A stretch of DNA of 64,000 bases, taken from contig NZ_BHZC01000001.1 of assembly GCF_003865135.1 (NCBI RefSeq), forward strand, positions 4,278,001 to 4,342,000, given 5' to 3'. The position numbers were made by a program, and so were the translations under genes. The notes beneath the pieces are model-generated. The model had not been told where the DNA came from. It made no database searches and worked only from the letters and a program-made list of their open reading frames with translations. Positions 1 through 64,000 of the stretch are shown here, piece by piece. Each line of letters begins with the position of its first letter. Within the stretch, counting starts at the first letter, position 1. The DNA comes from Streptomyces chrestomyceticus JCM 4735. GTDB taxonomy: Bacteria > Actinomycetota > Actinomycetes > Streptomycetales > Streptomycetaceae.

Positions 1-395
1 GGGCCGTAGCCCATCCCGCGCGCCGCCTCGCGGACCTCCCGCGGCACCGACTCCAGCCCGGCGAGGATGTTCCGGACCAGGATCGTCAGCGAATACAGCA
101 CCAGGCCCGTGACGACCACGGCGGCCGAGACGCCGAAGACCGGTGTCAGCAGCGCGAACATCGCCAGTGAGGGGACCGTGTACAGAATCGTCGTCAGCCC
201 GAGCACCGGGCCCGCCGCGGCACGCCAGCGGCGGGCTGTCAGCGCCAGCGGAAAGGCGATCAGCAGGCCGATGACGACGGACACCAGCGTGATGCCCACG
301 TGCTGGACGGTGGCGTCCAGCAACTCCTGACCGCGCGTCCGGACATACTCACCGCAGATCCAGTCGTTCGCCTCCAGGCAGCTCTGCGCACTCAC
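1..395 (-). CDS. Quaternary-amine ABC transporter permease (OpuC/ProW type), 3' part cut by window edge
   Basis: Inner-membrane permease of a glycine betaine/choline-type ABC importer. The visible N-terminal 131 residues contain hydrophobic segments around residues 33-50 and 60-105 and end at REAARGMGYGP, which looks like the start of the EAA loop that contacts the ATPase. The GTG start at 395 is chosen because GGAGGTGAC lies about 6 bases upstream. It is divergent from the ATP-binding gene at 592 across 196 bp, so the two halves of the transporter probably share one control region. The remainder of the gene, and any further permease or binding-protein genes, lie beyond position 1. Confidence 0.82.
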   Translation of the reverse strand, partial: MSAQSCLEANDWICGEYVRTRGQELLDATVQHVGITLVSVVIGLLIAFPLALTARRWRAAAGPVLGLTTILYTVPSLAMFALLTPVFGVSAAVVVTGLVLYSLTILVRNILAGLESVPREVREAARGMGYG

Positions 396-591
396 CCGCG
401 GTCACCTCCCCCGCCCTGTCGCTCACATTTCCGGTGACTGTCTGCGACCCTATCCCCCACCACTGACAATCCGACCGGCCCGCCATCCAGTCGTAACAAG
501 ACACACGTGACGGGGCGGATTCCGCGGGCAGGAGCCGGAGAAGCACAGCGCGCCTACCCGGCCGGCGGCCGTCCACACTGGGGAAACCACC

Positions 592-1794
592 ATGATCCGT
601 TTCGAGCACGTCACCAAGGGCTACGCCGACGGCACCACCGCCGTCGACGACCTCTCGTTCGAGGTCGCGGAGGGCGAGCTGGTCACCCTCGTCGGGCCGT
701 CGGGCTGCGGCAAGACCACGACGATGAAGATGGTCAACCGGCTCATCGAGCCGACCGCCGGCCACATCTACCTGGACGGCGTGGACATATCGACCATCGA
801 CCCCGTCGAACTGCGCCGCCGTATCGGCTACGTCATCCAGCAGGTCGGCCTCTTCCCGCACAAGACCGTGCTGGACAACACCGCGACCGTCCCGCACCTG
901 CTCGGCTGGCCGCGCAAGAAGGCCAGGGACCGGGCCGCCGAACTCCTCGACCTGGTCGGCCTGGATCCCGCGCAGTACGGGGACCGCTACCCGGACCAGC
1001 TCTCCGGCGGGCAGCGCCAGCGCGTCGGCGTCGCCCGCGCGCTCGCCGCCGACCCGCCCGTCCTGCTGATGGACGAGCCGTTCGGCGCGGTCGACCCGGT
1101 CGTGCGCGAGCACCTCCAGACGGAGTTCCTGCGGCTGCAGTCCACGCTTCACAAGACGGTGCTCTTCGTCACCCACGACATCGAGGAAGCGGTACGGCTC
1201 GGCGACCGCATCGCCGTCTACGGGACGGGCCGCGTCGAGCAGTTCGACACCCCGGCCACGGTGCTGGGGGCGCCGGCCACCCCGTACGTCGCGGAGTTCG
1301 TCGGCGCCGACCGCGGGCTCAAGCGGCTCTCCGTGACGCCGATCGAGACCGGCGACCTGGAGCAGCCGCCGGTGGTCCGGCTCGACGACGACGCGGCGCG
1401 CGCGGCCGCCCGGCTCAACGAGGAGGGCGCGGCGTGGGCCGTGGTCCTGGACGCCGACGGCGGCCTCCACGGGTGGGTCTCGGCGGCGGGCCTGAAGGCG
1501 GCGGGCGGCGGAACGGCGACGGGCGCCGGAGCGGCGACGGCGGCTACCGGACGCGAGGTGCGCGACCACGCGCGCCGCATGGACGCGTGGCTGCCGCTCG
1601 GGGCGCCGCTGAAGCAGGCGTTCAGCACGATGCTCCAGCACGACGCCGGATGGATCGCGGTCCTGGAGGAGGAACGATTCCTCGGCGTGCTGACGCCCGC
1701 GGCGCTGCACGCGGCGCTGCGGCGGTCCACGGCGGCCGACGCGGGCCGCCTGACGCGCGACGAGGTCGTGGTGGAGAGCGTTCCCGGCGCGTAG
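592..1794 (+). CDS. Betaine/carnitine/choline ABC transporter ATP-binding protein (OpuCA/ProV family)
   Basis: ATPase driving uptake of quaternary amines such as glycine betaine, likely for osmoprotection. The 400-residue protein has Walker A GPSGCGKTTT (about residues 37-46), the Q-loop near QQVGLFPHKT, signature LSGGQRQR (about 139-146), Walker B LLMDEP and the H-loop THD. The C-terminal third resembles the paired, here poorly conserved, CBS region of OpuCA/ProV that senses ionic strength; a Gly/Ala-rich linker (about residues 300-325) interrupts it. The ATG at 592 follows GGGGAAACC. It is divergent from the permease ending at 395. Substrate specificity cannot be read from sequence. Confidence 0.88.
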   Translation: MIRFEHVTKGYADGTTAVDDLSFEVAEGELVTLVGPSGCGKTTTMKMVNRLIEPTAGHIYLDGVDISTIDPVELRRRIGYVIQQVGLFPHKTVLDNTATVPHLLGWPRKKARDRAAELLDLVGLDPAQYGDRYPDQLSGGQRQRVGVARALAADPPVLLMDEPFGAVDPVVREHLQTEFLRLQSTLHKTVLFVTHDIEEAVRLGDRIAVYGTGRVEQFDTPATVLGAPATPYVAEFVGADRGLKRLSVTPIETGDLEQPPVVRLDDDAARAAARLNEEGAAWAVVLDADGGLHGWVSAAGLKAAGGGTATGAGAATAATGREVRDHARRMDAWLPLGAPLKQAFSTMLQHDAGWIAVLEEERFLGVLTPAALHAALRRSTAADAGRLTRDEVVVESVPGA

Positions 1795-1826
1795 CGGCGC
1801 GGCGCGCCCGGGGGCCTCAGCGCCCC

Positions 1827-2309
1827 CTACGCCGCGCTCGCCCCCGCCTCGTCATCGTCCTCCGGAAGCTTGCACACGCGCTCCAGGAAGAGCGCGGCGC
1901 AGACCACCGCCGCACCGGCCAGGACCGAGAAGCCCGCGTGGATGGCCTGGTCACGGCGGGGCTCGACCTCAAGTCCGGTGGTGAGCAGGAAGACGCCGAC
2001 ACCGCCGTACACACCGGCCACCACGGAGGCCACCAGGGCGCTCGCCTGGCCGAAGACGACGGCGCGGGCGGCCACCAGCGGATCGACGCCCCGGGCGTCG
2101 GGGCGGCGTTCGCGCTGGGCCTTCAGCCGGGAGCGCAGGGACACCGCGGTGGCGGCCAGGACGGCGGCGATCAGGGCCAGCACGACGGGGGCGGCCAGCG
2201 GTACGCCGGGAAGGGTGCCGAAGGAGTCCCACAGCCGGGCGCCGGCCCAGGCCAGCACCCCGGCTGCCAGGAACAGCCCGCCCAGCACCTTGATGTGTAG
2301 CTGCTTCAC
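1827..2309 (-). CDS. DUF3180 family membrane protein
   Basis: Small integral membrane protein of 160 residues and unknown function. Four hydrophobic segments are visible: near residues 9-27, 35-52, 85-108 and 123-143. The tail is acidic (PEDDDEAG). The family is typically found directly downstream of folK in Streptomyces, as here (149 bp after folK), but no folate role is established. The frame stays open upstream, yet the GTG at 2309 (VKQLHIKV) is preferred because the extension is low-complexity Arg/Gly/Ala sequence and hydrophobic coding begins exactly there. It is convergent with the ABC ATPase gene, 32 bp apart. Confidence 0.8.
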   Translation of the reverse strand: MKQLHIKVLGGLFLAAGVLAWAGARLWDSFGTLPGVPLAAPVVLALIAAVLAATAVSLRSRLKAQRERRPDARGVDPLVAARAVVFGQASALVASVVAGVYGGVGVFLLTTGLEVEPRRDQAIHAGFSVLAGAAVVCAALFLERVCKLPEDDDEAGASAA

Positions 2310-2458
2310 CGAGCGTTCGCCCCTTGTGCCCTCGTCCTCGTACGTGTGGTGCGGAATGCGGATGTGCGCGTGGTCGTGCGGAATGCGTGCGTCATGGCAG
2401 GTCCGGTGTACGGCGCCGGCGGCCGGCGACGCCGGCGCCGCACCCACCGTCCCAACGT

Positions 2459-3052
2459 CTACTCGGGCAGCCGCAGTTCCAGGTCCACCCGCGGTACGAC
2501 GCCCTCGCGGCCGACCTCCGAGAGCAGCTCGGCCACCGCGCCGCGGCCCGGAACCTCCGCCTCCGGGTCGACGTCGTGCCACGGCACCAGCACGAAGGCG
2601 CGCTCGTGGGCCCGCGGGTGGGGCAGGGTCAGCAGCGGGTCCTCGGAGACGACGTCCTGGTACGCCAGGATGTCGACGTCGATCGTGCGCGGCCCCCAGC
2701 GCTCGTCGCGGACGCGCTCGAACGCCTCCTCGATCGCGTGCCCGCGCTCCAGGAGGGAGCTGGGCGGCAGCGTCGTCTTGATGAGCACCACCGCGTTGAA
2801 GTACGACGGCTGCGTGCCCGGGTCGACGCCCCACGGCTCGGTCTCGTACACCGGCGAGACGGCCTTGACGCGGACACCGGGGGTGTCCTCCAGCGCGTCG
2901 ACGGCGCCCTGGATGGTCTCCAGGCGGTTGCCGAGGTTGCTGCCGAGGGAGATCACGGCGCGTTTCGGGTTGGAGAGCGTCACGTCCGCGGCGTCCACCC
3001 GCTCCACCACGGACGTGGGCACCGGCTGTACGGTCGGGTCACTGCTGGTCAT
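2459..3052 (-). CDS. folK: 2-amino-4-hydroxy-6-hydroxymethyldihydropteridine pyrophosphokinase
   Basis: Transfers pyrophosphate from ATP to 6-hydroxymethyl-7,8-dihydropterin, the step before dihydropteroate synthase in folate synthesis; cytosolic. The 197-residue protein shows the HPPK hallmarks: SLGSNLGNR near residue 37, a SPVYETEPWG loop, a WGPRTIDVDILAY motif with the metal-binding Asp pair, and LPHPRAHERAFVLVPW. The first ~25 residues are an actinobacterial extension. Its ATG overlaps the stop that folB would have if a one-base deficit at 3088-3093 were restored (ATGA), so folB and folK look translationally coupled. Confidence 0.95.
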   Translation of the reverse strand: MTSSDPTVQPVPTSVVERVDAADVTLSNPKRAVISLGSNLGNRLETIQGAVDALEDTPGVRVKAVSPVYETEPWGVDPGTQPSYFNAVVLIKTTLPPSSLLERGHAIEEAFERVRDERWGPRTIDVDILAYQDVVSEDPLLTLPHPRAHERAFVLVPWHDVDPEAEVPGRGAVAELLSEVGREGVVPRVDLELRLPE

Positions 3053-3077
3053 ACTCGGCTCCGGGTGATGGTGATGG

Positions 3078-3407
3078 TCACGTCGTCAAAGGGACGGTGA
3101 TCGGGGCGTCCGGCTTGTGGACGACCACCTCCACCTCCTGCACCCCCTCATGCTTGAGGCACTGGCCGGCGATGCGCTCCGCGAGCGTCTCGATGAGGTC
3201 GACGGGCTCGCCCTCGACGACGGCCACGACCTCCTCCGCCACGACGCCGTAATGCACGGTCTTCGCGAGGTCGTCGGTCGCCGCCGCCGGGCGGGTGTCC
3301 AGGCCCAGCACCAGGTCCACGATGAAGGTCTGGCCCTCTTCGCGTTCCCGGGGGAAGACCCCGTGGTGCCCTCGGGCCTTCAGCCCACGCAGCGCGACAC
3401 GATCCAC
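3078..3407 (-). CDS. folB: Dihydroneopterin aldolase, C-terminus altered by an apparent 1-base deletion
   Basis: Cleaves 7,8-dihydroneopterin to 6-hydroxymethyldihydropterin in folate synthesis. Start GTG at 3407 (VDRVALRGLKARGHHGVFP) has GGGAG about 10 bases upstream; a GTG at 3416 is too close to it. The conserved GHHGVFPREREEGQ, KTVHYG and LIETLAERIA blocks are all present. The frame as given stops after ITVPLTT. Adding one base in 3088-3093 would continue it as FDDVTITITRSRV and end at 3049, overlapping the folK ATG by ATGA exactly as expected for this operon. The core is intact and about 109 residues are read here; the intact form would be about 118. It is either a sequencing undercall or a recent frameshift. 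Confidence 0.9.
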   Translation of the reverse strand: MDRVALRGLKARGHHGVFPREREEGQTFIVDLVLGLDTRPAAATDDLAKTVHYGVVAEEVVAVVEGEPVDLIETLAERIAGQCLKHEGVQEVEVVVHKPDAPITVPLTT

Positions 3408-3823
3408 GCGAATCACACTCCCACTGGTCCCATTGGCACCTCTGGTACCACTGATCGTCGGAATTGCGGGCGGGAACCAGAGACTCGTCCGGCATGCCGC
3501 CCCATCATCGAATCTACCTGCGAGCACCGACAGTGTTTGCCCACGGGGGCCGTGGACAAGGCCCCGTACGACTGCTGGGCGGCTCTGCCGGGGCGTACAG
3601 ACGGTCGTCAGCGCGGCCACTACCCGTGGCCCCGCGGTCCCACCCCTACCCGTGCGGCACTTGGCTCGAACGGGTGCGCCGGAGTCGACCTCGCTGACGC
3701 TTCCCGCTGACGCGCACGGCGTCGTCGCCGCAGGCCGCCGACCTGAGGGCGGTCACCGCACGGCCACAGAACGGTCACCCGGTCCCAGCGAAAACGCGCG
3801 AAGTCTTCACGCGAGTTTCACGT
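3408..3823 (-). other. Intergenic region upstream of folB
   Basis: About 416 bp between the NTF2-like gene and folB, both on the minus strand. I see no supportable gene. Just upstream of the folB start the minus strand has a short run of GGT/ACC-type triplet repeats (about 3418-3455) that would read as Gly-Thr/Asn repeats if translated. The folB promoter presumably lies here, but no convincing -35/-10 pair is visible. Confidence 0.4.
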
Positions 3824-4318
3824 TCAGACCCCGCCGCCCACGCCCCCGGCACCCGGCCCGTCGTCACCGGGCCCGGCCCCGTCGCCGTCCCCGTCGTCGT
3901 CCTGGTCCGCCAGGACGGGCGAGCCGTGGTGCGACCAGACCCGCCAGCCCTCCTCCGTACGCCGGAAGACATTGGTCGCGACGACCAACTGGCCGATCAG
4001 CGGCCCGACCGAGCCGTCCTCCTCCGCGGGCCCGCCGCTGAGGATGTTCTCGGTGCAGGTGACCAGCGCGGTGTCGCCGAGGACGTCGATCTCCACATCC
4101 GTCAGGAAGAACTGGATGTACTCGGTGTTCGCCATGATCAGGGCGTACGAGCGCAGCACCTCGCCGCGCCCGCGCAGCACCGGCCAGCCCGGGTGCACCA
4201 CGCTCACCTGGCCGTCCATCCACATCTCGGACATGGCCGCGTGGTCACCGCGCTCCATGGCCTCGTACAGGTCGGTGTTCGCCTGCTCGACCAGCTCGAT
4301 GTCCGTACGTGGACTCAC
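3824..4318 (-). CDS. NTF2-like (SnoaL-type) nuclear transport factor 2 family protein
   Basis: Small alpha+beta cone-fold protein of 164 residues. The region DLYEAMERGDHAAMSEMW...VVHPGWPVLRG is typical of the SnoaL_3/NTF2-like family, whose members are often of unknown function. The last ~25 residues are an Asp/Gly-rich tail (QDDDGDGDGAGPGDDG) that is probably disordered. The GTG start at 4318 overlaps the folP stop (GTGA), so the protein is translationally coupled to dihydropteroate synthase and may have a folate-related role, which is inference only. Confidence 0.85.
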   Translation of the reverse strand: MSPRTDIELVEQANTDLYEAMERGDHAAMSEMWMDGQVSVVHPGWPVLRGRGEVLRSYALIMANTEYIQFFLTDVEIDVLGDTALVTCTENILSGGPAEEDGSVGPLIGQLVVATNVFRRTEEGWRVWSHHGSPVLADQDDDGDGDGAGPGDDGPGAGGVGGGV

Positions 4319-5235
4319 ACCGCTCCCGTCGCGTCCGCCGCACCAGCGGCGCCCGTCACACTCGTCCCGTCCGTCCCCGACGCCGCGCCTTCCACGGCAC
4401 GGGCCACCCGTACCGCGTCCGCGCTCGCGCGCACCTCGTGCACCCGCACCGCCCAGGCCCCCTCCCGCGCGACCATCGCCGACACCGCGGCCGTCGCCGC
4501 GTCCCGCTCACGGGCGGGCGGCGGAGCGGCCTGTGCGTCCCCTGCCAGCACCCTGCCCAGGAAACGTTTGCGCGAAGCGGCCACCAGCAGGGGACGGCCC
4601 AGCTCCCGCAGCCGCGCGAGCTGCGCGATCAGCGCGAGGTCGTGCCCGGCCTCCTTGGCGAAGCCCAGCCCTGGGTCGATGACGATGCGCTCGGGATCGA
4701 TACCGCCGTCGACCGCCCGGTCCAGGCTCTGCCGCAGCTCGTCGAGCACCTCGGTGACGACGTCCCCGTACACGGCCCGGTTGTTCATGTCGATGGACCG
4801 GCCACGCCAGTGCATGACCACGAACGGCACCCCGGCGGCGGCGACCACCGGCACCATCGCCGGATCGGCCGCGCCCGCGCTCACGTCGTTGACCAGCCGC
4901 GCGCCGGCCGCCACGGCCTGCTCGGCCACCGAGGCGCGCATGGTGTCCACCGACACCGTGACCCCGGCGGCGCACAGCTCCCGTACGACGGGCACGACCC
5001 GGCGCAGTTCCTCCGCCTCGTCCACCCGGGCGGCGCCCGGACGCGTCGACTCGCCGCCCACGTCCACCAGGTCGGCGCCCTGCGCCACCAGGTCCAGGCC
5101 GTGCTTGACGGCCAGCTCGGTGTCGAACCACTGCCCGCCGTCGGAGAACGAATCGGGCGTCACGTTCACCACGCCCATCACCGCGCAGCGGTCCCAGTCC
5201 GGAAGTCCGGCCACCCGGCCGCGCAAGGTACTCAT
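4315..5235 (-). CDS. folP: Dihydropteroate synthase
   Basis: Condenses p-aminobenzoate with 6-hydroxymethyldihydropterin pyrophosphate; the sulfonamide target. The 306-residue TIM-barrel protein begins its catalytic core with CAVMGVVNVTPDSFSDGG (about residues 17-34), followed by DLVDVGGESTRPGA and SVDTMRASVAEQAVAAGA, LVNDVSAG and IVIDPGLGFAKE. The C-terminal ~20 residues are an Ala/Gly/Thr-rich tail. It starts at 5235, 79 bp from the MprF-like gene, and overlaps the NTF2-like gene. A paralogue-free assignment is reasonable because folK, folB and folE are in the same window. Confidence 0.95.
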   Translation of the reverse strand: MSTLRGRVAGLPDWDRCAVMGVVNVTPDSFSDGGQWFDTELAVKHGLDLVAQGADLVDVGGESTRPGAARVDEAEELRRVVPVVRELCAAGVTVSVDTMRASVAEQAVAAGARLVNDVSAGAADPAMVPVVAAAGVPFVVMHWRGRSIDMNNRAVYGDVVTEVLDELRQSLDRAVDGGIDPERIVIDPGLGFAKEAGHDLALIAQLARLRELGRPLLVAASRKRFLGRVLAGDAQAAPPPARERDAATAAVSAMVAREGAWAVRVHEVRASADAVRVARAVEGAASGTDGTSVTGAAGAADATGAV

Positions 5236-5314
5236 GGCACCAGCCTAGGCGCCAGGAACGAGGACGCCGCCCACCCCCGGGAGGGGACGGGCGGCGTCAC
5301 CGGGCGGTACGGCG

Positions 5315-7159
5315 CTACGCCGCCGGCTCGACCTCGTCCGCGCTGATCGGCGCCTTGGTGTGCGCGCACGGGCGCGGCTCGGGCGCCTTCTTGCGGCGCA
5401 GCGCGCGGGGCAGGCTCAGCTCCAGGTAGCCCTCGGCCTGGAGGGCGGCCAGGCCGATGCGCGGGATGTCCCGGCTGTTGCGGAAGACCACGAAGCGCGG
5501 CTCCCAGCGCGGGCGGAACTTGTCGTTGAACTTGTACAGCGACTCGATCTGGTACCAACGCGACAGGAAGATCAGCATGCCGCGCCAGATCCGGATGACC
5601 GGCCCCGCGCCCAGCTTCTCGCCGCGCTCCAGGGAGGAGCGGAAGACCGCGAAGTTCAGCGACACCTGCTTGATCTTCAGGTCCGGGGCGGCCTGGAGGG
5701 AGGCCACGATCAGCAGCTCGTTCATGCCGGGGTCGGCGGAGCGGTCGCGGCGCATCAGCTCCAGCGAGATGCCGTCCTTGCCCCACGGTACGTAGTGCTG
5801 CATGGCCTTCAGGTCACCGAACGGGCCGGGCTGCTCGCCCTCGGCCGGCGCCAGGTGCGCGGTGGCGATCACCGCGTCACCGTCCCGCTCGGCGTCGATG
5901 CGGCCCAGCGCCATGGAGAAGCCGCGCTCGGTGTCGGTGTCCCGCCAGGCGTCGGCGGCCCGCTGGATGCGCGCCAGCTCCTCGGGCGCCAGGTCGCGCA
6001 CGCGCCGTACCCGGGTCTCGTAGCCGTTGCGCTCGATGCGCTTGACCATCTGCCGTACGTTGCGCATCGAGCGGCCGGTGAGCGTGAAGTCCGCCACGTC
6101 GACGATCGCCTCGTCGCCCAGTTCCAGCGCGTCCATGCCGGTCTCGCGGGTCCAGACCTGGCCGCCGGTCTCGCTGCAGCCGGTGACGGCGGGGGTCCAG
6201 GAGTGCGCCCGCGCCTCCTCCATGAAGCGCTCGATGGCGCCCGGCCAGGCCTCCACGTCGCCGATCGGGTCGCCGCTGGCCAGCATCACGCCGGATATCA
6301 CCCGGTAGCAGACGGCGGCCTTGCCGGTCGGCGAGAAGACCACGCCCTTGTCGCGGCGGAGCGCGAAGTAGCCCAGGGAGTCGCGGCCGCCGTGCTTGGC
6401 GAGGAGTTCGCGCAGTCGCTCCTCGTCCTGCTCGGTGAGCCGGGCGGCCGGGTGCTCGGGGCGGAAGGCCAGGTAGGCGGTGGTGGCGACGGTCAGCAGG
6501 CCGAGCGCGCCGAGCGAGTAGCCGACGGTGTAGTCGACGTTGTTCACGTACCGGACCGGGCCCTCGAAGCCGAAGAGACCCCACATGACGTGCTTGAACC
6601 GCTCCCACACCGACGGATCACCGATGATCTTGTGCGGGTGGGAGTTCACGATCACCAGGCCGAGGCCGAAACTGATGCCGCCCAGCGCGACGAAGTTCAG
6701 CAGGGCCTTCACCCGGCTGCGCGGGTCCGGCAGCGCCTCGAAGGAGCGCCGGTGCCACACCAGGAAGGCCAGCAGGGCCAGCGAGAGGGCCGCGCCCACG
6801 ATCGAGTGACGGTAGACGAGCTGCGCCGCGATCCCCACCGGCAGCAGGGATACGGCCGCCACCCAGGCCCGGCGCTTACGCCGTTTGAGCCCGTGGGCGA
6901 GCATCAGCAGCAGGATGCCGACGACGATGGAGGAGGCCGCCGCCAGGGCGCTCACCGTGCCCGGCAGGACCTCCGCCAGGGCATGCAGCCTGCTGTGCCG
7001 GAAGCGGGGAAAGAGCCCGGCGACCAGGTTGAGCAGCCCGACGACCGCGCCCGCCGTCCCCACCAATGGCGGCACCTTTTCCGGGCGGGGGCCGCGCAGC
7101 CAGCGTGGCGGACGCCACGCAACCGTCCCGGACTTTTCGCCATCTACCTTGTCAGACAT
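5315..7159 (-). CDS. MprF-like membrane protein with phosphatidylglycerol lysyltransferase (DUF2156) domain
   Basis: 614 residues. The N-terminal ~250 residues hold about six hydrophobic segments. The C-terminal ~350 residues match the DUF2156/MprF catalytic domain of dual-GNAT fold, with LRRDKGVVFSPTGKAAVCYR, SGDPIGD, NVRQMVKRIERNGY and DKFRPRWEPRFVV. Such enzymes transfer Lys (or another amino acid) from aminoacyl-tRNA to phosphatidylglycerol, lowering surface negative charge. No LysRS-type domain is fused. Start ATG 7159 (MSDKV) is preferred to an upstream in-frame ATG at 7210 because the extension is unlike the family and reaches into the divergent promoter region shared with the esterase. 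Lipid substrate is not certain. Confidence 0.88.
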   Translation of the reverse strand: MSDKVDGEKSGTVAWRPPRWLRGPRPEKVPPLVGTAGAVVGLLNLVAGLFPRFRHSRLHALAEVLPGTVSALAAASSIVVGILLLMLAHGLKRRKRRAWVAAVSLLPVGIAAQLVYRHSIVGAALSLALLAFLVWHRRSFEALPDPRSRVKALLNFVALGGISFGLGLVIVNSHPHKIIGDPSVWERFKHVMWGLFGFEGPVRYVNNVDYTVGYSLGALGLLTVATTAYLAFRPEHPAARLTEQDEERLRELLAKHGGRDSLGYFALRRDKGVVFSPTGKAAVCYRVISGVMLASGDPIGDVEAWPGAIERFMEEARAHSWTPAVTGCSETGGQVWTRETGMDALELGDEAIVDVADFTLTGRSMRNVRQMVKRIERNGYETRVRRVRDLAPEELARIQRAADAWRDTDTERGFSMALGRIDAERDGDAVIATAHLAPAEGEQPGPFGDLKAMQHYVPWGKDGISLELMRRDRSADPGMNELLIVASLQAAPDLKIKQVSLNFAVFRSSLERGEKLGAGPVIRIWRGMLIFLSRWYQIESLYKFNDKFRPRWEPRFVVFRNSRDIPRIGLAALQAEGYLELSLPRALRRKKAPEPRPCAHTKAPISADEVEPAA

Positions 7160-7297
7160 TACTTTCCCGTCGCCCCGGTCGAGAGAACGTGCGAGTCTAA
7201 GTCGCAGCATCTGGACTTTTGCGCCCTGTATGACGGCGTTTCAGGGCCCGGGGTTCCACCCGCGGCACGGATGCGGCCGCCCGGAAGAAAGCACCAC

Positions 7298-8413
7298 ATG
7301 GGTCTCACCAGCAAAAAAGTGCTGCTCTTGGCCGTCCTTTTCGCTGTAGCACTCTTTGTTCTCACGATCTGGCTGTGGCCGCGCCTGTCCCGGCAGAACT
7401 GGCGCTCGGTCCTCGGCCGGATCGGCCTGCTGCTGGCGACCCAGCTTTCGATCTTCGCCTCCATCGGTCTCTTCGCGAACAATTCGTTCGGTTTCTACGC
7501 ATCGTGGGCGGACCTGTTCGGCCAGGAGCAGGAGCCGGGCGTGGTGGTGAATCACGAGACCGGCCCGAACGGCACCAAGCTGAAGCTGCTCGGCAGCGAG
7601 CACGTCGGCGTACCCGGCGGGTCCAAGCCGCACGTGGGCGGCCGGATAGACCAGGTCGTGCTGCAGGGCGAGAAATCCAAGATCAACAGCCCGGCGTTCG
7701 TGTACCTGCCGCCGCAGTACTTCCAGCCGAAGTACGCGAAGAAGCGTTTCCCCGCCTCCGTGGTGCTGACCGGCTACCCGGGCACCGCACAGGCCCTCTA
7801 CAAGAAGCTGCACTTCCCGCAGACCCAGCACGACCTGGTCCGCAAGAACAAGATGCAGCCGACGATACTGGTGATGATGCGCCCGACCGTCGCGCCGCCG
7901 CGGGACACCGAGTGCGTGGACATCCCGAACGGTCCGCAGACCGAGACCTTCTTCACCCATGACGTACGGCACGACATAGCCAGCCACTACCGGGTCGGCA
8001 CCGCCGCCAAGAACTGGGGCGTCATAGGGGACTCCACCGGCGGCTACTGCGCCCTGAAGATGCCGATGCGCTACCCGAAGGCGTTCTCGACCGGCGTGGC
8101 CCTCTCCGGCGCGTACAAGGCCCCGCTGGACGCCTCGACCGGCGCGCTCTTCGGCGGCGACAAGCAGTTGGAGCGGGAGAACAACCTGCTGTGGCGGCAG
8201 AAGAACCTGCCCGCGCCGCCGGTGAACCTCCTCGTCACCTCCAGCAAGCAGGGCGAGGACAACTACAAGGAAACGCTGCAGTTCATCCGGCAGACCAAGT
8301 CGCCCGGCCGGATCGCGTCGATCATCCTCGACAGCGGCGGCCACAACTTCAACACCTGGCGCCGAGAGATACCCGCCGCCTTGGAGTGGATGGGCGGCCA
8401 CCTCAAGGCGTAG
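7298..8413 (+). CDS. Membrane-anchored alpha/beta hydrolase (esterase family)
   Basis: 371-residue protein with an N-terminal membrane anchor: hydrophobic segments at about residues 7-24 and 39-60 precede an extracytoplasmic catalytic domain. The nucleophile elbow is GDSTGGYCAL and a late GGHNF supplies the likely catalytic His. It resembles the esterase D/antigen 85-like (PF00756) family; the substrate is unknown. ATG 7298 follows GGAAGAAAG at good spacing. It is divergent from the MprF-like gene (138 bp) and convergent with folE, from which a strong perfect hairpin separates it. The neighbourhood suggests an envelope role, by inference only. Confidence 0.85.
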   Translation: MGLTSKKVLLLAVLFAVALFVLTIWLWPRLSRQNWRSVLGRIGLLLATQLSIFASIGLFANNSFGFYASWADLFGQEQEPGVVVNHETGPNGTKLKLLGSEHVGVPGGSKPHVGGRIDQVVLQGEKSKINSPAFVYLPPQYFQPKYAKKRFPASVVLTGYPGTAQALYKKLHFPQTQHDLVRKNKMQPTILVMMRPTVAPPRDTECVDIPNGPQTETFFTHDVRHDIASHYRVGTAAKNWGVIGDSTGGYCALKMPMRYPKAFSTGVALSGAYKAPLDASTGALFGGDKQLERENNLLWRQKNLPAPPVNLLVTSSKQGEDNYKETLQFIRQTKSPGRIASIILDSGGHNFNTWRREIPAALEWMGGHLKA

Positions 8414-8437
8414 CGGAGCATCGCCCCAGGGGCGGGC

Positions 8438-8491
8438 GTACGCAGCGGGCGGGGCCCGGTGGATGTCCACCGGGCCCCGCCCGCTGCGTAC
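8438..8491. terminator. Perfect 26-bp stem, bidirectional terminator between esterase and folE
   Basis: Arms 8438-8463 and 8466-8491 are perfectly complementary with only TG between them. The site sits between the convergent stop codons at 8413 and 8563, so it can end transcription from both sides. Confidence 0.85.
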
Positions 8492-8562
8492 TGCTTCCCG
8501 GGGCCGCGCCGGCCCGTACGGACGCCCGGGGCTCCGTACGGCTCTCAGCGGCCGCCCAGGGC

Positions 8563-9168
8563 TCAGCGCGCCAGTATCAGGCTCATCGCCTCGGAGCGGG
8601 TCGTGGAGTCCCGAAGCTGGCCGCGTACGGCCGAGGTGGTCGTCTTGGCGCCCGGCTTGCGTATGCCGCGCACCGACATGCACATGTGCTCGGCCTCGAT
8701 CACCACGATGGCGCCGCGGGCCTCCAGGATGCGCATCAGGGAGTCCGCGATCTGTGTGGTGAGGCGCTCCTGCACCTGCGGGCGGCGGGCGAAGACCTCG
8801 ACCAGGCGGGCCAGCTTGGACAGCCCGGTGATCTTGCCGCTGTCGGCCGGGATGTAGCCGACGTGCGCGACGCCGTGGAAGGGCAGCAGGTGGTGCTCGC
8901 ACAGCGAGACGATCTCGATGTCCTTGACCAGCACCATCTCGTCGTGGCCGAGGTCGAAGGTGGTCGTCAGGACGTCCTCGGGCTCCTGCCGCAGCCCGGC
9001 CAGGATCTCCTTGTACGCCCGTGCGACCCGGGCCGGCGTCTCCAGGAGTCCCTCGCGGTCCGGGTCCTCGCCGACAGCGATCAGCAGCTCACGTACGGCG
9101 TTCTCGGCGCGCTTCTCGTCGAACTCGCCGATCTTGCCGTCGCCGTCCAGCGTCACCGGATCGGTCAT
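8563..9168 (-). CDS. folE: GTP cyclohydrolase I
   Basis: Converts GTP to dihydroneopterin triphosphate, the first step of folate synthesis; cytosolic decamer in the family. The 201 residues include [12 protein letters not shown], the zinc ligands in [45 protein letters not shown], and [18 protein letters not shown] containing the third zinc ligand Cys. ATG 9168 is chosen (GAGG upstream); the frame is open further upstream but the added residues are not family-like. It lies downstream of ftsH on the same strand with a strong hairpin between them, so it probably has its own promoter in 9169-9309. Confidence 0.96.
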
Positions 9169-9309
9169 CTCGTGCCTCGTTCCTGTTGCGCCCGCTCCAC
9201 ACGCGGAGTACCACACGTCCAGGCTAGAACCCGTGAGGCGCCACATTCATTCCGGGGCCGCTGTGGGCCCCCGTACCGAACCCGGCATAACGGACGCCCG
9301 ACGACGAAA

Positions 9310-9345
9310 ACCGGGCCCGTACGGAATCTTCCGTACGGGCCCGGT
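9310..9345 (-). terminator. ftsH terminator hairpin
   Basis: Perfect 16-bp arms 9310-9325 and 9330-9345 with a 4-base loop, 59 bp after the ftsH stop. There is no strong T tract, as is usual for Streptomyces. Confidence 0.8.
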
Positions 9346-9403
9346 CTGCTTCCGGGCGGACCCGGTCGCCGTGTTCACCACCGCTCGGTGCGCGGTCCGG
9401 CGG

Positions 9404-11422
<2,019 letters not shown>

Positions 11423-11705
11423 CCATACGGAGCCGTCAGAGCCCCGTCCCTCCTGCCACAGTGAGGCACAACAGCCCTGTGGAGGGCTGGTCGTGCGTAC
11501 GGTGTATTACTGGCCCGAAAAAAGACTGACCTTCGGACGGTACCCCAGCATTGTCACCCGACGACGCCGCCCACGGTTAACAATGCAGCTTCGGATGCCG
11601 TTCTCCCTGCTCCAACGGCGGCGGCCCTTCAGGGGTTCCCGCCGCCGGGCGCGGTCGGTCCCGGACCCCGGCCGCATCGGGGGCGGCCGGACGGGTGTGC
11701 CCCGC

Positions 11706-12269
11706 TCAGCCGCCGTAGACGTGCGGCGCGAGGGTGCCCACGAACGGCAGGTTGCGGTACTTCTCCGCGAAGTCCAGGCCGTAGCCCACGACGAACTCGT
11801 TGGGGATGTCGAAACCGATCCACTTCACGTCGATGGCGACCTTCGCCGCGTCCGGCTTGCGCAGCAGCGTGCAGACCTCCAGGCTGGCCGGCTCGCGCGA
11901 GCCCAGGTTCGACAGCAGCCAGGACAGCGTCAGGCCGGAGTCGATGATGTCCTCGACGATCAGGACGTGCTTGCCCTTGATGTCGGTGTCGAGGTCCTTG
12001 AGGATGCGCACCACTCCGGAGGACTGGGTGCCCGCGCCGTACGACGACACGGCCATCCAGTCCATCGTCACGGGGTTGGACAGCGCGCGCGCCAGGTCCG
12101 CCATGACCATCACGGCGCCCTTGAGGACGCCGACGATGAGCAGCTCCTTGCCCGCGTACTCCGCGTCGATCTTCGCCGCCAGCTCCGCCAGCTTCGCGTC
12201 GATCTCTTCCTTGCTGATGAGCACCGACTGAAGGTCGGAACCCATGTCCTTGTCGTCCACCCGTGCCAC
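11706..12269 (-). CDS. hpt: Hypoxanthine phosphoribosyltransferase
   Basis: Salvages hypoxanthine and guanine to IMP and GMP with PRPP. The 187 residues include [18 protein letters not shown], the flexible-loop [11 protein letters not shown], the PRPP signature [14 protein letters not shown] and [18 protein letters not shown]. Start GTG 12269 ([10 protein letters not shown]) matches the usual Streptomyces N-terminus; an internal ATG at 12245 is an alternative. It is immediately downstream of tilS (64 bp), the usual tilS-hpt-ftsH order in Gram-positive bacteria. Confidence 0.96.
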
Positions 12270-12333
12270 TCTCGCTCGGTTCGGTGTCGTGAGACTCGTG
12301 AGGCGGGGCGGTGCCCTTTCGATGTCCTGCGGC

Positions 12334-13422
12334 TCAGCCCTGCCGGATCACCAGTCTGCCACCCTGCCGTCGCACACCCACCCGCCCGGGGAGGTTGACG
12401 GTGCCCTGACCCCGCCATCCGGTGATCAGCCGGTCCACTTCCTCGATGTGGCGGGCGAACAGCGAGCCGGCCGGGGCGCCCGCCGCGATGGCGGCCCGGC
12501 GCAGCACCCGGCGGCGGACCGCCGCGGGCAGCGCGTACAGCGCGGTGGCGTCGAGCGTGCCGCGCTCGTCGAGGACCGTGCGCTCGGCGTCGGCGGCCCA
12601 GGAGTCCAGGGCGTCGGCGTCGTCCCGGGACAACTGCGCCGTACGGGCCAGGGCCTCCACGACGCCCTTGCCGAGCGCCTTCTCCAGCGCGGGCAGGCCC
12701 TCGTGGCGCAGCCGGGAGCGGGTGTACAGCGGGTCGGAGTTGTGCGGGTCCTCCCAGACGGGCAGCGACTGGATCAGACACGCCTTGCGGGCGGTCTGCC
12801 GGTCGACCTCCAGGAACGGTCGGCGGTAGCGGCCGCCGCGGCCGGTCTTCGCCGCCATCCCGGACAGCGAGCGGGTGCCGGAGCCCCTGGCGAGCCCCAG
12901 CAGGACCGTCTCTGCCTGGTCGTCGCGGGTGTGGCCGAGGAGGACGGCGGCGGCGCCGTGCCGCTCGGCGGCGGCGTCCAGCGCGGCGTAGCGGGCGTCC
13001 CGGGCGGCGGCCTCGGGACCGCCCTCGCGGCCCACCTCGACGGCCACCGCGTCGACCGGGTCCAGTCCGAGGGAGCGCATCCGCAGGACGACCTCGGCGG
13101 CGCGGACGTCGGAGCCGTCCTGGAGGCCGTGGTCGACGGTGATGCCGCCGGCCCGTACGCCCAGCCGGGGCGCTTCGAAGGCCAGTGCGGAGGCGAGGGC
13201 CATGGAGTCGGCGCCGCCGGAGCACGCGACGAGCACCAAGGGGGGCCCGCCCGCCGGCGCGGAGGGCAGCGGCGCCCCGGCGGGCCGCGCGGGGCCCGCG
13301 GCGACCGGCTGCTGCGCGGGGGACGCGGGGGCCGGGGAGTGCGAGGAGTGGTGGTTCAGTACGTCGTGAAGTACGCGGCGGACCGCCACGCGTATCGCGG
13401 CGACCGCTGGATGGGGACCCAT
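12334..13422 (-). CDS. tilS: tRNA(Ile)-lysidine synthetase
   Basis: Converts C34 of the CAU-anticodon tRNA-Ile to lysidine, so that it reads AUA and accepts isoleucine; essential. The 362-residue protein has the PP-loop [14 protein letters not shown] (about residues 44-57), [28 protein letters not shown] with the family's HxxDDxxET motif, a substrate-binding RPFLEVDR segment, and a TilS linker/C-terminal region ending [21 protein letters not shown] 13422 is taken over an upstream TTG at 13434 because GGAAACGG sits at proper distance. Confidence 0.94.
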
Positions 13423-13631
13423 GTCCGTTTCCAATCGTCAGCTGGGGGGCCTGGGGCCGTCTACGACTTTTTCGTCACACAGAGTGCCTAGATGGTGACA
13501 GAGACGAGCAGTTCCCCGAGCATTGCACGCCTATCCTGCGGTCACGGTCCCTCAGAAGAGTGATTGAGGGGAGCGTTCACCGGCCTCGCGGTGCGCCCGG
13601 CTCACGACTCCGCCCCGCCGGGCTCCGCCCC

Positions 13632-14780
13632 CTACCGGTGCACCCGCGCGACCCAGTCCGCCGGTTTGGCGATCTCCTGTTTCGTCGGCAGCGTGTTCGG
13701 CGACGTCCACACCCGGTTGAAGCCGTCCATGCCGACCTCGTCCACCACCGCCCGGACGAACCGCTCGCCGTCCCGGTACTGGCGCAGCTTCGCGTCCAGC
13801 CCCAGCAGCTTGCGCAGCGCCTGGTCGAGGCGGCCCGCGCCGCTGGCCCGCCGCTTCTGGAACTTCTCCCGGATCTCCGCGACCGACGGCACCACCTCCG
13901 GGCCGACACCGTCCATCACATAATCGGCGTGGCCCTCCAGGAGCGACATCACGGCCGTCAGCCTGGCCAGGATCTCCCGCTGGGCCGGGGTCTGCACCAG
14001 GTCGACGAAGCTGCGGCCGCCCTCGTCGCCCTCCTCGCCCTCGGGACTGCCGCCGGTCAGCGACTGGGCGGCCTCCCGCAGCCGCTCCAGCAGCGTGCCC
14101 GGGTCGATCTCGGTCTCGCCGAGGAAGGACTGGATCTCGCCCTCGATGTGGTCGCGCAGCCAGGGCACGGCCGTGAACTGCGTACGGTGCGTCTCCTCGT
14201 GCAGGCAGACCCACATGCGGAAGTCGTGCGGGTCGACCTCCAGCTCCCGCTCGACGTGCACGATGTTCGGCGCGACCAGCAGCAGCCGGCCGCCCCGCGC
14301 CGCGGCGGGCAGGTCCCGGCTCGCGGGCGCGAACGTCTCGTACTGCCCGAGGACCCGCGAGGCCAGGAACGACAGCAGCATCCCCAGCTCCACGCCGGTC
14401 ACCTTGCCGCCGACCGCCCCCAGCACCGCGCCGCCCGGTACGGAGGAACGGCGCTCCTCCATCTTCTGCAGCAGCGGCTTGAGCACCGCCCGGAATCCGG
14501 CCACGTTGGCCTTGATCCAGCCCGCCCGGTCCACGACCAGCACCGGGGTGTCCTGCCCCTGGCGTTCCTGTTCCGTGCCCGGCTCCCCCTCCGTCTCCGG
14601 CCGCACCATGCGGGTGAACGCGCGCACGTGCTCCTCGGAGGACTTCGCGTGCCGCCGCAACTCGGCGACGATCGCCCGCGCCTCGTCCCGGCTCACCTCT
14701 GGTCCCGGCCGTACGAACCGGGTCGCGGTCGCTACCGCGAGGTTCCAGTCGACCATCTCCACACCACCGATGCTCGTCAT
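13632..14780 (-). CDS. Zinc-dependent metalloprotease, DUF2342 (coenzyme F420 biosynthesis-associated) family
   Basis: 382 residues with the metallopeptidase motif CLHEETHRTQF (about residue 191; HExTH type), preceded by PNIVHVERELEVDPHDFRMWV. This is the actinobacterial DUF2342 family. It is annotated as 'F420 biosynthesis associated' only from phylogenetic co-occurrence, and its substrate is unknown. A later region GRSFVDLVQTPAQREILARL and an Arg/Lys-rich C-terminus follow. ATG 14780 is chosen at the first Met of the conserved block. It is on the same strand as tilS, 209 bp upstream of it, and downstream of the 94-bp repeat region. Confidence 0.85.
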   Translation of the reverse strand: MTSIGGVEMVDWNLAVATATRFVRPGPEVSRDEARAIVAELRRHAKSSEEHVRAFTRMVRPETEGEPGTEQERQGQDTPVLVVDRAGWIKANVAGFRAVLKPLLQKMEERRSSVPGGAVLGAVGGKVTGVELGMLLSFLASRVLGQYETFAPASRDLPAAARGGRLLLVAPNIVHVERELEVDPHDFRMWVCLHEETHRTQFTAVPWLRDHIEGEIQSFLGETEIDPGTLLERLREAAQSLTGGSPEGEEGDEGGRSFVDLVQTPAQREILARLTAVMSLLEGHADYVMDGVGPEVVPSVAEIREKFQKRRASGAGRLDQALRKLLGLDAKLRQYRDGERFVRAVVDEVGMDGFNRVWTSPNTLPTKQEIAKPADWVARVHR

Positions 14781-14859
14781 GGGTTCACGGTACGTGGGCG
14801 CTCCCGCTTGGGGTAGCGCGGCGCGGTGCGCCTGCGGCGGGCTGGGCCGGTTCGACGGT

Positions 14860-15112
14860 GCCGGTTCGCCTTCGGGTGCGGCGTTGTTCGCGCCTGCGGC
14901 GGGCGGTGGCCGCTGCGCTGCGCCCTACTGGCGCGGCTTTCCGGTTCCTGGGTGCCGGTTCGCCTTCGGGTGCGGCGTTGTTCGCGCCTGCGGCGGGCGG
15001 TGGCCGCTGCGCTGCGCCCTTTTGGCGCGGCTTTCCGGTTCCTGGGCGCCGGTTCGCCTTCGGGTGCGGCGTTGTTCGCGCCTGCGGCGGGCGGTGGCCG
15101 CTGCGCGGGGCT
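14860..15112. repeat. 94-bp tandem repeat, about 2.7 copies
   Basis: Copies begin at 14860, 14954 and 15048, each opening GCCGGTTCGCCTTCGGGTGC. They are nearly identical over about 65-94 bp; the differences seen include CCTACTGG versus CCCTTTTGG and GGGTGCC versus GGGCGCC. The third copy ends near 15112. All forward frames are open through the repeat, but translations are Arg/Ala/Gly-rich with no family likeness and no start site, so it is treated as non-coding. Each unit can fold (GCCTGCGGCGGGCGG next to CCGCTGCGCTGCGCC). Confidence 0.85.
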
Positions 15113-15156
15113 GTCAGGTTCGGGGGCGGGCCTGCGCGGCAGGCCGCTCCGGCCCG

Positions 15157-15176
15157 CCCCCTTCCGTGGAAGGGGG
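15157..15176 (-). terminator. Hairpin downstream of dacB
   Basis: Perfect 9-bp arms (CCCCCTTCC / GGAAGGGGG) around GT, 55 bp past the dacB stop; a plausible dacB terminator. Confidence 0.5.
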
Positions 15177-15230
15177 GAGGAGGAGGTGGGTGGGGGCTGG
15201 TGTGGGTGGTGTGGTGCTGGTGGGGTGGTT

Positions 15231-16838
15231 TCAGTGGCAACCGCAGTTGGCTACCGCTGTGGCCATATGGTCCAGGGCCTGTTGGGCGGCCTGGGGGTCG
15301 GTGGTGTTGTTGGTCATGAAGGCGAACAGGAGGAGGCGGCCGTCGGTGTCGACGACTGTGCCGGCCAGGGTGTTCACGCCGGTGAGGGTGCCTGTTTTGG
15401 CGCGTACGGTGCCGGCGCCCGCCTTTTCGTCCGTGTAGCGGCCGCTGAGGGTGCCGGTGAAGCCGGCCACCGGCAGGCCGGTGACGACGGGGCGCAGTTC
15501 GGGGTGGCCGGGGGACGTGGCCAGGGTGAGCAGGCGGGTGAGGAGGGTGGCGGAGACCTTGTCGTCGCGGTCCAGGCCGCTGCCGTCCTCGAAGACGGCG
15601 CCGGTCAGCGGGAGTTTCAGGTTCGCCAGGGTCTTGTGGACGGCCCGGCCCGCGCCCTCGAAGCTGGCCGGTTCGCCGGTGGCCAGGGCTGTCTGGCGGG
15701 CCAGGGCTTCGGCGATGTCGTTGTCGCTGTGGGTCAGCATCCGCTCGACGAGGCCGGAGAGCGGCAGGGAGCGGGTGGTGGCGAGGCGGCGGGCCTTGGC
15801 GGGGGCGGTGGTTCCGGCGGGCGGGTCCTCGACCGTCACGCCGCGGTCGGTGAGCATTTTCGCGAAGGTGCGGGCTGCGGCTGCTGCCGGGTCGGTGTCG
15901 CGGGGGGCCGGGCCGGAGCGGGAGGTGTCGAGGCGTCCCTCGTCCGCCATGAGGGGGGTGACGGGGGCGATGTTCTCGTTGGGGCTTATGGGGTGGAGGG
16001 TGGGGCCCGTATAGGCCGAGGTGTCGTAGCCGAGGCGGATCTTGGTGGTACCGCGCTCCTTGAGGGCGCGGGCCGTGTCGTCGGCCAGGGTGCGGAGGCT
16101 GGCGGGCGGGTCCTGGGTGTCCTGCTCCGGGGCGCGGGCGGTGAGGGTGGGGTCGCCGCCGCCGACCAGGACGAGGCCGCCGTCCGCGCCCTCGACGACG
16201 GTGGTGTCGATGCGGTGCTCGGGGCCGAGCGCGGAGAGCGCGGCGGTGGCGACGGCCAGCTTGACCGTCGAGGCGGGGGTGGCGTTCCGTCCGGAGTCGG
16301 CGCCGAAGAGTTCGCGGCCGGTGGCGGCGTCCACGACGGAGGCGGTACGCAGCGAGCCGAGCGCCGGGTCCTTCAGGAGCGGCGCGAGGGCGTTCTTCAG
16401 GCCCTCGGCGCCGGGCGGGGGCGCGGGGGTGCCCAGTGCGGCCAGGACCGGCGGCGCGCCGGCGGGGCCGTCCGGAACGTGATGCTCGCCACGCGTTCCG
16501 CCGGGCGCCGCGGCGCGGGCGCGCTCCGCCGTACGCTGGCCGGAGTCCCACGGACCGGCCGCCACCACCGCTCCGGCCGCCACCAGCAGGCCCAGGACGG
16601 TGGAGCTGGCCGTCAGCCGTACGGTCTGCCGCTGCTGCTTGGACGCCGCCCACCAGGCGGTACGGGCGGAATCCGTGGCGGACCGGTAGGCCGAACGCGC
16701 CGACCCGGCCGCCGAACGGGTCATGGACACGGCGGCGGAACCCGCCGACCGCGCCGAGCCCGTCGCCGTCCGGGCGGAACGTTGCGCCAACCGCTGCGCG
16801 GCCTGCCACCTGACCTGCCACGACCTGGTCTCCGCCAC
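15231..16838 (-). CDS. dacB: D-alanyl-D-alanine carboxypeptidase/endopeptidase (PBP4, peptidase S13)
   Basis: Trims or cleaves peptidoglycan peptides outside the membrane. 535 residues: a ~75-residue Ala/Ser/Arg-rich cytoplasmic N-terminus, one membrane segment near residues 77-97, then the S13 domain with SxxK in ASTVKLAVA, SxN in [10 protein letters not shown] and KTG in [12 protein letters not shown] long insertion between the first two motifs is normal for PBP4. It starts at GTG 16838 and is divergent from ppa (86 bp). The long basic cytoplasmic leader with repeated SARSAxx units is unusual compared with E. coli DacB but common in Streptomyces. Confidence 0.93.
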
Positions 16839-16924
16839 TTAGGACCAGCCCCTTTCGCCACCACACACCTGCGTGGGGGACACTTAATCACCAGACGTAT
16901 GTGTTGATCATGGAGGAGCCACCC

Positions 16925-17422
16925 GTGGAGTTCGACGTCACCATCGAGATCCCGAAGGGTTCGCGGAACAAGTACGAGGTGGACCACGAGACCGGACGGA
17001 TCCGTCTGGACCGTCGACTCTTCACCTCGACCAGCTACCCGGCCGACTACGGCTTCGTCGAGAACACCCTCGGCGAGGACGGCGACCCGCTGGACGCGCT
17101 GGTCATCCTGGACGAGCCGACGTTCCCCGGATGCCTGATCAAGTGCCGCGCCATCGGCATGTTCCGGATGACCGACGAGGCCGGCGGCGACGACAAGCTG
17201 CTGTGCGTCCCGGCGTCCGACCCGCGGGTGGAGCACCTGCGCGACATCCACCACGTGTCGGAGTTCGACCGCCTGGAGATCCAGCACTTCTTCGAGGTCT
17301 ACAAGGACCTGGAGCCGGGCAAGTCGGTCGAGGGCGCCGACTGGGTCGGCCGCGCCGAGGCCGAGGCCGAGATCGAGGCGTCCTTCAAGCGCCTGGAGGC
17401 GCAGGGCGGCGCCCACCACTGA
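16925..17422 (+). CDS. ppa: Inorganic pyrophosphatase
   Basis: Hydrolyses pyrophosphate to drive biosynthetic reactions; soluble hexamer in bacteria. The 165 residues contain [41 protein letters not shown] (family signature with the metal-binding Asp cluster) and [12 protein letters not shown]. The GTG at 16925 is picked because GGAGGAG (16911-16917) precedes it by 8 bases; an upstream in-frame ATG at 16901 would overlap that site. It is divergent from dacB and followed by a hairpin. Confidence 0.97.
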
Positions 17423-17451
17423 GCCGCACGGCTCTTTTCGCGTACGCGGAC

Positions 17452-17481
17452 GGGCGGCACCCCTTCGGTGGGGTGCCGCCC
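17452..17481. terminator. Hairpin between convergent ppa and the HTTM-like gene
   Basis: Perfect 12-bp arms 17452-17463 and 17470-17481 around TTCGGT, between the stop codons at 17422 and 17516. It marks the left border of the linaridin-like cluster. Confidence 0.85.
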
Positions 17482-17515
17482 TTCGTCGTGTCCCGGCCGC
17501 CTTCGCGGCGGCGGG

Positions 17516-18373
17516 CTACCCGGCGGCGGTCAGCGCCTCGGGGGCCTTCCCGGGCCCGGGCAGCGCCGCCTGCTTGTCGCCCTGGGCGAGGACGTAGAGG
17601 AGTGCGGGGTGGGTGGCCCCGAAGGCCAGCACGAAGCGGTTGAGGCCCATGAACTGGCCGATGCCCAGGTGGAACAGCGTCATCGAGCCGAGCCACGCCT
17701 TGGCCGCGGGCTTCGGCAGCACGAAGACCAGCGGAAAGCCGACCTCGGCGGCGACCGTTCCCCAGGTCACGAGCTTGCCCACGGTCGGGTACTTGTGCAC
17801 GAGCTTGAAGACGCGCTGGTCACCGTAGTTCTGCGTACGGATGACGCCGCTGAACGCCTCGCCGCTGAGCCACATCGGCGACACCAGCTTAACCACGCCG
17901 GAGGCGACGTAGGAGATGGTCGTCTCCAGGGCCAGGGCCCGCATGGCGACGTCGCGGGCCTTCTCGTCGTCCTTGAAGGTGCCGGTGGAGGCCAGTACGA
18001 CGTTGATCACCTGTTGCAACTGGTCGGCGCCGTCCCCGCCGAAGGGGGTGTGCAGCCGGCCGGCCGCGCCGGTCGCCGCCAGGACGGCGCTGCCCGCCGC
18101 GCGGACGCCGCGCTTGTGGCCCCAGACCAGCGTGGCGGCGGAAGCGCCCGCCTGGACGCCGTACAGGGCGACTGCCGCCTTCTTGGAGCTGAGGGCGCGG
18201 GTCAGCCTGGGGAAACGTTTGGCCAGCTTGGGGCGCATGCTTCCCAACTGGCCGCTCAGCAGCTCGCCGTCCTCGAACTTACGGTGCTGGCTCAGCATTT
18301 CCAGTGCGGAGACCAGCGTGCCCAGCGAAGCCACTCGGCGAGCCGTGACCTCGGGCGGAGCGCTGAGAAACAT
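17516..18373 (-). CDS. HTTM/DoxX-like polytopic membrane protein of the linaridin-like cluster
   Basis: 285-residue membrane protein. Hydrophobic stretches fall near residues 70-85, 100-120, 165-185, 217-240 and 242-268; the core KLVSPMWLSGEAFSGVIRTQNYGDQ and FPLVFVLPKPAAKAWLGSMTLFHLGIGQFMGLNRF resembles vitamin K-dependent carboxylase/HTTM-like proteins. Similar membrane proteins are conserved in linaridin clusters, where they are thought to take part in Thr dehydration or epimerisation; the exact role is not settled. ATG 18373 has AGGGGGC about 9 bases upstream. It is the last gene of the operon, separated from the precursor gene by a perfect 18-bp hairpin. Confidence 0.75.
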   Translation of the reverse strand: MFLSAPPEVTARRVASLGTLVSALEMLSQHRKFEDGELLSGQLGSMRPKLAKRFPRLTRALSSKKAAVALYGVQAGASAATLVWGHKRGVRAAGSAVLAATGAAGRLHTPFGGDGADQLQQVINVVLASTGTFKDDEKARDVAMRALALETTISYVASGVVKLVSPMWLSGEAFSGVIRTQNYGDQRVFKLVHKYPTVGKLVTWGTVAAEVGFPLVFVLPKPAAKAWLGSMTLFHLGIGQFMGLNRFVLAFGATHPALLYVLAQGDKQAALPGPGKAPEALTAAG

Positions 18374-18421
18374 GAGTGGGTGCCCCCTGTGGATCGAACT
18401 TGAGTACGACGGCCGACACGG

Positions 18422-18463
18422 GGCAGGGGCACGGTAGGCGCAGGTGCCTACCGTGCCCCTGCC
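18422..18463 (-). terminator. 18-bp perfect hairpin (partial terminator/attenuator) after the precursor gene
   Basis: Arms 18422-18439 and 18446-18463 are fully complementary around a 6-base loop, 8 bp after the precursor stop (18472) and 49 bp before the next start (18373). In RiPP operons such hairpins let the precursor transcript accumulate above downstream genes and protect its 3' end. Confidence 0.85.
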
Positions 18464-18471
18464 GGGTTCCG

Positions 18472-18663
18472 TCAACCGATGTTGTGGGTGACCTTGTCGA
18501 GCGCCACCGCGGTCGCCGAGGTCGCGGCGAAGCCGACCGGCGTGGCCTCCGGGGTCGCGATGGTGGCGAGCGGGGTGACCATGGTCGGGGTGGAGTCGGC
18601 GCCGATACGGCCCGGCTTCACGTCGGTGAGCTCGGCGTTGGCGAAGTCAGCCAGGATGGACAT
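18472..18663 (-). CDS. Linaridin-type RiPP precursor peptide
   Basis: 63-residue peptide. The leader has MSILADFANAELTDVKPG; the motif DFAN followed ~8 residues later by PG recalls CypA of cypemycin (DFAN...PG), as I remember it. The distal half is Thr/Pro-rich with repeated TP units (T25P, T30P, T37P, T41P) and carries no Cys. Aligning the TPxM(A/V)TP segment with CypA puts a candidate cleavage after Met28, giving a 35-residue core with Thr at 30, 34, 37, 41, 48, 51 and 59 as possible dehydrobutyrine sites, Ser49, and no AviCys. The start ATG is preceded by GAGAAAGAAG. It lies 131 bp after the upstream gene's stop, so it may have its own promoter. Confidence 0.85.
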   Translation of the reverse strand: MSILADFANAELTDVKPGRIGADSTPTMVTPLATIATPEATPVGFAATSATAVALDKVTHNIG

Positions 18664-18794
18664 GTTTTCTTCTTTCTCTCGGATTCGCACAGTGAGCAAC
18701 TCCAGCCGTTCGGCGGGAGGGCACGGACTCACGCGGCCCGGTACGGCCGAGTGAGTGCGCGGCTTCCAGCCGAGAGGACCCCCGAGCCCCTCTT

Positions 18795-19376
18795 CTAGGC
18801 GGCCTGCGGAAGCGTTTCCGGATTCGTGGCTTCCGCGGTGGGCAGCGAGATTTCCTCGGACACGAAGAACGGCTCGATCTGCCGGTGTTCCGGCGCGGTG
18901 AGATACGAGTGCATCAGCAGGAACTGGCTGTGCGAGGCACCGTCGGCATGCGGCAGATGGTGCTGGATGTATCCGGAGAGCAGCCGGTAGCCGGGCGACC
19001 ACACCACGGGCGCCAGCTCCGACCCGGCGGCCGCGGCGCGGGACCGGATGCCCTGGATCGCGTCGAACAGGGCCTTGGGGGACCGGTTGCGGGCGTTCCA
19101 GGCGAGGGCGTACCAGGGCCGGTCACGGGTGACCGGGATCTCCTGCCACTCGCCCGGCTCGCCGTCCGTGATGTCCCGGTAGAGCAGGTGGCAGTCCTTG
19201 ACTCCGGGATTCGGTCCGAAGAACCGCCAGTTCGGCGTCGGGATGCGCAGCTTGCCGCACCACAGGATGTTGTCGAAGCGCGTCTCGGGCAGTTGCGCCG
19301 CGGCCGTCGCGACGAGCCAGGCGGCGAGGGAGGTCGTGACGGCGGCCGTCTTCACGCGTTCCACGTTCACGTTCAT
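18795..19376 (-). CDS. Conserved protein with N-terminal hydrophobic segment in the linaridin-like cluster (DUF5819-like)
   Basis: 193 residues. A hydrophobic segment near residues 11-27 (AAVTTSLAAWLVATAAAQL) is followed by a soluble region with LRIPTPNWRFFGPNPGVKDCHLLYRD, which resembles DUF5819-type proteins that accompany HTTM-like proteins. Two Cys (about residues 40 and 62) could pair if the domain is outside. Its ATG overlaps the stop of the alpha/beta hydrolase (ATGA), implying co-production. In linaridin clusters, small proteins of unknown function travel with the hydrolase; I infer participation in the dehydration machinery but no activity can be assigned. Confidence 0.7.
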   Translation of the reverse strand: MNVNVERVKTAAVTTSLAAWLVATAAAQLPETRFDNILWCGKLRIPTPNWRFFGPNPGVKDCHLLYRDITDGEPGEWQEIPVTRDRPWYALAWNARNRSPKALFDAIQGIRSRAAAAGSELAPVVWSPGYRLLSGYIQHHLPHADGASHSQFLLMHSYLTAPEHRQIEPFFVSEEISLPTAEATNPETLPQAA

Positions 19377-20395
19377 GCTGACGTCAGCTCCTCTCCCGTA
19401 CCGCCGTTCCCGCCGGCCGGCCGGTCGTCCGCGGCCTGTCCGCTCTCCGCACCGGCCGGCCCGGTCGGCGGCTCGTCGGCGATCGCCTTCGCCACCTGCT
19501 CGGCGAAGCCCCGCACGGAGAGGATCGTCTCGTGGTCGGAGCCCTCGACGAAGCGGTGCCGGGACCGCTCCGAGAGGGTGGCCATCCTGGACTGGACGAC
19601 GCGGTGCGCGTCGTTGTCGCCCTGGTTGTTCTCCGCCGTGACCACGGTCAGCGGCAGGTCCAGGGAGGTGAGTTCCGGGTAGGTCATCGCGTCCCGGTAG
19701 TCCCGGTGGGCCATGGCCCAGGTCCGGGGTTCCGCCAGGAACGCCCGGGAGCTCCGGTTGACGTCCTGGCGGTAGGTCTCGAACTTGTTCAGGGCGGGCC
19801 GGAAGGCGGCCACCCCGGCCATCGCGTACGCCCGCTCCATGAGCATCGACTGCCGGGACCAGCGGTCGACCTCGGAACGCCGGGAGCTGCGCAGATGCGC
19901 CACATCGGTGGCGTCGACCATGACCACCGAGGTCACGCCCCGCGCCGCGCCGGGATGGCGCGACGCGTAGGCGGCGACCAGATATCCGCCGAGGGAATGC
20001 CCGGCCAGCACCAGCGGGAGTCCGCCGGTGAAGGTCTCGCGCAGTTCCTGGAGCAGCGCGAAGTGGTGTTCCAGGCCGTAACCGGCGGGCGACGAGCTGA
20101 GCCCGTATCCGGGACGGTTGAACTTCACGTACCCCAGGTCCGGGGGAAGGGCTTCGCAGACCCAGTCCCAGTATTCGTGGGGCGTCCCCAGGCCGTTGTC
20201 GAGCAGGACGACGCGCTCGGCCTGCGGAGGAATACGGACATCGACCTCTACGAGGCTGCCGTCGGGCCTTTCGTGCAACATGTAGCGACGCGCACGTTCT
20301 CGTCTGCCTTTGCACCGCATTACCGCGCCGGTCAGCAGACTCGCGCCGGCCAGTCCGGCCATACCTACGCCAAACTGGCGCTCCAAAGACGCCAC
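19373..20395 (-). CDS. Alpha/beta hydrolase of the linaridin-like cluster (CypH C-domain-like)
   Basis: 340 residues with an N-terminal hydrophobic segment (about residues 10-25), oxyanion-type LLDNGLGTPHEYWDWV, the nucleophile elbow LAGHSLGGYLVAA, a distal LPLTVVTAEN strand and GSDHETILS with the likely catalytic His. In cypemycin the C-terminal part of CypH is an alpha/beta hydrolase; here that domain is a separate protein, as reported for legonaridin-type clusters (from memory). GTG 20395 is preferred over an upstream ATG at 20443 because GGGGGAGGGAAT directly precedes it. It follows the HTH gene by 72 bp. Confidence 0.8.
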   Translation of the reverse strand: MASLERQFGVGMAGLAGASLLTGAVMRCKGRRERARRYMLHERPDGSLVEVDVRIPPQAERVVLLDNGLGTPHEYWDWVCEALPPDLGYVKFNRPGYGLSSSPAGYGLEHHFALLQELRETFTGGLPLVLAGHSLGGYLVAAYASRHPGAARGVTSVVMVDATDVAHLRSSRRSEVDRWSRQSMLMERAYAMAGVAAFRPALNKFETYRQDVNRSSRAFLAEPRTWAMAHRDYRDAMTYPELTSLDLPLTVVTAENNQGDNDAHRVVQSRMATLSERSRHRFVEGSDHETILSVRGFAEQVAKAIADEPPTGPAGAESGQAADDRPAGGNGGTGEELTSA

Positions 20396-20467
20396 ATTCC
20401 CTCCCCCGTGCTGCGAAGTGACTGATGCCCGGAAAGCTAGCACGCAGCACCGGGATAAATTAACGAG

Positions 20468-20815
20468 TTACTTGAATCTGGGGACCGGGTGCGCCTGTCT
20501 TCCGCGTACCGGGCCGCGGCCGGCGGCACTCCTGCCGTACTTGCGGAGTTCTATGTACAGCTCTCCTATCGTGGCTTTGAGCGTCGCGTTTTCTTGAGTC
20601 AGTTCGGCCACCCGGGAGGCATCCTCGGTGTCCCTGCCGCCTTCACCGGCAAGGCCGACCCGGGCTCCCTCAATAAACTGGCGGCGCCAATTTGATACGG
20701 ACTGCTCGGACACCCCGGCGTTGCGCGCGGCCTCCGCCGCGGTCAGTTCACCGGTGAGCACCCTGAGTACCAGAGCGAACTTCTGATCCGTCGGCAATAT
20801 CGGCGGACGTCCCAC
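20468..20815 (-). CDS. Transposase-OrfA-like helix-turn-helix protein inside the RiPP operon
   Basis: 115 residues. Residues ~1-60 match the IS3/IS911 OrfA-type HTH: LTAAEAARNAGVSEQSVSNWRRQFIEG, followed by a short coiled-coil stretch ELTQENATLKATIGELYIELRK and a basic tail. No OrfB/integrase (DDE) gene, inverted repeats or target duplication are visible, so this is not an IS element. It sits in line between the methyltransferase and the hydrolase with its own good ribosome-binding site (AGGGGG before GTG 20815). A domesticated DNA-binding regulator of the cluster is the likeliest reading; a dead IS remnant is the alternative. Confidence 0.7.
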   Translation of the reverse strand: MGRPPILPTDQKFALVLRVLTGELTAAEAARNAGVSEQSVSNWRRQFIEGARVGLAGEGGRDTEDASRVAELTQENATLKATIGELYIELRKYGRSAAGRGPVRGRQAHPVPRFK

Positions 20816-20861
20816 ATCGATCCCCCTTCTGTCCTGCGCGTCCCGTGGTCTGCTGCCGCCC

Positions 20862-21629
20862 TCAGGGCTTGACGTAGCTGCAGATGAACAGCGGGGCGCG
20901 GTCGCTGTAGGGGGTGCCGTCCCAGCGCGCCATGCGGGCCTCGGGCTCCAGTCCGGCCGCGCGGGCGTAGCCGTCGACCTCGTCCGGCGTGGTCAGCCGG
21001 GTGAGTTCGCTGCCCACCCGGGTGGTGCCGTCGGCCTGGTACAGGATGTGCGAGCAGTGCCACAGGTCGCCGGCGAGCAGCGTCGAGTGGGTCTGGACGC
21101 CCGTGCCCGGCTCGGGGTACGGGACGAAGTAGGTGGTGCGGGTCAGTCCCTCGTGCAGTGCCAGGACCGGGGGCTTGTTGTGCGTCTCGATCAGCAGCCG
21201 GCCGCCGGGCACCAGGAGGTCGGCCGCGCGCCGCACGGCCCGCTGCTGGTCCTCCGGTGTGGTCAGCACCGACAGGGTGGCGCAGACGCAGTACACCAGC
21301 CCGTACCGGGATTCCGATGTGTAGGTGCGGATGTCCCCGTGCACCGGGGTGACGGCGCCGCCGTCCTTCAGGTCCTTCAGTTTGACGCGCAGCGCGTCCA
21401 GCATTTCCGGCGAGGAGTCCACGCCGGTCACCCGGCCGATCCGCTGTGCGAGCGGGATGGCTATCCGTCCCGTACCGACGCCGAATTCGATGGTTCCCGC
21501 CTCCGGCGCGGGATGGCGGGCCAACAGCCCTTCCACCGCTTCGGCCGTGAGTCTGTCGTCCGGGAGCAGCCGGTCGTACCACCCCTCGAACTGCCGGCCG
21601 TAGCCGATGTCCGCAACCCCGTTATCCAC
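20862..21629 (-). CDS. Class I SAM-dependent methyltransferase (CypM-like) of the linaridin-like cluster
   Basis: 255 residues, about the size of CypM, which dimethylates the N-terminal amine of cypemycin. Motif I is IEFGVGTGRIAIPLA with the acidic VTGVDSS downstream, then GDIRTYTSESRYGLVYCV and LLVPGGRLLIETHNKP. N-terminal alpha-N-methylation of the mature peptide is the predicted role, based on cluster context. GTG 21629 follows AAGGGG at about 9 bases. A 438-bp gap precedes it, so the promoter for the methyltransferase-to-HTTM operon is probably there. Confidence 0.82.
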   Translation of the reverse strand: MDNGVADIGYGRQFEGWYDRLLPDDRLTAEAVEGLLARHPAPEAGTIEFGVGTGRIAIPLAQRIGRVTGVDSSPEMLDALRVKLKDLKDGGAVTPVHGDIRTYTSESRYGLVYCVCATLSVLTTPEDQQRAVRRAADLLVPGGRLLIETHNKPPVLALHEGLTRTTYFVPYPEPGTGVQTHSTLLAGDLWHCSHILYQADGTTRVGSELTRLTTPDEVDGYARAAGLEPEARMARWDGTPYSDRAPLFICSYVKP

Positions 21630-22067
21630 CCGTTTTCCCCTTCTCTATGTCCCCACTGTCATGCCGATGGGAGCGTCGTGACGCAAGGGGCGCCGGAACG
21701 GGACGCGACGGAAATACGCCGACCAGGCCGACTGCAGGGGAACCACAGTCAACTGCTCGGCAGTCGGACCAGCAGAGCCATACGTCCAGCGGTAACGTCT
21801 CAACGGCGCATGTGGGGGGACAGCGCTTCGTTCGTCACCGTATCAAACGGACATGCGCGCCGTTTAGGCGTGCATTAAGTCTTTCTTGCGGGCGGGTGTC
21901 TTCTGGGGCGAATGTCTCAAGGTGTGGACCGCATAAACGACGTGACGTGCCGCCGGGCGACTCTTCGCCGACACCGCATCGCTCTGGGCGCGGGAAATCC
22001 CGTTATACGGGCACAGAGGCGAAAGTGACCGACGAAAAAGGAGAAATCGACAGGGCGCCCGCAGCCG
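21630..22067. other. 438-bp intergenic region inside the RiPP cluster
   Basis: Separates the oxidoreductase stop from the methyltransferase start. The middle (about 21790-21930) is less GC-rich than its surroundings. I find no second precursor-like small ORF with a ribosome-binding site on either strand. It most likely holds the main operon promoter and regulator binding sites, none of which can be named. Confidence 0.5.
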
Positions 22068-23585
22068 TCAGCGGCCGGGTACGCCTCCGGCCGCCACCGG
22101 GCCCGGCGCCGGGCCCGGTGCGTCCCGGGGTGCCAGCCCGGGTACGTCACGCGTGCCGAAGCGGTGCCGGAGCGCGGAGAGCGCGGCCAGGTAGCCGGAC
22201 ATGCCGTGCACGCTGGGCCCCGGTGGGGTGGCCGAGGAGCACAGGAAGACGCCCGGCAGCGGTGTGCGGTACGGGTCGATGCGCGGGGCGGGCCGCGCGA
22301 TGCTCTGGTACAGCGTCATCGCGCCGGAGCCGATGTCGCCGCCGACGTAGTTGGGGTTGTAGTCCTCGTACGCGGCGGCGGGCACGGAGCGGTGCGCGAG
22401 GACCGTGTCCCGGAACCCGGGGGCGTAGCGCTCGATCTGCGCACAGATCCGGTCGAAGGGGTCGGTGGGATCGCCGTTCGGTACGTGCGCGTACGCCCAT
22501 ACCGGCCGCTTGCCGGGCAGCGCGCGTCCCGGGTCCGCCACCGCCGGGTCCACGACGAGGACGAACGGTTCCTCGGTACGTACCCCACGGGCGTTCTTCG
22601 TCTCCTGCCGGACCATCTCGGCATGGGTCCCGCCCAGGTGCACCGTTCCGGCGCGGCCCACGGCCGGTTCGGACCAGGGGATCGGCTCGGAGACCAGGAA
22701 GTCGACCTTGGCGGCGCCCGGCCCGTAGCGGAAGCGCTCCAGGGAGCGCGCGTAAGCGCGGGGCAGCCGGCCGCCCGCGAGCGCCAGGAAGCCCTTGGGG
22801 CTGGTGTCGAGCAGTACCGCTCGCGCGCCGCGCAGCTCCGCCAGGTCCCGTACAGGGTGCCCTGTATGGAAGACGCCGCCATATCCGACGATGTCCTCGG
22901 CCATCGCCTCCGCTATCCGGCCACTTCCGCCACGCGGCAGCGGCCATCCCGTCCCGTGCGCCAAGTGGCCGAGCAGCATGGCCACGGCCCCGGAAGCGAG
23001 ACTCGGCAGCTTGCCGACTGCGTGCGCGGCGACACCGGTGAGCAGGGCAGGCGCTTCCTCGCCCTGGAAGCGGGCCGCGCCCAGCGGACTGCCGTGCAGG
23101 GCCACCCGGCTCGCCAGCAGCAGGGCGGCCGCAGGGTCCCGCGGCAGGCTGCGCTGCCCGGAGAGCATCAGGTCGACGACCGCTTCACTGTGCTCCAGCA
23201 GCGGACCCAGCAGCCGCCGCCAGCGGGGACCGTCGGGGCCCAGGTGCTCGCAGGTGGCGTCCAGTGACCGGTGCGCCAGGGCGGCGCGGCCCCCGTCCAG
23301 CGGGTGGGCGTAGCTGACCTCCGGCTGCAGCAGCTCGACCCCGCGGCCCGCCAGGTCGAACGCGCGGAAGAACGGCGAAGCGGCGGCCATCGGGTGGACG
23401 GCGGAGCAGATGTCGTGCACGACATCGGTGTCGAAGAGGGAGGCGGTACGCAGCCCTCCCCCGATCGACCCGGCCGCCTCGTACAGCTCCACGCGCAGGC
23501 CCGCGCGGGCCAGGACCACCCCGGCCGCCAGACCGTTGGGCCCGGTGCCCACGATGGCGACGTCGGGTCCGCTCACAGAACTCAT
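22068..23585 (-). CDS. FAD-dependent oxidoreductase (phytoene desaturase-like) of the linaridin-like cluster
   Basis: 505 residues with an N-terminal Rossmann fold VAIVGTGPNGLAAGVVLARAGLRVELYEAAGSIGG and a C-terminal FAD-binding block GVFLCSSATPPGPSVHGMSGYLAA, the arrangement of phytoene dehydrogenase/NAD(P)/FAD oxidoreductases. Comparable oxidoreductases are present in legonaridin-type linaridin clusters (from memory), with unproven function. It overlaps the exporter gene stop by ATGA, so the two are co-translated. The low-complexity Pro/Gly/Ala tail (about residues 475-500) looks disordered. It could instead serve an unrelated pathway, but overlap with the exporter and cluster position argue otherwise. 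Confidence 0.82.
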   Translation of the reverse strand: MSSVSGPDVAIVGTGPNGLAAGVVLARAGLRVELYEAAGSIGGGLRTASLFDTDVVHDICSAVHPMAAASPFFRAFDLAGRGVELLQPEVSYAHPLDGGRAALAHRSLDATCEHLGPDGPRWRRLLGPLLEHSEAVVDLMLSGQRSLPRDPAAALLLASRVALHGSPLGAARFQGEEAPALLTGVAAHAVGKLPSLASGAVAMLLGHLAHGTGWPLPRGGSGRIAEAMAEDIVGYGGVFHTGHPVRDLAELRGARAVLLDTSPKGFLALAGGRLPRAYARSLERFRYGPGAAKVDFLVSEPIPWSEPAVGRAGTVHLGGTHAEMVRQETKNARGVRTEEPFVLVVDPAVADPGRALPGKRPVWAYAHVPNGDPTDPFDRICAQIERYAPGFRDTVLAHRSVPAAAYEDYNPNYVGGDIGSGAMTLYQSIARPAPRIDPYRTPLPGVFLCSSATPPGPSVHGMSGYLAALSALRHRFGTRDVPGLAPRDAPGPAPGPVAAGGVPGR

Positions 23586-25606
23586 CGCTGCTCCTCACTG
23601 CCGACGGGCCGCAGCCGCATCGTCTGCTCGCCGCTCCGGACAGGCTGGAGCCGCATCGTCTGCTCGCCCGGGCGGGCCGCCGGAGGCATGCCGGAACGGT
23701 TCGCCGGGGACCCGCCGCCCGTCATGAAGTGCTCGGCCCGCTCCGGACCGGCCGCCGCGCCGGCCAGGCCGGGCCCCGCGTGCAGTTGCGAACCCGCCAG
23801 CCTGCGGTAGAGCTCGTCGCGCTCCATCAGCTCCTGATGGGCGCCGGTGGCCCGGACGCTGCCCGCCTCCAGCACCACGATCTGCCCGGCGTCGATCACC
23901 GTGGATATCCGGTGGGCGATGGCGACGACCGCGCACTGCCGGGAGACCCGGCGCAGCACGTCGCGGAAGTCGCGTTCGGAGTCCGAGTCCAGATGGGAGG
24001 TGGCTTCGTCCAGCAGCATGACGGCGGGCTTCTGCAACAGTGTGCGGGCGATGCACAGCCGCTGGCGCTGACCGCCGGACAGTCCGCTGCCCTGGTCGCC
24101 GAGTTCGGTGTCCAGGCCCTGCGGAAGACCGGCGACCACGGTGGCGAGGCCGGCCATCTCCACCGCCTCCCGGATGTCGTCCTCCCCGGCGTGCGGATTG
24201 GCGTACGTCAGGTTCTCCCGCACGGTGCCGCGCATGGCCGCGCTGTCCTGCTGGACGTAGCCGACCAGGCCCCGGACCGTGTCGAGCGGCAGCGCGTCGA
24301 CCGGCTGGCCGCCGAGCAGGATGCGGCCGCCGTCCGTCGCGTAGAAGCGCTCGATCAACTGGAACAGGGTGGACTTGCCCGCGCCCGAGGGCCCGACCAC
24401 CGCCGTCAGCCCGCGCGCGGGCACGCTGAAGGAGACGCCGTGGAGGACCTGCGTCCGGTCGTCCTGCGGCCCGCGCCGGTAGGCGAAACGTACGTCGCGG
24501 AACTCGACCGCCGGCGGGTCCTCCCCCGGCCACGCGCCGGGCGCCGGGCGCCGCACCGCCGTGGCGGCCGCCGCGCCGCCACCCTCCTGGGGCAGCGCGA
24601 CCAGCTCGTCGACCCGCTGGATGGCGGCCCGGCCCTGCACGAACTGGCCCACCGCCATGAAGAACATCACCAGCGGCGACACCAACTGGAACAGGTACAT
24701 GATGAACGTGGTCAGGACGGCCATGTTCATCTCGCCGCGCGCCACCCACGTCATGCCGACGCCCACGACGACGGCGAGCGCGCCCTGCGTACCGACGTTC
24801 ATCGACGGGACCAGCAGGGCGTTGTAGGCGTTGACCCGGATACCCGAGCGCCGCGCCTTCCCGGCCAGAGCGCCGATACGGGCGGTCTCGCGCGACTCGG
24901 CGCGGGACGCCTTGACCGTGGGCAGCGCGGAGAGCACACGCTGCATGTCGCTGCCGAACGCGCCGGTGTCGTCGCGGTTCTGCAGCGCCGCCTTGCGCAG
25001 CTTGCGGGCGAGCGCCAGGGAGACGACGGCGGCGGCCCCGAGGCAGCTCATCGTGATGAGCATCAGCCACGGATCGATGACGAACATCAGGACGACACCG
25101 CCGACCACGGTGGCGCCGCTGGTGATCAGTTGCGCGAGGCTCTGCGAAAGGGCGATCTTCACCAGCGAGGTGTCGGTGACCGCGCGCGTGAGGACATCGC
25201 CCTGCGGACGTTTTCCGAATGCGGTGAGATCGGCCCGCAGCAGCCGTTCCGTCACCAGTTTCCGGACGCTGTGGACGATATTCTCGCCGGCCCGTCCGAT
25301 CACGTAGGACTGGAGCGAGGAGAAAAGCGCGCCCGCGCAGAAAAGGCCGACGAGCCGGGCGACGGGCAGGCCGAGCGGGTCGCCCGAACCCGCCGCCGCG
25401 ATCAGTTTTCCGATGGCCCAGGGCTGGGTGAGCGAGGCGGCCACGCCCAGCAGGCCGAGCAGCACACCCGCGATCAGCAGGGTGCTGTGCTGCTTGAACA
25501 CGGTCGCCACCGCGCCGGAGGCCGTCCCGGAGCCGCTTCCGGAGCCCGCTACGGAGCCGCTTCCGGCCCCGTCGGCCGGTCCCGCGTTCCCGGCACGTTT
25601 CGCCAT
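23582..25606 (-). CDS. ABC exporter (fused permease and ATPase) of the linaridin-like cluster
   Basis: 674-residue half-transporter that likely exports the modified peptide. The membrane domain spans roughly residues 40-330 (hydrophobic segments from STLLIAGVLLGLLGVAASL onward). The nucleotide-binding domain has Walker A VGPSGAGKSTLFQL, signature LSGGQRQRLCIARTL, Walker B VMLLDEATSHLDS and the H-loop AHR. No C39 peptidase domain is fused, so leader removal must be done by another protein. A 20-residue Gly/Ser/Ala linker precedes the first membrane helix. The ATG at 25606 follows GGGGGAG; upstream in-frame sequence is not family-like. The last ~30 residues contain two similar TMRL(Q/R)PVxSGEQ units. 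Confidence 0.85.
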   Translation of the reverse strand: MAKRAGNAGPADGAGSGSVAGSGSGSGTASGAVATVFKQHSTLLIAGVLLGLLGVAASLTQPWAIGKLIAAAGSGDPLGLPVARLVGLFCAGALFSSLQSYVIGRAGENIVHSVRKLVTERLLRADLTAFGKRPQGDVLTRAVTDTSLVKIALSQSLAQLITSGATVVGGVVLMFVIDPWLMLITMSCLGAAAVVSLALARKLRKAALQNRDDTGAFGSDMQRVLSALPTVKASRAESRETARIGALAGKARRSGIRVNAYNALLVPSMNVGTQGALAVVVGVGMTWVARGEMNMAVLTTFIMYLFQLVSPLVMFFMAVGQFVQGRAAIQRVDELVALPQEGGGAAAATAVRRPAPGAWPGEDPPAVEFRDVRFAYRRGPQDDRTQVLHGVSFSVPARGLTAVVGPSGAGKSTLFQLIERFYATDGGRILLGGQPVDALPLDTVRGLVGYVQQDSAAMRGTVRENLTYANPHAGEDDIREAVEMAGLATVVAGLPQGLDTELGDQGSGLSGGQRQRLCIARTLLQKPAVMLLDEATSHLDSDSERDFRDVLRRVSRQCAVVAIAHRISTVIDAGQIVVLEAGSVRATGAHQELMERDELYRRLAGSQLHAGPGLAGAAAGPERAEHFMTGGGSPANRSGMPPAARPGEQTMRLQPVRSGEQTMRLRPVGSEEQR

Positions 25607-25835
25607 GAGTGCTCCCCCGATCGGACGACGGACACGCCGCACGCGCGGCCGGGAGAACGTCCCTGCCTCGTGGGGGCCGGTCATCAGGAGGGCCGAAAGT
25701 AACACGGCGTCCCACCGTAAAGTTATGCGTTACTTTTCTGCCCGACGCATGCCTTCAGGGAGGGAAGCCGCCCTATGCGACCGGCCTCGATTAATTGCTT
25801 TATTGGCGGCCCGGCATTGGCGGCCCGGCGGGCCC

Positions 25836-25885
25836 TCAGAAGCCCCGCGTCCGCTTCGCGTCAGAAGCCCCGCGTCCGCTTCGCG
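25836..25885. repeat. Exact 25-bp tandem duplication at the stop of the ThrE-like gene
   Basis: Copies 25836-25860 and 25861-25885 are identical. The second contains the stop codon (25861-25863) and last codons of the exporter gene; the first lies just beyond it. Confidence 0.9.
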
Positions 25886-27648
25886 GCGCGCCGCTCGCCC
25901 GGCTCCTCCTGGGTGACGCCGGGCGCCTTCATGAAGAGGCGGGCCACCTCGCCGCCGAGGTTCACACCGACCGCGATGGCCAGGGCCAGGGAGGCGGCCT
26001 TGATGAGCGACGAGACGCCGGGGCCGATGTCGCCCTGGGCGAAGTTGAGCAGCCCGAAGTACGTGGCGCTACCGGGCAGCAGCGGCCCGATCGCGGCGGT
26101 CACGTACGGCAGCGCGGACGCGTACCGGTAGCGGCTGAGGAGCTGGCCGAAGAGGCCGACGAGGCCGGCCGCGATGGCCGTGGCGGGTACCGCGTTCATG
26201 CCGCTGACGTTGGCGAGCGCCCCGTACACGACCCACGCGACGCCACCGTTGAGCGTGGCGAGCAGCACGGTGTGACGTTCCTGCTGCAGCAGTACGCAGA
26301 ACGCCAGCGCCAGCATCATCGCGGCCGCGATCTGGACCGGCGGATCGTTGAACGACGCGAACCCGGCGGCCGGGTACAGGTACTCCGGGTTGAGCTGGAG
26401 CCCGATGTAGAGCGCGGCGAGCACCCCGATGACGATGCCGACGATGAGGTAGCCGACCTCCAGCAATCGGGCCGACGCGGTGATGTAGTACCCCGTCAGG
26501 CCGTCCTGCACGGCGGCCACCAGCGCCCGCCCCGGGATCAGCGCGAACAGCCCACCGGTGATCACCGCGGACGCCTGCACGGCGACGTGCGAGAAGCTGA
26601 GGGCGACGCCTATGGCGGCCGGCGGCATGGCGGCGACCACGAACTGGTAGAACTCCGGCAGCCCGCGGCTGGACGCCAGCCAGGCCAGCCGGTCGCCGAG
26701 CATCGAGCCGACCATGGCCGCGATGAAGACGATCGGCCCGCCGCCGACCAGCATGCTCGCCGCGCCGGACAGCAGCCCGGAGGCGACGGTGAGCGCCCAG
26801 CTCGGGAAGGGGTGCCGGTTGCGCCGGATCTCGGCCAGCCCGCGGTACGCCTCCTCCAGGGTGATGCCGTCCGAGGTGATGTCGTCCACCAGGCGGAAGA
26901 CCGCGGAGAGCCGGGTGTAGTCCACGCCGCGCCGGCGCACCGTGCGGCTGGCCGTCACCGGGTCGTCGACCAGCGACGGCTGGTAGGAGATCGACAGCAG
27001 CGTGAAGGTGACGGTGGGCTCGACGCGCTCCAGCCCGTACGCGTGGGCGACGCCGAACATCGCGGCTTCCACGTCCTCCGCGCCCTCACCGCCGGCCAGC
27101 AGGATCTCGCCGATCCGCAGGGTCAGGTCGAGGACGCGCGGCACCGCCGGACCGCTCTCCTCGGCGCGCTCCACCCGCTCGGGGACCGGCCGCTCGCCGA
27201 CCGGCATCCGCAGCATCGTGCGCATCCGGTCCTGCCACGGCGTCTGCTTGGTCAGACTGATGACGGGGATGCCGTGGGGCGGCGTGAAGGCGGGCCAGCC
27301 CGCCGGCGTCCGGTCGGGAAGCTGGTGCTGGCCGGTGGTGCTGTTGGTGCCGGCGGGCGGGGTGAAGGCGGAGCCTTCCGGCTCGGCCGGCGCCTCGGTC
27401 CTCAGGCCCTCGGGGAGGGCGAACTCGGAGGTGGGGTGCTCCTCCTCCGGGACCTGCGGGTACGGCACGCCGGGCGGCGGGGTGAAGGCACTGCGCGCCT
27501 CGTCCGACAGGGGCTTACGGTCCTCGGGCTGATCGCTGCCACCGTTCGTACCATTGCTGACGCCCTGTGCGCCTCTGACGCCGTTCACGCCGTTCTTCCC
27601 GTTCGTGCCGTTGGTTCCGCGCTGGCCCCGCTGTGCGTCCGACGCCAC
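25861..27648 (-). CDS. Threonine/serine exporter family protein (ThrE-like)
   Basis: 595 residues. The ThrE-type core (about residues 160-575) begins with a soluble RVLDLTLRIGEILLAGGEGAEDVEAAMFGVAHAYGL segment and continues with roughly ten hydrophobic segments in two blocks. The family exports Thr/Ser in Corynebacterium; the substrate here is inferred. The ~150-residue N-terminus is unusual: a run of Asn-Gly triplets (GTNGTNGKNGVNG) and three AFTPPxG motifs (near residues 55, 94 and 114). The start ATG is at 27648. It borders the linaridin-like cluster, and its gene continues the conserved chromosomal order after ppa. Confidence 0.85.
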   Translation of the reverse strand: MASDAQRGQRGTNGTNGKNGVNGVRGAQGVSNGTNGGSDQPEDRKPLSDEARSAFTPPPGVPYPQVPEEEHPTSEFALPEGLRTEAPAEPEGSAFTPPAGTNSTTGQHQLPDRTPAGWPAFTPPHGIPVISLTKQTPWQDRMRTMLRMPVGERPVPERVERAEESGPAVPRVLDLTLRIGEILLAGGEGAEDVEAAMFGVAHAYGLERVEPTVTFTLLSISYQPSLVDDPVTASRTVRRRGVDYTRLSAVFRLVDDITSDGITLEEAYRGLAEIRRNRHPFPSWALTVASGLLSGAASMLVGGGPIVFIAAMVGSMLGDRLAWLASSRGLPEFYQFVVAAMPPAAIGVALSFSHVAVQASAVITGGLFALIPGRALVAAVQDGLTGYYITASARLLEVGYLIVGIVIGVLAALYIGLQLNPEYLYPAAGFASFNDPPVQIAAAMMLALAFCVLLQQERHTVLLATLNGGVAWVVYGALANVSGMNAVPATAIAAGLVGLFGQLLSRYRYASALPYVTAAIGPLLPGSATYFGLLNFAQGDIGPGVSSLIKAASLALAIAVGVNLGGEVARLFMKAPGVTQEEPGERRAAKRTRGF

Positions 27649-27911
27649 GTCTCTTCGCTCCTCGTACGCCTCCTGCCGACCGTCAAGGACACGATGCCTG
27701 ATGGTCGGCAGGGGCGCGCGTGGCGGGGCCCTTACTGAGGTTCATATGAGCTGCGAGTGTCCCCTGCTTCCCAAGGGAAACCCGTGAATCCCGGCCCGGC
27801 GGCACCATAGGCGTCGCTCGGCGGTCACCGGTACCGCCGCACGCGGCTCACCGGCACCGCCGTGTACGCAGGGTCCCGTACGCCGGCCGCCGGCGGTACC
27901 GCCGATCGGGC

Positions 27912-28631
27912 TCAGCGCTTGGCGTGCCGGCCGCGGCGGCCGTCGTTGCCCGGCTGGCGGGGCGGCTGGACGGCGCCCGTGGGGTCGTACGGCGCCTGGG
28001 CGGCGGCCTTCTTGTTCTTGCCGCGGGCGCGCAGGTACTCGATGGCGATCGGGACGACCGAGATCAGCACGATCGCGACGAGGATCAGCTCGATGTGCTT
28101 GTGGACGAACTCGATGTTGCCCAGGGACGCGCCGAGCAGGGTGACACCGGCGCCCCACAGGGTGCCGCCGATGACGTTGAAGGTGATGAACGAGCGGTAG
28201 TTCATCTTGCTCACGCCCGCGATGATGGGCGTGAAGGTCCGGACGATCGGTACGAAGCGGGCCAGGATCAGCGACTTCGGCCCGTGCTTCTCGAAGAACT
28301 CGTGCGCCTTCTCCACGTTCTCCTGCTTGAAGAGCTTGGAGTCCGGGCGCTTGAACAGCGAGGGCCCGACCTTGCGGCCGAAGAGATAACCGGCCTGGTC
28401 ACCGAGGACCGCCGCGAGCACGATCAGCAGACACACCAGCCACAGCGGCTTGTCCAGCTTGTCGGTCGTCACCAGCAGACCGGTGGTGAACAGGAGCGAG
28501 TCGCCCGGCAGGAAGAAGCCGATCAGCAGGCCGGACTCCGCGAAGACGATGATCAGCACGCCGATCAGCCCGAACGTGCCGATCAGATAGTCCGGGTCCA
28601 GCCACTGGGGGCCGAGCGCGAGAGTATTCAC
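27912..28631 (-). CDS. DedA family membrane protein (VTT domain)
   Basis: 239-residue integral membrane protein; DedA proteins act in membrane homeostasis, some as undecaprenyl-phosphate or phospholipid flippases. Visible features: IVFAESGLLIGFFLPGDSLLF, GDQAGYLFGRKVGPSLF, FFEKHGPKSLILARFVPIVRTFTPIIAGVSKM (the conserved amphipathic re-entrant region) and two later membrane helices. The C-terminal ~30 residues are basic and Pro-rich. It begins at 28631, 279 bp from the divergent YbjQ-like gene. Confidence 0.9.
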   Translation of the reverse strand: MNTLALGPQWLDPDYLIGTFGLIGVLIIVFAESGLLIGFFLPGDSLLFTTGLLVTTDKLDKPLWLVCLLIVLAAVLGDQAGYLFGRKVGPSLFKRPDSKLFKQENVEKAHEFFEKHGPKSLILARFVPIVRTFTPIIAGVSKMNYRSFITFNVIGGTLWGAGVTLLGASLGNIEFVHKHIELILVAIVLISVVPIAIEYLRARGKNKKAAAQAPYDPTGAVQPPRQPGNDGRRGRHAKR

Positions 28632-28910
28632 GGGGTGAAGGCTCCTGGGTCGAGGGCGCCGGATCGTGCGGTGCGACGGGATGCAGGCGCAGTGTGCGGC
28701 CCAAAGCTATCAACGCCGGATGACGAGCCATGGTTCCAGCCGCCCGCCACGGCCCCGCACACCCCGCGCCGGGCCCCTCCACGGCCGGACATCACCGCCC
28801 CGGTCTCCCCCGCCCCCCCGCTTCCCCCGAACCGGCCCTCCCCCATGAGACGCTCCCCGCCAGGAGCCCGCCGGCCGGGCGGCTCACCGTACGGAGGGAC
28901 AGGACACACG

Positions 28911-29282
28911 ATGGGCATCGAGGAATTCGGCGGCGGCCAGGCCGCACAGGCCGACGTGCTGGTGGTGACGACCAACGACGTCCCCGGATACGAGGTGCAG
29001 CGGGTCATCGGCGAGGTCTTCGGCCTGACGGTGCGCTCCCGGCACCTGGGCAGCCAGATCGGGGCCGGGCTGAAGTCGATGATCGGCGGCGAGCTGAAGG
29101 GCCTGACGAAGACGCTCGTGGAGACCCGCAACCAGGCGATGGAACGGCTGGTGGAACAGGCGCGGGTACGCGGCGCCAACGCGGTGCTGATGTTCCGCTT
29201 CGACGTGACGGAGGCGGCCGACGTCGGCACGGAGGTCTGCGCGTACGGCACCGCCGTCGTGATCGCCCCGAAGAACGCCTGA
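28911..29282 (+). CDS. YbjQ/DUF74 (heavy-metal-binding domain) family protein
   Basis: 123-residue soluble protein of the YbjQ (UPF0145) family, whose function is unknown; some crystal structures show a pentamer. Family blocks are VLVVTTNDVPGYEVQRVIGEVFGLTVRS, GGELKGLTKTLVETRNQAMERLVEQARVRGANAVLMFRFD, and CAYGTAVVI. ATG 28911 is preceded by GGAGGGACAGGA. It is convergent with tipA, with a hairpin between them. Confidence 0.88.
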   Translation: MGIEEFGGGQAAQADVLVVTTNDVPGYEVQRVIGEVFGLTVRSRHLGSQIGAGLKSMIGGELKGLTKTLVETRNQAMERLVEQARVRGANAVLMFRFDVTEAADVGTEVCAYGTAVVIAPKNA

Positions 29283-29333
29283 GGCCGCACCGGGAACGGC
29301 CGGTGCCGGTCGCCGGCCCGCGCGGACAGGCTC

Positions 29334-29368
29334 GTACGGGCCAGGGGTCACACTCCCCTGCCCCGTAC
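29334..29368. terminator. Hairpin between convergent YbjQ-like gene and tipA
   Basis: Arms 29334-29347 and 29355-29368 pair with a single mismatch around a 7-base loop, between the stops at 29282 and 29373. Confidence 0.8.
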
Positions 29369-29372
29369 GGAC

Positions 29373-30131
29373 TCAACTGTTACGTACGGCGTTGGCCAGC
29401 ATCGCGTCCCGCATATAGACCGCCAACCCCGGCCGGATGGCCTCATAAGTGGCGGTGAAGCGCTCGTCCGCGACATACATCTCCCCGAGACAGGTGTGCA
29501 TCTCGTACGAGCAGTCGTAGTAACCGGACGAGATGAACCGGCGGTGCTCCTCGGCCACGTCCATCGCCTCGGCCGAGTCCGCGGGCAGCCCGCTCGCCAT
29601 CACCTCGGCCATCTTCCGGTGGACGGCGTCGAACTCCTCCGTCAGCCGCTTCCAGTCCTCCTTCGTGTAAGAAGCCGTCCGCCGCTGCGACTCCTTGTAC
29701 GCCTCGCTGCTCCCCCAGCGCTCGCGCACCTCGTCGGCATACGCGTCCGGGTCGAAGTCCCCGAACACCTCGAACTTCTCCTCAGGGGTGAGATTGACGC
29801 CCATCTTGCGTGCCTCCATCGCGTGTTCGACGGCGGCGGCCATCGCCTGGAGCTTGCCGATCCGGGCGCTCAGCAGCGCGTGCTGCCGCCGCAGGTGTTC
29901 CCGCGGGTCGGCGTCCGGGTCGTCCAGGAGGGCCGCCACCTCGTCGAGCGGGAAGCCGAGCTCCCGGTAGAACATGATCTGCTGGAGCCGGTCGAGATCG
30001 GCGTCGCCGTAGCGCCGGTGCCCCGCGTGGCTGCGCTCCCCCGGCACCAGCAGCCCGATCTCGTCGTAATGGTGCAACGTACGCACCGTCACCCCGGCGA
30101 ACCCGGCGACCTGCCCCACCGAATAACTCAC
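29373..30131 (-). CDS. tipA: Thiostrepton-responsive MerR regulator TipAL, with internal TipAS start at 29804
   Basis: 252 residues. The N-terminal MerR HTH and dimer helix (SYSVGQVAGFAGVTVRTLHHYDEIGLL onward) is fused to the TipAS drug-recognition domain. GTG 30131 follows GGAGGAGGGCGGGCAG. Met110 (ATG 29804-29802, MGVNLTPEEKF) has its own GGAGG 8 bases upstream, the known position for independent TipAS translation. Cys214 in HTCLGEM, which in S. lividans TipA couples covalently to dehydroalanines of thiopeptides, is conserved, as are EMHTCLGEMYV and AVYMRDAMLANAVR. TipAL activates its own promoter when bound to thiopeptide antibiotics; TipAS sequesters drug. Confidence 0.95.
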   Translation of the reverse strand: MSYSVGQVAGFAGVTVRTLHHYDEIGLLVPGERSHAGHRRYGDADLDRLQQIMFYRELGFPLDEVAALLDDPDADPREHLRRQHALLSARIGKLQAMAAAVEHAMEARKMGVNLTPEEKFEVFGDFDPDAYADEVRERWGSSEAYKESQRRTASYTKEDWKRLTEEFDAVHRKMAEVMASGLPADSAEAMDVAEEHRRFISSGYYDCSYEMHTCLGEMYVADERFTATYEAIRPGLAVYMRDAMLANAVRNS

Positions 30132-30164
30132 CTGCCCGCCCTCCTCCCTCTCGGTACGCACTCC

Positions 30165-30195
30165 ACGATGAGTCCTCACGCCACGTGAGGTGCAA
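30165..30195 (-). promoter_or_regulatory. tipA promoter with MerR-type operator
   Basis: On the minus strand: -35 TTGCAC (30190-30195), a 19-bp spacer and -10 CATCGT (30165-30170). The over-long 19-bp spacer carries a 7-bp inverted repeat CCTCACG/CGTGAGG (30174-30190), the hallmark of MerR-activated promoters, and matches the well-known S. lividans ptipA arrangement (TTGCAC, 19 bp, CAGCGT, from memory). Confidence 0.9.
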
Positions 30196-30250
30196 GTCCG
30201 TATACCGGAAAGCTGTGGGACGGATGGGGCACGAGTGGCATCCTGCCGCC

Positions 30251-30925
30251 ATGCTGGGGATAACCGATCTTCCGACCTACCTGGCGGGCCTCGCGCTCAT
30301 CGTTCTGCTGCCGGGCCCGAACTCGCTGTACGTCGTCTCCGTGGCCGCCCGCCGCGGCCCGCGCGTCGCCTATCGCGCGGCGGCCGGCGTCCTGTGCGGC
30401 GACACCGTCCTGATGACCCTGTCGGCGGGCGGCGTGGCCTCACTCCTCCAGGCCAGCCCGGTCCTCTTCACCATCGTCAAATTCGCCGGCGCGGGCTACC
30501 TCACCTGGCTGGCCGTGGGCATGCTGCGCGGCGCATGGGCCCTGTGGCGCAACCGGGAGACCGCGAAGACCCTGCGCAAGCAGGCCACCTCCGACGAAGC
30601 CCCTGCCCCCAAGGAGGCCCGCGAACGCCCGTACCGCCGGGCCCTGGTCATCAGCCTCCTCAACCCCAAGGCCATCCTTTTCTTCATCTCCTTCTTCGTC
30701 CAGTTCGTCGACCCCACCTACGCCCACCCCGTCCTCTCCTTCCTCACCCTCGGCGCCTGGGCCCAGCTCTTCAGCCTCACCTACCTCTCCGTCCTCATCT
30801 TCAGCGGCACCTACCTCGCCGCCACCTTCCGCCGCCGCAAACGCCTCACCGCCGGCCTGTCGGCGGGCGCGGGCGCAGCATTCCTGGGCTTCGCGGCGAA
30901 GCTGTCACTGGCGAGTGGGGGCTGA
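30251..30925 (+). CDS. LysE/LeuE family amino-acid exporter
   Basis: 224-residue membrane protein of the LysE/RhtB type with six hydrophobic segments. It opens with YLAGLALIVLLPGPNSLYVVSVAARRGPRVAYRAAAG, the family's N-terminal signature, and contains LLNPKAILFFISFFVQFVD. The family exports basic or branched amino acids or homoserine; substrate unknown. ATG 30251 is preferred; an in-frame ATG at 30224 would add a short charged extension. It is divergent from tipA (119 bp), and in S. coelicolor a LysE-type gene also neighbours tipA. Confidence 0.87.
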   Translation: MLGITDLPTYLAGLALIVLLPGPNSLYVVSVAARRGPRVAYRAAAGVLCGDTVLMTLSAGGVASLLQASPVLFTIVKFAGAGYLTWLAVGMLRGAWALWRNRETAKTLRKQATSDEAPAPKEARERPYRRALVISLLNPKAILFFISFFVQFVDPTYAHPVLSFLTLGAWAQLFSLTYLSVLIFSGTYLAATFRRRKRLTAGLSAGAGAAFLGFAAKLSLASGG

Positions 30926-31029
30926 CACACAAAGACATGGCCGCGTGGGCCCCGGCCCGGTTCGGGCACCCTGCTCTCCGGTGCCTCGGCCGGGCAAGCC
31001 GCCCTGCCACGGCCGCCGGGCCCGGCCCG

Positions 31030-31506
31030 CTAATCCCGCGTGGCACCCGCCGGCCAGATGACATCGACCGGCACCCCGGTACGCCGGGCGTGGACGACCA
31101 CATCGGCCGTCCCACCGAACCCGCGCGCCGCCTTGCCGTCCCACACCGCCAGCAGCCGGTCGACGAGCCCCACGAGGATCTCGCTCCCTGCCATGTGAGC
31201 CTCCGGGCAGGACTCCCGGGCGCCGGTCCGGTGCACTTTCATTGCCCGTCCGAGGAGACCGTCATAGGTGGCGCGGTGGTCGTCAGGAAGTCCGGATCGG
31301 TAACCCTCTGCCGGCACCACAGCTTCGATACGCCCTCCCAGTAAGAGCACGATCTCGGCGAACCACGCATCAGGGCCGTCGGCGAGGCACGAGACACCGC
31401 ACAGTTCCGCAGGCTCGTACTGCCGTAGGAGCGCCTGCATCTCGCCCCGCACCGCCTCTTCCGTGGCTGCGGAGAGCCCTCTGTGCCCCGTGATGCCCAC
31501 TCGCAC
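31030..31506 (-). CDS. SLOG-like Rossmann-fold protein, function unknown
   Basis: 158 residues beginning MRVGITGHRGLSAATEEAVRGEM, the pattern of SLOG/YpsA/DprA-like nucleotide-binding domains, with a central VSCLADGPDAWFAEIVLLLGGRIEAVVPAEGY and a final LLAVWDGKAARGFGGTADVVVHARRTG, typical of TIR-like and LOG-like nucleotide ligand proteins. Such domains bind nucleotides or derivatives, often in conflict or stress systems. It stands beside a WhiJ-like regulatory set but on the same strand as the HATPase gene (72 bp downstream of it), so the two may be co-transcribed. Function cannot be assigned. Confidence 0.75.
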   Translation of the reverse strand: MRVGITGHRGLSAATEEAVRGEMQALLRQYEPAELCGVSCLADGPDAWFAEIVLLLGGRIEAVVPAEGYRSGLPDDHRATYDGLLGRAMKVHRTGARESCPEAHMAGSEILVGLVDRLLAVWDGKAARGFGGTADVVVHARRTGVPVDVIWPAGATRD

Positions 31507-31578
31507 GGTACCTCCCTCTCACGGCCCCCAGGTCAGGTCAGGTACGGCATCTGCCCGGCCCCTGTGGTCGAGCGCGAA

Positions 31579-31986
31579 TCACACGCCCTTACGCGTCCGC
31601 CGTTCGGCGTTGGGCCGGTAGACACCCCATCGTGTCGCGAGCGCCTCGACCATGCACAGACCACGACCCGACTCCCCCGGATCGGTCAGCCGCCGTGCCG
31701 GATCACTGTCCGGCGCGTCGTCCCACACGGCCACGCGTACGCGGCTGTGCTGTACGGAGACGTCCAGGCGCACGACAGGCGCCGATGTGTGCAGGTAGAC
31801 GTTGGTGACCAGTTCGCTCACCATCACGCTCACGTCGTCGATGACTTCCGTGTGCCCCGTCAGAGCGAGCAGGTCGGTGACCACGGTCCGGGCAATCTTC
31901 GGGGCGGCATCGCCGCTGGGCAGTTCGAAACGGAACCTACGTCGTGCTTCGGGGAGTTCGGTGAGTCGTGATGGTGCGAGGGTCAT
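31579..31986 (-). CDS. ATP-binding anti-sigma-type protein (HATPase_c_2)
   Basis: 135-residue GHKL-ATPase domain of the RsbW/SpoIIAB type without a partner domain. The N-box lies in DVSVMVSELVTNVYLHT and the G1/G2 region in WDDAPDSDPARR...GESGRGLCMVEALATRWGV. In Streptomyces such proteins are abundant and often sit beside XRE/DUF5753 regulators and DUF397 proteins, as here. ATG 31986 has GGGAG about 9 bases upstream; the frame is open further but lacks likeness. It is divergent from the XRE gene across a region with paired GTAGCTAC palindromes. Confidence 0.85.
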   Translation of the reverse strand: MTLAPSRLTELPEARRRFRFELPSGDAAPKIARTVVTDLLALTGHTEVIDDVSVMVSELVTNVYLHTSAPVVRLDVSVQHSRVRVAVWDDAPDSDPARRLTDPGESGRGLCMVEALATRWGVYRPNAERRTRKGV

Positions 31987-32134
31987 TGCCGCATCTCCCA
32001 ACGCGGTCGTGCGCGCCGCCCGCCGCCGCGGATCCAGCCACTGCGGGTACGCGAAGTCGTGCGCGTGTGCCCGCACTTCGGCCTTTCGGCTCGCGGCGCC
32101 GCGCTGACAGGACCATAGGACAGGAGGGATCAAC

Positions 32135-32159
32135 GTAGCTACCTCCGTAGCGTAGCTAC
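32135..32159. promoter_or_regulatory. Candidate operator: two GTAGCTAC palindromes between HATPase and XRE genes
   Basis: The self-complementary octamer GTAGCTAC occurs at 32135-32142 and 32152-32159, 17 bp centre to centre, with a further GTAGC at 32147-32151. It lies in the divergent control region; autoregulation by the XRE protein is inferred. Confidence 0.55.
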
Positions 32160-32205
32160 ATTGATCCGGTGGACCAGTTCACCCGTCAGGGGCACACTTA
32201 CGCCC

Positions 32206-33057
32206 ATGCCACCGAGGACAGTCACCACAGCTCGTCAGCGACGACTCGGTGCGGAACTGCGACGTCTGAGGGAAGCCGCCGGCCACAACAGCCGCGAGGC
32301 CGCTGCCCTGCTCGGCATCGACCACACCAAGGTCAGCCACATGGAGACCGCCCGGTTCGGCGTCAGCGGTGACCGCATTCGCGCCCTCGCCTGCGTGTAC
32401 GGCTGCGATGACCAAGCACACATCGAGGCACTGATCAGCATCGCCGAGGACCGCACGAAAGGCTGGTGGCTCGAATACGCTGAGGCGCTGCCCGCCGACT
32501 TCCTCGACCTGGCGGAGCTCGAACACCACGCACGCGGAATGCGCACGTATCAGATCGCGCACATCCCTGGCCTCCTTCAGACCGAGGACCACATCAAAGC
32601 CATCTTCGCCGAGTGCGATCCCCCTCTACTGGGCGAAGATCTCGACCGGCGCATACAGCACCGCGTGCGACGTCAAGCCGTACTCGAAAAGGAATGGCCG
32701 CCAAAGTACGAGGCAGTGATTCACGAGGCTGCCCTACGGATGCAGTTCGGCGGCACGAAGACCGCCAAGGCACAGCTTGAGCATCTGATCGCCATGGGCG
32801 ACCGCGACCACATCACGATTCAGGTGATCCCGTTCACCGCCGGAGGTTTCGCCGGATCGGGCCAGTCGATCTTCTACGCGCAAGGGGACGTGGCACAGCT
32901 CGACACGGTGCAGCTTGACGCTACGCACGGGATTTCACTCCTCGACTCCCCAACACAGTTGCGGAACTACCGGAAGCTCCTGGACCGCATGAAGGCCAAA
33001 GCGTTGCCGGTGGGCGAATCCCGCTCCTTCATCCACACCATCACAGGACAGTTGTGA
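32206..33057 (+). CDS. XRE-family regulator with DUF5753 (WhiJ-like)
   Basis: 283 residues. N-terminal HTH_31/XRE domain RRLGAELRRLREAAGHNSREAAALLGIDHTKVSHMETARFGVS, then the DUF5753 domain with IPGLLQTEDHIKAIF, RRIQHRVRRQAVLEKEWPPKYEAVIHEAALR and VIPFTAGG. Family members such as WhiJ repress development genes together with a small DUF397 partner encoded next door, which is the arrangement here (stop 33057, partner at 33067). ATG 32206 gives the usual N-terminus; the ribosome-binding site is weak (AGGGG, 13-14 bases away). Confidence 0.9.
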   Translation: MPPRTVTTARQRRLGAELRRLREAAGHNSREAAALLGIDHTKVSHMETARFGVSGDRIRALACVYGCDDQAHIEALISIAEDRTKGWWLEYAEALPADFLDLAELEHHARGMRTYQIAHIPGLLQTEDHIKAIFAECDPPLLGEDLDRRIQHRVRRQAVLEKEWPPKYEAVIHEAALRMQFGGTKTAKAQLEHLIAMGDRDHITIQVIPFTAGGFAGSGQSIFYAQGDVAQLDTVQLDATHGISLLDSPTQLRNYRKLLDRMKAKALPVGESRSFIHTITGQL

Positions 33058-33066
33058 GAGGCATAA

Positions 33067-33258
33067 ATGTCACAGAATGATTGGCAGATCTCCACGTACT
33101 GCCAGGCCGGGAACTCATGTATCGCAGTTCGCCGCAGCGCTGAAGCCGTCCAGATCCGAGAGAGTGCCCACCCCGCCGAGGTCATAGTGACGGCTCCCGA
33201 AAATTTGCGCGACTTCGTTCTGCGCGTCAAGGCGGGAGCATACGACCGCCCGATCTAG
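33067..33258 (+). CDS. DUF397 protein, partner of the adjacent XRE regulator
   Basis: 63 residues beginning MSQNDWQISTYCQAGNSCIAVRR and ending FVLRVKAGAYD, matching the DUF397 pattern (WxxS, CxxV, IRES...). It starts 9 bp after the XRE gene stop, so it is co-transcribed. DUF397 proteins are thought to antagonise their cognate XRE partner. The first half is slightly divergent from the family consensus (STYCQAGNSC in place of SSYSxxxxxC). Confidence 0.88.
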   Translation: MSQNDWQISTYCQAGNSCIAVRRSAEAVQIRESAHPAEVIVTAPENLRDFVLRVKAGAYDRPI

Positions 33259-33422
33259 CCAACCCCGCTCGTCGCTCCCCTCGCCTTGCCTGGTGAGGAG
33301 AGCTCTTGCATCTGACGCGAAATCGACCGGGCACCCACATCGAGTAGCTCTATTGCTCCCCGCGCAGCGTTACAGCTACGTTCGCTGGTGTCGGCCCTCG
33401 CCCCACGAGAGGTGGTCGAACC

Positions 33423-33851
33423 ATGCCCATGATGTCCTGCGGCGCACCCGCCCAGGAGACGTCTCCGCCCGCGTCCCACCCAACTTTCCCCGGCACCAGC
33501 CGCGCAGCCGCACACGCCCGTACCTACGCGCGACAGATCGCCGAACGGTCCGTACCCGGCATCGCCGAGGGACCGGTCCGCGATGTCGAACTTGTCGTCA
33601 GCGAACTGGTCGCCAACGCCATCCGCTAGGGGACCGAACCGGGAGACCGCATCACCGTGGCCGTGACCGCCTCCCTGAGCGGAGTACGGATCGAGGTGCA
33701 CGATCCCGTCCGGCGCCGCCCCCGTCACAAGCCCCGTAACCCAGCCCGCCGAAGAGGTCGTGGCCTGCTCGTCGTCGGAGCTCTCGCAAACAGTTGGGGC
33801 GTGGCCGACCGCCCACTCGGGAAGATCGTGTGGGCGGAGCCGGCATGGTGA
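33423..33851 (+). pseudogene. HATPase_c_2 anti-sigma-like gene interrupted by an in-frame TAG
   Basis: One frame runs from ATG 33423 to TGA at 33849-33851 but carries TAG at 33627-33629. The upstream half ends VRDVELVVSELVANAIR and the downstream half resumes GTEPGDRITVAV...RRRGRGLLVVGALANSWGV...KIVWAEPAW, together a full 142-residue HATPase domain (N-box and GRGL box). A CAG-to-TAG or double change of His CAC would explain it. The break falls just after the N-box, so the protein should be inactive unless the stop is read through. It completes the WhiJ-like neighbourhood as a second HATPase. Confidence 0.85.
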
Positions 33852-33891
33852 CCTGTGTGGCGGGCCCCGTCCGGCCCGTACCCGTACCGAC

Positions 33892-34941
33892 TCAGATCCC
33901 CGCAGCCTCGATCACGAACAACGCATCCGCCGTCGGCAGCGGAGTGAGACCGGTGATTTTGAAGCCGGCCGTGGCGCACAGGTCCTCGAAGTCGGCGCGG
34001 GTGCGTTCCCGGCCGCCGACAGTGACGAGCATGTTGAGGTCGCTCATGTAGGGCAGGGCGGTCGCGCCGGGCCGTACCGTGTCGCCGAGGACCGGTTCGA
34101 TGATCACCAGTCGGCCGTCCGGGGGCAGCACCTGCCGGATGTGGCCCAGGATGCCGGCGCACTGCTCGTCGTTCCAGTCGTGGAGGACGCTCTTGAGCAG
34201 GTACAGGTCGCCGCCGGGCGGTGCGGCCGCGAAGAAGTCGCCGGGCTCCAGGGTGACGCGGTCGGCGACCCCCGCGGCGGCCAGTTTCGCGGGGGCCTGG
34301 GCGAGGCCCTCGGGGCTGTCGTAGATCATGCCGCGCGGTGCGGGGTGGGCCCGCAGGATCGCGGCGAGGAGGGTGCCGTCGCCGCCTCCCACGTCGACGA
34401 CGGTGGTGAAGCGGCCGAAGTCGTAGTGCGGCGGCACGTGCTGGGCGGCGGTGTGGGTGCGCTGGCCCATCGCGGCGTTGAACGCGCGCGACAGTTCCGG
34501 TTCGTCCTTGAGGTGGCTGAAGAAGTCCGTACCGAAGATCGCGTCGAAGGCGGGCGCGCCGCTGCGCACGCTGTCCGCCACCCGCTCCCGGGCGCGGGTC
34601 ATGAACGGCTCGCAGAAGACGCCGGCCAGGGTGGCCATGGAGTCGGGGGTGTCGCGGCGCAGCAGCGCCCCGGCGGCGGTGGCCCCGAAGACGCCCGCTT
34701 CGTGTTCGGTGAGCAGGTCCAGGGCGGCCAGGGCGCGCAGCAGGCGCAGGGTGGCCTGCGGGTCGGTGCCGCACGAAGCCGCCACGTCGGCCGCCGTACG
34801 GGTGCCGTCGCCGATACGGTCCAGTACACCCAGCCGGACGCCCGCACCCACGGCGTACGTGGCCAACTGTCCGAACAGCAGCCGGGAGACGGTGGCGCGG
34901 GCCTCGCGGGCCGGCGTGGCCCGTTCCTCGTTCGCTTCCAC
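33892..34941 (-). CDS. SAM-dependent O-methyltransferase (acetylserotonin/polyketide O-MT family)
   Basis: 349 residues. N-terminal winged-helix dimerisation region FGQLATYAVGAGVRLGVLDRIGDGTRTAADVAASCGTDP, then the Methyltransf_2 core VVDVGGGDGTLLAAILRAHP, YLLKSVLHDWNDEQC (general-base His in LHDW) and RLVIIEPVL. The family methylates phenolic hydroxyls of polyketides or N-acetylserotonin; the substrate here is unknown and no polyketide genes are near. GTG 34941 (VEANEER) is chosen for the GAAGGAG 6 bases upstream. It is divergent from wrbA. Confidence 0.88.
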   Translation of the reverse strand: MEANEERATPAREARATVSRLLFGQLATYAVGAGVRLGVLDRIGDGTRTAADVAASCGTDPQATLRLLRALAALDLLTEHEAGVFGATAAGALLRRDTPDSMATLAGVFCEPFMTRARERVADSVRSGAPAFDAIFGTDFFSHLKDEPELSRAFNAAMGQRTHTAAQHVPPHYDFGRFTTVVDVGGGDGTLLAAILRAHPAPRGMIYDSPEGLAQAPAKLAAAGVADRVTLEPGDFFAAAPPGGDLYLLKSVLHDWNDEQCAGILGHIRQVLPPDGRLVIIEPVLGDTVRPGATALPYMSDLNMLVTVGGRERTRADFEDLCATAGFKITGLTPLPTADALFVIEAAGI

Positions 34942-35258
34942 GTCGGCTCCTTCGGGTCGCCTCGGGCACCGCTCCCGCGCCGTACCCGTGGCCGGGTGAC
35001 GGCACGGCGGGGCAGGCGGATCCGTGTCCCCCGTCCCGCGCGATAAGTCAGGCAAAACTAAGTTCCTGTACGGGGTGGCGCAATACCCACGTCATGCGGC
35101 ACGGGGCGTAGTTGTTGACGGTTCACCCATGCCGCGCGACGGTGGGGAGTGTGGGGGCGGGGCGCCCGCCGTTCCCGAGTGTCACGCGATCGGGTGCGAG
35201 GGCGGGCGCGCCGAATGCCCCTTATGCACGTATCGTCGCCACCGTAGGAGGTGTCGTC
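34942..35258. other. Divergent control region between the O-methyltransferase gene and wrbA
   Basis: 317 bp without a gene. On the minus strand, 35043-35061 reads TTAGTTTTGCCTGACTTAT, which agrees at 13 of 19 positions with the actinobacterial iron box (DmdR/IdeR) as I remember it. The wrbA side has TAGGAGGTG just before its start. Confidence 0.35.
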
Positions 35259-35894
35259 ATGACCGAGCCCAACGACCGCACCACTGTCCGTCTCGCCGTC
35301 GTCTACTACTCCTCGACCGGTACGGTCACCGGACTCGCCAAGGCCGTCGCGGACGCCGCCGAGAAGGCCGGCGCCGAGGTGCGGCTCCGTAAGGCCGCCG
35401 AGCTGGCGCCGCGGGCCGCCATCGAGTCGAACCCCGCCTGGGCCGAGAACGTCCGCGCGACCGCCGACATCGCCGAGGCGACCCCCGACGACATGGTCTG
35501 GGCGGATGCCGTGATCTTCGGCTCCCCCACCCGGTACGGCAACATCGCCTCGCAGCTCAAGCAGTTCATCGACACGCTGGGCGGGCTCTGGCAGGAGGGC
35601 AAGCTGGCCGACAAGGTCTACAGCGGCTTCACCGCCTCGGCCACCAAGCACGGCGGCCAGGAGTCCACCCTGCTCGCGCTCTACACCACGATCCACCACT
35701 TCGGCGGCATCGTCGTGGCCCCCGGTTACACCGACCCCGCCAAGTTCGCCGACGGCAATCCGTACGGCACCTCGCACGTCGGCGGCCCCGAGACGCCCCT
35801 CGACGACGAGGCCCGGACCGCCGCCGGCATCCAGGCGCGGCGTGTCGTGAAGTTCACCCGCGCCCTGAAGGCGGGGCTATCCCCGGACGGGTGA
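35259..35894 (+). CDS. wrbA: NAD(P)H:quinone oxidoreductase, WrbA type IV
   Basis: 211-residue flavodoxin-like FMN protein that reduces quinones by two electrons, limiting redox cycling. Phosphate-binding loop YYSSTGTVTGLAK near residue 17; family blocks WADAVIFGSPTRYGNIASQLKQFIDTLGGLW, FTASATKHGGQESTLLALYTTIHHFGGIVVAPGY and YGTSHVGG. ATG 35259 follows TAGGAGGTG by 7 bases. The glutamate decarboxylase gene begins 15 bp after its stop, implying an operon. Confidence 0.92.
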   Translation: MTEPNDRTTVRLAVVYYSSTGTVTGLAKAVADAAEKAGAEVRLRKAAELAPRAAIESNPAWAENVRATADIAEATPDDMVWADAVIFGSPTRYGNIASQLKQFIDTLGGLWQEGKLADKVYSGFTASATKHGGQESTLLALYTTIHHFGGIVVAPGYTDPAKFADGNPYGTSHVGGPETPLDDEARTAAGIQARRVVKFTRALKAGLSPDG

Positions 35895-35909
35895 GGGTAC
35901 GCGCGCACC

Positions 35910-37322
35910 ATGCCACTCCACGAGGGAGCAGACGCCAAGGACGGCAGGGAGCACCTGTCGGTCAACCCCTTCTACGGCGAGGCCGACCCGGTCGCGGGCA
36001 TGGCCACGGCCCCGCCCCGGCACACCCTGCCGGACGGCCCCACCGCCCCGCGCGCGGCCTACCAGCTCGTGCACGACGAACTGATGCTGGACGGCAATTC
36101 CCGGCTGAATCTGGCCACTTTCGTCACCACCTGGATGGAGCCGCACGCCGACGTACTGATGGCGGAGTGCCGCGACAAGAACATGATCGACAAGGACGAG
36201 TACCCCCGTACCGCCGACCTGGAGCAACGGTGCGTGGCCATGCTCGCCGACCTGTGGCACGCCCCCGACCCGACCGCCGCCGTCGGCTGCTCGACGACCG
36301 GCTCCAGTGAGGCGTGCATGCTCGCCGGGATGGCCCTCAAGCGCCGCTGGTCCCGGGCGAACGCCGACCGCTATCCGGCCCATGCCCGGCCCAACCTGGT
36401 CATGGGCGCGAACGTGCAGGTCTGCTGGGAGAAGTTCTGCACGTTCTGGGAGGTGGAGGCCCGGCAGGTGCCCATGCGCGGCGACCGCTTCCATCTGGAC
36501 GGCGAGTCCGCCGCCGCGCTCTGTGACGAGAACACCATCGGCGTGGTGGCCGTCCTGGGCTCGACCTTCGACGGCTCGTACGAGCCGGTGGCGGAAATCT
36601 GCTCGGCCCTGGACGACCTCCAGGAACGCACCGGCCTGGACATCCCCGTCCACGTGGACGCGGCCTCCGGCGGCATGATCGCGCCATTCCTGGACCCTGA
36701 CCTGGTGTGGGACTTCCGGCTGCCGCGCGTGGCCTCCGTCAACACCTCGGGCCACAAGTACGGGCTCGTCTACCCCGGCGTGGGCTGGGCCCTGTGGCGC
36801 GACCGGCAAGCCCTGCCGGAGGAGCTGGTCTTCCACGTCGACTACTTGGGAGGTGACATGCCGACCTTCGCCCTCAACTTCTCCCGGCCCGGCGCCCAAG
36901 TCGTCGCCCAGTACTACACGTTCCTACGGCTGGGCCGGGACGGCTACCGAGCCGTCCAGCAAACCACCCGTGACGTCGCCCGCTCACTCGCCGACCGCAT
37001 CGGCGCACTGGGCGACTTCCGCCTGCTGACCCGCGGCGACGAACTGCCGGTCTTCGCCTTCACCACGGCCGACGGCGTGTCGGGCTTCGACGTCTTCGAC
37101 GTGTCCCGCCGGATGCGCGAGCGCGGCTGGCTCGTCCCCGCGTACACCTTCCCGCCCGACCGCGACGACCTCTCCGTGCTGCGGATCGTCTGCCGTAACG
37201 GGTTCTCGCACGATTTGAGCGATCTGTTCGTGGCCGACCTTGAGCGGTTGCTTCCGGAACTTCGGGCGCAGGGCGGGCCTTTGGGGGGACGGGCGGGGCA
37301 GGACACCGCGTTCCATCACTGA
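35910..37322 (+). CDS. Glutamate decarboxylase (PLP-dependent)
   Basis: Decarboxylates glutamate to GABA, consuming a proton; linked to acid tolerance and GABA metabolism. 470 residues of the group II PLP decarboxylase family. The PLP lysine is Lys283 in NTSGHKYGLVYPGVGW; IPVHVDAASGGMIAPF holds the PLP-contacting Asp, and GSSEACMLAGMALKRRW is the phosphate site. It resembles GadA/GadB closely in length (about 466). It starts 15 bp after wrbA. No GABA antiporter (GadC) is next to it. Confidence 0.94.
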   Translation: MPLHEGADAKDGREHLSVNPFYGEADPVAGMATAPPRHTLPDGPTAPRAAYQLVHDELMLDGNSRLNLATFVTTWMEPHADVLMAECRDKNMIDKDEYPRTADLEQRCVAMLADLWHAPDPTAAVGCSTTGSSEACMLAGMALKRRWSRANADRYPAHARPNLVMGANVQVCWEKFCTFWEVEARQVPMRGDRFHLDGESAAALCDENTIGVVAVLGSTFDGSYEPVAEICSALDDLQERTGLDIPVHVDAASGGMIAPFLDPDLVWDFRLPRVASVNTSGHKYGLVYPGVGWALWRDRQALPEELVFHVDYLGGDMPTFALNFSRPGAQVVAQYYTFLRLGRDGYRAVQQTTRDVARSLADRIGALGDFRLLTRGDELPVFAFTTADGVSGFDVFDVSRRMRERGWLVPAYTFPPDRDDLSVLRIVCRNGFSHDLSDLFVADLERLLPELRAQGGPLGGRAGQDTAFHH

Positions 37323-37416
37323 GGGCGGCGGGGGCGCGGCGCACGGCGTCACTCGGTCGAGTGGCGCTACGGCCGTTCGAGGGACGCGGAGCCACGAACA
37401 CGTGGACGATCGGCGC

Positions 37417-38043
37417 ATGGGAACAGCGATGGCCGCAGAAGCCGAGCGGGAGCGGGGAGAGCGGGCCGCCCCGGAGAACTGGATGCACCGGCCGCCGGGC
37501 GGCTGGACGGATGACCAGGTGAAGGATGCGGAGCTGCCGTTCGACTGGGAACTGCTGGACGGGAACATCGCGGTCCGGGGAATGGCCGTCTGGTGGCACA
37601 ACCGCGTGCGGAACAAGCTGTACTACCAGTTGCAGAGCGCCCGGCGTGAGCCATTCGCCGTCGACTGCGAGCAATGTGTTGTGATCGATGAACGCAGCGT
37701 CCCCCGGCCCGACGTGATGGTCTTCGACCAGGCGGGGCTCGATGTCCGCACGGTGGAACAGATTCCCGTGGAGAAGGCCGCACTCGCCGTGGAGGTGGTA
37801 TCCGAGGGCTCGCATCTCGCCGACCGCTTCACCAAGCCGGCCCTGTACGCCGCAGCCGGCATCGCCTCCCACTGGCGCATCGAGCGCGACGAGAACGACC
37901 TGCCGGTGGTGCACGAGTTCTGGTTGCACCATGAATCAGGTGTCTACGCGCCCAGTCCCGAGCGTCCCCTGCACACCGGCAAGCTGGTGACCAGCGCCCC
38001 GTTCCCCGTGGACATCGATCTCCAGGAACTCATCGAGGCGTGA
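37417..38043 (+). CDS. Uma2 family protein (DUF820, PD-(D/E)XK-like)
   Basis: 208 residues of the Uma2 restriction-endonuclease-like fold: WELLDGNIAVRGMAVWWHNRVRNKLYYQL, VPRPDVMVFD and ALAVEVVSEGSHLADRFTKPALYAAAGIASHWRIE with the acidic/Glu-x-Val active-site pattern. Such genes are numerous in Streptomyces and of unknown biological role. The ATG at 37417 has GGACGA about 10 bases upstream; 37429 is an alternative Met. The frame is open back into the glutamate decarboxylase gene but that part is a shadow. Confidence 0.85.
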   Translation: MGTAMAAEAERERGERAAPENWMHRPPGGWTDDQVKDAELPFDWELLDGNIAVRGMAVWWHNRVRNKLYYQLQSARREPFAVDCEQCVVIDERSVPRPDVMVFDQAGLDVRTVEQIPVEKAALAVEVVSEGSHLADRFTKPALYAAAGIASHWRIERDENDLPVVHEFWLHHESGVYAPSPERPLHTGKLVTSAPFPVDIDLQELIEA

Positions 38044-38715
38044 TCACTCCGAGGGCGGCGGCACTTCCCCACCATCCTCCCCATACTCCGGCCCCAGCTC
38101 CGCCGCCCCATAAGGATTAACCTCCCCCTCCCCCAACACCCCCACAAACGGCTCCCCCTCCCCCGCGAACACATACGCCCCGCCTTCGATCCGCTCGATC
38201 AGCCCGCGCGTCCACTCGGCGCCGCCGTCCGCCGCGTGTACCCACATGTTCATGATTTCGCCGATGTGGCCGAGCTGTTCCGGGCCGTCCGCCGGGGTGT
38301 AGTACTCGGTGACCGAGAGCCGCCACTCCTCCAGGCCGCGCACCCGCTCCTTCAGGAGGGCCACGGCCTCCTCGCGTGGCAGGTCGACGATGAAGCCGAT
38401 CGCCGCGCTCAGCTCGTCGACCTTGCGGTCGTACTGGGACAGGGAGTCGCGCAGCAGCTTGAAGAACTCCTCCGTGCCCGCCTCGGTCAGCTCGTACTCC
38501 GTACGGGGCGGGCCGCCGGCCGGGCTGGGGGCGATGTCGTGGGCGCGCATCAGGCCCTGCTTCGCCATCTGCTTGAGGGCGTGGTAGATCGAACCCGGTT
38601 TGGCGTTGGACCACTCGTGGGCGCCCCAGTACTCCAGGTCGTTGCGCACCTGGTAGCCGTGCGCCCGCCCGTGCTGGCGCACGGCCCCCAGAACCAACAG
38701 CCGGATCGCCGACAT
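38044..38715 (-). CDS. PadR family transcriptional regulator
   Basis: 223 residues. The N-terminal winged helix MSAIRLLVLGAVRQHGRAHGYQVRNDLEYWGAHEWSNAKPGSIYHALKQMAKQGLM is PadR; a Vir_C-like C-terminal helical domain follows. The acidic tail (GEGEPFVGVLGEGEVN...) is extra. ATG 38715 with GAGGTGG upstream is preferred. It is divergent from the VOC gene (98 bp), whose expression it may control. Confidence 0.9.
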   Translation of the reverse strand: MSAIRLLVLGAVRQHGRAHGYQVRNDLEYWGAHEWSNAKPGSIYHALKQMAKQGLMRAHDIAPSPAGGPPRTEYELTEAGTEEFFKLLRDSLSQYDRKVDELSAAIGFIVDLPREEAVALLKERVRGLEEWRLSVTEYYTPADGPEQLGHIGEIMNMWVHAADGGAEWTRGLIERIEGGAYVFAGEGEPFVGVLGEGEVNPYGAAELGPEYGEDGGEVPPPSE

Positions 38716-38813
38716 CGCCACCTCGCATCGTTCACGCTCGCGCTGGGGCCAGCCTAGCCGGGATTCGCTAATCAAGTTTGAGTACTGAGCCCGCGCGCCG
38801 TACGCTCGCCGGC

Positions 38814-39515
38814 ATGGCCGAGACTGTGATTCCGATCCTTCCGTGCCCGTCCATCGACGACCTCCTCGACTTCTACCGTGCCCTCGGATTCGAGGTGACC
38901 TCCTACCAGAAGAGCCCGAATCCGTACTGCGGTGTCCGCCTGCGCGGCATCGAGCTGCAGTTCTTCGGGATGAAGAGCCACGACCCGGCGACCTCGTACA
39001 GCACCTGCTACGTGCTGACCGACGATGTGGACGGGCTCTACGCGTCCTTCCGTACGGGCCTGAAGGCCGCGCTCGGCAAGGTGCCGACGCGCGGCCTGCC
39101 GCGGATCGGGGCGCTGAAGGACATGACGTACGGCGTGCGGCAGTTCCTGATGACCGATCCCGGCGGCAACTGCATACGCATCGGCCAGCCGATCGCCGAC
39201 AGCTTCGAGTACGCGGCCGTCCCCAAGGAGCGGTACGCGCGCGCCCTCCACCAGGCGACGTTGATGGGCGAGTCCAAGGGCGATCATGCCGCGGCGGCCC
39301 GGATCATCGACCGGCCCTGGAACACAGGGCCGGCGCGGAGGCCGGGCCGGGCGACGGCGCCGGGCCGACCCCGCTCCAGCTCGTACAGCTCCTTGTGCTG
39401 CGTGCCGAGATGGCTGCCCAGTTGGACGGCTTGCAGGCGGCCGCCCCCTGGCTCGACCGCGCGGACGCGGTCGAACTCGACGACACCGAGCGGGAGTCCG
39501 CGCGCGATGTTCTGA
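38814..39515 (+). CDS. VOC (glyoxalase/bleomycin-resistance) family protein with an apparent 3' frameshift
   Basis: Residues 1-160 form a VOC fold: MAETVIPILPCPSIDDLLDFYRALGFEVTSYQ, GIELQFFGMKSHDP and TYGVRQFLMTDPGGNCIRIGQP. After residue ~166 (IIDR) the frame turns into Pro/Arg-rich nonsense ending at 39515. In the next frame the sequence continues as LEHRAGAEAGPGDGAGP, LQLVQLLVLRAEMAAQLDG and SRAADLRTGED to 39550. One missing base in 39311-39317 would join them into a 245-residue protein. The ligand is unknown. It is divergent from a PadR regulator. Confidence 0.82.
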   Translation: MAETVIPILPCPSIDDLLDFYRALGFEVTSYQKSPNPYCGVRLRGIELQFFGMKSHDPATSYSTCYVLTDDVDGLYASFRTGLKAALGKVPTRGLPRIGALKDMTYGVRQFLMTDPGGNCIRIGQPIADSFEYAAVPKERYARALHQATLMGESKGDHAAAARIIDRPWNTGPARRPGRATAPGRPRSSSYSSLCCVPRWLPSWTACRRPPPGSTARTRSNSTTPSGSPRAMF

Positions 39516-39606
39516 GCCGGGCGGCGGACCTGCGGACTGGGGAGGATTGAGGGCACCCGGGGAGGGGCCGGAGCCCCCGGCCGGGGGCGCGCCGAGCGCC
39601 CCCGGA

Positions 39607-40152
39607 TCAGCCCTGCGCCGCCCGCTCCTCGTCCACCAGCGTGAAGGCCGTCTTGCCGTCCAGGGACTCGCGGATGATGTCCGCGTGCCCGGCGTGCCGG
39701 GCGGTCTCCTCGATCAGGTGCAGCAGGAGCCAGCGCATCGACTGCACCGCGTTCGGCGGGTACCAGGGCGCCTCGGGCAGCGGGAAAGTGACGTTCAGGT
39801 CCGGCAGCGCGCGGACGAACTCCTCGGTCTTGCGGGCCACCTCGTCCCAGAAGGCGAGCGTCGAGGCGACGGTCTCGTCGCCCTCCAACTGGAAGCTCAG
39901 GTGCCAGGTGTCCATGTCCCGTTCGATGGAGTGGGGCTTCTCCTGGGCGGTCTCCACCCAGCCCTGCTCGACCTCCGCGACGTGCTTGATCAGGCCGGCC
40001 AGGGACAGTTCGCTGGCGGACGGCTTCCGCGTGGCCTGTTCGTCGGTGAGGCCGAGCACGGAGCGGCGCAGTCCGCCGCGCTGCGCCTCCAGGAAGGCCA
40101 GCAGCGCGCCGAGCTCGTCACCGTGGGCCTCGGCAGGAACGTGAGTGGGCAT
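39607..40152 (-). CDS. DinB family protein (DUF664)
   Basis: 181 residues of the four-helix DinB/YfiT-like superfamily. The first metal-site His lies in LAGLIKHVAEVEQGW and a later pair in LLLHLIEETARHAGHADIIRE, giving the usual three-His arrangement. These proteins are often thiol-dependent enzymes (mycothiol S-transferases) or of unknown function. ATG 40152 is chosen. The upstream region has a 10-bp perfect palindrome (40219-40243) that looks like an operator. Confidence 0.88.
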   Translation of the reverse strand: MPTHVPAEAHGDELGALLAFLEAQRGGLRRSVLGLTDEQATRKPSASELSLAGLIKHVAEVEQGWVETAQEKPHSIERDMDTWHLSFQLEGDETVASTLAFWDEVARKTEEFVRALPDLNVTFPLPEAPWYPPNAVQSMRWLLLHLIEETARHAGHADIIRESLDGKTAFTLVDEERAAQG

Positions 40153-40218
40153 GGGGTCCGCCTTTCGTGGGGGCCGCGGCGCTGGTGCCGCGGCCCGACA
40201 CGAAGCACGTTAGGAAGC

Positions 40219-40243
40219 GTTGAGGACAGGTACTGTCCTCAAC
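40219..40243. promoter_or_regulatory. Candidate operator upstream of the DinB gene
   Basis: Perfect 10-bp inverted repeat GTTGAGGACA / TGTCCTCAAC around GGTAC, 67 bp before the DinB start. The size and symmetry suit a dimeric repressor; the protein is not encoded beside it. Confidence 0.6.
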
Positions 40244-40278
40244 CGGCCGCCGACCGGAGATTTTTTCCGGTGCGGCCG
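40244..40278 (-). terminator. Hairpin after the aldehyde dehydrogenase gene
   Basis: CGGCCG...ACCGGA, loop GATTTTT, TCCGGT...CGGCCG; 12 bp past the aldehyde dehydrogenase stop. On the minus strand the loop reads AAAAATC. Confidence 0.6.
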
Positions 40279-40289
40279 GGGGCGGCCGG

Positions 40290-41747
40290 CTAGAACGGGA
40301 ATTGCGACCGGCCGTGCTGGATGGAGATCCACTTGGTGGTGGTGAACGCCTCCACCATCGCGTCGCCGTTCAGCCGCCCCAGCCCGGACGCCTTCTCGCC
40401 GCCGAAGGGCACGATCGGCTCGTCGTGCACCGTGCCGTCATTGATGTGGATCATGCCGGTCTCGATGCGCTTGGCGAACCGCACGCCCCGCTCGATGTCG
40501 GCGGTGTGCACCGCCCCGCTGAGCCCGTACGGCGTGGCGTTGGTGATCCGTACGGCCTCGTCGTCACCGTCGAACGGCACCAGCGCCACGACCGGCCCGA
40601 ACATCTCCTGGGTGAGCGCCACGGAGTCCTCCGCCAGCCCGGCCAGCACGGTCGGGGCGACCAGGGTGCCCCGCACCGTGCCGTGCACCAGCGCGGTGCC
40701 GCCCTCGGCGACGGCGCGGTCCACCACCGCGGCGACGGCCTCCGCCTGCCCCTCGTTGATCAGCGGGCCGATGTGGGTGGCCGGATCGCTCGGGTCGCCG
40801 ACCTTCAGGGTCTTGACCTTGGCGACGAACTTCTCGGTGAACTCCCGCTCCACCGCCCGGTCGACCAGCACCCGGTTAGCCGCCATGCAGACCTGCCCCT
40901 GGTGCACGAAACGGCTGAAGACGGCGGCGTCCACCGCGTAGTCGAGGTCGGCGTCGTCCAGGACGACCAGCGCGCTGTTGCCGCCCAGTTCCAGGACCGT
41001 GCGCTTGAAGTGGGAGGCGGCGACGGTCGCGACATGGCGGCCGACCTTCTCGGAGCCGGTGAAGGAGATGACCTTCGGCACCGGGTGTTCGATGAGAGCG
41101 TCACCGATCTCCGCGATGTCGGTGACCACGACGTTCAGCAGGCCCGCGGGCAGCCCGGCCTCCTCGAAGACCTTCGCGACCAGGCCGCCGCCGCAGACCG
41201 GGGTGTTCTGGTGGGGCTTGAGCACCACGGCGTTGCCGAGCGCGAGCGCGGGTGCCACCGACTTGACCGACAGCAGGAAGGGGAAATTGAAGGGGCTGAT
41301 GACCCCCACGACGCCGACCGGGAGCCGGTAGAGCCGGTTCTCCTTGCCGTCCACCGGGGACGGCAATATGCGGCCCTCGGCCCGCAGTGACAACTGGATG
41401 GCCTCGCGCAGGAATTCCCGTACCAGATGGAGTTCGAAAGCGACCTTGGCGTGGGTGCCGCCGACCTCGGCGATGATCGCGGCACCCAGCTCCCGCTCCC
41501 GGTCGTCGATGATCCGCAGCGCGCGTTCGAAGACGAGCCGGCGGGTGTACGGGTTGGTGGCCCCCCACTCCCCCTGTGCGCGTTCGGCGGCACGGTAGGC
41601 CTGGTCGATCTCGTCGACCGTGGCCACGGTGATGGAGGCCAGCTTCTCCCCGTCATAGGGATTGAAATCGACGATGTCCCACGAGCCGCTGCCGGCCCGC
41701 CATTCGCCGTCGATGTACTGGTACGCCAACTCGTCGAAGTAGGACAT
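40290..41747 (-). CDS. Aldehyde dehydrogenase (benzaldehyde/vanillin-type)
   Basis: NAD(P)-dependent oxidation of an aldehyde to the acid; cytosolic. 485 residues with GVVGVISPFNFPFLLSVKSVAPALALGNAVVLKP, FTGSEKVGRHVA, the catalytic Glu in TVLELGGNSALVVL, the catalytic Cys in FVHQGQVCMAANR and TQEMFGPVVALVPF. It resembles aromatic aldehyde dehydrogenases, but the substrate is inferred. ATG 41747 (MSYFDELAYQ) follows GGGAA by 6 bases; an in-frame start further upstream (41783) lacks support. Confidence 0.92.
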   Translation of the reverse strand: MSYFDELAYQYIDGEWRAGSGSWDIVDFNPYDGEKLASITVATVDEIDQAYRAAERAQGEWGATNPYTRRLVFERALRIIDDRERELGAAIIAEVGGTHAKVAFELHLVREFLREAIQLSLRAEGRILPSPVDGKENRLYRLPVGVVGVISPFNFPFLLSVKSVAPALALGNAVVLKPHQNTPVCGGGLVAKVFEEAGLPAGLLNVVVTDIAEIGDALIEHPVPKVISFTGSEKVGRHVATVAASHFKRTVLELGGNSALVVLDDADLDYAVDAAVFSRFVHQGQVCMAANRVLVDRAVEREFTEKFVAKVKTLKVGDPSDPATHIGPLINEGQAEAVAAVVDRAVAEGGTALVHGTVRGTLVAPTVLAGLAEDSVALTQEMFGPVVALVPFDGDDEAVRITNATPYGLSGAVHTADIERGVRFAKRIETGMIHINDGTVHDEPIVPFGGEKASGLGRLNGDAMVEAFTTTKWISIQHGRSQFPF

Positions 41748-41838
41748 GCGAATTCCCAATCTGGAGGACAGGGCGCCGGTCACAGCGCCCTGGCCGGGGG
41801 GGTGCTGACTCCTGATGGGAGCTCATGCTACCTACGGG

Positions 41839-42702
41839 TTAAGTCAGTTGGAGTAGACCACGTATCAAGTCTCTCGTCTCGGCCGGATTCGGACTGTCCT
41901 CCTGGAGGCGGTCCATGACCCGCGCGTACTGGGCAACCTCGTCGCGCTTGTCCAGATAGAGCGCGCTGGTCAGTTGTTCCAGGTACACGACGTCGGGCAG
42001 CCCGGGCTCCGGGAAGCTGAGCGTGGTGAACGCGCCGCTCTCCCCCGCGTGCCCGCCGAAGCTGAACGGCACCACCTGCAAGCGCACATTCGGCCGCTCG
42101 GACAGTTCGATCAGGTGCCGCAACTGCCCGCGCATCACCTCCCGGTCGCCGTACGGGCGGCGCAGCGCCGCCTCGTCGAGCACGCAGTGGAACTCCGGCG
42201 GGCGCTCCGCCAGCAGCAACTTCTGCCGCTCCAGGCGCAGCGCGACCCGACGGTCGATCTCCGCCGCACTCGCCCCCGGCATCCCGCGGTGCACCACCGC
42301 GTGCGCGTACTCCTGCGTCTGCAGAAGCCCGTGCACGAACTGCACCTCGTAGGCGCGGATGAGCGAAGCGGCTCCTTCCAGCCCCACATATGTCTGGAAC
42401 CAGCCGGGCAGCACATCGCCGTAACTGTGCCACCAGCCCGCGACGTTGGCCTCGCGGGCCAGCACCAGCAGCGCCTCGCGCTCCTGCGGATCGTTCACGC
42501 CGTACAGCGTGAGCAGGTCCTCCACGTCCCGTGCCTTGAAGCTGACCCGGCCCAGTTCCATCCGGCTGATCTTCGACTCGGACGCGCGGATGGAGTAGCC
42601 GGCCGCCTCGCGGGTGATCCCGCGGGATTCACGCAGCCTGCGGAGCTGTGCCCCCAGCAGGATGCGCCGCACCACGGACCCGCTCGATTCACTTGCGGAC
42701 AC
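41839..42702 (-). CDS. XRE-family regulator with DUF5753 (WhiJ-like), second locus
   Basis: 287 residues. XRE domain LGAQLRRLRESRGITREAAGYSIRASESKISRMELGRVSFKARDVEDLLTLYGV followed by DUF5753 with GWWHSYGDVLPGWFQTYVGLEGAASLIRAYEVQFVHGLLQTQEYA and VVPFSFGGHAGESGAF. GTG 42702 (VSASESS) is chosen for the GGGAGGG 8 bases upstream; the open frame beyond is not family-like. It is divergent from a HATPase gene, and a DUF397 gene follows at 43686, giving a full WhiJ-like set resembling SCO3421-3424. Confidence 0.92.
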   Translation of the reverse strand: MSASESSGSVVRRILLGAQLRRLRESRGITREAAGYSIRASESKISRMELGRVSFKARDVEDLLTLYGVNDPQEREALLVLAREANVAGWWHSYGDVLPGWFQTYVGLEGAASLIRAYEVQFVHGLLQTQEYAHAVVHRGMPGASAAEIDRRVALRLERQKLLLAERPPEFHCVLDEAALRRPYGDREVMRGQLRHLIELSERPNVRLQVVPFSFGGHAGESGAFTTLSFPEPGLPDVVYLEQLTSALYLDKRDEVAQYARVMDRLQEDSPNPAETRDLIRGLLQLT

Positions 42703-43022
42703 CTTTGTGACCCTCCCATGGCCCACCCCGTCCAACAGTGGCCCGCAGTCTGCCACGTCCGGGCTTCGTTGAGTGCTCATCCGGTTACGGATGTGGGAGG
42801 CCCGGGCGGGTGCTCCACAAGAACACGTAGGAAGAAATACGCGTGAAGCGGGGCGGCCGCCCCCAAACGGGGCGCGTGCACGTGCATCTGCCCTTGCATC
42901 TGGCGTACGCATTGGGAACCATGGACAGCGCACGCATGCACGCTCGGGAAAGATCCGCCAGACCGCCAGATCCGGCTGCCCGGCCAGGGTCATGACGTCC
43001 GCGAACGCCAGGAGTGCCTCGC
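42703..43022. promoter_or_regulatory. Divergent control region of the second WhiJ-like locus
   Basis: 320 bp, no gene. At 42875-42888 it carries CGTGCACGTGCATC; the same 14 bases recur inverted at 44081-44094 upstream of the DUF397 gene. A direct repeat TGCATCTG also occurs here (42883-42890 and 42895-42902). Confidence 0.6.
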
Positions 43023-43544
43023 ATGGGGACCAAGGTTTTGACCATGCTCCAGCCGTTATGGCAGGGCTTTCCTCCCGTCGACCCCCTGGCCGTCTCCGGT
43101 TCCGTCTCCTACTCGCTGGCCCCGCGCTTCGAATCGGTGCGCGGCGCGCGGCAGTTCACCCGCGAGACGCTGCACCGGTGGGACCTGGAGGAGGTCTTCG
43201 ACAGCGTCGCCCTGGTCGTCTCCGAACTGGTCACCAACGCCCTGCGGCACGCCGCCACGACCGGTGCCGCCGGTGCGTACGAACCCGCGCCCGCCCCGTA
43301 CGAGCCGCCCGCCGACCCGGACGCCCTGCCCGCCCGGCTGCACCTGATGCGGTGGTCGTCGCGGCTGGTGTGCGCGGTACGCGACTCCAGCGACGCGTCC
43401 CCGGAGGCCGGGACGGCCGACGCCGGCGCGGAGTCGGGACGCGGCCTGTACCTGGTCGACTCCTTCAGCGACGGCTGGGGCTGGCACCCGCTGGCCGGCG
43501 CACCGCACGGAAAGATCGTGTGGGCGCAGTTCCGGCTGCCCTGA
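43023..43544 (+). CDS. ATP-binding anti-sigma-type protein (HATPase_c_2)
   Basis: 173 residues. GHKL N-box VALVVSELVTNALRHA and GRGLYLVDSFSDGWGW, ending KIVWAQFRLP. Between them is a Pro/Ala/Asp-rich insertion (about residues 82-105, YEPAPAPYEPPADPDALP). ATG 43023 is preferred over GTG 43014 because AGGAG directly abuts the latter. It is part of the WhiJ-like set with the divergent XRE gene. Two hairpins follow before the convergent DUF397 gene. Confidence 0.87.
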   Translation: MGTKVLTMLQPLWQGFPPVDPLAVSGSVSYSLAPRFESVRGARQFTRETLHRWDLEEVFDSVALVVSELVTNALRHAATTGAAGAYEPAPAPYEPPADPDALPARLHLMRWSSRLVCAVRDSSDASPEAGTADAGAESGRGLYLVDSFSDGWGWHPLAGAPHGKIVWAQFRLP

Positions 43545-43546
43545 GC

Positions 43547-43602
43547 GGCGAAGGCTCCGGGGCCTCGGGGGCACGGGGCCCGGGGGCCACGGAGCCTTCG
43601 CC
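43547..43602. terminator. Hairpin 1 between convergent HATPase and DUF397 genes
   Basis: Perfect 13-bp arms 43547-43559 and 43590-43602 with a 30-base G-rich loop, immediately after the HATPase stop. Confidence 0.7.
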
Positions 43603-43603
43603 G

Positions 43604-43637
43604 GCCTGCCCGGACGGCCGGGACCGTCCGGGCAGGC
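43604..43637. terminator. Hairpin 2 between convergent HATPase and DUF397 genes
   Basis: Perfect 14-bp arms 43604-43617 and 43624-43637 with a 6-base loop, 49 bp past the DUF397 stop on the opposite strand. Confidence 0.8.
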
Positions 43638-43685
43638 GCGCAGCCGGTCCGTACCGGGCCGGGCCGGACCGTCGGTCCCGGACCG

Positions 43686-43925
43686 TCAGTCCCGGACCAG
43701 GTGGTCGAACTCGCCGTCCTTGACGCCCGCGATCATCGCCTCGACCTCGGCCGGCGTGTAGACGAGCGCCGGCCCCTCCGGGAACCGGGAGTTGCGTACG
43801 GCGATCTCCCCGCCCGGCAGCCGTGCGAACTCCACGCAGGACCCCTGCGAGTTGCTGTGCCGGCTCTTCTGCCAGGTCACACCGTGGAGATCCGTAGCGG
43901 CCATGCCGTTGTATGCGTCGGGCAC
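43686..43925 (-). CDS. DUF397 protein of the second WhiJ-like locus
   Basis: 79 residues with the full consensus: VTWQKSRHSNSQGSCVEFARLPGGEIAVRNSRFPEGPALVYTPAEVEAMIAGVKDGEFD. It is transcribed apart from its XRE partner, convergent with the HATPase gene. Its upstream region shares a 14-base motif with the XRE/HATPase control region, suggesting common regulation. Confidence 0.92.
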   Translation of the reverse strand: MPDAYNGMAATDLHGVTWQKSRHSNSQGSCVEFARLPGGEIAVRNSRFPEGPALVYTPAEVEAMIAGVKDGEFDHLVRD

Positions 43926-44288
43926 AGGTGTCTCCCGGTGGATGCGGTGGTCAGCGGTGACGGGTCGTGGCGCGCTGAGCGGTCGGTGATGGGCTGTCAG
44001 CAGCAGTCCGCACAGCGGTAACCGGTGTCAACTGCAACTGGTGGGGATCATAGCTGCGTTCATATGCCGATGCATGGTCGGATGCACGTGCACGACGGCC
44101 CGTGGCGCCCTGGTCACAGCACGTCCCACTCCATGCTCACGGGACGTATCAGCGGACGACAGAGTTCCCCGCAACAAGAGAACCGGCCCTCCGCAACACC
44201 GCACGGTGTTCCGGAAGGCCGGCAGCGGACCGGGCCCCTCCGTGAGCGGCGGCAACCCGGCAAACGGCCGCGGGCGGCCGCGCGGTCC
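43926..44288. other. Intergenic region between the DUF397 gene and rpsR2
   Basis: 363 bp without a gene. It contains the shared motif GATGCACGTGCACG (44081-44094, the complement of the motif at 42875-42888) and the rpsR2 terminator hairpin at 44183-44222. Confidence 0.55.
44183..44222 (-). terminator. Hairpin downstream of rpsR2
   Basis: CCGGCC...CCG.AACACC pairs with GGTGTT.CGG...GGCCGG around GCAC, 67 bp past the rpsR2 stop; imperfect but long. Confidence 0.65.
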
Positions 44289-44525
44289 TCACTTCGACGT
44301 GTACGGCAGCAGCGCCATCTCCCGGGCGTTCTTGATCGCACGGGCCAGTTGCCGCTGCTGCCGCGCGCTCACCCGCGTGACCCGGCGGCTGCGGATCTTG
44401 CCGCGGTCGGAGATGAACTTCCGCAGCAGGTCGGTGTCCTTGTAGTCGATGTAGGTGATCCGCGCCGCGTCCAGCGGGTTGGGGCGGGGCGCGGTCTTCT
44501 TGCGGGGGTCGTGGCGACGGGGCAT
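44289..44525 (-). CDS. rpsR: 30S ribosomal protein S18, zinc-independent paralogue
   Basis: 78 residues without Cys: [60 protein letters not shown] is the S18 core. It is the second, Zur-controlled copy in Streptomyces (the main copy is elsewhere). It lies 106 bp downstream of the CobW-like gene on the same strand and ends the rpmG-rpmE-cobW-rpsR array. Confidence 0.96.
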
Positions 44526-44631
44526 CGGGGCTCCTGAGGGCGGTACGGGGTCGGGCGCGGTCGGCGGGGGCGAAGGCGGGTGCGGGTGCGGGTGCGGGTG
44601 CGGATGACCGACAGCAGCGGGGCAGAAGGGG

Positions 44632-45831
44632 TTACGGGACAGGGTCGAGGAGTTCGTCGAACGCAGGGGCCAGCCGCTTCCACGCCCCCGGCCCGCCCGC
44701 GTACTCCTCGTCCGTGAGCAGGCAGGACTCCAGCAGCGACGTCAGCCCGTCGCGGTCCAGCCCCGGCGAGGTGAAGACCAGGTGCTGCGCGCGGTCTCCG
44801 TGCTCGGGGTGCCAGTCCAGGGCGGCCGCGGCGCGGCGTACCGGCGGCACCAGGTCCCAGGCGGCGTCCGGCAGCGCGGCCAGCCACGGCCCGGCGTTCT
44901 CGACGCACAGGGCACCGCCCGCCGCGTCCCAGGACAGCAGGGTGTCCGGCCGGTCCGCCAGCCAGAACCGGCCACGGCTGCGGGCCGCCACACAGGTCAG
45001 GTCCTCCAGCGCCGCGTACAGCCGGGCCGGGTGGAAGGGCCGGGTGCGATGCCAGACGAGCGTCCCGACGCCGTCCGCGTCGGCCTCCTGGGGGAGCAGC
45101 GCGCACGCCGGGTGCTGCCGCGCGGCGGCCGCCTCCACGTCGAATCCGGCGAAGGCCGCCGCGGCCAGCTCCCCCGGGGAGCCGACGTCCACGACCCGCG
45201 CCGTCGGATGCAGTTGGGCGAGCAACGCCAGGTCGGCGGCGTCCCCCTCCTCCTCACCCGGCACGAGGACGAGCACCGGCGGGTACTCCAGTTGCCGGGC
45301 CCAGGTGTCCGCGACGGTCCGCTGGTCGGAGGCGGCCGCGGCGAGCCCGGCCTCGGCCAGGTCGTCGCCGCAGCCCAGGTACGGCAGCAGCAGCGCCGGG
45401 TCCACGGCGGTGAGGACGCCGGTCAGCGCGAGTTCCTCGCCGCCGCAGGCGGTGACGACCTCGGCCATGGCCTTGGGCTCCACGGAGTCCCACAGTTCGA
45501 CGACGGCCAGCCGGCAGGTGCGTCCGGCGGCCAGCCGCTCCAACTCGGGAACCAGGTCCTCGCGGAGGGCGCAGCAGGCGCAGTCGTTGACCAGCGGCGC
45601 CTCGCCCGTGTCGAGCACCCCGCCGGCGTCCCGCACGGTCCGGCGAACCGTTCCTTCAGCGGCGGAGGCGAGGTCGTGGTGGAGCGCGACACTGCCGGGT
45701 ACGGCGTGCAGCAAGCGCTCCACCGCGGTCCGGCGGGCATCCGCGTGCAGCCCGCCGACGATCACCACGGGCAGCCGGTCCCCGCCGCCTCCGGGGCCGG
45801 CGGCGGCGCCCTCCCGCGACGGGCCGCCCAT
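44632..45831 (-). CDS. CobW/G3E GTPase, putative zinc metallochaperone
   Basis: 399 residues. [22 protein letters not shown] stands where the P-loop should be: the GxxGxGKT motif is not conserved ([10 protein letters not shown]), which is unusual for a G3E GTPase. The metal motif CxCC is present in [14 protein letters not shown], and the C-terminal CobW_C domain follows ([23 protein letters not shown]...[20 protein letters not shown]). It likely delivers or buffers zinc under starvation (YciC/ZagA-like), possibly without GTP hydrolysis. ATG 45831 overlaps the rpmE stop (TGATG). Confidence 0.85.
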
Positions 45832-46085
45832 CAGCGGGCCCCGCGCTTCCCGTACCGGCGCTCGAACCGCTCGACGCGGCCCGCGGTGTCCAGTACCCGC
45901 GCCGTCCCCGTGTAGAAGGGATGGCTCGCCGAGGAGATCTCCACGTCGATGACCGGGTACGTGTTGCCGTCCTCCCACTCGACCGTCTTGTCGCTGGTCG
46001 CGGTCGACCGGGTCAGGAAGGCGTAGTCGGCGGCCCGGTCACGGAAGACGACGGGCCCGTACGGCGGGTGGATTCCAGGCTTCAT
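45831..46085 (-). CDS. rpmE2: 50S ribosomal protein L31 type B (zinc-independent)
   Basis: 84 residues, [16 protein letters not shown]...[38 protein letters not shown], the type-B form lacking the CxxC zinc site. It replaces zinc-containing L31 when zinc is scarce. The start is 9 bp after the rpmG stop; its stop overlaps the CobW-like gene start. Confidence 0.97.
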
Positions 46086-46093
46086 GACGCTGC

Positions 46094-46258
46094 TCAGCGC
46101 TCCTCTCGGAAGTCGACGTGGCGGCCGGCGACCGGGTCGTACTTCTTCAGCACCAGCCGGTCCGGGTTGTTCCGGCGGTTCTTGCGGGTGACGTAGGTGT
46201 AGCCGGTGCCGGCGGTGGACCGGAGTTTGATCACGGGTCGTAGTTCGTTGCGGGCCAT
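46094..46258 (-). CDS. rpmG: 50S ribosomal protein L33, zinc-independent paralogue
   Basis: 54 residues: [20 protein letters not shown], then [20 protein letters not shown] and a tail ending FREER. This is the L33 fold without the two Cys pairs. A -10-like TATAGT (46270-46265 on the minus strand) lies only 6 bases before the ATG and there is no ribosome-binding site, so the mRNA may be leaderless. It is the first gene of the minus-strand half of the zinc-starvation locus, divergent from rpmB. Confidence 0.95.
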
Positions 46259-46271
46259 GGGCGCTACTATA

Positions 46272-46293
46272 CAGAAATGGTTTCCATTTTCAT
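46272..46293. promoter_or_regulatory. Putative Zur box shared by rpmG and rpmB
   Basis: GAAATGG-TTT-CCATTTT (46274-46290), reading TGAAAATGG on the minus strand, resembles the actinobacterial Zur palindrome TGAAAATG(A/G)TTTTCA. It is centred in the 50-bp gap between two divergent sets of zinc-free ribosomal genes and overlaps the likely promoters of both. Confidence 0.8.
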
Positions 46294-46308
46294 TAGGAGG
46301 TTCTGACC

Positions 46309-46545
46309 GTGTCCGCCCACTGCCAGCTCACCGGCCGCCGGCCCGGCTTCGGCAAATCCGTCTCGCACTCGCACCGCCGCACGTCCCGGCGCTTCGACCC
46401 CAACATCCAGCGCAAGCGCTACTGGCTGGCGAGCGAGGGCCGGCATGTGCGCCTCACGCTCAGCGCGAAGGGGATCAAGACCGTGGACACGATCGGGATC
46501 GAGGCGGCCGTCGCCCGGATCCGCGCACGAGGGGAGAAGGTCTGA
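46309..46545 (+). CDS. rpmB: 50S ribosomal protein L28, zinc-independent paralogue
   Basis: 78 residues, [39 protein letters not shown], with one Cys in place of the four-Cys zinc site. GTG 46309 follows AGGAGGTTCTGACC. Its stop overlaps the rpsN ATG (TGATG). It is divergent from rpmG under the same Zur-like site. Confidence 0.96.
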
Positions 46546-46850
46546 TGGCCAAGAAGAGCAAGATCGCGAAGAACGAGAAGCGGCGCGCGACGGTGGCCCG
46601 CTACGCCGCCCGGCGGGCCCTGCTGAAGTCCGTCATCCGCAATCCGCACACCCCGGAGCAGGAGCGGCTGGCCGCCCAGCACGAACTCGCCCGCCAGCCG
46701 CGCGACGCGAGCGCCACCCGCGTACGCAACCGCGACAGCGTCGACGGCCGCCCGCGCGGCTACTTCCGCGCCTTCGGCCTCTCCCGGGTCAAGCTCCGCG
46801 AGCAGGCGCACGCGGGGTTCCTGCCGGGGGTGCGGAAGTCGAGCTGGTAG
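46545..46850 (+). CDS. rpsN: 30S ribosomal protein S14, zinc-independent paralogue
   Basis: 101 residues, [34 protein letters not shown]...[33 protein letters not shown], the long Cys-free S14 form that substitutes for the zinc-binding form. It is translationally coupled to rpmB. Confidence 0.97.
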
Positions 46851-46860
46851 GGGGACGGGG

Positions 46861-46899
46861 CGGCCACGGACCCGAGCTCGAAGCCCGGGCCCGTGGCCG
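46861..46899. terminator. Hairpin between convergent rpsN and the Uma2 gene
   Basis: 14-bp arms (CGGCCACGGACCCG and CGGGCCCGTGGCCG) with one wobble pair, just after the rpsN stop. Confidence 0.75.
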
Positions 46900-46907
46900 A
46901 CGTGGGT

Positions 46908-47528
46908 TCAGAACTCGCCTGTGTCGATCTCGAAGTCGAACGGAGCCGGAAGGGCGATCGTCTTGGAAAGGGCGACGGCCGACAGACGGGTGTACCTGTC
47001 GCCCTTCGGTTCGGAGTAAAGCGTGACCTGCTCCGCTTCCCGGTCCACCAGCAGGTAGAAGGGGATGCCGGCACGGGCGTAACCGCGCAGCTTGGGGCCG
47101 CGGTCCTGCTCCGCGGTGGATTTCGAGGTGACCTCGCCCACCAGCATCACCGGCGACGGATCGTGGTACTCCAGCCTGTCACTGAAACTCCCCTTCGGAG
47201 CGATCACCAGGTCAGGGACGACCTTTCCGGTGATCGAGACCCCCGGTACGTTCAGGCCGAGCCCGGTACGCGTGCGCAGCTTTGCGTCCTTGCGGCGGCC
47301 GGCCACCTGGTCCGCGACTTCGGCCACAATTTCCTCGTGTTCGCCATTGGCGGGTGGCACCACGCGGATCTCCCCTTCGATCAGTTCCACGCGCCACCCC
47401 TCGGGAGATGCCGCGCTCAACGCTTCGAAGGCTTCCTCGACCGACGCGCAATCGGCTTCCTCACCGATCGCGTACGGACCGCGCTCTGGGGCTGCCAATG
47501 CCACGGGACCTCCTTCGTGCGGTGCCAC
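46908..47528 (-). CDS. Uma2 family protein (DUF820)
   Basis: 206 residues: WRVELIEGEIRVVPPANGEHEEIVAEVADQV, GKVVPDLVIAPKGSF and PVMLVGEVTSKSTAEQDRGPKLRGYARAGIPFYLLVDREAEQVTLY, the PD-(D/E)XK-like Uma2 fold. Role unknown. It is convergent with rpsN. A start a few codons further in is possible (MAPHEGG at 47528 has no strong ribosome-binding site). Confidence 0.86.
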   Translation of the reverse strand: MAPHEGGPVALAAPERGPYAIGEEADCASVEEAFEALSAASPEGWRVELIEGEIRVVPPANGEHEEIVAEVADQVAGRRKDAKLRTRTGLGLNVPGVSITGKVVPDLVIAPKGSFSDRLEYHDPSPVMLVGEVTSKSTAEQDRGPKLRGYARAGIPFYLLVDREAEQVTLYSEPKGDRYTRLSAVALSKTIALPAPFDFEIDTGEF

Positions 47529-47597
47529 ACTGTCACTGTAAGCGACACCGAGCGGGCATTCGGGTGATTCTTCACCCGAACGAGCGTGCCCTCCCTT

Positions 47598-48443
47598 TCA
47601 GCTATCCCCGCCCTCGTCGATCAACCGCCGCACCTCACGGTCGATGAGGCCCAGGCGGGCCTCCGCGACCAGGGGGACGGCGCGGCGCTGGCGGCGGGCC
47701 TCGGACAGGTCGATGTCCACCGTGACCAGCGCGGTCTCCCATTTCGGGGCCTGCGCCACCACCGTGCCGCGCGGGTCCACCACCCGGGAGCCGCCCCAGA
47801 AGGCGGCGCCGTGCTCGTTGCCCACGCGGTTGACGAAGACGATCCAGCACTGGAGCATCCGTGCCGTGTAGGAGAGCAGCGTGTCCCAGTACGAGCCGGT
47901 GTCCATCGCCTCCGGGTCGAGGCTGGCGGCGCTGTTGGTGGGGACGAACAGCACCTCGGCGCCGTCCTGCACCGCGATCCAGGGCAGCACCGGCTGCCAG
48001 GCGTCGTTGCAGACCAGCGTCGCGCCGCGGCCGCCACTGGGGGACTTCGTCAGGCCGTACGCGCGGAGCGACTGGCCCGGGCTGACGTGCTTGCGCTCCT
48101 CCCAGGAGAGGTAGTTCGGGAGGTAGAGCTTGCGGTGCGCGTGCAGCAGCGTGCCGCCGGCGTAGTAGGCGGCCGTGTTGTAGGCGCGCAGAACCGTGTG
48201 CTCGTGGAAGCCCACGAGGACGTCCGGGCCGAGGGTGCTCAGGTCGCGCAGCCGCGGGTCCTGTGCTTCGACCGAGACGTCCCGGGGCAGGGCGCCCAGG
48301 TGGTATCCGTGCAGGCTCAGTTCGGGGAAGACGACGAGGTCGGCGCCCTGTTCGGCGGACTTCTCGACCTCCTCGCGCGCGGTGGCGAGGTTCGCGTCGA
48401 CCTCGCCCAGCGCGCAGTCCGTCTGCGCCAGCGCCACCCGCAT
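47598..48443 (-). CDS. Carbon-nitrogen hydrolase (nitrilase superfamily)
   Basis: 281 residues with the Glu-Lys-Cys triad: Glu in VVFPELSLHGY, Lys in HAHRKLYLPNY and Cys in GATLVCNDAWQPVLPWIAV. Starts MRVALAQTDCALGEVDANLA, the usual nitrilase opening. Branch-level function (amidase, NAD synthetase-like, carbamoylase) cannot be told. The nearest gene upstream is an unrelated hydrolase, so it is probably monocistronic. Confidence 0.9.
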   Translation of the reverse strand: MRVALAQTDCALGEVDANLATAREEVEKSAEQGADLVVFPELSLHGYHLGALPRDVSVEAQDPRLRDLSTLGPDVLVGFHEHTVLRAYNTAAYYAGGTLLHAHRKLYLPNYLSWEERKHVSPGQSLRAYGLTKSPSGGRGATLVCNDAWQPVLPWIAVQDGAEVLFVPTNSAASLDPEAMDTGSYWDTLLSYTARMLQCWIVFVNRVGNEHGAAFWGGSRVVDPRGTVVAQAPKWETALVTVDIDLSEARRQRRAVPLVAEARLGLIDREVRRLIDEGGDS

Positions 48444-48603
48444 GCCCGCACCTCGCTCCGTCGGCCGTCACGCCCGCCGGGACGGCGTGTGGCGGGCGGT
48501 ACACCCGCCTTGCGCACGGTTTGCGGCGTTACGGGCGGTACGTAGCCATGCTGACAGAGGATGCGGGCACGGGCCTGTTCGCGGCAGGCCCGCCCCCGAA
48601 CCA

Positions 48604-48631
48604 GCGCATCAGGCGCATCAGGCGCATCAGG
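48604..48631. repeat. Threefold 9-bp repeat at the stop of the alpha/beta hydrolase
   Basis: GCGCATCAG repeated three times between 48604 and 48630. On the minus strand the unit contains TGATGCGCC, so the stop codon of the hydrolase (48627-48629) is duplicated downstream. Confidence 0.8.
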
Positions 48632-49394
48632 CGCGGAGGAACTCCTCCACCGTGGTGGCCAGCGCCACCGGCGTCTCGTGCATCGGATAGTGCCCCGACC
48701 CCTCGATCGTGACGATCTCGGCCTGCGGGTACCACCGCTGCCAGGTCTCCCGCATCAGATCGGCCGTCAGCGCGAGGTCGTACGCCCCGACGACCACCCG
48801 TACGGGGACGGCGTACCGCTTCGCCGCGTCCGCGACCGCCTCCGAGAGATCGAGCGACTGCCAGCTGGCGAGGTAGGCCGCGTGCGCCTCCTCGCGGGAG
48901 ATGTCGAGCGAGTGGCGCACCATGCGGTCCAGCCAGACCGGGCTCGCCCGGTGGCCCGTGACCAGGTCGATGATGGCGCGCCGCTTGGCCGGGTCCTTCG
49001 AGGCCCCGTAGAACAGCTCGTGCGTCGCGTCGTCCATCGGGTACGCCCCGGCGGGGACCGGCGCCAGGCCGACCATCCGGTTCACCCGATGGGGCGCGTC
49101 GACCAGCACCTGCTGCATCGCCTTGCCGCCCATCGAGTGGCCCACCAGGGAGAACCGCTCCCAGCCGAGCTGGTCGGCGAGGGCCAGCACATCGCCGGCG
49201 ATCTCCGGCAGGTCGAAGCGGCCCGGTACGTACTTGCGGTCGCCGTAGCCGCGGCAGTCCAGGAAGGCGTACGTGAAGGCGGTCCGGTCCAGGAAGTCCA
49301 GGACGGAACCCCAGCCGGCCGAGGTGCCGAACCAGTCGTGGAGAACGATCACCGGGTGCGGTCCTGAACCGATGGCGCGGTGCGCGATGGCCAT
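48627..49394 (-). CDS. Alpha/beta hydrolase
   Basis: 255 residues. HDWFGTSAGWGSVLDFL (oxyanion His), FLDCRGYGDR, nucleophile SLVGHSMGGKAMQQV, Asp in VRVVVGAYDLALT and His in IEGSGHYPMHETP; a canonical triad. Substrate unknown. ATG 49394 (MAIAHRAIG) has AAGGGAGTCG upstream and begins the conserved sequence; the long open frame beyond is a Pro/Arg-rich shadow. Confidence 0.9.
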   Translation of the reverse strand: MAIAHRAIGSGPHPVIVLHDWFGTSAGWGSVLDFLDRTAFTYAFLDCRGYGDRKYVPGRFDLPEIAGDVLALADQLGWERFSLVGHSMGGKAMQQVLVDAPHRVNRMVGLAPVPAGAYPMDDATHELFYGASKDPAKRRAIIDLVTGHRASPVWLDRMVRHSLDISREEAHAAYLASWQSLDLSEAVADAAKRYAVPVRVVVGAYDLALTADLMRETWQRWYPQAEIVTIEGSGHYPMHETPVALATTVEEFLRA

Positions 49395-49651
49395 ACGGGC
49401 GACTCCCTTGTCTGCCGTCGTGTCTGCCGTGGGCGGGGGTGCTGGTGCGGGGCGTGGGGGCGGGGTGCGGGCCTGGGTCGGCGCGCGCATTCTCCCCCTA
49501 GTCAGGCGGGTCGGGTAGGGGAGGTAACCGGCCAACGTCGGTGTTGACGGCGCGCCTTGACGCGGGCGGGCGGCGGCGCGGGGCCCGGTCGGCGGGCCGT
49601 GGGGAGCACGGGTGCCGGGCCGCGTGGGGCGGAGGGTGGGAAAGTACCCGT

Positions 49652-51322
49652 ATGCGGTGGGTGATCGGGGGAACGGGCGACGGGCGGGTGGTGGCGTGCG
49701 CCGTGGACGCGGCCGGGCGCCCGGTAGGGGTGCCGGTCCGGGCGGCGGGCGTGGCGGAGGCCGTACGCGCGTGTCCGGAGGCGGAGCGGTGGGTGTGGCG
49801 GTCGACCGCGGAGACGTACCGGAAGCTGCTCGCGGCGGGCGTCCGGGTCGAGCGGTGCTATGACGTCGAGGCGGCCGAGGCGCTGCTGATCGGGCACGAG
49901 GAGGGCCAGTCGGGCCAGCCGCGGTCGCTGGCCGCGGCGTGGGCGCGGCGGCACCGGCTGCCGGTGCCCGGCGATCCGCCGGTGCGCGGGGCGGAGACCC
50001 AGCCATCGCTGTTCGAGCCGGGCCCGGTGCCGCTGCCGCCGGGGGTGGACGAGTTCACGGCGCTGCTGGAGGTGTACGCGGGGCAACTGGAGCGTACGGA
50101 GCGGGCCGAGCACCCGGGCCGGATGCGGCTGCTGCTGGCCGCCGAGTCGGCCGGGATGCTGGTGGCGGCGGAGATGCGGCGGGCCGGGCTGCCGTGGCGG
50201 GCGGACGTGCACCGGGAGCTGCTGGACGAGCTGCTCGGCGAGCGCTACCCGGGCGGTCTGGAGCCGCGCCGTATGGCGGGGCTGGCCGAGGAGGTGTCGC
50301 GGGCGTTCGGGGAGGGCGTACGGGTGCGCCCGGATCTGCCGGGTGAGATCGTCAAGGCGTTCGCCGGTGCCGGGATCACGCTGCGGTCGACCCGTAAGTG
50401 GGAGTTGCAGGAGATCCGGCATCCGGCGGTGGCGCCGCTGCTGGAGTACAAGCGCCTGTACCGGCTGCACACGGCGCACGGCTGGGCGTGGCTGCAGCAG
50501 TGGGTGCACGAGGGCCGGTTCCGTCCGGAGTACCTGCCCGGGGGGACGGTCTCGGGCCGCTGGACGACCAACGGCGGCGGCGCGCTCCAGATCCCGAAGG
50601 TGGTCCGCAGGGCCGTGGTGGCCGATCCGGGCTGGCGGCTGGTGGTCGCGGACGCCGAGCAGATGGAGCCCCGGGTGCTGGCGGCGGTCTCCCGGGACCG
50701 GGGGCTGATGGAGGTGGCGGGCAGCGGCCGCGACCTGTACGCGGACCTGGCGGCGCGGGCCTTCGGGGGTGACCGGGCGCAGGCGAAGCTGGGGCTGCTG
50801 GGCGCCATTTACGGCCAGACGTCCGGGGACGCCCTCAAGCACATGGCGGATCTGCGGCGGCGCTACCCGGACGCGGTGGAGTACGTGGACGCGGCGGCGC
50901 GCGCGGGCGAGGAGGGCCGGCTCGTACGGACGTGGCTGGGGCGCACCTGCCCGCCGGTCTCCGTGGCGCCGCCCGACGAGGCGGGGCTGCCGCAGGAGGA
51001 AAACGTTCCGGCATACGGCAGTACGGCGAGCGCCCGGGCCCGTGGCCGGTTCACCCGTAACTTCGTGGTGCAGGGCAGCGCCGCCGACTGGGCGCTGCTG
51101 ATGCTGGCCGCGCTGCGCCGGTCGCTGGCACCGCTCCGGGCGGAGCTGGTCTTCTTCCAGCACGACGAGGTGATCGTGCACGCCCCCGAGGAGGAGGCCG
51201 GGACGGTGGCGGCGGCCGTCGCGGAGGCCGCCGAGCTGGCGGGGCGCACGGCGTTCGGTGTGACGCCGGTGCGGTTCCCGTTCAGTACGGCGGTGGTGGA
51301 GTGTTACGCCGATGCGAAGTGA
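49652..51322 (+). CDS. Bifunctional 3'-5' exonuclease/DNA polymerase (family A, PolA-like)
   Basis: 556 residues, shorter than PolA, with a degenerate exonuclease-like N-terminus and an intact polymerase domain. Motif A is LVVADAEQMEPRVLAAVS, motif B AKLGLLGAIYGQTSGDAL, and motif C VFFQHDEVIVHAP; SGRWTTNGGGALQIPK precedes motif A. This is the actinobacterial second PolA-like protein, whose repair or replication role is poorly known. ATG 49652 lies after GGAGGGTGGGAAAG. It corresponds to the gene next to the zinc-starvation locus in S. coelicolor (SCO3434, from memory). Confidence 0.92.
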   Translation: MRWVIGGTGDGRVVACAVDAAGRPVGVPVRAAGVAEAVRACPEAERWVWRSTAETYRKLLAAGVRVERCYDVEAAEALLIGHEEGQSGQPRSLAAAWARRHRLPVPGDPPVRGAETQPSLFEPGPVPLPPGVDEFTALLEVYAGQLERTERAEHPGRMRLLLAAESAGMLVAAEMRRAGLPWRADVHRELLDELLGERYPGGLEPRRMAGLAEEVSRAFGEGVRVRPDLPGEIVKAFAGAGITLRSTRKWELQEIRHPAVAPLLEYKRLYRLHTAHGWAWLQQWVHEGRFRPEYLPGGTVSGRWTTNGGGALQIPKVVRRAVVADPGWRLVVADAEQMEPRVLAAVSRDRGLMEVAGSGRDLYADLAARAFGGDRAQAKLGLLGAIYGQTSGDALKHMADLRRRYPDAVEYVDAAARAGEEGRLVRTWLGRTCPPVSVAPPDEAGLPQEENVPAYGSTASARARGRFTRNFVVQGSAADWALLMLAALRRSLAPLRAELVFFQHDEVIVHAPEEEAGTVAAAVAEAAELAGRTAFGVTPVRFPFSTAVVECYADAK

Positions 51323-51380
51323 GGCGGCGGGGTAGACGGGACGGTGGGGAACAGAGTGTGGAGTGCAGAGAGAGGAGTGC

Positions 51381-52364
51381 GTGCCTGCTGTGCATGTCGA
51401 TCCTGAGCTTGCGCCCGTACTGGAGCAATTGCCTCCGCTTCTCGACCCGTACGCCGACATCGAGGGCACCCGCACGGGGATGCACGCCCTCGCCCGCCAC
51501 TTCCCCGCGGACCGCTACGGGGTGACGAGCGAGCGGTTCGCGGTGCCGCGGCCGGATGGTTCGCGGCTGGCCGTGGAGGTCTACCGGCCGGCGGACGTGC
51601 CGGGCCCGCTGCCCGCGGTGCTGCACTTCCACGGCGGCGGTTACACGTTCGGGCAGGCGCCGCCCGGTGAGGACCGTACGGCGATCGGGCTGGTCCGCGA
51701 GGTGCGGGCGGCGGTGGTCTCGGTGGAGTACCGCCTCGCCCCGGAGCACCCGTGCCCGGCGGCGGTCGAGGACTGCTACCTCGCCCTGGAGTGGACGGCC
51801 GGGCAGGCCGCGGCGCTCGGTGTCGACGCCGCGCGCCTCGCGGTCGGCGGGCAGTCCGCCGGGGGCGGGCTCGCCGCCGCCGTCGCGCTGATGGCGCGTG
51901 ACCGGGGCGGCCCGGCCCTCGTCCACCAGTCGCTGGTCGTACCCGATCTGGACGACACGGCGGGTACGGGGCCGACGCCCGCGAACGGCGACCCGCGACT
52001 GCCGGACGGCGCGTTCATCCAGCAGGGCTGGCGGCACTACGCGCCGGAGGGGGCCGCCGCGTACCCGTACGCCGCCGCGGCCCGCGCCACCGATCTGCGC
52101 GGCCTGCCCGCCGCCTGCGTCGTCGTCTGCGGCCTCGACCCGCTGCGGGACACCGGGCTCGCCTACGCCCGCCGGCTGCGGGACGCCGGGGTACGGGTCG
52201 CGCTGCACCACGTACCGGGGGCCTGGCACGGTTTCGAGATGTTCGCCCCGGACTCCCGCCTCGCACGGGAGACGACGGCCCGCTGGACGGGCCTGCTGCG
52301 CGCCGCGCTCCACGGGGACCGCGCCCCGCTCAGCCGGACGCCGTCGCCGCCGGCCCGCGCGTGA
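51381..52364 (+). CDS. Alpha/beta hydrolase fold-3 (HSL family) esterase
   Basis: 327 residues with the HSL family marks: oxyanion HFHGGGYTFGQ (about residue 78), nucleophile GGQSAGGGLAAAVAL, Asp in CGLDPLRDTGLAYA and His in VPGAWHGFEMF. A cytosolic carboxylesterase/lipase of unknown substrate. The start is uncertain: GTG 51381 has GAGAGGAG very close, GTG 51390 has it at 12 bases, and GTG 51363 would use no visible site. Confidence 0.87.
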   Translation: MPAVHVDPELAPVLEQLPPLLDPYADIEGTRTGMHALARHFPADRYGVTSERFAVPRPDGSRLAVEVYRPADVPGPLPAVLHFHGGGYTFGQAPPGEDRTAIGLVREVRAAVVSVEYRLAPEHPCPAAVEDCYLALEWTAGQAAALGVDAARLAVGGQSAGGGLAAAVALMARDRGGPALVHQSLVVPDLDDTAGTGPTPANGDPRLPDGAFIQQGWRHYAPEGAAAYPYAAAARATDLRGLPAACVVVCGLDPLRDTGLAYARRLRDAGVRVALHHVPGAWHGFEMFAPDSRLARETTARWTGLLRAALHGDRAPLSRTPSPPARA

Positions 52365-52563
52365 TCCGCGCCATCGCCGCGAGGCGGGTGAGCAGGTCGC
52401 CCTCGCCGTGCAGAAGCCGCTCGACGGGTGCGGCGGCGCCCGTTTCCGGCCGTACGCGGTGGCCGGAACGCCCGGCGGGCCCCCGTCCTCCGGGGCGGCG
52501 ACCCCGGCGTGACCACGCCATAGACTCGGCGGACAGCCGCGTACGTACGGAAAGGGATCAGCG

Positions 52564-53421
52564 TTGGCCGACACCGGAGGGACTCCAGACGCCTCGGCAC
52601 CGGCCGGGACCCCGGCGCCGGCGACGGCGCCCGAGACCAAGCTGGGCCCCAAGGACCGCCGCAAGCGGATCGCGGACCGGGTGCTGGCCGAGGGGCAGGT
52701 CAGCATCGAGGACCTGGTGCAGGAGCTGGGCGTCAGCCAGATGACGGTCCACCGCGACCTGGACTCCCTGGAGCACCAGGGCTGGCTGCGCAAGGTGCGC
52801 GGCGGCGCGACCGCCGCGCCCAACGCGCTGTTCGAGTCCAACGCGCGCTGGCGCGGCAACGAGCAGGTGGCGGCGAAGGAGGCGATCTGCGCGGCCGCGC
52901 TGGCCATCGCCGAGCCCGGCCAGGCCGTCATCATCGACGACTCCAGTACGGCGCTGCCGCTGGCCCGCTCGCTCGCCTCGCGCGGCGCGTACACGGTGAT
53001 CACCAACTCGCTCCAGGTGATCAACGAGCTGGCCGAGGAACCCGACATCCGGGTGATCGCGCTGGGCGGCGAGTACCACGCCGCCTTCAACGCCTTCCTC
53101 GGCATGTCCACGGCCGACATCGCCCGCAGCTTCCGCGCCGATGTCGCCTTCCTGTCCACCTCCGCCGTCGACAACGGCCACTGCTACCACCAGGCCCAGG
53201 AGAACGTCCTGGTCAAGCGGGCGCTGATGGCCGCGGCGCGGCGCAAGGTGCTGCTGGTGGACCACTCCAAGTTCGGCCGCCAGGCGCTGTATTCGCTGGC
53301 GCCGCTGGCCGACTTCGACCTCGTCATCTCCGACGAGCAGCTTCCGCAGGAGGAGCGGGACGCGCTGCAATCACTGGGAGTACGGTACGAGTTGGCGACG
53401 GAGGGGGCGCATCGGGCGTGA
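52564..53421 (+). CDS. DeoR/GlpR family transcriptional regulator
   Basis: 285 residues. A ~30-residue Pro/Ala N-terminal extension precedes the DeoR HTH (KRIADRVLAEGQVSIEDLVQELGVSQMTVHRDLDSLEHQGWLRKVRGGA); the sugar-phosphate-sensing domain has ITNSLQVINEL, DVAFLSTSAVD and LVDHSKFGRQAL. It starts at TTG 52564 with AAGGGA upstream. Its stop overlaps the RidA-like gene by GTGA, so the two are coupled. The controlled pathway is not evident from neighbours. Confidence 0.92.
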   Translation: MADTGGTPDASAPAGTPAPATAPETKLGPKDRRKRIADRVLAEGQVSIEDLVQELGVSQMTVHRDLDSLEHQGWLRKVRGGATAAPNALFESNARWRGNEQVAAKEAICAAALAIAEPGQAVIIDDSSTALPLARSLASRGAYTVITNSLQVINELAEEPDIRVIALGGEYHAAFNAFLGMSTADIARSFRADVAFLSTSAVDNGHCYHQAQENVLVKRALMAAARRKVLLVDHSKFGRQALYSLAPLADFDLVISDEQLPQEERDALQSLGVRYELATEGAHRA

Positions 53422-53915
53422 GCGGCGGAGGGGGCGGATCGGGCGTGGGTGACGCAGGTGCACGGGACGTGAGTGGCGAACGGGTACCGGGCGGCGAGCA
53501 GCCACCTGTGGCAGCCGGTGGCTTCGAACGGGTGAACCCGCCCGAGCTGTCGCCGCCGACGGGTTTCAGCCATGCCGTACGGGCCGCGCCCGGCACCCTG
53601 GTGTTCCTGGCCGGCCAGACCGCCCTCGACGGGACGGGCCGCATCGTCGGTACCGGCGTCGTCGAGCAGTTCGAACGGGCGCTGACCAACCTGCTGGCCA
53701 CGGCACGAGCCGCCGGTGCGGGCCCCGGCGACCTCGCCAAGCTGACCGTCTTCGCCGTGGACGTGGCCGACTACCGCCGCAACGCGGCCGCGATCGGCCG
53801 GGTGTGGAAGCGGCTGGTCGGCGCCGACTATCCGGCGATGGCGGTGATCGGGGCGACGCGGTTGTGGGACGAGGCGGCGTTGGTGGAGATCGAAGGGGTC
53901 GCGGTCGTCCGGTAA
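53418..53915 (+). CDS. RidA family protein (YjgF/YER057c/UK114)
   Basis: 165 residues; the RidA core begins near residue 38 (ERVNPPELSPPTGFSHAVRAAPGTLVFLAGQTALDGTGRIVGTG) and ends WDEAALVEIEGVAV. RidA proteins hydrolyse reactive enamines/imines. The Arg of the catalytic site is not in the canonical place (family SNCxR replaced), so activity is uncertain. GTG 53418 overlaps the DeoR stop. The first ~35 residues are Gly-rich and not family-like. Confidence 0.88.
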   Translation: MSGGGGGSGVGDAGARDVSGERVPGGEQPPVAAGGFERVNPPELSPPTGFSHAVRAAPGTLVFLAGQTALDGTGRIVGTGVVEQFERALTNLLATARAAGAGPGDLAKLTVFAVDVADYRRNAAAIGRVWKRLVGADYPAMAVIGATRLWDEAALVEIEGVAVVR

Positions 53916-53965
53916 GGGCTGGCGGAGGTGTGAAGCCGGAGGGGGCGGCAAGCCGCCCGTACGCG

Positions 53966-54805
53966 TCAGGCCACCGGCTGTTCCCGGTGCAGGGCCACCA
54001 GGTCGGCCGCGTCCCGCCCGTCCAGTACGAGCCCGAAGTCCGTCTCCAGTACGGCCGGGATCTCCTCGGCCGGCACCTGCCGCACCTCGCGGGACCAGTC
54101 CGGGCGGGTCAGCGTCAGCTCCGTACCGATCAGGGTGCGCCGCAGGTCAGGGCCGGGCTGCTGGACCACCGTACGGCCGGTGAACGGCGAGCGCGGGTGG
54201 GTGGAGATGTAGTAGTTGAAGACGCCGTAGTCGGCCGGGTGGCGGGCCTCCGGGCCGAACGCGTACAGGTCGAACCAGCCGTCCGCGTGCCGCGAGCGCA
54301 GCACCCAGGTGTCGTCCTCCCCCTCCCGCACGAGGCCGAACGTCCAGCCGCCCTGCCGGACCTCGACACCGTCGCGCAGCGGGACCGGCTCCAGCAGCGC
54401 CTCCCCGCCGAAGCCCACATCGGTGATCCAGTCCGCGCCGTCCAGCCGCACCTTGAGGAGGGCGTGGGTGACCGGCCGGATCTTGGTCTCCCCCATGCGG
54501 ATCCGGGCGCCCAGCCCGGAGACCTGGAAGCCGAAACGTTCCAGCGCGGCGGCGTACAGCAGGTTCTGCTCGTAGCAGTAGCCGCCGCGGCGGCGGCCGA
54601 CCATCTTCTCCTGGAGGGACTTCAGGTCCAGGAGGACCGGCCGCCCCAGGATGATCTCCAGGTTCTCGAAGGCGAAGGCGGCGGCGTGCCGGGCGTGCAG
54701 CTCCCGCAGGGTGCCGGCCGTCGGCGTGCGCTCGCCCTCGTACCCGATCCGTGCGAGGTAGGCGTCGAGGTCCAGGTGGTCCCCGCTCCAGATGCTGTCG
54801 GTCAT
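53966..54805 (-). CDS. Arylamine N-acetyltransferase
   Basis: 279 residues. Catalytic triad: Cys in RRGGYCYEQNLLYAAALERFGF, His in PVTHALLKVRLDG and Asp in WITDVGFGGEALLEP. Transfers acetyl from acetyl-CoA to arylamines and hydrazines (isoniazid in mycobacteria). ATG 54805 (MTDSIW) is preferred over 54859 because AAGGAGCAGG precedes it and the family starts there. It is convergent with the RidA gene. Confidence 0.95.
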   Translation of the reverse strand: MTDSIWSGDHLDLDAYLARIGYEGERTPTAGTLRELHARHAAAFAFENLEIILGRPVLLDLKSLQEKMVGRRRGGYCYEQNLLYAAALERFGFQVSGLGARIRMGETKIRPVTHALLKVRLDGADWITDVGFGGEALLEPVPLRDGVEVRQGGWTFGLVREGEDDTWVLRSRHADGWFDLYAFGPEARHPADYGVFNYYISTHPRSPFTGRTVVQQPGPDLRRTLIGTELTLTRPDWSREVRQVPAEEIPAVLETDFGLVLDGRDAADLVALHREQPVA

Positions 54806-54972
54806 GGCCGGTTCCTGCTCCTTCTGTGCCCCGGGCCACATCCCGGGGCGGCTGCTCACCTGCGGTCGGCGGCGCGCCGCCCCTGCGACCTTACGAGACG
54901 GCCGGGGGTGGGTGGGGTGGGGGCGGACCGGGAGCGGTGGGACGTCTTCCCCCGCCGCCCTTATGACCTCCC

Positions 54973-55869
54973 TCAGACGATGACGCCGTCGAGGCCGTAA
55001 GCGGAAGCGATGCGCGCGTGGTCCCGCAGCGGCACGTCCCAGGCGAAGACCTCCATCCGGCGGCCGTGCGCTCCGCGCAGCCGGTGGACGGCGGCCACGT
55101 ACTGCGCGTTCACCTTGGAGAGCTGGGGGTTGATCTGGTCGACGTAGCGGGTGTACGAAACGAGCGCGTCCAGCGGCGGGTTGCCCAGGAACCCGGTACG
55201 GACATTCGGCACCAGGCGGTGCACCGTCTGCATGCTGCCCGCGTTGAAACTCTGGATCACCAGCCGGCGGCGCGCGTGGCTCCGGTCGAGCCAGCCCGCG
55301 CCCGCAAGCTCCTTGACGATGCGCGCCTCGATGCCCGGGTAGAGCTGCGGGCTCTTGATCTCCAGCAGCAGCCGCAGTTCGTGGTCCTCCATCCGCCGCA
55401 GGAACTCCGCGAGCGTCGGCACCCGTTCACGTGCGAAGCGCTTGTTGAACCAGCTCCCGGCGTCCAGCCGCGCGATCTCGGCGGCCGTGAAGTCCCGTAC
55501 CCGCCAGGGCGCCCGCCTGGGGAACACGCGCCGGGCGTCGGTGGTCCGCGCCAGCGTGGTGTCGTGCATCACCACCAGCTTCCCGTCGCGGGTCTGCTGA
55601 ACGTCGTTCTCGACCCACTTGAAGCCCTGCCGGTCCGCCGCGTCCACGGCGGCGAGGGTGTTCTCCGGCGCCACCTGGGAAGCTCCACGGTGCGCGACGA
55701 CGACCGGGCCGGAGAGCCAGGGAATGCTCACAGCGTCGGCGAGCGGAGCCGTCACCCGGCCGGCGGCTCCCGGACTGGCCTGCGCGCCGCCCGCGCAGAC
55801 GGGCGTCAGGCCGGTGACCAGCAGTGCGCATCCGGTGGCCGCCGCGAGACGGAACGATCTCTGGTTCAT
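54973..55869 (-). CDS. Secreted glycerophosphodiester phosphodiesterase
   Basis: 298 residues. A Sec-type signal peptide (NQRSFRLAAATGCALLVTGL..., cleavage near AQA-SP at about residue 31-32). Catalytic motifs VVAHRGASQVAPENT and WVENDVQQTRDGKLVVMHD, then RLLLEIKSP and AWDVPL. Hydrolyses glycerophosphodiesters to glycerol-3-phosphate outside the cell, providing phosphate. ATG 55869 has GGGAGG 6 bases upstream; the frame upstream is a shadow. Confidence 0.95.
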   Translation of the reverse strand: MNQRSFRLAAATGCALLVTGLTPVCAGGAQASPGAAGRVTAPLADAVSIPWLSGPVVVAHRGASQVAPENTLAAVDAADRQGFKWVENDVQQTRDGKLVVMHDTTLARTTDARRVFPRRAPWRVRDFTAAEIARLDAGSWFNKRFARERVPTLAEFLRRMEDHELRLLLEIKSPQLYPGIEARIVKELAGAGWLDRSHARRRLVIQSFNAGSMQTVHRLVPNVRTGFLGNPPLDALVSYTRYVDQINPQLSKVNAQYVAAVHRLRGAHGRRMEVFAWDVPLRDHARIASAYGLDGVIV

Positions 55870-56080
55870 CAGGGCCTCCCGGGCACGCCCACCGCAGACA
55901 GCAACGACAGCGACAGCCTTGCCCCGATATGCCCTTAAGCATTCAAGAATGCCGCCATGCGGGGACGCGCGCACGCTGCGGGGCGTGCGCGCTGGCGTGC
56001 GGTGGGGGCGGGCGCCCCCCGGGAGGGGTCGGACGCCCCCGGTACGGGTCGGCGCCATCCTGGGCGGCGCTGAGGGGCCG

Positions 56081-57022
56081 TCACTCGCCGCCGACGGTCT
56101 CCAGCCGGTACCGCTCCATGCCCGTACCACCCTCGACTCCGGCTCCGGCTCCCGCCGGCCCGTCCCCCTCCCGCCGCACCAGCCCGCCGGTCGGCGCCGC
56201 GAAGTGGCTCCCGAGCATCAGCGCGCCGCTCCGCGCCACCTCGTCGAACAGCCACCGCCGCGTCCGTACGGCTTCCTCCGGGTCGATGTCGACGCTGCTG
56301 CACAACTGAGGGTGCGCCAGTTGTACGGGGTGATGCACGCAGTCGCCGGTGATGACGGCCGACTGCCCCTGGCTGCGCAGGGCGACCGCGCTCTGGCCGG
56401 GCGTGTGGCCGGGCGTCGGGACGAGCGTGACGCCGGGCAGGATCTCGACGCCGGGCGCGGCGACGTCGACCAGGTCCAGCAGGCCGTGCTCCCGTACGGG
56501 TTCGACCGAGTCGCGGAACATCTGGCGGCGGCTCTCCTCCATCTCGACGCCGGACCAATAGGCGTACTCCGCCCGGGAGGTGAGATAGCGGGCGCGCGGG
56601 AAGGTCGGCTGCCAACTGCCGTCGGGGGCAAGGCGGGTGTTCCAGCCGACGTGGTCCGCGTGGAGGTGCGTGAGGATCACGTAGTCGATCTGCTCCGGCG
56701 GGAAACCGGCGGCGGTGAGCCGGTCGAGGTACGGCGTGTCGAGCTGATGCCAGGCGGGGTTGGCGCGCGTCTTGCCGTTGCCGATGCCCGTGTCGACCAG
56801 TACGCGCAAACCGTCGACCTCCAGCGCGAAGGTGTGCACGGCGGCGCGGAGCGTGCCGTCGGGGCGCGCGAACTCCGGTGCGAGCCAGGGCACTCCGGCC
56901 ACGAGGTCCGGCGTCGCCCCGGGCAGCAGCCAGGCGCCGGTCTCGGGCGGCAGCGCCACTTCGTCGACGCGGTGCACGGTGATGTCGCCGACGTGCCAGG
57001 TGTGCGCGGGGCGGGGGGACAT
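56081..57022 (-). CDS. MBL-fold metallo-hydrolase
   Basis: 313 residues. HxHxDH zinc motif in TLPHADHVGWN-like ILTHLHADHVGWNTRL, VPTPGHTPGQSAVALRSQ, and ITGDCVHHPVQ; a metallo-beta-lactamase fold hydrolase, of the quorum-quenching/PNKD-type group by general pattern. No specific substrate. ATG 57022 has GGAGG close by. It is divergent from the GatC-like/amidase operon across a strongly palindromic region. Confidence 0.9.
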   Translation of the reverse strand: MSPRPAHTWHVGDITVHRVDEVALPPETGAWLLPGATPDLVAGVPWLAPEFARPDGTLRAAVHTFALEVDGLRVLVDTGIGNGKTRANPAWHQLDTPYLDRLTAAGFPPEQIDYVILTHLHADHVGWNTRLAPDGSWQPTFPRARYLTSRAEYAYWSGVEMEESRRQMFRDSVEPVREHGLLDLVDVAAPGVEILPGVTLVPTPGHTPGQSAVALRSQGQSAVITGDCVHHPVQLAHPQLCSSVDIDPEEAVRTRRWLFDEVARSGALMLGSHFAAPTGGLVRREGDGPAGAGAGVEGGTGMERYRLETVGGE

Positions 57023-57134
57023 GGGGCCTCCGTACGGGTGGGGAGCGGAGCAGGAGAAGCCGGAACCGGGACCAGGGCCGGGACCAGAGCCAGGACCAGG
57101 GGATCGGCAGCAGGAACCTCCCGCGCCACGACCA

Positions 57135-57200
57135 AAAGCTAAATATTTGCCTTAACCGAGCCTAGCCCCCTAGGCTCACCAAACGCAAAGCCTTAGCTTT
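57135..57200. promoter_or_regulatory. Nested 66-bp palindrome between MBL hydrolase and amidase genes
   Basis: Outer arms AAAGCTAA (57135-57142) and TTAGCTTT (57193-57200), middle TTTGC (57146) with GCAAA (57185), inner GAGCCTAG (57158-57165) and CTAGGCTC (57170-57177): all share one centre at 57167.5. Candidate shared operator for the divergent genes; the inner TAGGCTC half-sites recall an iron-box core. Confidence 0.65.
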
Positions 57201-57251
57201 AAAGCCAGCCCCTCCCCTTCCCGCCACCCCTCTTCCCCACACGGAGACCCC

Positions 57252-57482
57252 ATGCCCCCCTCCCGCCCCTCCCCCACCCTCACCCCCGAGGACATCGCCC
57301 ACCTGGCCCGGCGGGCCGGCCTCCCCCTCCCCGAAGACCGCCTGACCGGCGTCGCGGCCACCGTGAACACCATCGACTCCGTCCTCAGCGCCCTGCGCGC
57401 CCTCCCCTTGGGCGACACACCACCCGCCCCCGTCTTCACCGCCGCCCCTCGCACCACCCACTCCCCCGGGAAGACCTCATGA
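57252..57482 (+). CDS. GatC/AtzG-like small subunit next to an amidase
   Basis: 76 residues. LTPEDIAHLARRAGLPLPEDRLTGVAATVNTIDSVLSALRALPLGDTPPAPVF fits the GatC/AtzG-like fold that pairs with amidase-signature partners. Its stop overlaps the amidase ATG (ATGA), so the two are co-made. ATG 57252 has GGAG about 8 bases upstream. Confidence 0.85.
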   Translation: MPPSRPSPTLTPEDIAHLARRAGLPLPEDRLTGVAATVNTIDSVLSALRALPLGDTPPAPVFTAAPRTTHSPGKTS

Positions 57483-58918
57483 CGCACGCCCCCTCGCCCA
57501 CACCCGCCCCCACCTCCCCCTTCACTCCTCTCCCCCACCACCTCTCCCTCACCGAAGCCGCCCGCCTCATCGAGGACCGCGCCCTCTCCCCGGTCGAACT
57601 CACCACCTCCGTCCTCGACCGAATCGCCGCCGTGGAGGAGAAGGCAGGCGCCTACGTGACGGTGACCGCCGAAGCGGCCCTCGACTCCGCCGCCGAGGCC
57701 GAACGGGAGATCGCCGCCGGGCGCCACCGCGGGCCGCTGCACGGCATCCCCGTGGCGCTGAAGGACCTGATCGACGTGGCCGGCGTACCGACCACGGCGA
57801 GCTCCCGGGTCCGGGACGGTCACACGCCGGACGCGGACGCCGCCGTCACGGAACGGCTCCGGGCCGCCGGCGCGGTGCTGACCGGCAAGACCCACACCCA
57901 CGAGTTCGCGTACGGCCTGACCACGCCGCAGACCCGTAACGCCTGGTCACCCGAGCACGTGGCCGGGGGCTCCAGCGGCGGTTCCGCGGCCGCCGTCGCC
58001 ACCGGCACGGCCACCTTCGCCCTCGGCACCGACACCGGCGGCTCGATCCGCGTACCCGCCGCCCTCAATCACGTCGTCGGCCTGAAACCGACCTACGGCC
58101 TGATCTCCCGGCACGGCGTGACCTCCCTGTCGTGGTCGCTGGACCACGTGGGCCCGATCACCCGTACGGCCGGCGACGCGGCCCTCGTCCTCCAGGCGCT
58201 CGCCGGACACGACCCGCGCGACCCGGCGTCCCTGGACCGCCCGCACGAGGACTACACCCGCGCCCTCGGCGAACCGCTCACCGGCCTGCGCATCGGCGTC
58301 CCCGCCAACTACTACTTCGACCGTGTACAGCCCCAGGTGGCGGCCGCGGTCCGCGCCGCCGTCGACGCGCTGACCGCGCTGGGCGCAACCGCCATACCCG
58401 TACACGTCCCGATGACGGAGTACGTCCACGCCGTGCAGTGGGGGCACATGGTCCCCGAGGCCACCGCGTACCACCAGGACACACTGCGGGCCGTCCCCGA
58501 CCTGTACTCCGACGACGTACGGATGCTCCTCGAAGTCGGCGAGTTCTTCCCGGCCACCGACTACATCCGCGCCCAGCGCACCCGGACCCTGATGCACCGG
58601 TCCTGGCTCCACCTCTTCGACGGCATCGACGTACTCGCCGCCCCCACCGTCCCCGCCACCGCCGCCCGCACCGACCAGACGACCTTCACCTGGCCCGACG
58701 GCTCCACCGAAAGCGTCTCCGACGCCTATGTACGCCTCTCCGCCCCCGCCAACATCACCGGCTTCCCCGCCCTCTCCCTCCCCGTCGGCTTCGACGACCA
58801 GGGCCTGCCCATCGGGATGCAGTTGATCGGCCGCCCGCTGGGCGAAGCCACCCTCCTGCAACTCGGGCACGCCTACGAGACCGCCCACCGCCCGGTGCCG
58901 CGGATAGCCCCGGCCTGA
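57479..58918 (+). CDS. Amidase (amidase-signature family)
   Basis: 479 residues with the Ser-cisSer-Lys triad: Lys in GIPVALKDLIDVAG, cis-Ser in AGGSSGGSAAAVATG and nucleophile Ser in GTDTGGSIRVPAAL. With the AtzG-like partner it may resemble AtzE/GatA-type hydrolases; no GatB is present, so the Gln-amidotransferase role is excluded here. Substrate unknown. It is the second gene of a two-gene operon, convergent with a TetR gene 33 bp away. Confidence 0.92.
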   Translation: MTHAPSPTPAPTSPFTPLPHHLSLTEAARLIEDRALSPVELTTSVLDRIAAVEEKAGAYVTVTAEAALDSAAEAEREIAAGRHRGPLHGIPVALKDLIDVAGVPTTASSRVRDGHTPDADAAVTERLRAAGAVLTGKTHTHEFAYGLTTPQTRNAWSPEHVAGGSSGGSAAAVATGTATFALGTDTGGSIRVPAALNHVVGLKPTYGLISRHGVTSLSWSLDHVGPITRTAGDAALVLQALAGHDPRDPASLDRPHEDYTRALGEPLTGLRIGVPANYYFDRVQPQVAAAVRAAVDALTALGATAIPVHVPMTEYVHAVQWGHMVPEATAYHQDTLRAVPDLYSDDVRMLLEVGEFFPATDYIRAQRTRTLMHRSWLHLFDGIDVLAAPTVPATAARTDQTTFTWPDGSTESVSDAYVRLSAPANITGFPALSLPVGFDDQGLPIGMQLIGRPLGEATLLQLGHAYETAHRPVPRIAPA

Positions 58919-58951
58919 CCGTCAGCACCGGTCAGCACGCATCAGCACCCG

Positions 58952-59605
58952 TCAGCCGGGCAGCAGCCGCTCCACCAGCCGCCTCGCATAGTCGGCAACG
59001 GCCCCGGAGCCGGCTGCCCCGGCCTCCCCCGCCTTCTTCTCCCCCACCATCGTCTCGGGCCCCGGCCGGAACAGGATCCGGTACATCATCGGCGCCACGA
59101 CCAGATCCATGACCTCTTCCAGCTCCGGCACGGCTTCCCCCCGCCCGGCCGCCCGCCCCAGCAGGATCCGCACCTGCTCGGCCGCGTACTCGGAACACTG
59201 CCCGGCATTGCCGCCGTCCGGATCACCCGCCAGCGCGTCCCGCGTGTACGCACGCCCGGCAGCGGACGCCATCTCCTCCAGGAACTGCTCGGCCCAGGCC
59301 CCGAGATCGGCCCGCAGCGACCCGTGATCCTCCGGCGCCCCCTCCGGCCGCAGCCGCTCCACCGCCACGTCCGACAGCAGTTCCTGCAGATCACCCCACC
59401 GCCGGTACACGGTCGACGGCGTCACCCCGGCCCGCGCCGCGACCAGCGGCACCGTCAGCCCGTCCCGCCCCAGCTCGGCCATCAGCTCCTGAACGGCCCG
59501 GTGCACCGACTCCTGCACCCGCGCACTACGCCCACCGGGCCGAGCAGCGACTTTCCTGCTCCCCTTGGCCCCGGACCCGGAACCCTCATTCACCCTGCCA
59601 GTCAC
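58952..59605 (-). CDS. TetR/AcrR family transcriptional regulator
   Basis: 217 residues. The HTH VPLVAARAGVTPSTVYRRWGDLQELLSDVAVERL is preceded by a basic Gly/Ser/Arg-rich ~30-residue N-terminus; the C-terminal domain of TetR_C type ends with VADYARRLVERLLPG. It starts at GTG 59605. It is convergent with the amidase operon, so it may or may not regulate it. Confidence 0.9.
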   Translation of the reverse strand: MTGRVNEGSGSGAKGSRKVAARPGGRSARVQESVHRAVQELMAELGRDGLTVPLVAARAGVTPSTVYRRWGDLQELLSDVAVERLRPEGAPEDHGSLRADLGAWAEQFLEEMASAAGRAYTRDALAGDPDGGNAGQCSEYAAEQVRILLGRAAGRGEAVPELEEVMDLVVAPMMYRILFRPGPETMVGEKKAGEAGAAGSGAVADYARRLVERLLPG

Positions 59606-59733
59606 CTCTCCACCTTAACGCGAATTATTTGCGTCAGCGCTGGACAGCAGCGAGCTCCAGCCAAAAGCGGCGCCCCCGCACGCCACTGTCACACCCATGC
59701 CCTATGTTGCAGAGGCACGGTAGGGGGGCCGAA

Positions 59734-60198
59734 ATGGCGCGGGATTATGACAGTCAACTGCTGGAGTCGGTGGCGGTCCGCCGGCGCAGGATGCGGGACG
59801 CTTTGCTCTTCGGCGCCCAGCGGGGGCGGCGCACACTGGACGAGCGGCTCGGGAAGATATTCGCCGGGGTCGTCGTCGCAGCCGTCCTGTGCGCGGGATG
59901 CGTCGCATGGTCGTTCCTGCAGCACACACTGGCCCAGCAGAAGGCCGAGCAGGAAGAACAGCAACGCCGGACGCGGCAGTACGAACAGCCGCCGAAGTCC
60001 GCGAAGCCGACGGAATCGCGGAAACCCACGGAACAGGTCCGGGCGGGCTTTGCGGCATTCCGGGGACACACGCAAAGAACTTGCCCTGGTGCGGGGGCTT
60101 TTCCTGAATCCGCGACGAGCGGGGACCGGGAACACCGACAGGTTCAGCCGGCCCGGGAATGCGCCGGTGCCCCGATGGTAGGTTCCGGCACGTGGTGA
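59734..60198 (+). CDS. Small membrane protein at the start of the type VII secretion locus
   Basis: 154 residues. A basic cytoplasmic head (MARDYDSQLLESVAVRRRRMRDALLFGAQRGRRTLDERLGK) precedes one membrane segment (about residues 48-68, FAGVVVAAVLCAGCVAWSFLQ) and a Gln/Glu/Pro-rich tail. Proteins with this head occur beside eccD in Streptomyces ESX loci (from memory). The last ~50 residues lack the compositional regularity of the rest and may reflect another reading-frame slip. ATG 59734 has AGGGGGG upstream. The stop overlaps eccD (GTGA). Confidence 0.75.
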   Translation: MARDYDSQLLESVAVRRRRMRDALLFGAQRGRRTLDERLGKIFAGVVVAAVLCAGCVAWSFLQHTLAQQKAEQEEQQRRTRQYEQPPKSAKPTESRKPTEQVRAGFAAFRGHTQRTCPGAGAFPESATSGDREHRQVQPARECAGAPMVGSGTW

Positions 60199-61547
60199 GC
60201 GGAACGACGACTTCGCAGGCGCAACTGAGCCGGGTGACGCTGGTCGGCGAGCGGCGCCGGGCCGACATCGTGCTGCTTTCCGACACTCCGATCGGTCAGC
60301 TCATCCCGGACATCCTGACGTTGCTGGACGACCGGCCCGGGCCGCGCCCGATGTCCCGGCAGTTGATCACGTCCGACGGGTCCGCGCTGCCGCACGACAG
60401 CACCCTGGCGTCCGCCGGGATCGCCGACGGCGCGGTGCTCCGGCTCGTCCGTACGCACTCCGCGCCGCCCGCTCCCGTCGTGCACGACGTCACCGACCAG
60501 GTGGCCGACGACCTCGACGTACGGGCCTGGCGCTGGCGGCCCGCCGCGCGCAGGGCCGGCGCGGGCGCGGCGTCCGTGGGCTTCGCGGTGGCCGCCGCGC
60601 TGCTCGCCCGCCGTGAGGTCGCGCTCGGCACCCTGGCCGGTGTGCTGTCGGCCGTCGCGCTGGTCCTGCTGCCGGCCGGCGCGCTGGTCGCCAGGCTCGG
60701 GCGCGGCAACCGGGGCCTGGCGACCGCCCTGCTGGCCATCGCCGGCGGGCTCGGCGTGCTCGACGCGTGGACGGCCGCCGACGCGTACGCCTGGCCGGGC
60801 CCGGCGCGGCTCGCCGCCGTCGCGGGCGCGCTGGTCCTGACGCTGGTGTTCCTCGGGTACTTCTCGCCGCTGGGCAAGGGCGGCCTCGTCGGTGCCGTGA
60901 CCACCGGCGCGCTCACCGCCGGATGGGAGGCGGTCGCCGCCGTACAGGGCGAACCGGCCCGGCTCGGCGCGGTCATGGCCGTCGTCTCCCTGATGCTGCT
61001 CGGCCTGCTGCCGCGGCTCGCCCTGATGGCGTCCGGGCTCACCGCGCTCGACGACCGGCGCTCGGCCGGTGCCTCGGTCAGCCGCCACCAGGTGGGTACC
61101 GCGCTCGCGGTGACGCACCGCGGCCTGGCCATGTCGACGACGGTCACCGCGATATCGGCGGCGGCCGCGGGCTGGCTGCTCACCCTGGCGGCACAGGCCT
61201 CCGTGTGGACCGTGGCGCTCGCCTCGCTCATCGTCGTGGTGCTGATGTCGAAGGCACGGGCCTTCCCGCTGGTCGCCGAGGTCGTCGCGCTGTTCGCCGC
61301 CGCGTCGTGCGTCGTCGTACGGCTCGTCGTGGTGTGGATGGAGCACACCGGGGCTACCGGGCCGCTCACCGTACTGTGCGCGGCCGCGGCGCTGCCCCTG
61401 CTCGTGCTGGCGGTGCAGTTCCCCGAGCATGTGCAGGTGCGCCTGCGGCGCGTGGCCGACCTGGCCGAGTCCATCGGCATGGTGGCGCTCTTCCCGCTCG
61501 CCTTCGGGGTGTTCGGTGTGTACGGGCAACTGCTCAACCGGTTCTGA
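60195..61547 (+). CDS. eccD: Type VII secretion integral membrane protein EccD
   Basis: Core of the ESX translocon: it forms the membrane pore with EccB, EccC and EccE. 450 residues: an N-terminal ubiquitin-like YukD domain (SRVTLVGERRRADIVLLSDTPIGQLIPDILTLL...) and about eleven membrane segments from residue ~115 to the C-terminus GVFGVYGQLLNRF. GTG 60195 overlaps the preceding stop (GTGA); GTG 60192 is one codon earlier. The MinD-like ATPase gene follows 54 bp downstream. Confidence 0.92.
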   Translation: MSGTTTSQAQLSRVTLVGERRRADIVLLSDTPIGQLIPDILTLLDDRPGPRPMSRQLITSDGSALPHDSTLASAGIADGAVLRLVRTHSAPPAPVVHDVTDQVADDLDVRAWRWRPAARRAGAGAASVGFAVAAALLARREVALGTLAGVLSAVALVLLPAGALVARLGRGNRGLATALLAIAGGLGVLDAWTAADAYAWPGPARLAAVAGALVLTLVFLGYFSPLGKGGLVGAVTTGALTAGWEAVAAVQGEPARLGAVMAVVSLMLLGLLPRLALMASGLTALDDRRSAGASVSRHQVGTALAVTHRGLAMSTTVTAISAAAAGWLLTLAAQASVWTVALASLIVVVLMSKARAFPLVAEVVALFAAASCVVVRLVVVWMEHTGATGPLTVLCAAAALPLLVLAVQFPEHVQVRLRRVADLAESIGMVALFPLAFGVFGVYGQLLNRF

Positions 61548-61601
61548 GTCGTTTCGCGGGTGCTCCGGGCGGGGCAGCAGCTTGGGGGGAGAAGGGCGGG
61601 T

Positions 61602-62773
61602 ATGCCGAACGGAGGCGACTGGCAGAGTGATGTCCTGCGGGACCTGAGAGGTGTTCCTCACCAGGATGCGCGGAGCACAGCCGAGCCGGACCACAGCGTT
61701 TCCCCCATCGGCCAGAAGCGCCGCGTGGAGCCCGTTCAGGAGCCGGCCCCTGCCCACGGGGGCGGCGCCTTCGAGCAATCCGGCCGGCAACACCTGGGCC
61801 ACACACCGCCAGAAGTGACCGGCGAAGTCCCGGCTCCCGCACCCCGAAGCGCTCCCGAGGCCCGCCCGGTCATGGGCGACGGACCGTCCGTCGCGCTGGA
61901 CCGCACGCCGCGGCACGGCGAGTCCGTCGCCGCGCGAGCCGTACGCGCCCTGCGCCGTACGGTCTACGCGTCGGCCACCCGTGAAGTCGCCGACGCCACC
62001 CGTACCGCCGAATTGCTCCAGCGTCCGGTGACGACCGGCCGGCAGATCGCCGTCACCTCCATCCGGGGCGGCTCCGGCAAGTCCACGGTCGCCGCCCTGC
62101 TCGGCACCGCGTACGCGCACTACCGGCAGGACCCGGTCCTTTTCCTGGAGGCTGACCCGGCGCTCGGCTCGCTGCCGCTGCGCCTCGGCGCCGAGACGGT
62201 GCGCTGGACCACCGGCGACCTCGCCGACCTGGTCACCCCCGACATGACGCTGCCCGACGTCACCGGTCATCTGGTCCCGCTCCCCGACAACGCCTGGCTG
62301 CTGCCCGCGAGTCGGGGCAGGTCGGTACGAGCCTGGACAGCCGGGCGTACGAGCGGGCGGTGGTCGCGCTGCGCCGCTACTTCGGCGTGATAGTCATCGA
62401 TTGCGAGACGCTGCCCGCCGAGGTCGGCCGGGTCGCACTCGCCGCGGCCCACAGCCGCGTACTGACCAGCCCCGCCACGCCGGAAGGCGTCAGCAGTACG
62501 TACGCGGTGCTCCGGTGGATGCGGGGACTGCCGCGCCGCCTGCTCCCCGGCACCGTCGTCGTCCTCACCGAACTGACGCCCCACCCGGGCATCGACCTCG
62601 ACGCGGCTACCCGGCAGCTCCGGTCCACCGGGGCCGCCGTCCGCACCCTGCCGTACGACCGCCATCTGGCGTCCGGCGGCCCGATCCGCACCGCCTCGCT
62701 CGCCCACCCCACCAGGAAAGCCGCCGCCCGCCTCGCCGCCGAGGTCTTCCGCCTCGCCCAGCAGCGGCACTGA
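61602..62773 (+). pseudogene. MinD/EspI-like type VII secretion ATPase, frameshifted near 62314
   Basis: The N-terminal ~125 residues are Pro/Ala/Arg-rich and disordered; then a MinD/ParA-type P-loop ITAVTSIRGGSGKST-like VTSIRGGSGKSTVAALLG, EADPALGSLPLRLG and the frame fails after LLPASRG. It resumes in the next frame as QVGTSLDSRAYERAVVALRRYFGVIVIDCETLPAEV and continues to AEVFRLAQQRH (stop 62773). One extra G in the run 62314-62317 restores a single 391-residue protein. As given, the first frame stops at 62390. Similar ATPases sit between eccD and eccC in Streptomyces. Confidence 0.85.
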
Positions 62774-62810
62774 ACCGGATGCCGAACCCGAACGTGAACG
62801 ACGGACGACG

Positions 62811-64000
62811 ATGAGTACCCGACTGATCCACCGCCCGGCCAGGACCGCCCAACCCCCGGCCGCCCCCGAGCCGCGCCTCGTCGAGGCCCCGCCCAACCTC
62901 CCGGAGGGCAAGGCGGGCAACGTCGCGATGTCGCTGCTGCCGGTCGCGGGCGTCATGTCGTCCGTGGTGATGATGACCGTCGTGCGCAACAGCCAGTTCG
63001 CCGCGCTGGGTGCGATCATCCTGGTCGTCACCGTCATCGGCTCGGTCGTGCTCGTCCTCTCGCAGCGCGGCAAGGCCCAGCGCACCCGGCGCACCCAGCG
63101 CGAGGCGTACCTCACCTACCTGGAGGACCTGCGCGAGGAGCTCGCCGCCGAGGAGCGCGAGCGGCGCAGCCGCGCCGACGTCCTCGATCCGCCGCCGCCC
63201 GCCCTGTACGACATGGTCCGCGACCCCGCCCGCCTCTGGGAGCGCCGGCGCGCCGACCGCGACTTCCTGCGCGTCCGCGCCGGCACCGGCGAGATGCCCG
63301 TACGCGATCTGCGGATCACCCAGCAGGGCTCTTCCGTCCTCACCCCGCCCGACCGCTTCATGCTCAACGAGGCGTCGGCCCTGCTGGCGCGCTTCCGTAC
63401 CGGCACCGGTCTCCCGCTCACCGTTCCGCTCGACCGCGTCGGCAACGTCAGCGTCATCGGCCCTCGTGAGGACTGCCTGCGCCTCGCGCGCGCCCTGCTC
63501 GTCCAGGCGGCCGCTCTGCACGCCCCCGACGACGTGGGCATGGCGCTCGCCGTGCCCGGCCACCGGCTGGCGGACTGGGAGTGGGCCAAGTGGCTGCCGC
63601 ACCTGCTCGACACGGAGCAGTACGACGGTCCCGTCGCCGCTCGGCGTATCGCGCCCTCCGCGCCGCAGCTCGCCCGGCAGCTCGGCCCCGAACTGCGCCG
63701 GCGCGCCTCGTACGCGGCGGAGGTGCGGCGTGGTCTCTCCGGCAAGGATGCCCTGGCCCTGACGTCCCGGCTGCTCGTCGTCGCCGACGGACACGGGGAG
63801 GACGCCGTCGAACTCCCGCGTCCCGACGAGGCGGTGGACCTGCGGGAGATGGCCGTCACCGTCCTGCACCTGCTCGACCGGCGGGTTCAGGAGCCGGGTC
63901 AGGTCAGCGTCCGGATCACCGTCGACGGTGATCAGGTGGCCGTCGAAGACCTGCGCGAACCGGAACCGGTCAGCGCGCACGGCACCGTGGACGAGGTGAG
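62811..64000 (+). CDS. eccC: Type VII secretion ATPase EccC, N-terminal part (runs off the window)
   Basis: First 396 codons visible, with no stop. Residues ~40-85 hold two membrane helices (GNVAMSLLPVAGVMSSVVMMTVV and FAALGAIILVVTVIGSVVLVL) with the EccC hallmark NLPEGKAGNVAMSLLP before them; then YLTYLEDLREELAAEE, DPPPPALYDMVRDPARLWERRRADRDFLRVRAGTG and the DUF59/stalk region. The FtsK/SpoIIIE ATPase domains must follow beyond 64000. ATG 62811 lies 37 bp after the ATPase stop; the ribosome-binding site is weak. Confidence 0.93.
   Translation, partial: MSTRLIHRPARTAQPPAAPEPRLVEAPPNLPEGKAGNVAMSLLPVAGVMSSVVMMTVVRNSQFAALGAIILVVTVIGSVVLVLSQRGKAQRTRRTQREAYLTYLEDLREELAAEERERRSRADVLDPPPPALYDMVRDPARLWERRRADRDFLRVRAGTGEMPVRDLRITQQGSSVLTPPDRFMLNEASALLARFRTGTGLPLTVPLDRVGNVSVIGPREDCLRLARALLVQAAALHAPDDVGMALAVPGHRLADWEWAKWLPHLLDTEQYDGPVAARRIAPSAPQLARQLGPELRRRASYAAEVRRGLSGKDALALTSRLLVVADGHGEDAVELPRPDEAVDLREMAVTVLHLLDRRVQEPGQVSVRITVDGDQVAVEDLREPEPVSAHGTVDEV

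Follow-up and report, generated by a model that had tools for sequence, protein, structure and literature searches.

Which product is encoded by the eight minus-strand genes lying beside ppa and a ThrE gene in Streptomyces chrestomyceticus JCM 4735, and how would the threonines of that product be dehydrated? The window (the whole stretch of DNA that was analysed, 64,000 nucleotides) carries between positions 17516 and 25606 eight open and complete genes, all on the minus strand. The gene number, the strand and the end points reported by the initial annotation agree with the open reading frames, the start positions of which are our own choice. The genes are listed below with the protein identities to locus L012 of the legonaridin strain CT34.

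23582..25606, minus strand: ABC exporter (LinT-like), 674 aa; Pfam PF00664 and PF00005; 74% identity in CT34
22068..23585, minus strand: FAD-dependent oxidoreductase, CrtO/phytoene-desaturase-like, 505 aa; Pfam PF01593 and PF13450; 86%
20862..21629, minus strand: putative SAM-dependent alpha-N-methyltransferase (YunM/CypM type), 255 aa, GTG start; matches to YunM (PDB 7WZF) and CypM (7WZG); 82%
20468..20815, minus strand: transposase-type HTH protein (HTH_Tnp_1), 115 aa; Pfam PF01527; 74%
19373..20395, minus strand: alpha/beta hydrolase (LinE-like), 340 aa, GTG start, hydrophobic N-terminus, Ser134-Asp161-His288; Pfam PF12697; 73%
18795..19376, minus strand: 193-aa LinL-like/DUF5819-like protein, one predicted TM helix, PNWRFFGPNP motif; 49 homologues besides itself; 75%
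18471..18663, minus strand: linaridin precursor, 63 aa; NF033402 at 131.6 bits; 71%
17516..18373, minus strand: HTTM-like membrane protein (LinG-like), 285 aa, Lys162; predicted GGCX membrane-domain fold; 85%

Gene content of the locus

The alpha/beta hydrolase, the phytoene-desaturase-like oxidoreductase, the ABC exporter and the HTH protein, all named from the letters by the initial annotation, are recognised by Pfam under the accessions given above. Two further names held in part. The HTTM-like protein has the predicted fold, but the window protein gives no Pfam HTTM match; the DUF5819-like label stands indirectly, through a 38%-identical relative (P0057) which matches PF19136 slightly over the cut-off, whereas the 193-aa protein itself has no Pfam match. 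The ABC protein is the presumed exporter of the peptide. The FAD oxidoreductase, which has CrtO as its top NCBIfam match at a score far under the cut-off and homologues in 33 of 44 loci compared, is an accessory gene product, and so is the HTH protein, probably a domesticated regulator. The HTH gene retains its position in all 17 near loci (L010-L026), which rules out a stray IS fragment, and a homologue is also found in L032 and L113.

The initial annotation was also right in what it reported as absent. Pfam domains of LanB, LanC, LanM, YcaO, radical SAM enzymes, lasso cyclases or Cys-decarboxylases were found neither in the eight proteins nor among the Pfam matches of the ten flanking ORFs (three of the ten are matchless), and the same holds for the flavoprotein decarboxylase domain.

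The precursor and its predicted product

The precursor, MSILADFANAELTDVKPGRIGADSTPTMVTPLATIATPEATPVGFAATSATAVALDKVTHNIG, matches the NCBIfam linaridin model NF033402 (linaridin_RiPP) at E 7.3e-39, its 131.6 bits standing against a cut-off of 35; the linaridin-like and cypemycin models of NCBIfam are matched as well, both under cut-off. The E-value together with the 71% identity to the CT34 precursor rules out a chance ORF. The peptide is Thr-rich, lacks Cys and contains DFAN, as had been noticed before, and its residues 26-31 (PTMVTP) fit the PxxxTP motif described for linaridins (PMC9927463, section 5). The NF033402 cut-off is exceeded in four of 295 genomes sampled from the genus, the source genome among the four, and the source genome has a single precursor locus, that in the window.

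Residues 1-28 are the predicted leader and the 35 residues VTPLATIATPEATPVGFAATSATAVALDKVTHNIG the predicted core. The leader would be cut between PTM and VTP; the exact bond, which we take to be the one corresponding to the cypemycin precedent, is predicted from this analogy and from the mass fit of CT34. The computed mass of the product is 3306.78 Da for 35 residues with seven Dhb and N,N-dimethyl-Val, and 3288.77 Da with Ser dehydrated as well. The CT34 core is computed at 3600.87 Da with eight dehydrations and two methyls, compatible with the reported 3.6 kDa, a figure too coarse for the dehydration number of legonaridin, since seven, eight and nine dehydrations all round to it.

Comparison with known linaridins

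Streptomyces sp. CT34 is reported to produce a 3.6 kDa peptide, apparently a linaridin, and its cluster is said to comprise 10 ORFs in addition to the prepeptide (PMC4319589); this linaridin carries the name legonaridin (PMC9927463, section 5). The CT34 locus holds homologues of all eight window genes, 71-86% identical as proteins, and neither their order nor their orientation differs from that in the window; the ThrE and ppa flanks are arranged alike too. Such synteny rules out a chance gene order. Similarity to proteins of a linaridin cluster therefore extends to the hydrolase (73%), the HTTM-like protein (85%) and the DUF-type protein (75%); the initial annotation had named a lack of such similarity as grounds for refutation, and on this count its reading withstood the check. 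Eight genes are matched in CT34, as against the 10 ORFs and prepeptide counted in PMC4319589. Because the precursor matches the linaridin model and the eight genes are syntenic with CT34, we regard the window as carrying a biosynthetic gene cluster for a linaridin of the legonaridin type (type B), with a probability of about 0.9. The AviCys-free, legonaridin-like linaridin proposed by the initial annotation is thus upheld by the precursor model, the PxxxTP motif, the missing Cys and the synteny. Its word "uncharacterised" applies to the congener and not to the cluster, the type of which has already been described; the congener with its own core is new.

Out of 35 aligned positions the two cores share 25 and differ at 10. 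The CT34 core, ITPLATLATPEATPVGFAATSATAAAVNMITHDVTRH, is two residues longer, with a predicted N-terminal Ile where the window has Val, and with eight Thr as compared to seven. The gene set very likely makes a close relative of legonaridin, and the cluster adds to legonaridin a congener for which sequence and mass can be predicted. The oxidoreductase of type B clusters is described as short-chain (PMC9927463); that of the window is FAD-type by Pfam, and so is its 86%-identical counterpart in the reference producer CT34.

The methyltransferase was compared with solved structures, of which YunM of S. yunnanensis (PDB 7WZF) is the nearest by sequence (205 of 253 residues identical, 81%; E 5.9e-144); CypM (7WZG) also matches, at E 9.5e-8. 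The initial annotation had called the enzyme CypM-like, and alpha-N-methylation by it can be predicted on good grounds from the YunM and CypM matches. The source species of YunM is given as S. yunnanensis in a passage of PMC12719100; the cluster that encodes YunM was compared by its methyltransferase alone, and the likeness consists in the 81% identity.

The type A linaridins cypemycin and grisemycin were compared through locus L114, which shares with the window HTTM, hydrolase, LinL-like, methyltransferase and weak ABC homologues. The L114 precursor ends in VIQGSTICLVC, a Cys-containing core that we take to be cypemycin-like. The window differs from this type A-like locus in its Cys-free core and in its separate HTTM and hydrolase genes, which form one ORF in L114; moreover, L114 has no FAD oxidoreductase homologue within its 17 kb, whereas the window has one. 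Corynaridin of C. lactis shares with the window the HTTM, hydrolase, LinL and ABC proteins, the PxxxTP motif and the lack of a decarboxylase, but no methyltransferase gene occurs in its cluster, the oxidoreductase of which is short-chain (PMC9927463); the window has a methyltransferase and a FAD oxidoreductase. By mass spectrometry corynaridin is chiefly the form with every Thr and Ser dehydrated, and its cluster carries no decarboxylase gene (PMC9927463, section 9).

It could be that the cluster is a silent or decaying relic with no product at all. Decay does occur among its relatives, where the precursor is split in L013, the FAD gene is split in L025 and the methyltransferase is eroded in L017; therefore the presence of the cluster is no proof of production. 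However, all eight ORFs of the window are open, and all eight genes are found at 87-97% identity in S. monomycini (L010), which makes a relic very improbable.

Chromosomal site

The initial annotation considered the cluster an accessory insertion. One part of this notion stands: ThrE lies near ppa in 24/24 genomes examined from the same genus, and none of these 24 carries a close copy of the 193-aa gene (three carry a homologue at 31-38% identity). The other part does not, as in 17/17 near loci (L010-L026) the cluster is found beside ThrE and ppa, which led us to reject random insertion at the site. Three arrangements occur among these loci: seven are window-like, three are inverted between ThrE and ppa, and seven lie beyond ThrE. 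With all 17 in one neighbourhood, the cluster would therefore seem to be resident there and to have been retained patchily. Neither flanking gene is present in the stretches examined of the seven distant loci (L027-L033).

Predicted resemblance of the HTTM-like protein to vitamin K-dependent carboxylase

The predicted model of the HTTM-like protein matches the membrane domain of GGCX, the human vitamin K-dependent gamma-carboxylase. Among the family profiles, the top Pfam match is LMF1 at 15.5 bits (cut-off 27), NCBIfam SdpB is scored at 17.2 (cut-off 178.4), and the Pfam HTTM family is matched by one of 38 aligned sequences, under its cut-off. Residues were mapped via a bacterial HTTM profile, A3 (hhalign 97.5%; A3 versus GGCX at E 0.01), and in this alignment Lys162 falls on the catalytic Lys218 of GGCX and Trp168 on its pocket residue Trp223. 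Lys162, Trp168 and His235 are present in 44/44 loci. A similar Lys motif was found by pattern search in 29/30 loci with general HTTM-family matches, and therefore the motif marks the HTTM family and not linaridins alone. In the source genome the LinG-like profile matches one place, the window; a general HTTM-family match lies elsewhere (G000:C1:4802896).

Thus the HTTM-like protein appears to have the GGCX fold, according to the predicted model, and a candidate catalytic Lys, according to the alignment. The two proteins differ in that the HTTM-like chain is without a propeptide-binding domain and is identical at about 14%, and the putative substrate residue would be Thr for the HTTM-like protein as opposed to Glu for GGCX.

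The trio of HTTM, LinL-like protein and hydrolase across loci

The loci were picked solely by the 193-aa protein, which has its CT34 homologue at 75% identity among the 49. Scanning of GTDB species genomes with its profile (two peptide patterns, not exhaustive) gave 24 loci, a class-wide search, with matches in 17 of 394 genomes and the window's own place excluded, gave 18, and two of the three same-genus loci complete the set of 44. We infer that the 193-aa protein is LinL. Its model, considered as a possible counterpart of the lumenal domain of GGCX, has a pLDDT of 70, with part of the conserved region modelled at low confidence, and finds no convincing match in the PDB.

In all 44 loci the 193-aa gene has a HTTM homologue less than 0.7 kb away that is read in the same direction, so that each linaridin-like locus examined has a HTTM protein, and a hydrolase homologue is found in 38. 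The trio is common to the type A-like locus L114 and to type B loci. In 6/44 loci (L122, L124, L127-L130) no homologue of the hydrolase, the methyltransferase, the FAD protein or the ABC protein accompanies the HTTM/LinL-like pair; the pair is therefore not confined to linaridins, which counts against a role in dehydration only. This bears on the view that HTTM and LinL merely anchor or move the peptide, that leader removal falls to the hydrolase and that the dehydratase is encoded outside the cluster. The stand-alone pairs favour such an arrangement, since they are not tied to Dhb formation, and linaridin clusters are known to be without a leader protease gene (PMC9927463). Nevertheless, the trio is shared by the cypemycin-like L114 and the Cys-free loci, and the eight window proteins hold no other candidate dehydratase; we consider this explanation unlikely.

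The hydrolase residues raise another alternative. His288 is kept in 38/38 loci, Ser134 and Asp161 in 37/38, and in 10 of the 38 the HTTM and hydrolase profiles match one ORF, which suggests linked steps on one substrate. LinE could accordingly act as an acyltransferase and esterify the Thr hydroxyl, with Lys162 as an ordinary base for beta-elimination and LinL presenting the peptide; a passage of PMC10880069 states that Ser and Thr usually require a leaving group prior to elimination. On the other hand, in the fused hydrolase of L125 Ala and Thr stand in place of Ser134 and Asp161, so that the hydrolase step is hardly indispensable in this locus, the quinone-pocket residues Lys218 and Trp223 of GGCX both have HTTM equivalents, which would be needless for a plain base, and the eight proteins include neither an acyl carrier nor a donor-making enzyme. 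Acyl activation is thus improbable in our opinion.

Proposed biosynthesis

We infer the following route. The trio of LinG (HTTM-like), LinE (hydrolase) and the LinL-like protein would dehydrate the core Thr, and perhaps Ser, to Dhb and Dha; the leader would be removed, the YunM/CypM-type enzyme would dimethylate the freed Val1 amine, and the ABC protein would export the peptide. The exact mechanism of the linaridin modification enzymes is described as unclear (PMC9927463). Cypemycin is listed together with kinase/lyase-dehydrated peptides in a passage of PMC10880069; among the eight window proteins Pfam detects no kinase or lyase of the dehydrating kind.

A tentative possibility, against which we would still wager, is that linaridins dehydrate unactivated Thr, and type A members also form D-residues, by the vitamin K-type chemistry of a split GGCX-like enzyme. 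LinG and LinL would form this enzyme, Lys162 would deprotonate menaquinol, and O2 would convert the deprotonated menaquinol into a strong base able to take the alpha-proton of Thr; the making of such a base by the HTTM/LinL pair is speculative. Loss of OH from the Thr carbanion would give Dhb, and the FAD oxidoreductase could regenerate the quinol. A route of this kind would need no kinase, glutamyl-tRNA or lanthipeptide-type lyase. The HTTM/GGCX link makes the idea testable, and if true it would mean that dehydroamino acids in peptides can arise by a new route and that bacteria put vitamin K chemistry to use. Among the matches listed in our literature search, which left key subscription papers outside its scope, linaridins were not tied to vitamin K or GGCX, and the novelty of the idea is unproven; the papers naming both linaridin and vitamin K do so, in the passages concerned, in unrelated mentions.

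The same strong base may bear on stereochemistry. D-residues are reported for grisemycin, cypemycin and the salinipeptins, and grmL has been proposed as the epimerase gene, in a passage of PMC10373908. Reprotonation of the carbanion at the opposite face would yield D-residues, and one carbanion could therefore account for these residues too.

Variation among the related clusters

In the 17 species that carry a near relative (L010-L026) of the linaridin cluster (with its flanking genes, window 16901-27648), the cluster and the ThrE gene are found in three relative arrangements next to ppa, which suggests that repeated local inversions lie behind this variation. The transposase-type HTH protein (HTH_Tnp_1; window 20468-20815) occupies an unchanged position in all 17 near clusters, and therefore it has apparently been domesticated. 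Three of these clusters bear signs of decay:

L013, 10374-10903, precursor gene, broken between reading frames
L025, 6008-7509, FAD oxidoreductase gene, broken between reading frames
L017, 7849-8346, methyltransferase gene, eroded

The cluster of S. hoynatensis (L030) is a divergent variant: its predicted core contains two Cys, a homologue of the methyltransferase is absent, and the ABC exporter has only a weak match.

HTTM, LinL-like and hydrolase proteins in other loci

Six further loci (L122, L124 and L127-L130) harbor a pair of HTTM and LinL/DUF5819-like genes without homologues of the hydrolase, the methyltransferase, the FAD oxidoreductase or the exporter, and thus this pair is not confined to linaridin clusters. 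Homologues of the HTTM protein and the alpha/beta hydrolase are carried by a single ORF in ten loci (L114, L115, L117-L121, L123, L125 and L126), and the hydrolase part of the L125 fusion has lost the Ser and Asp of the triad.

A MerR/TipAS antibiotic-recognition regulator is encoded about 3.8 kb past the cluster (window 29373-30179).
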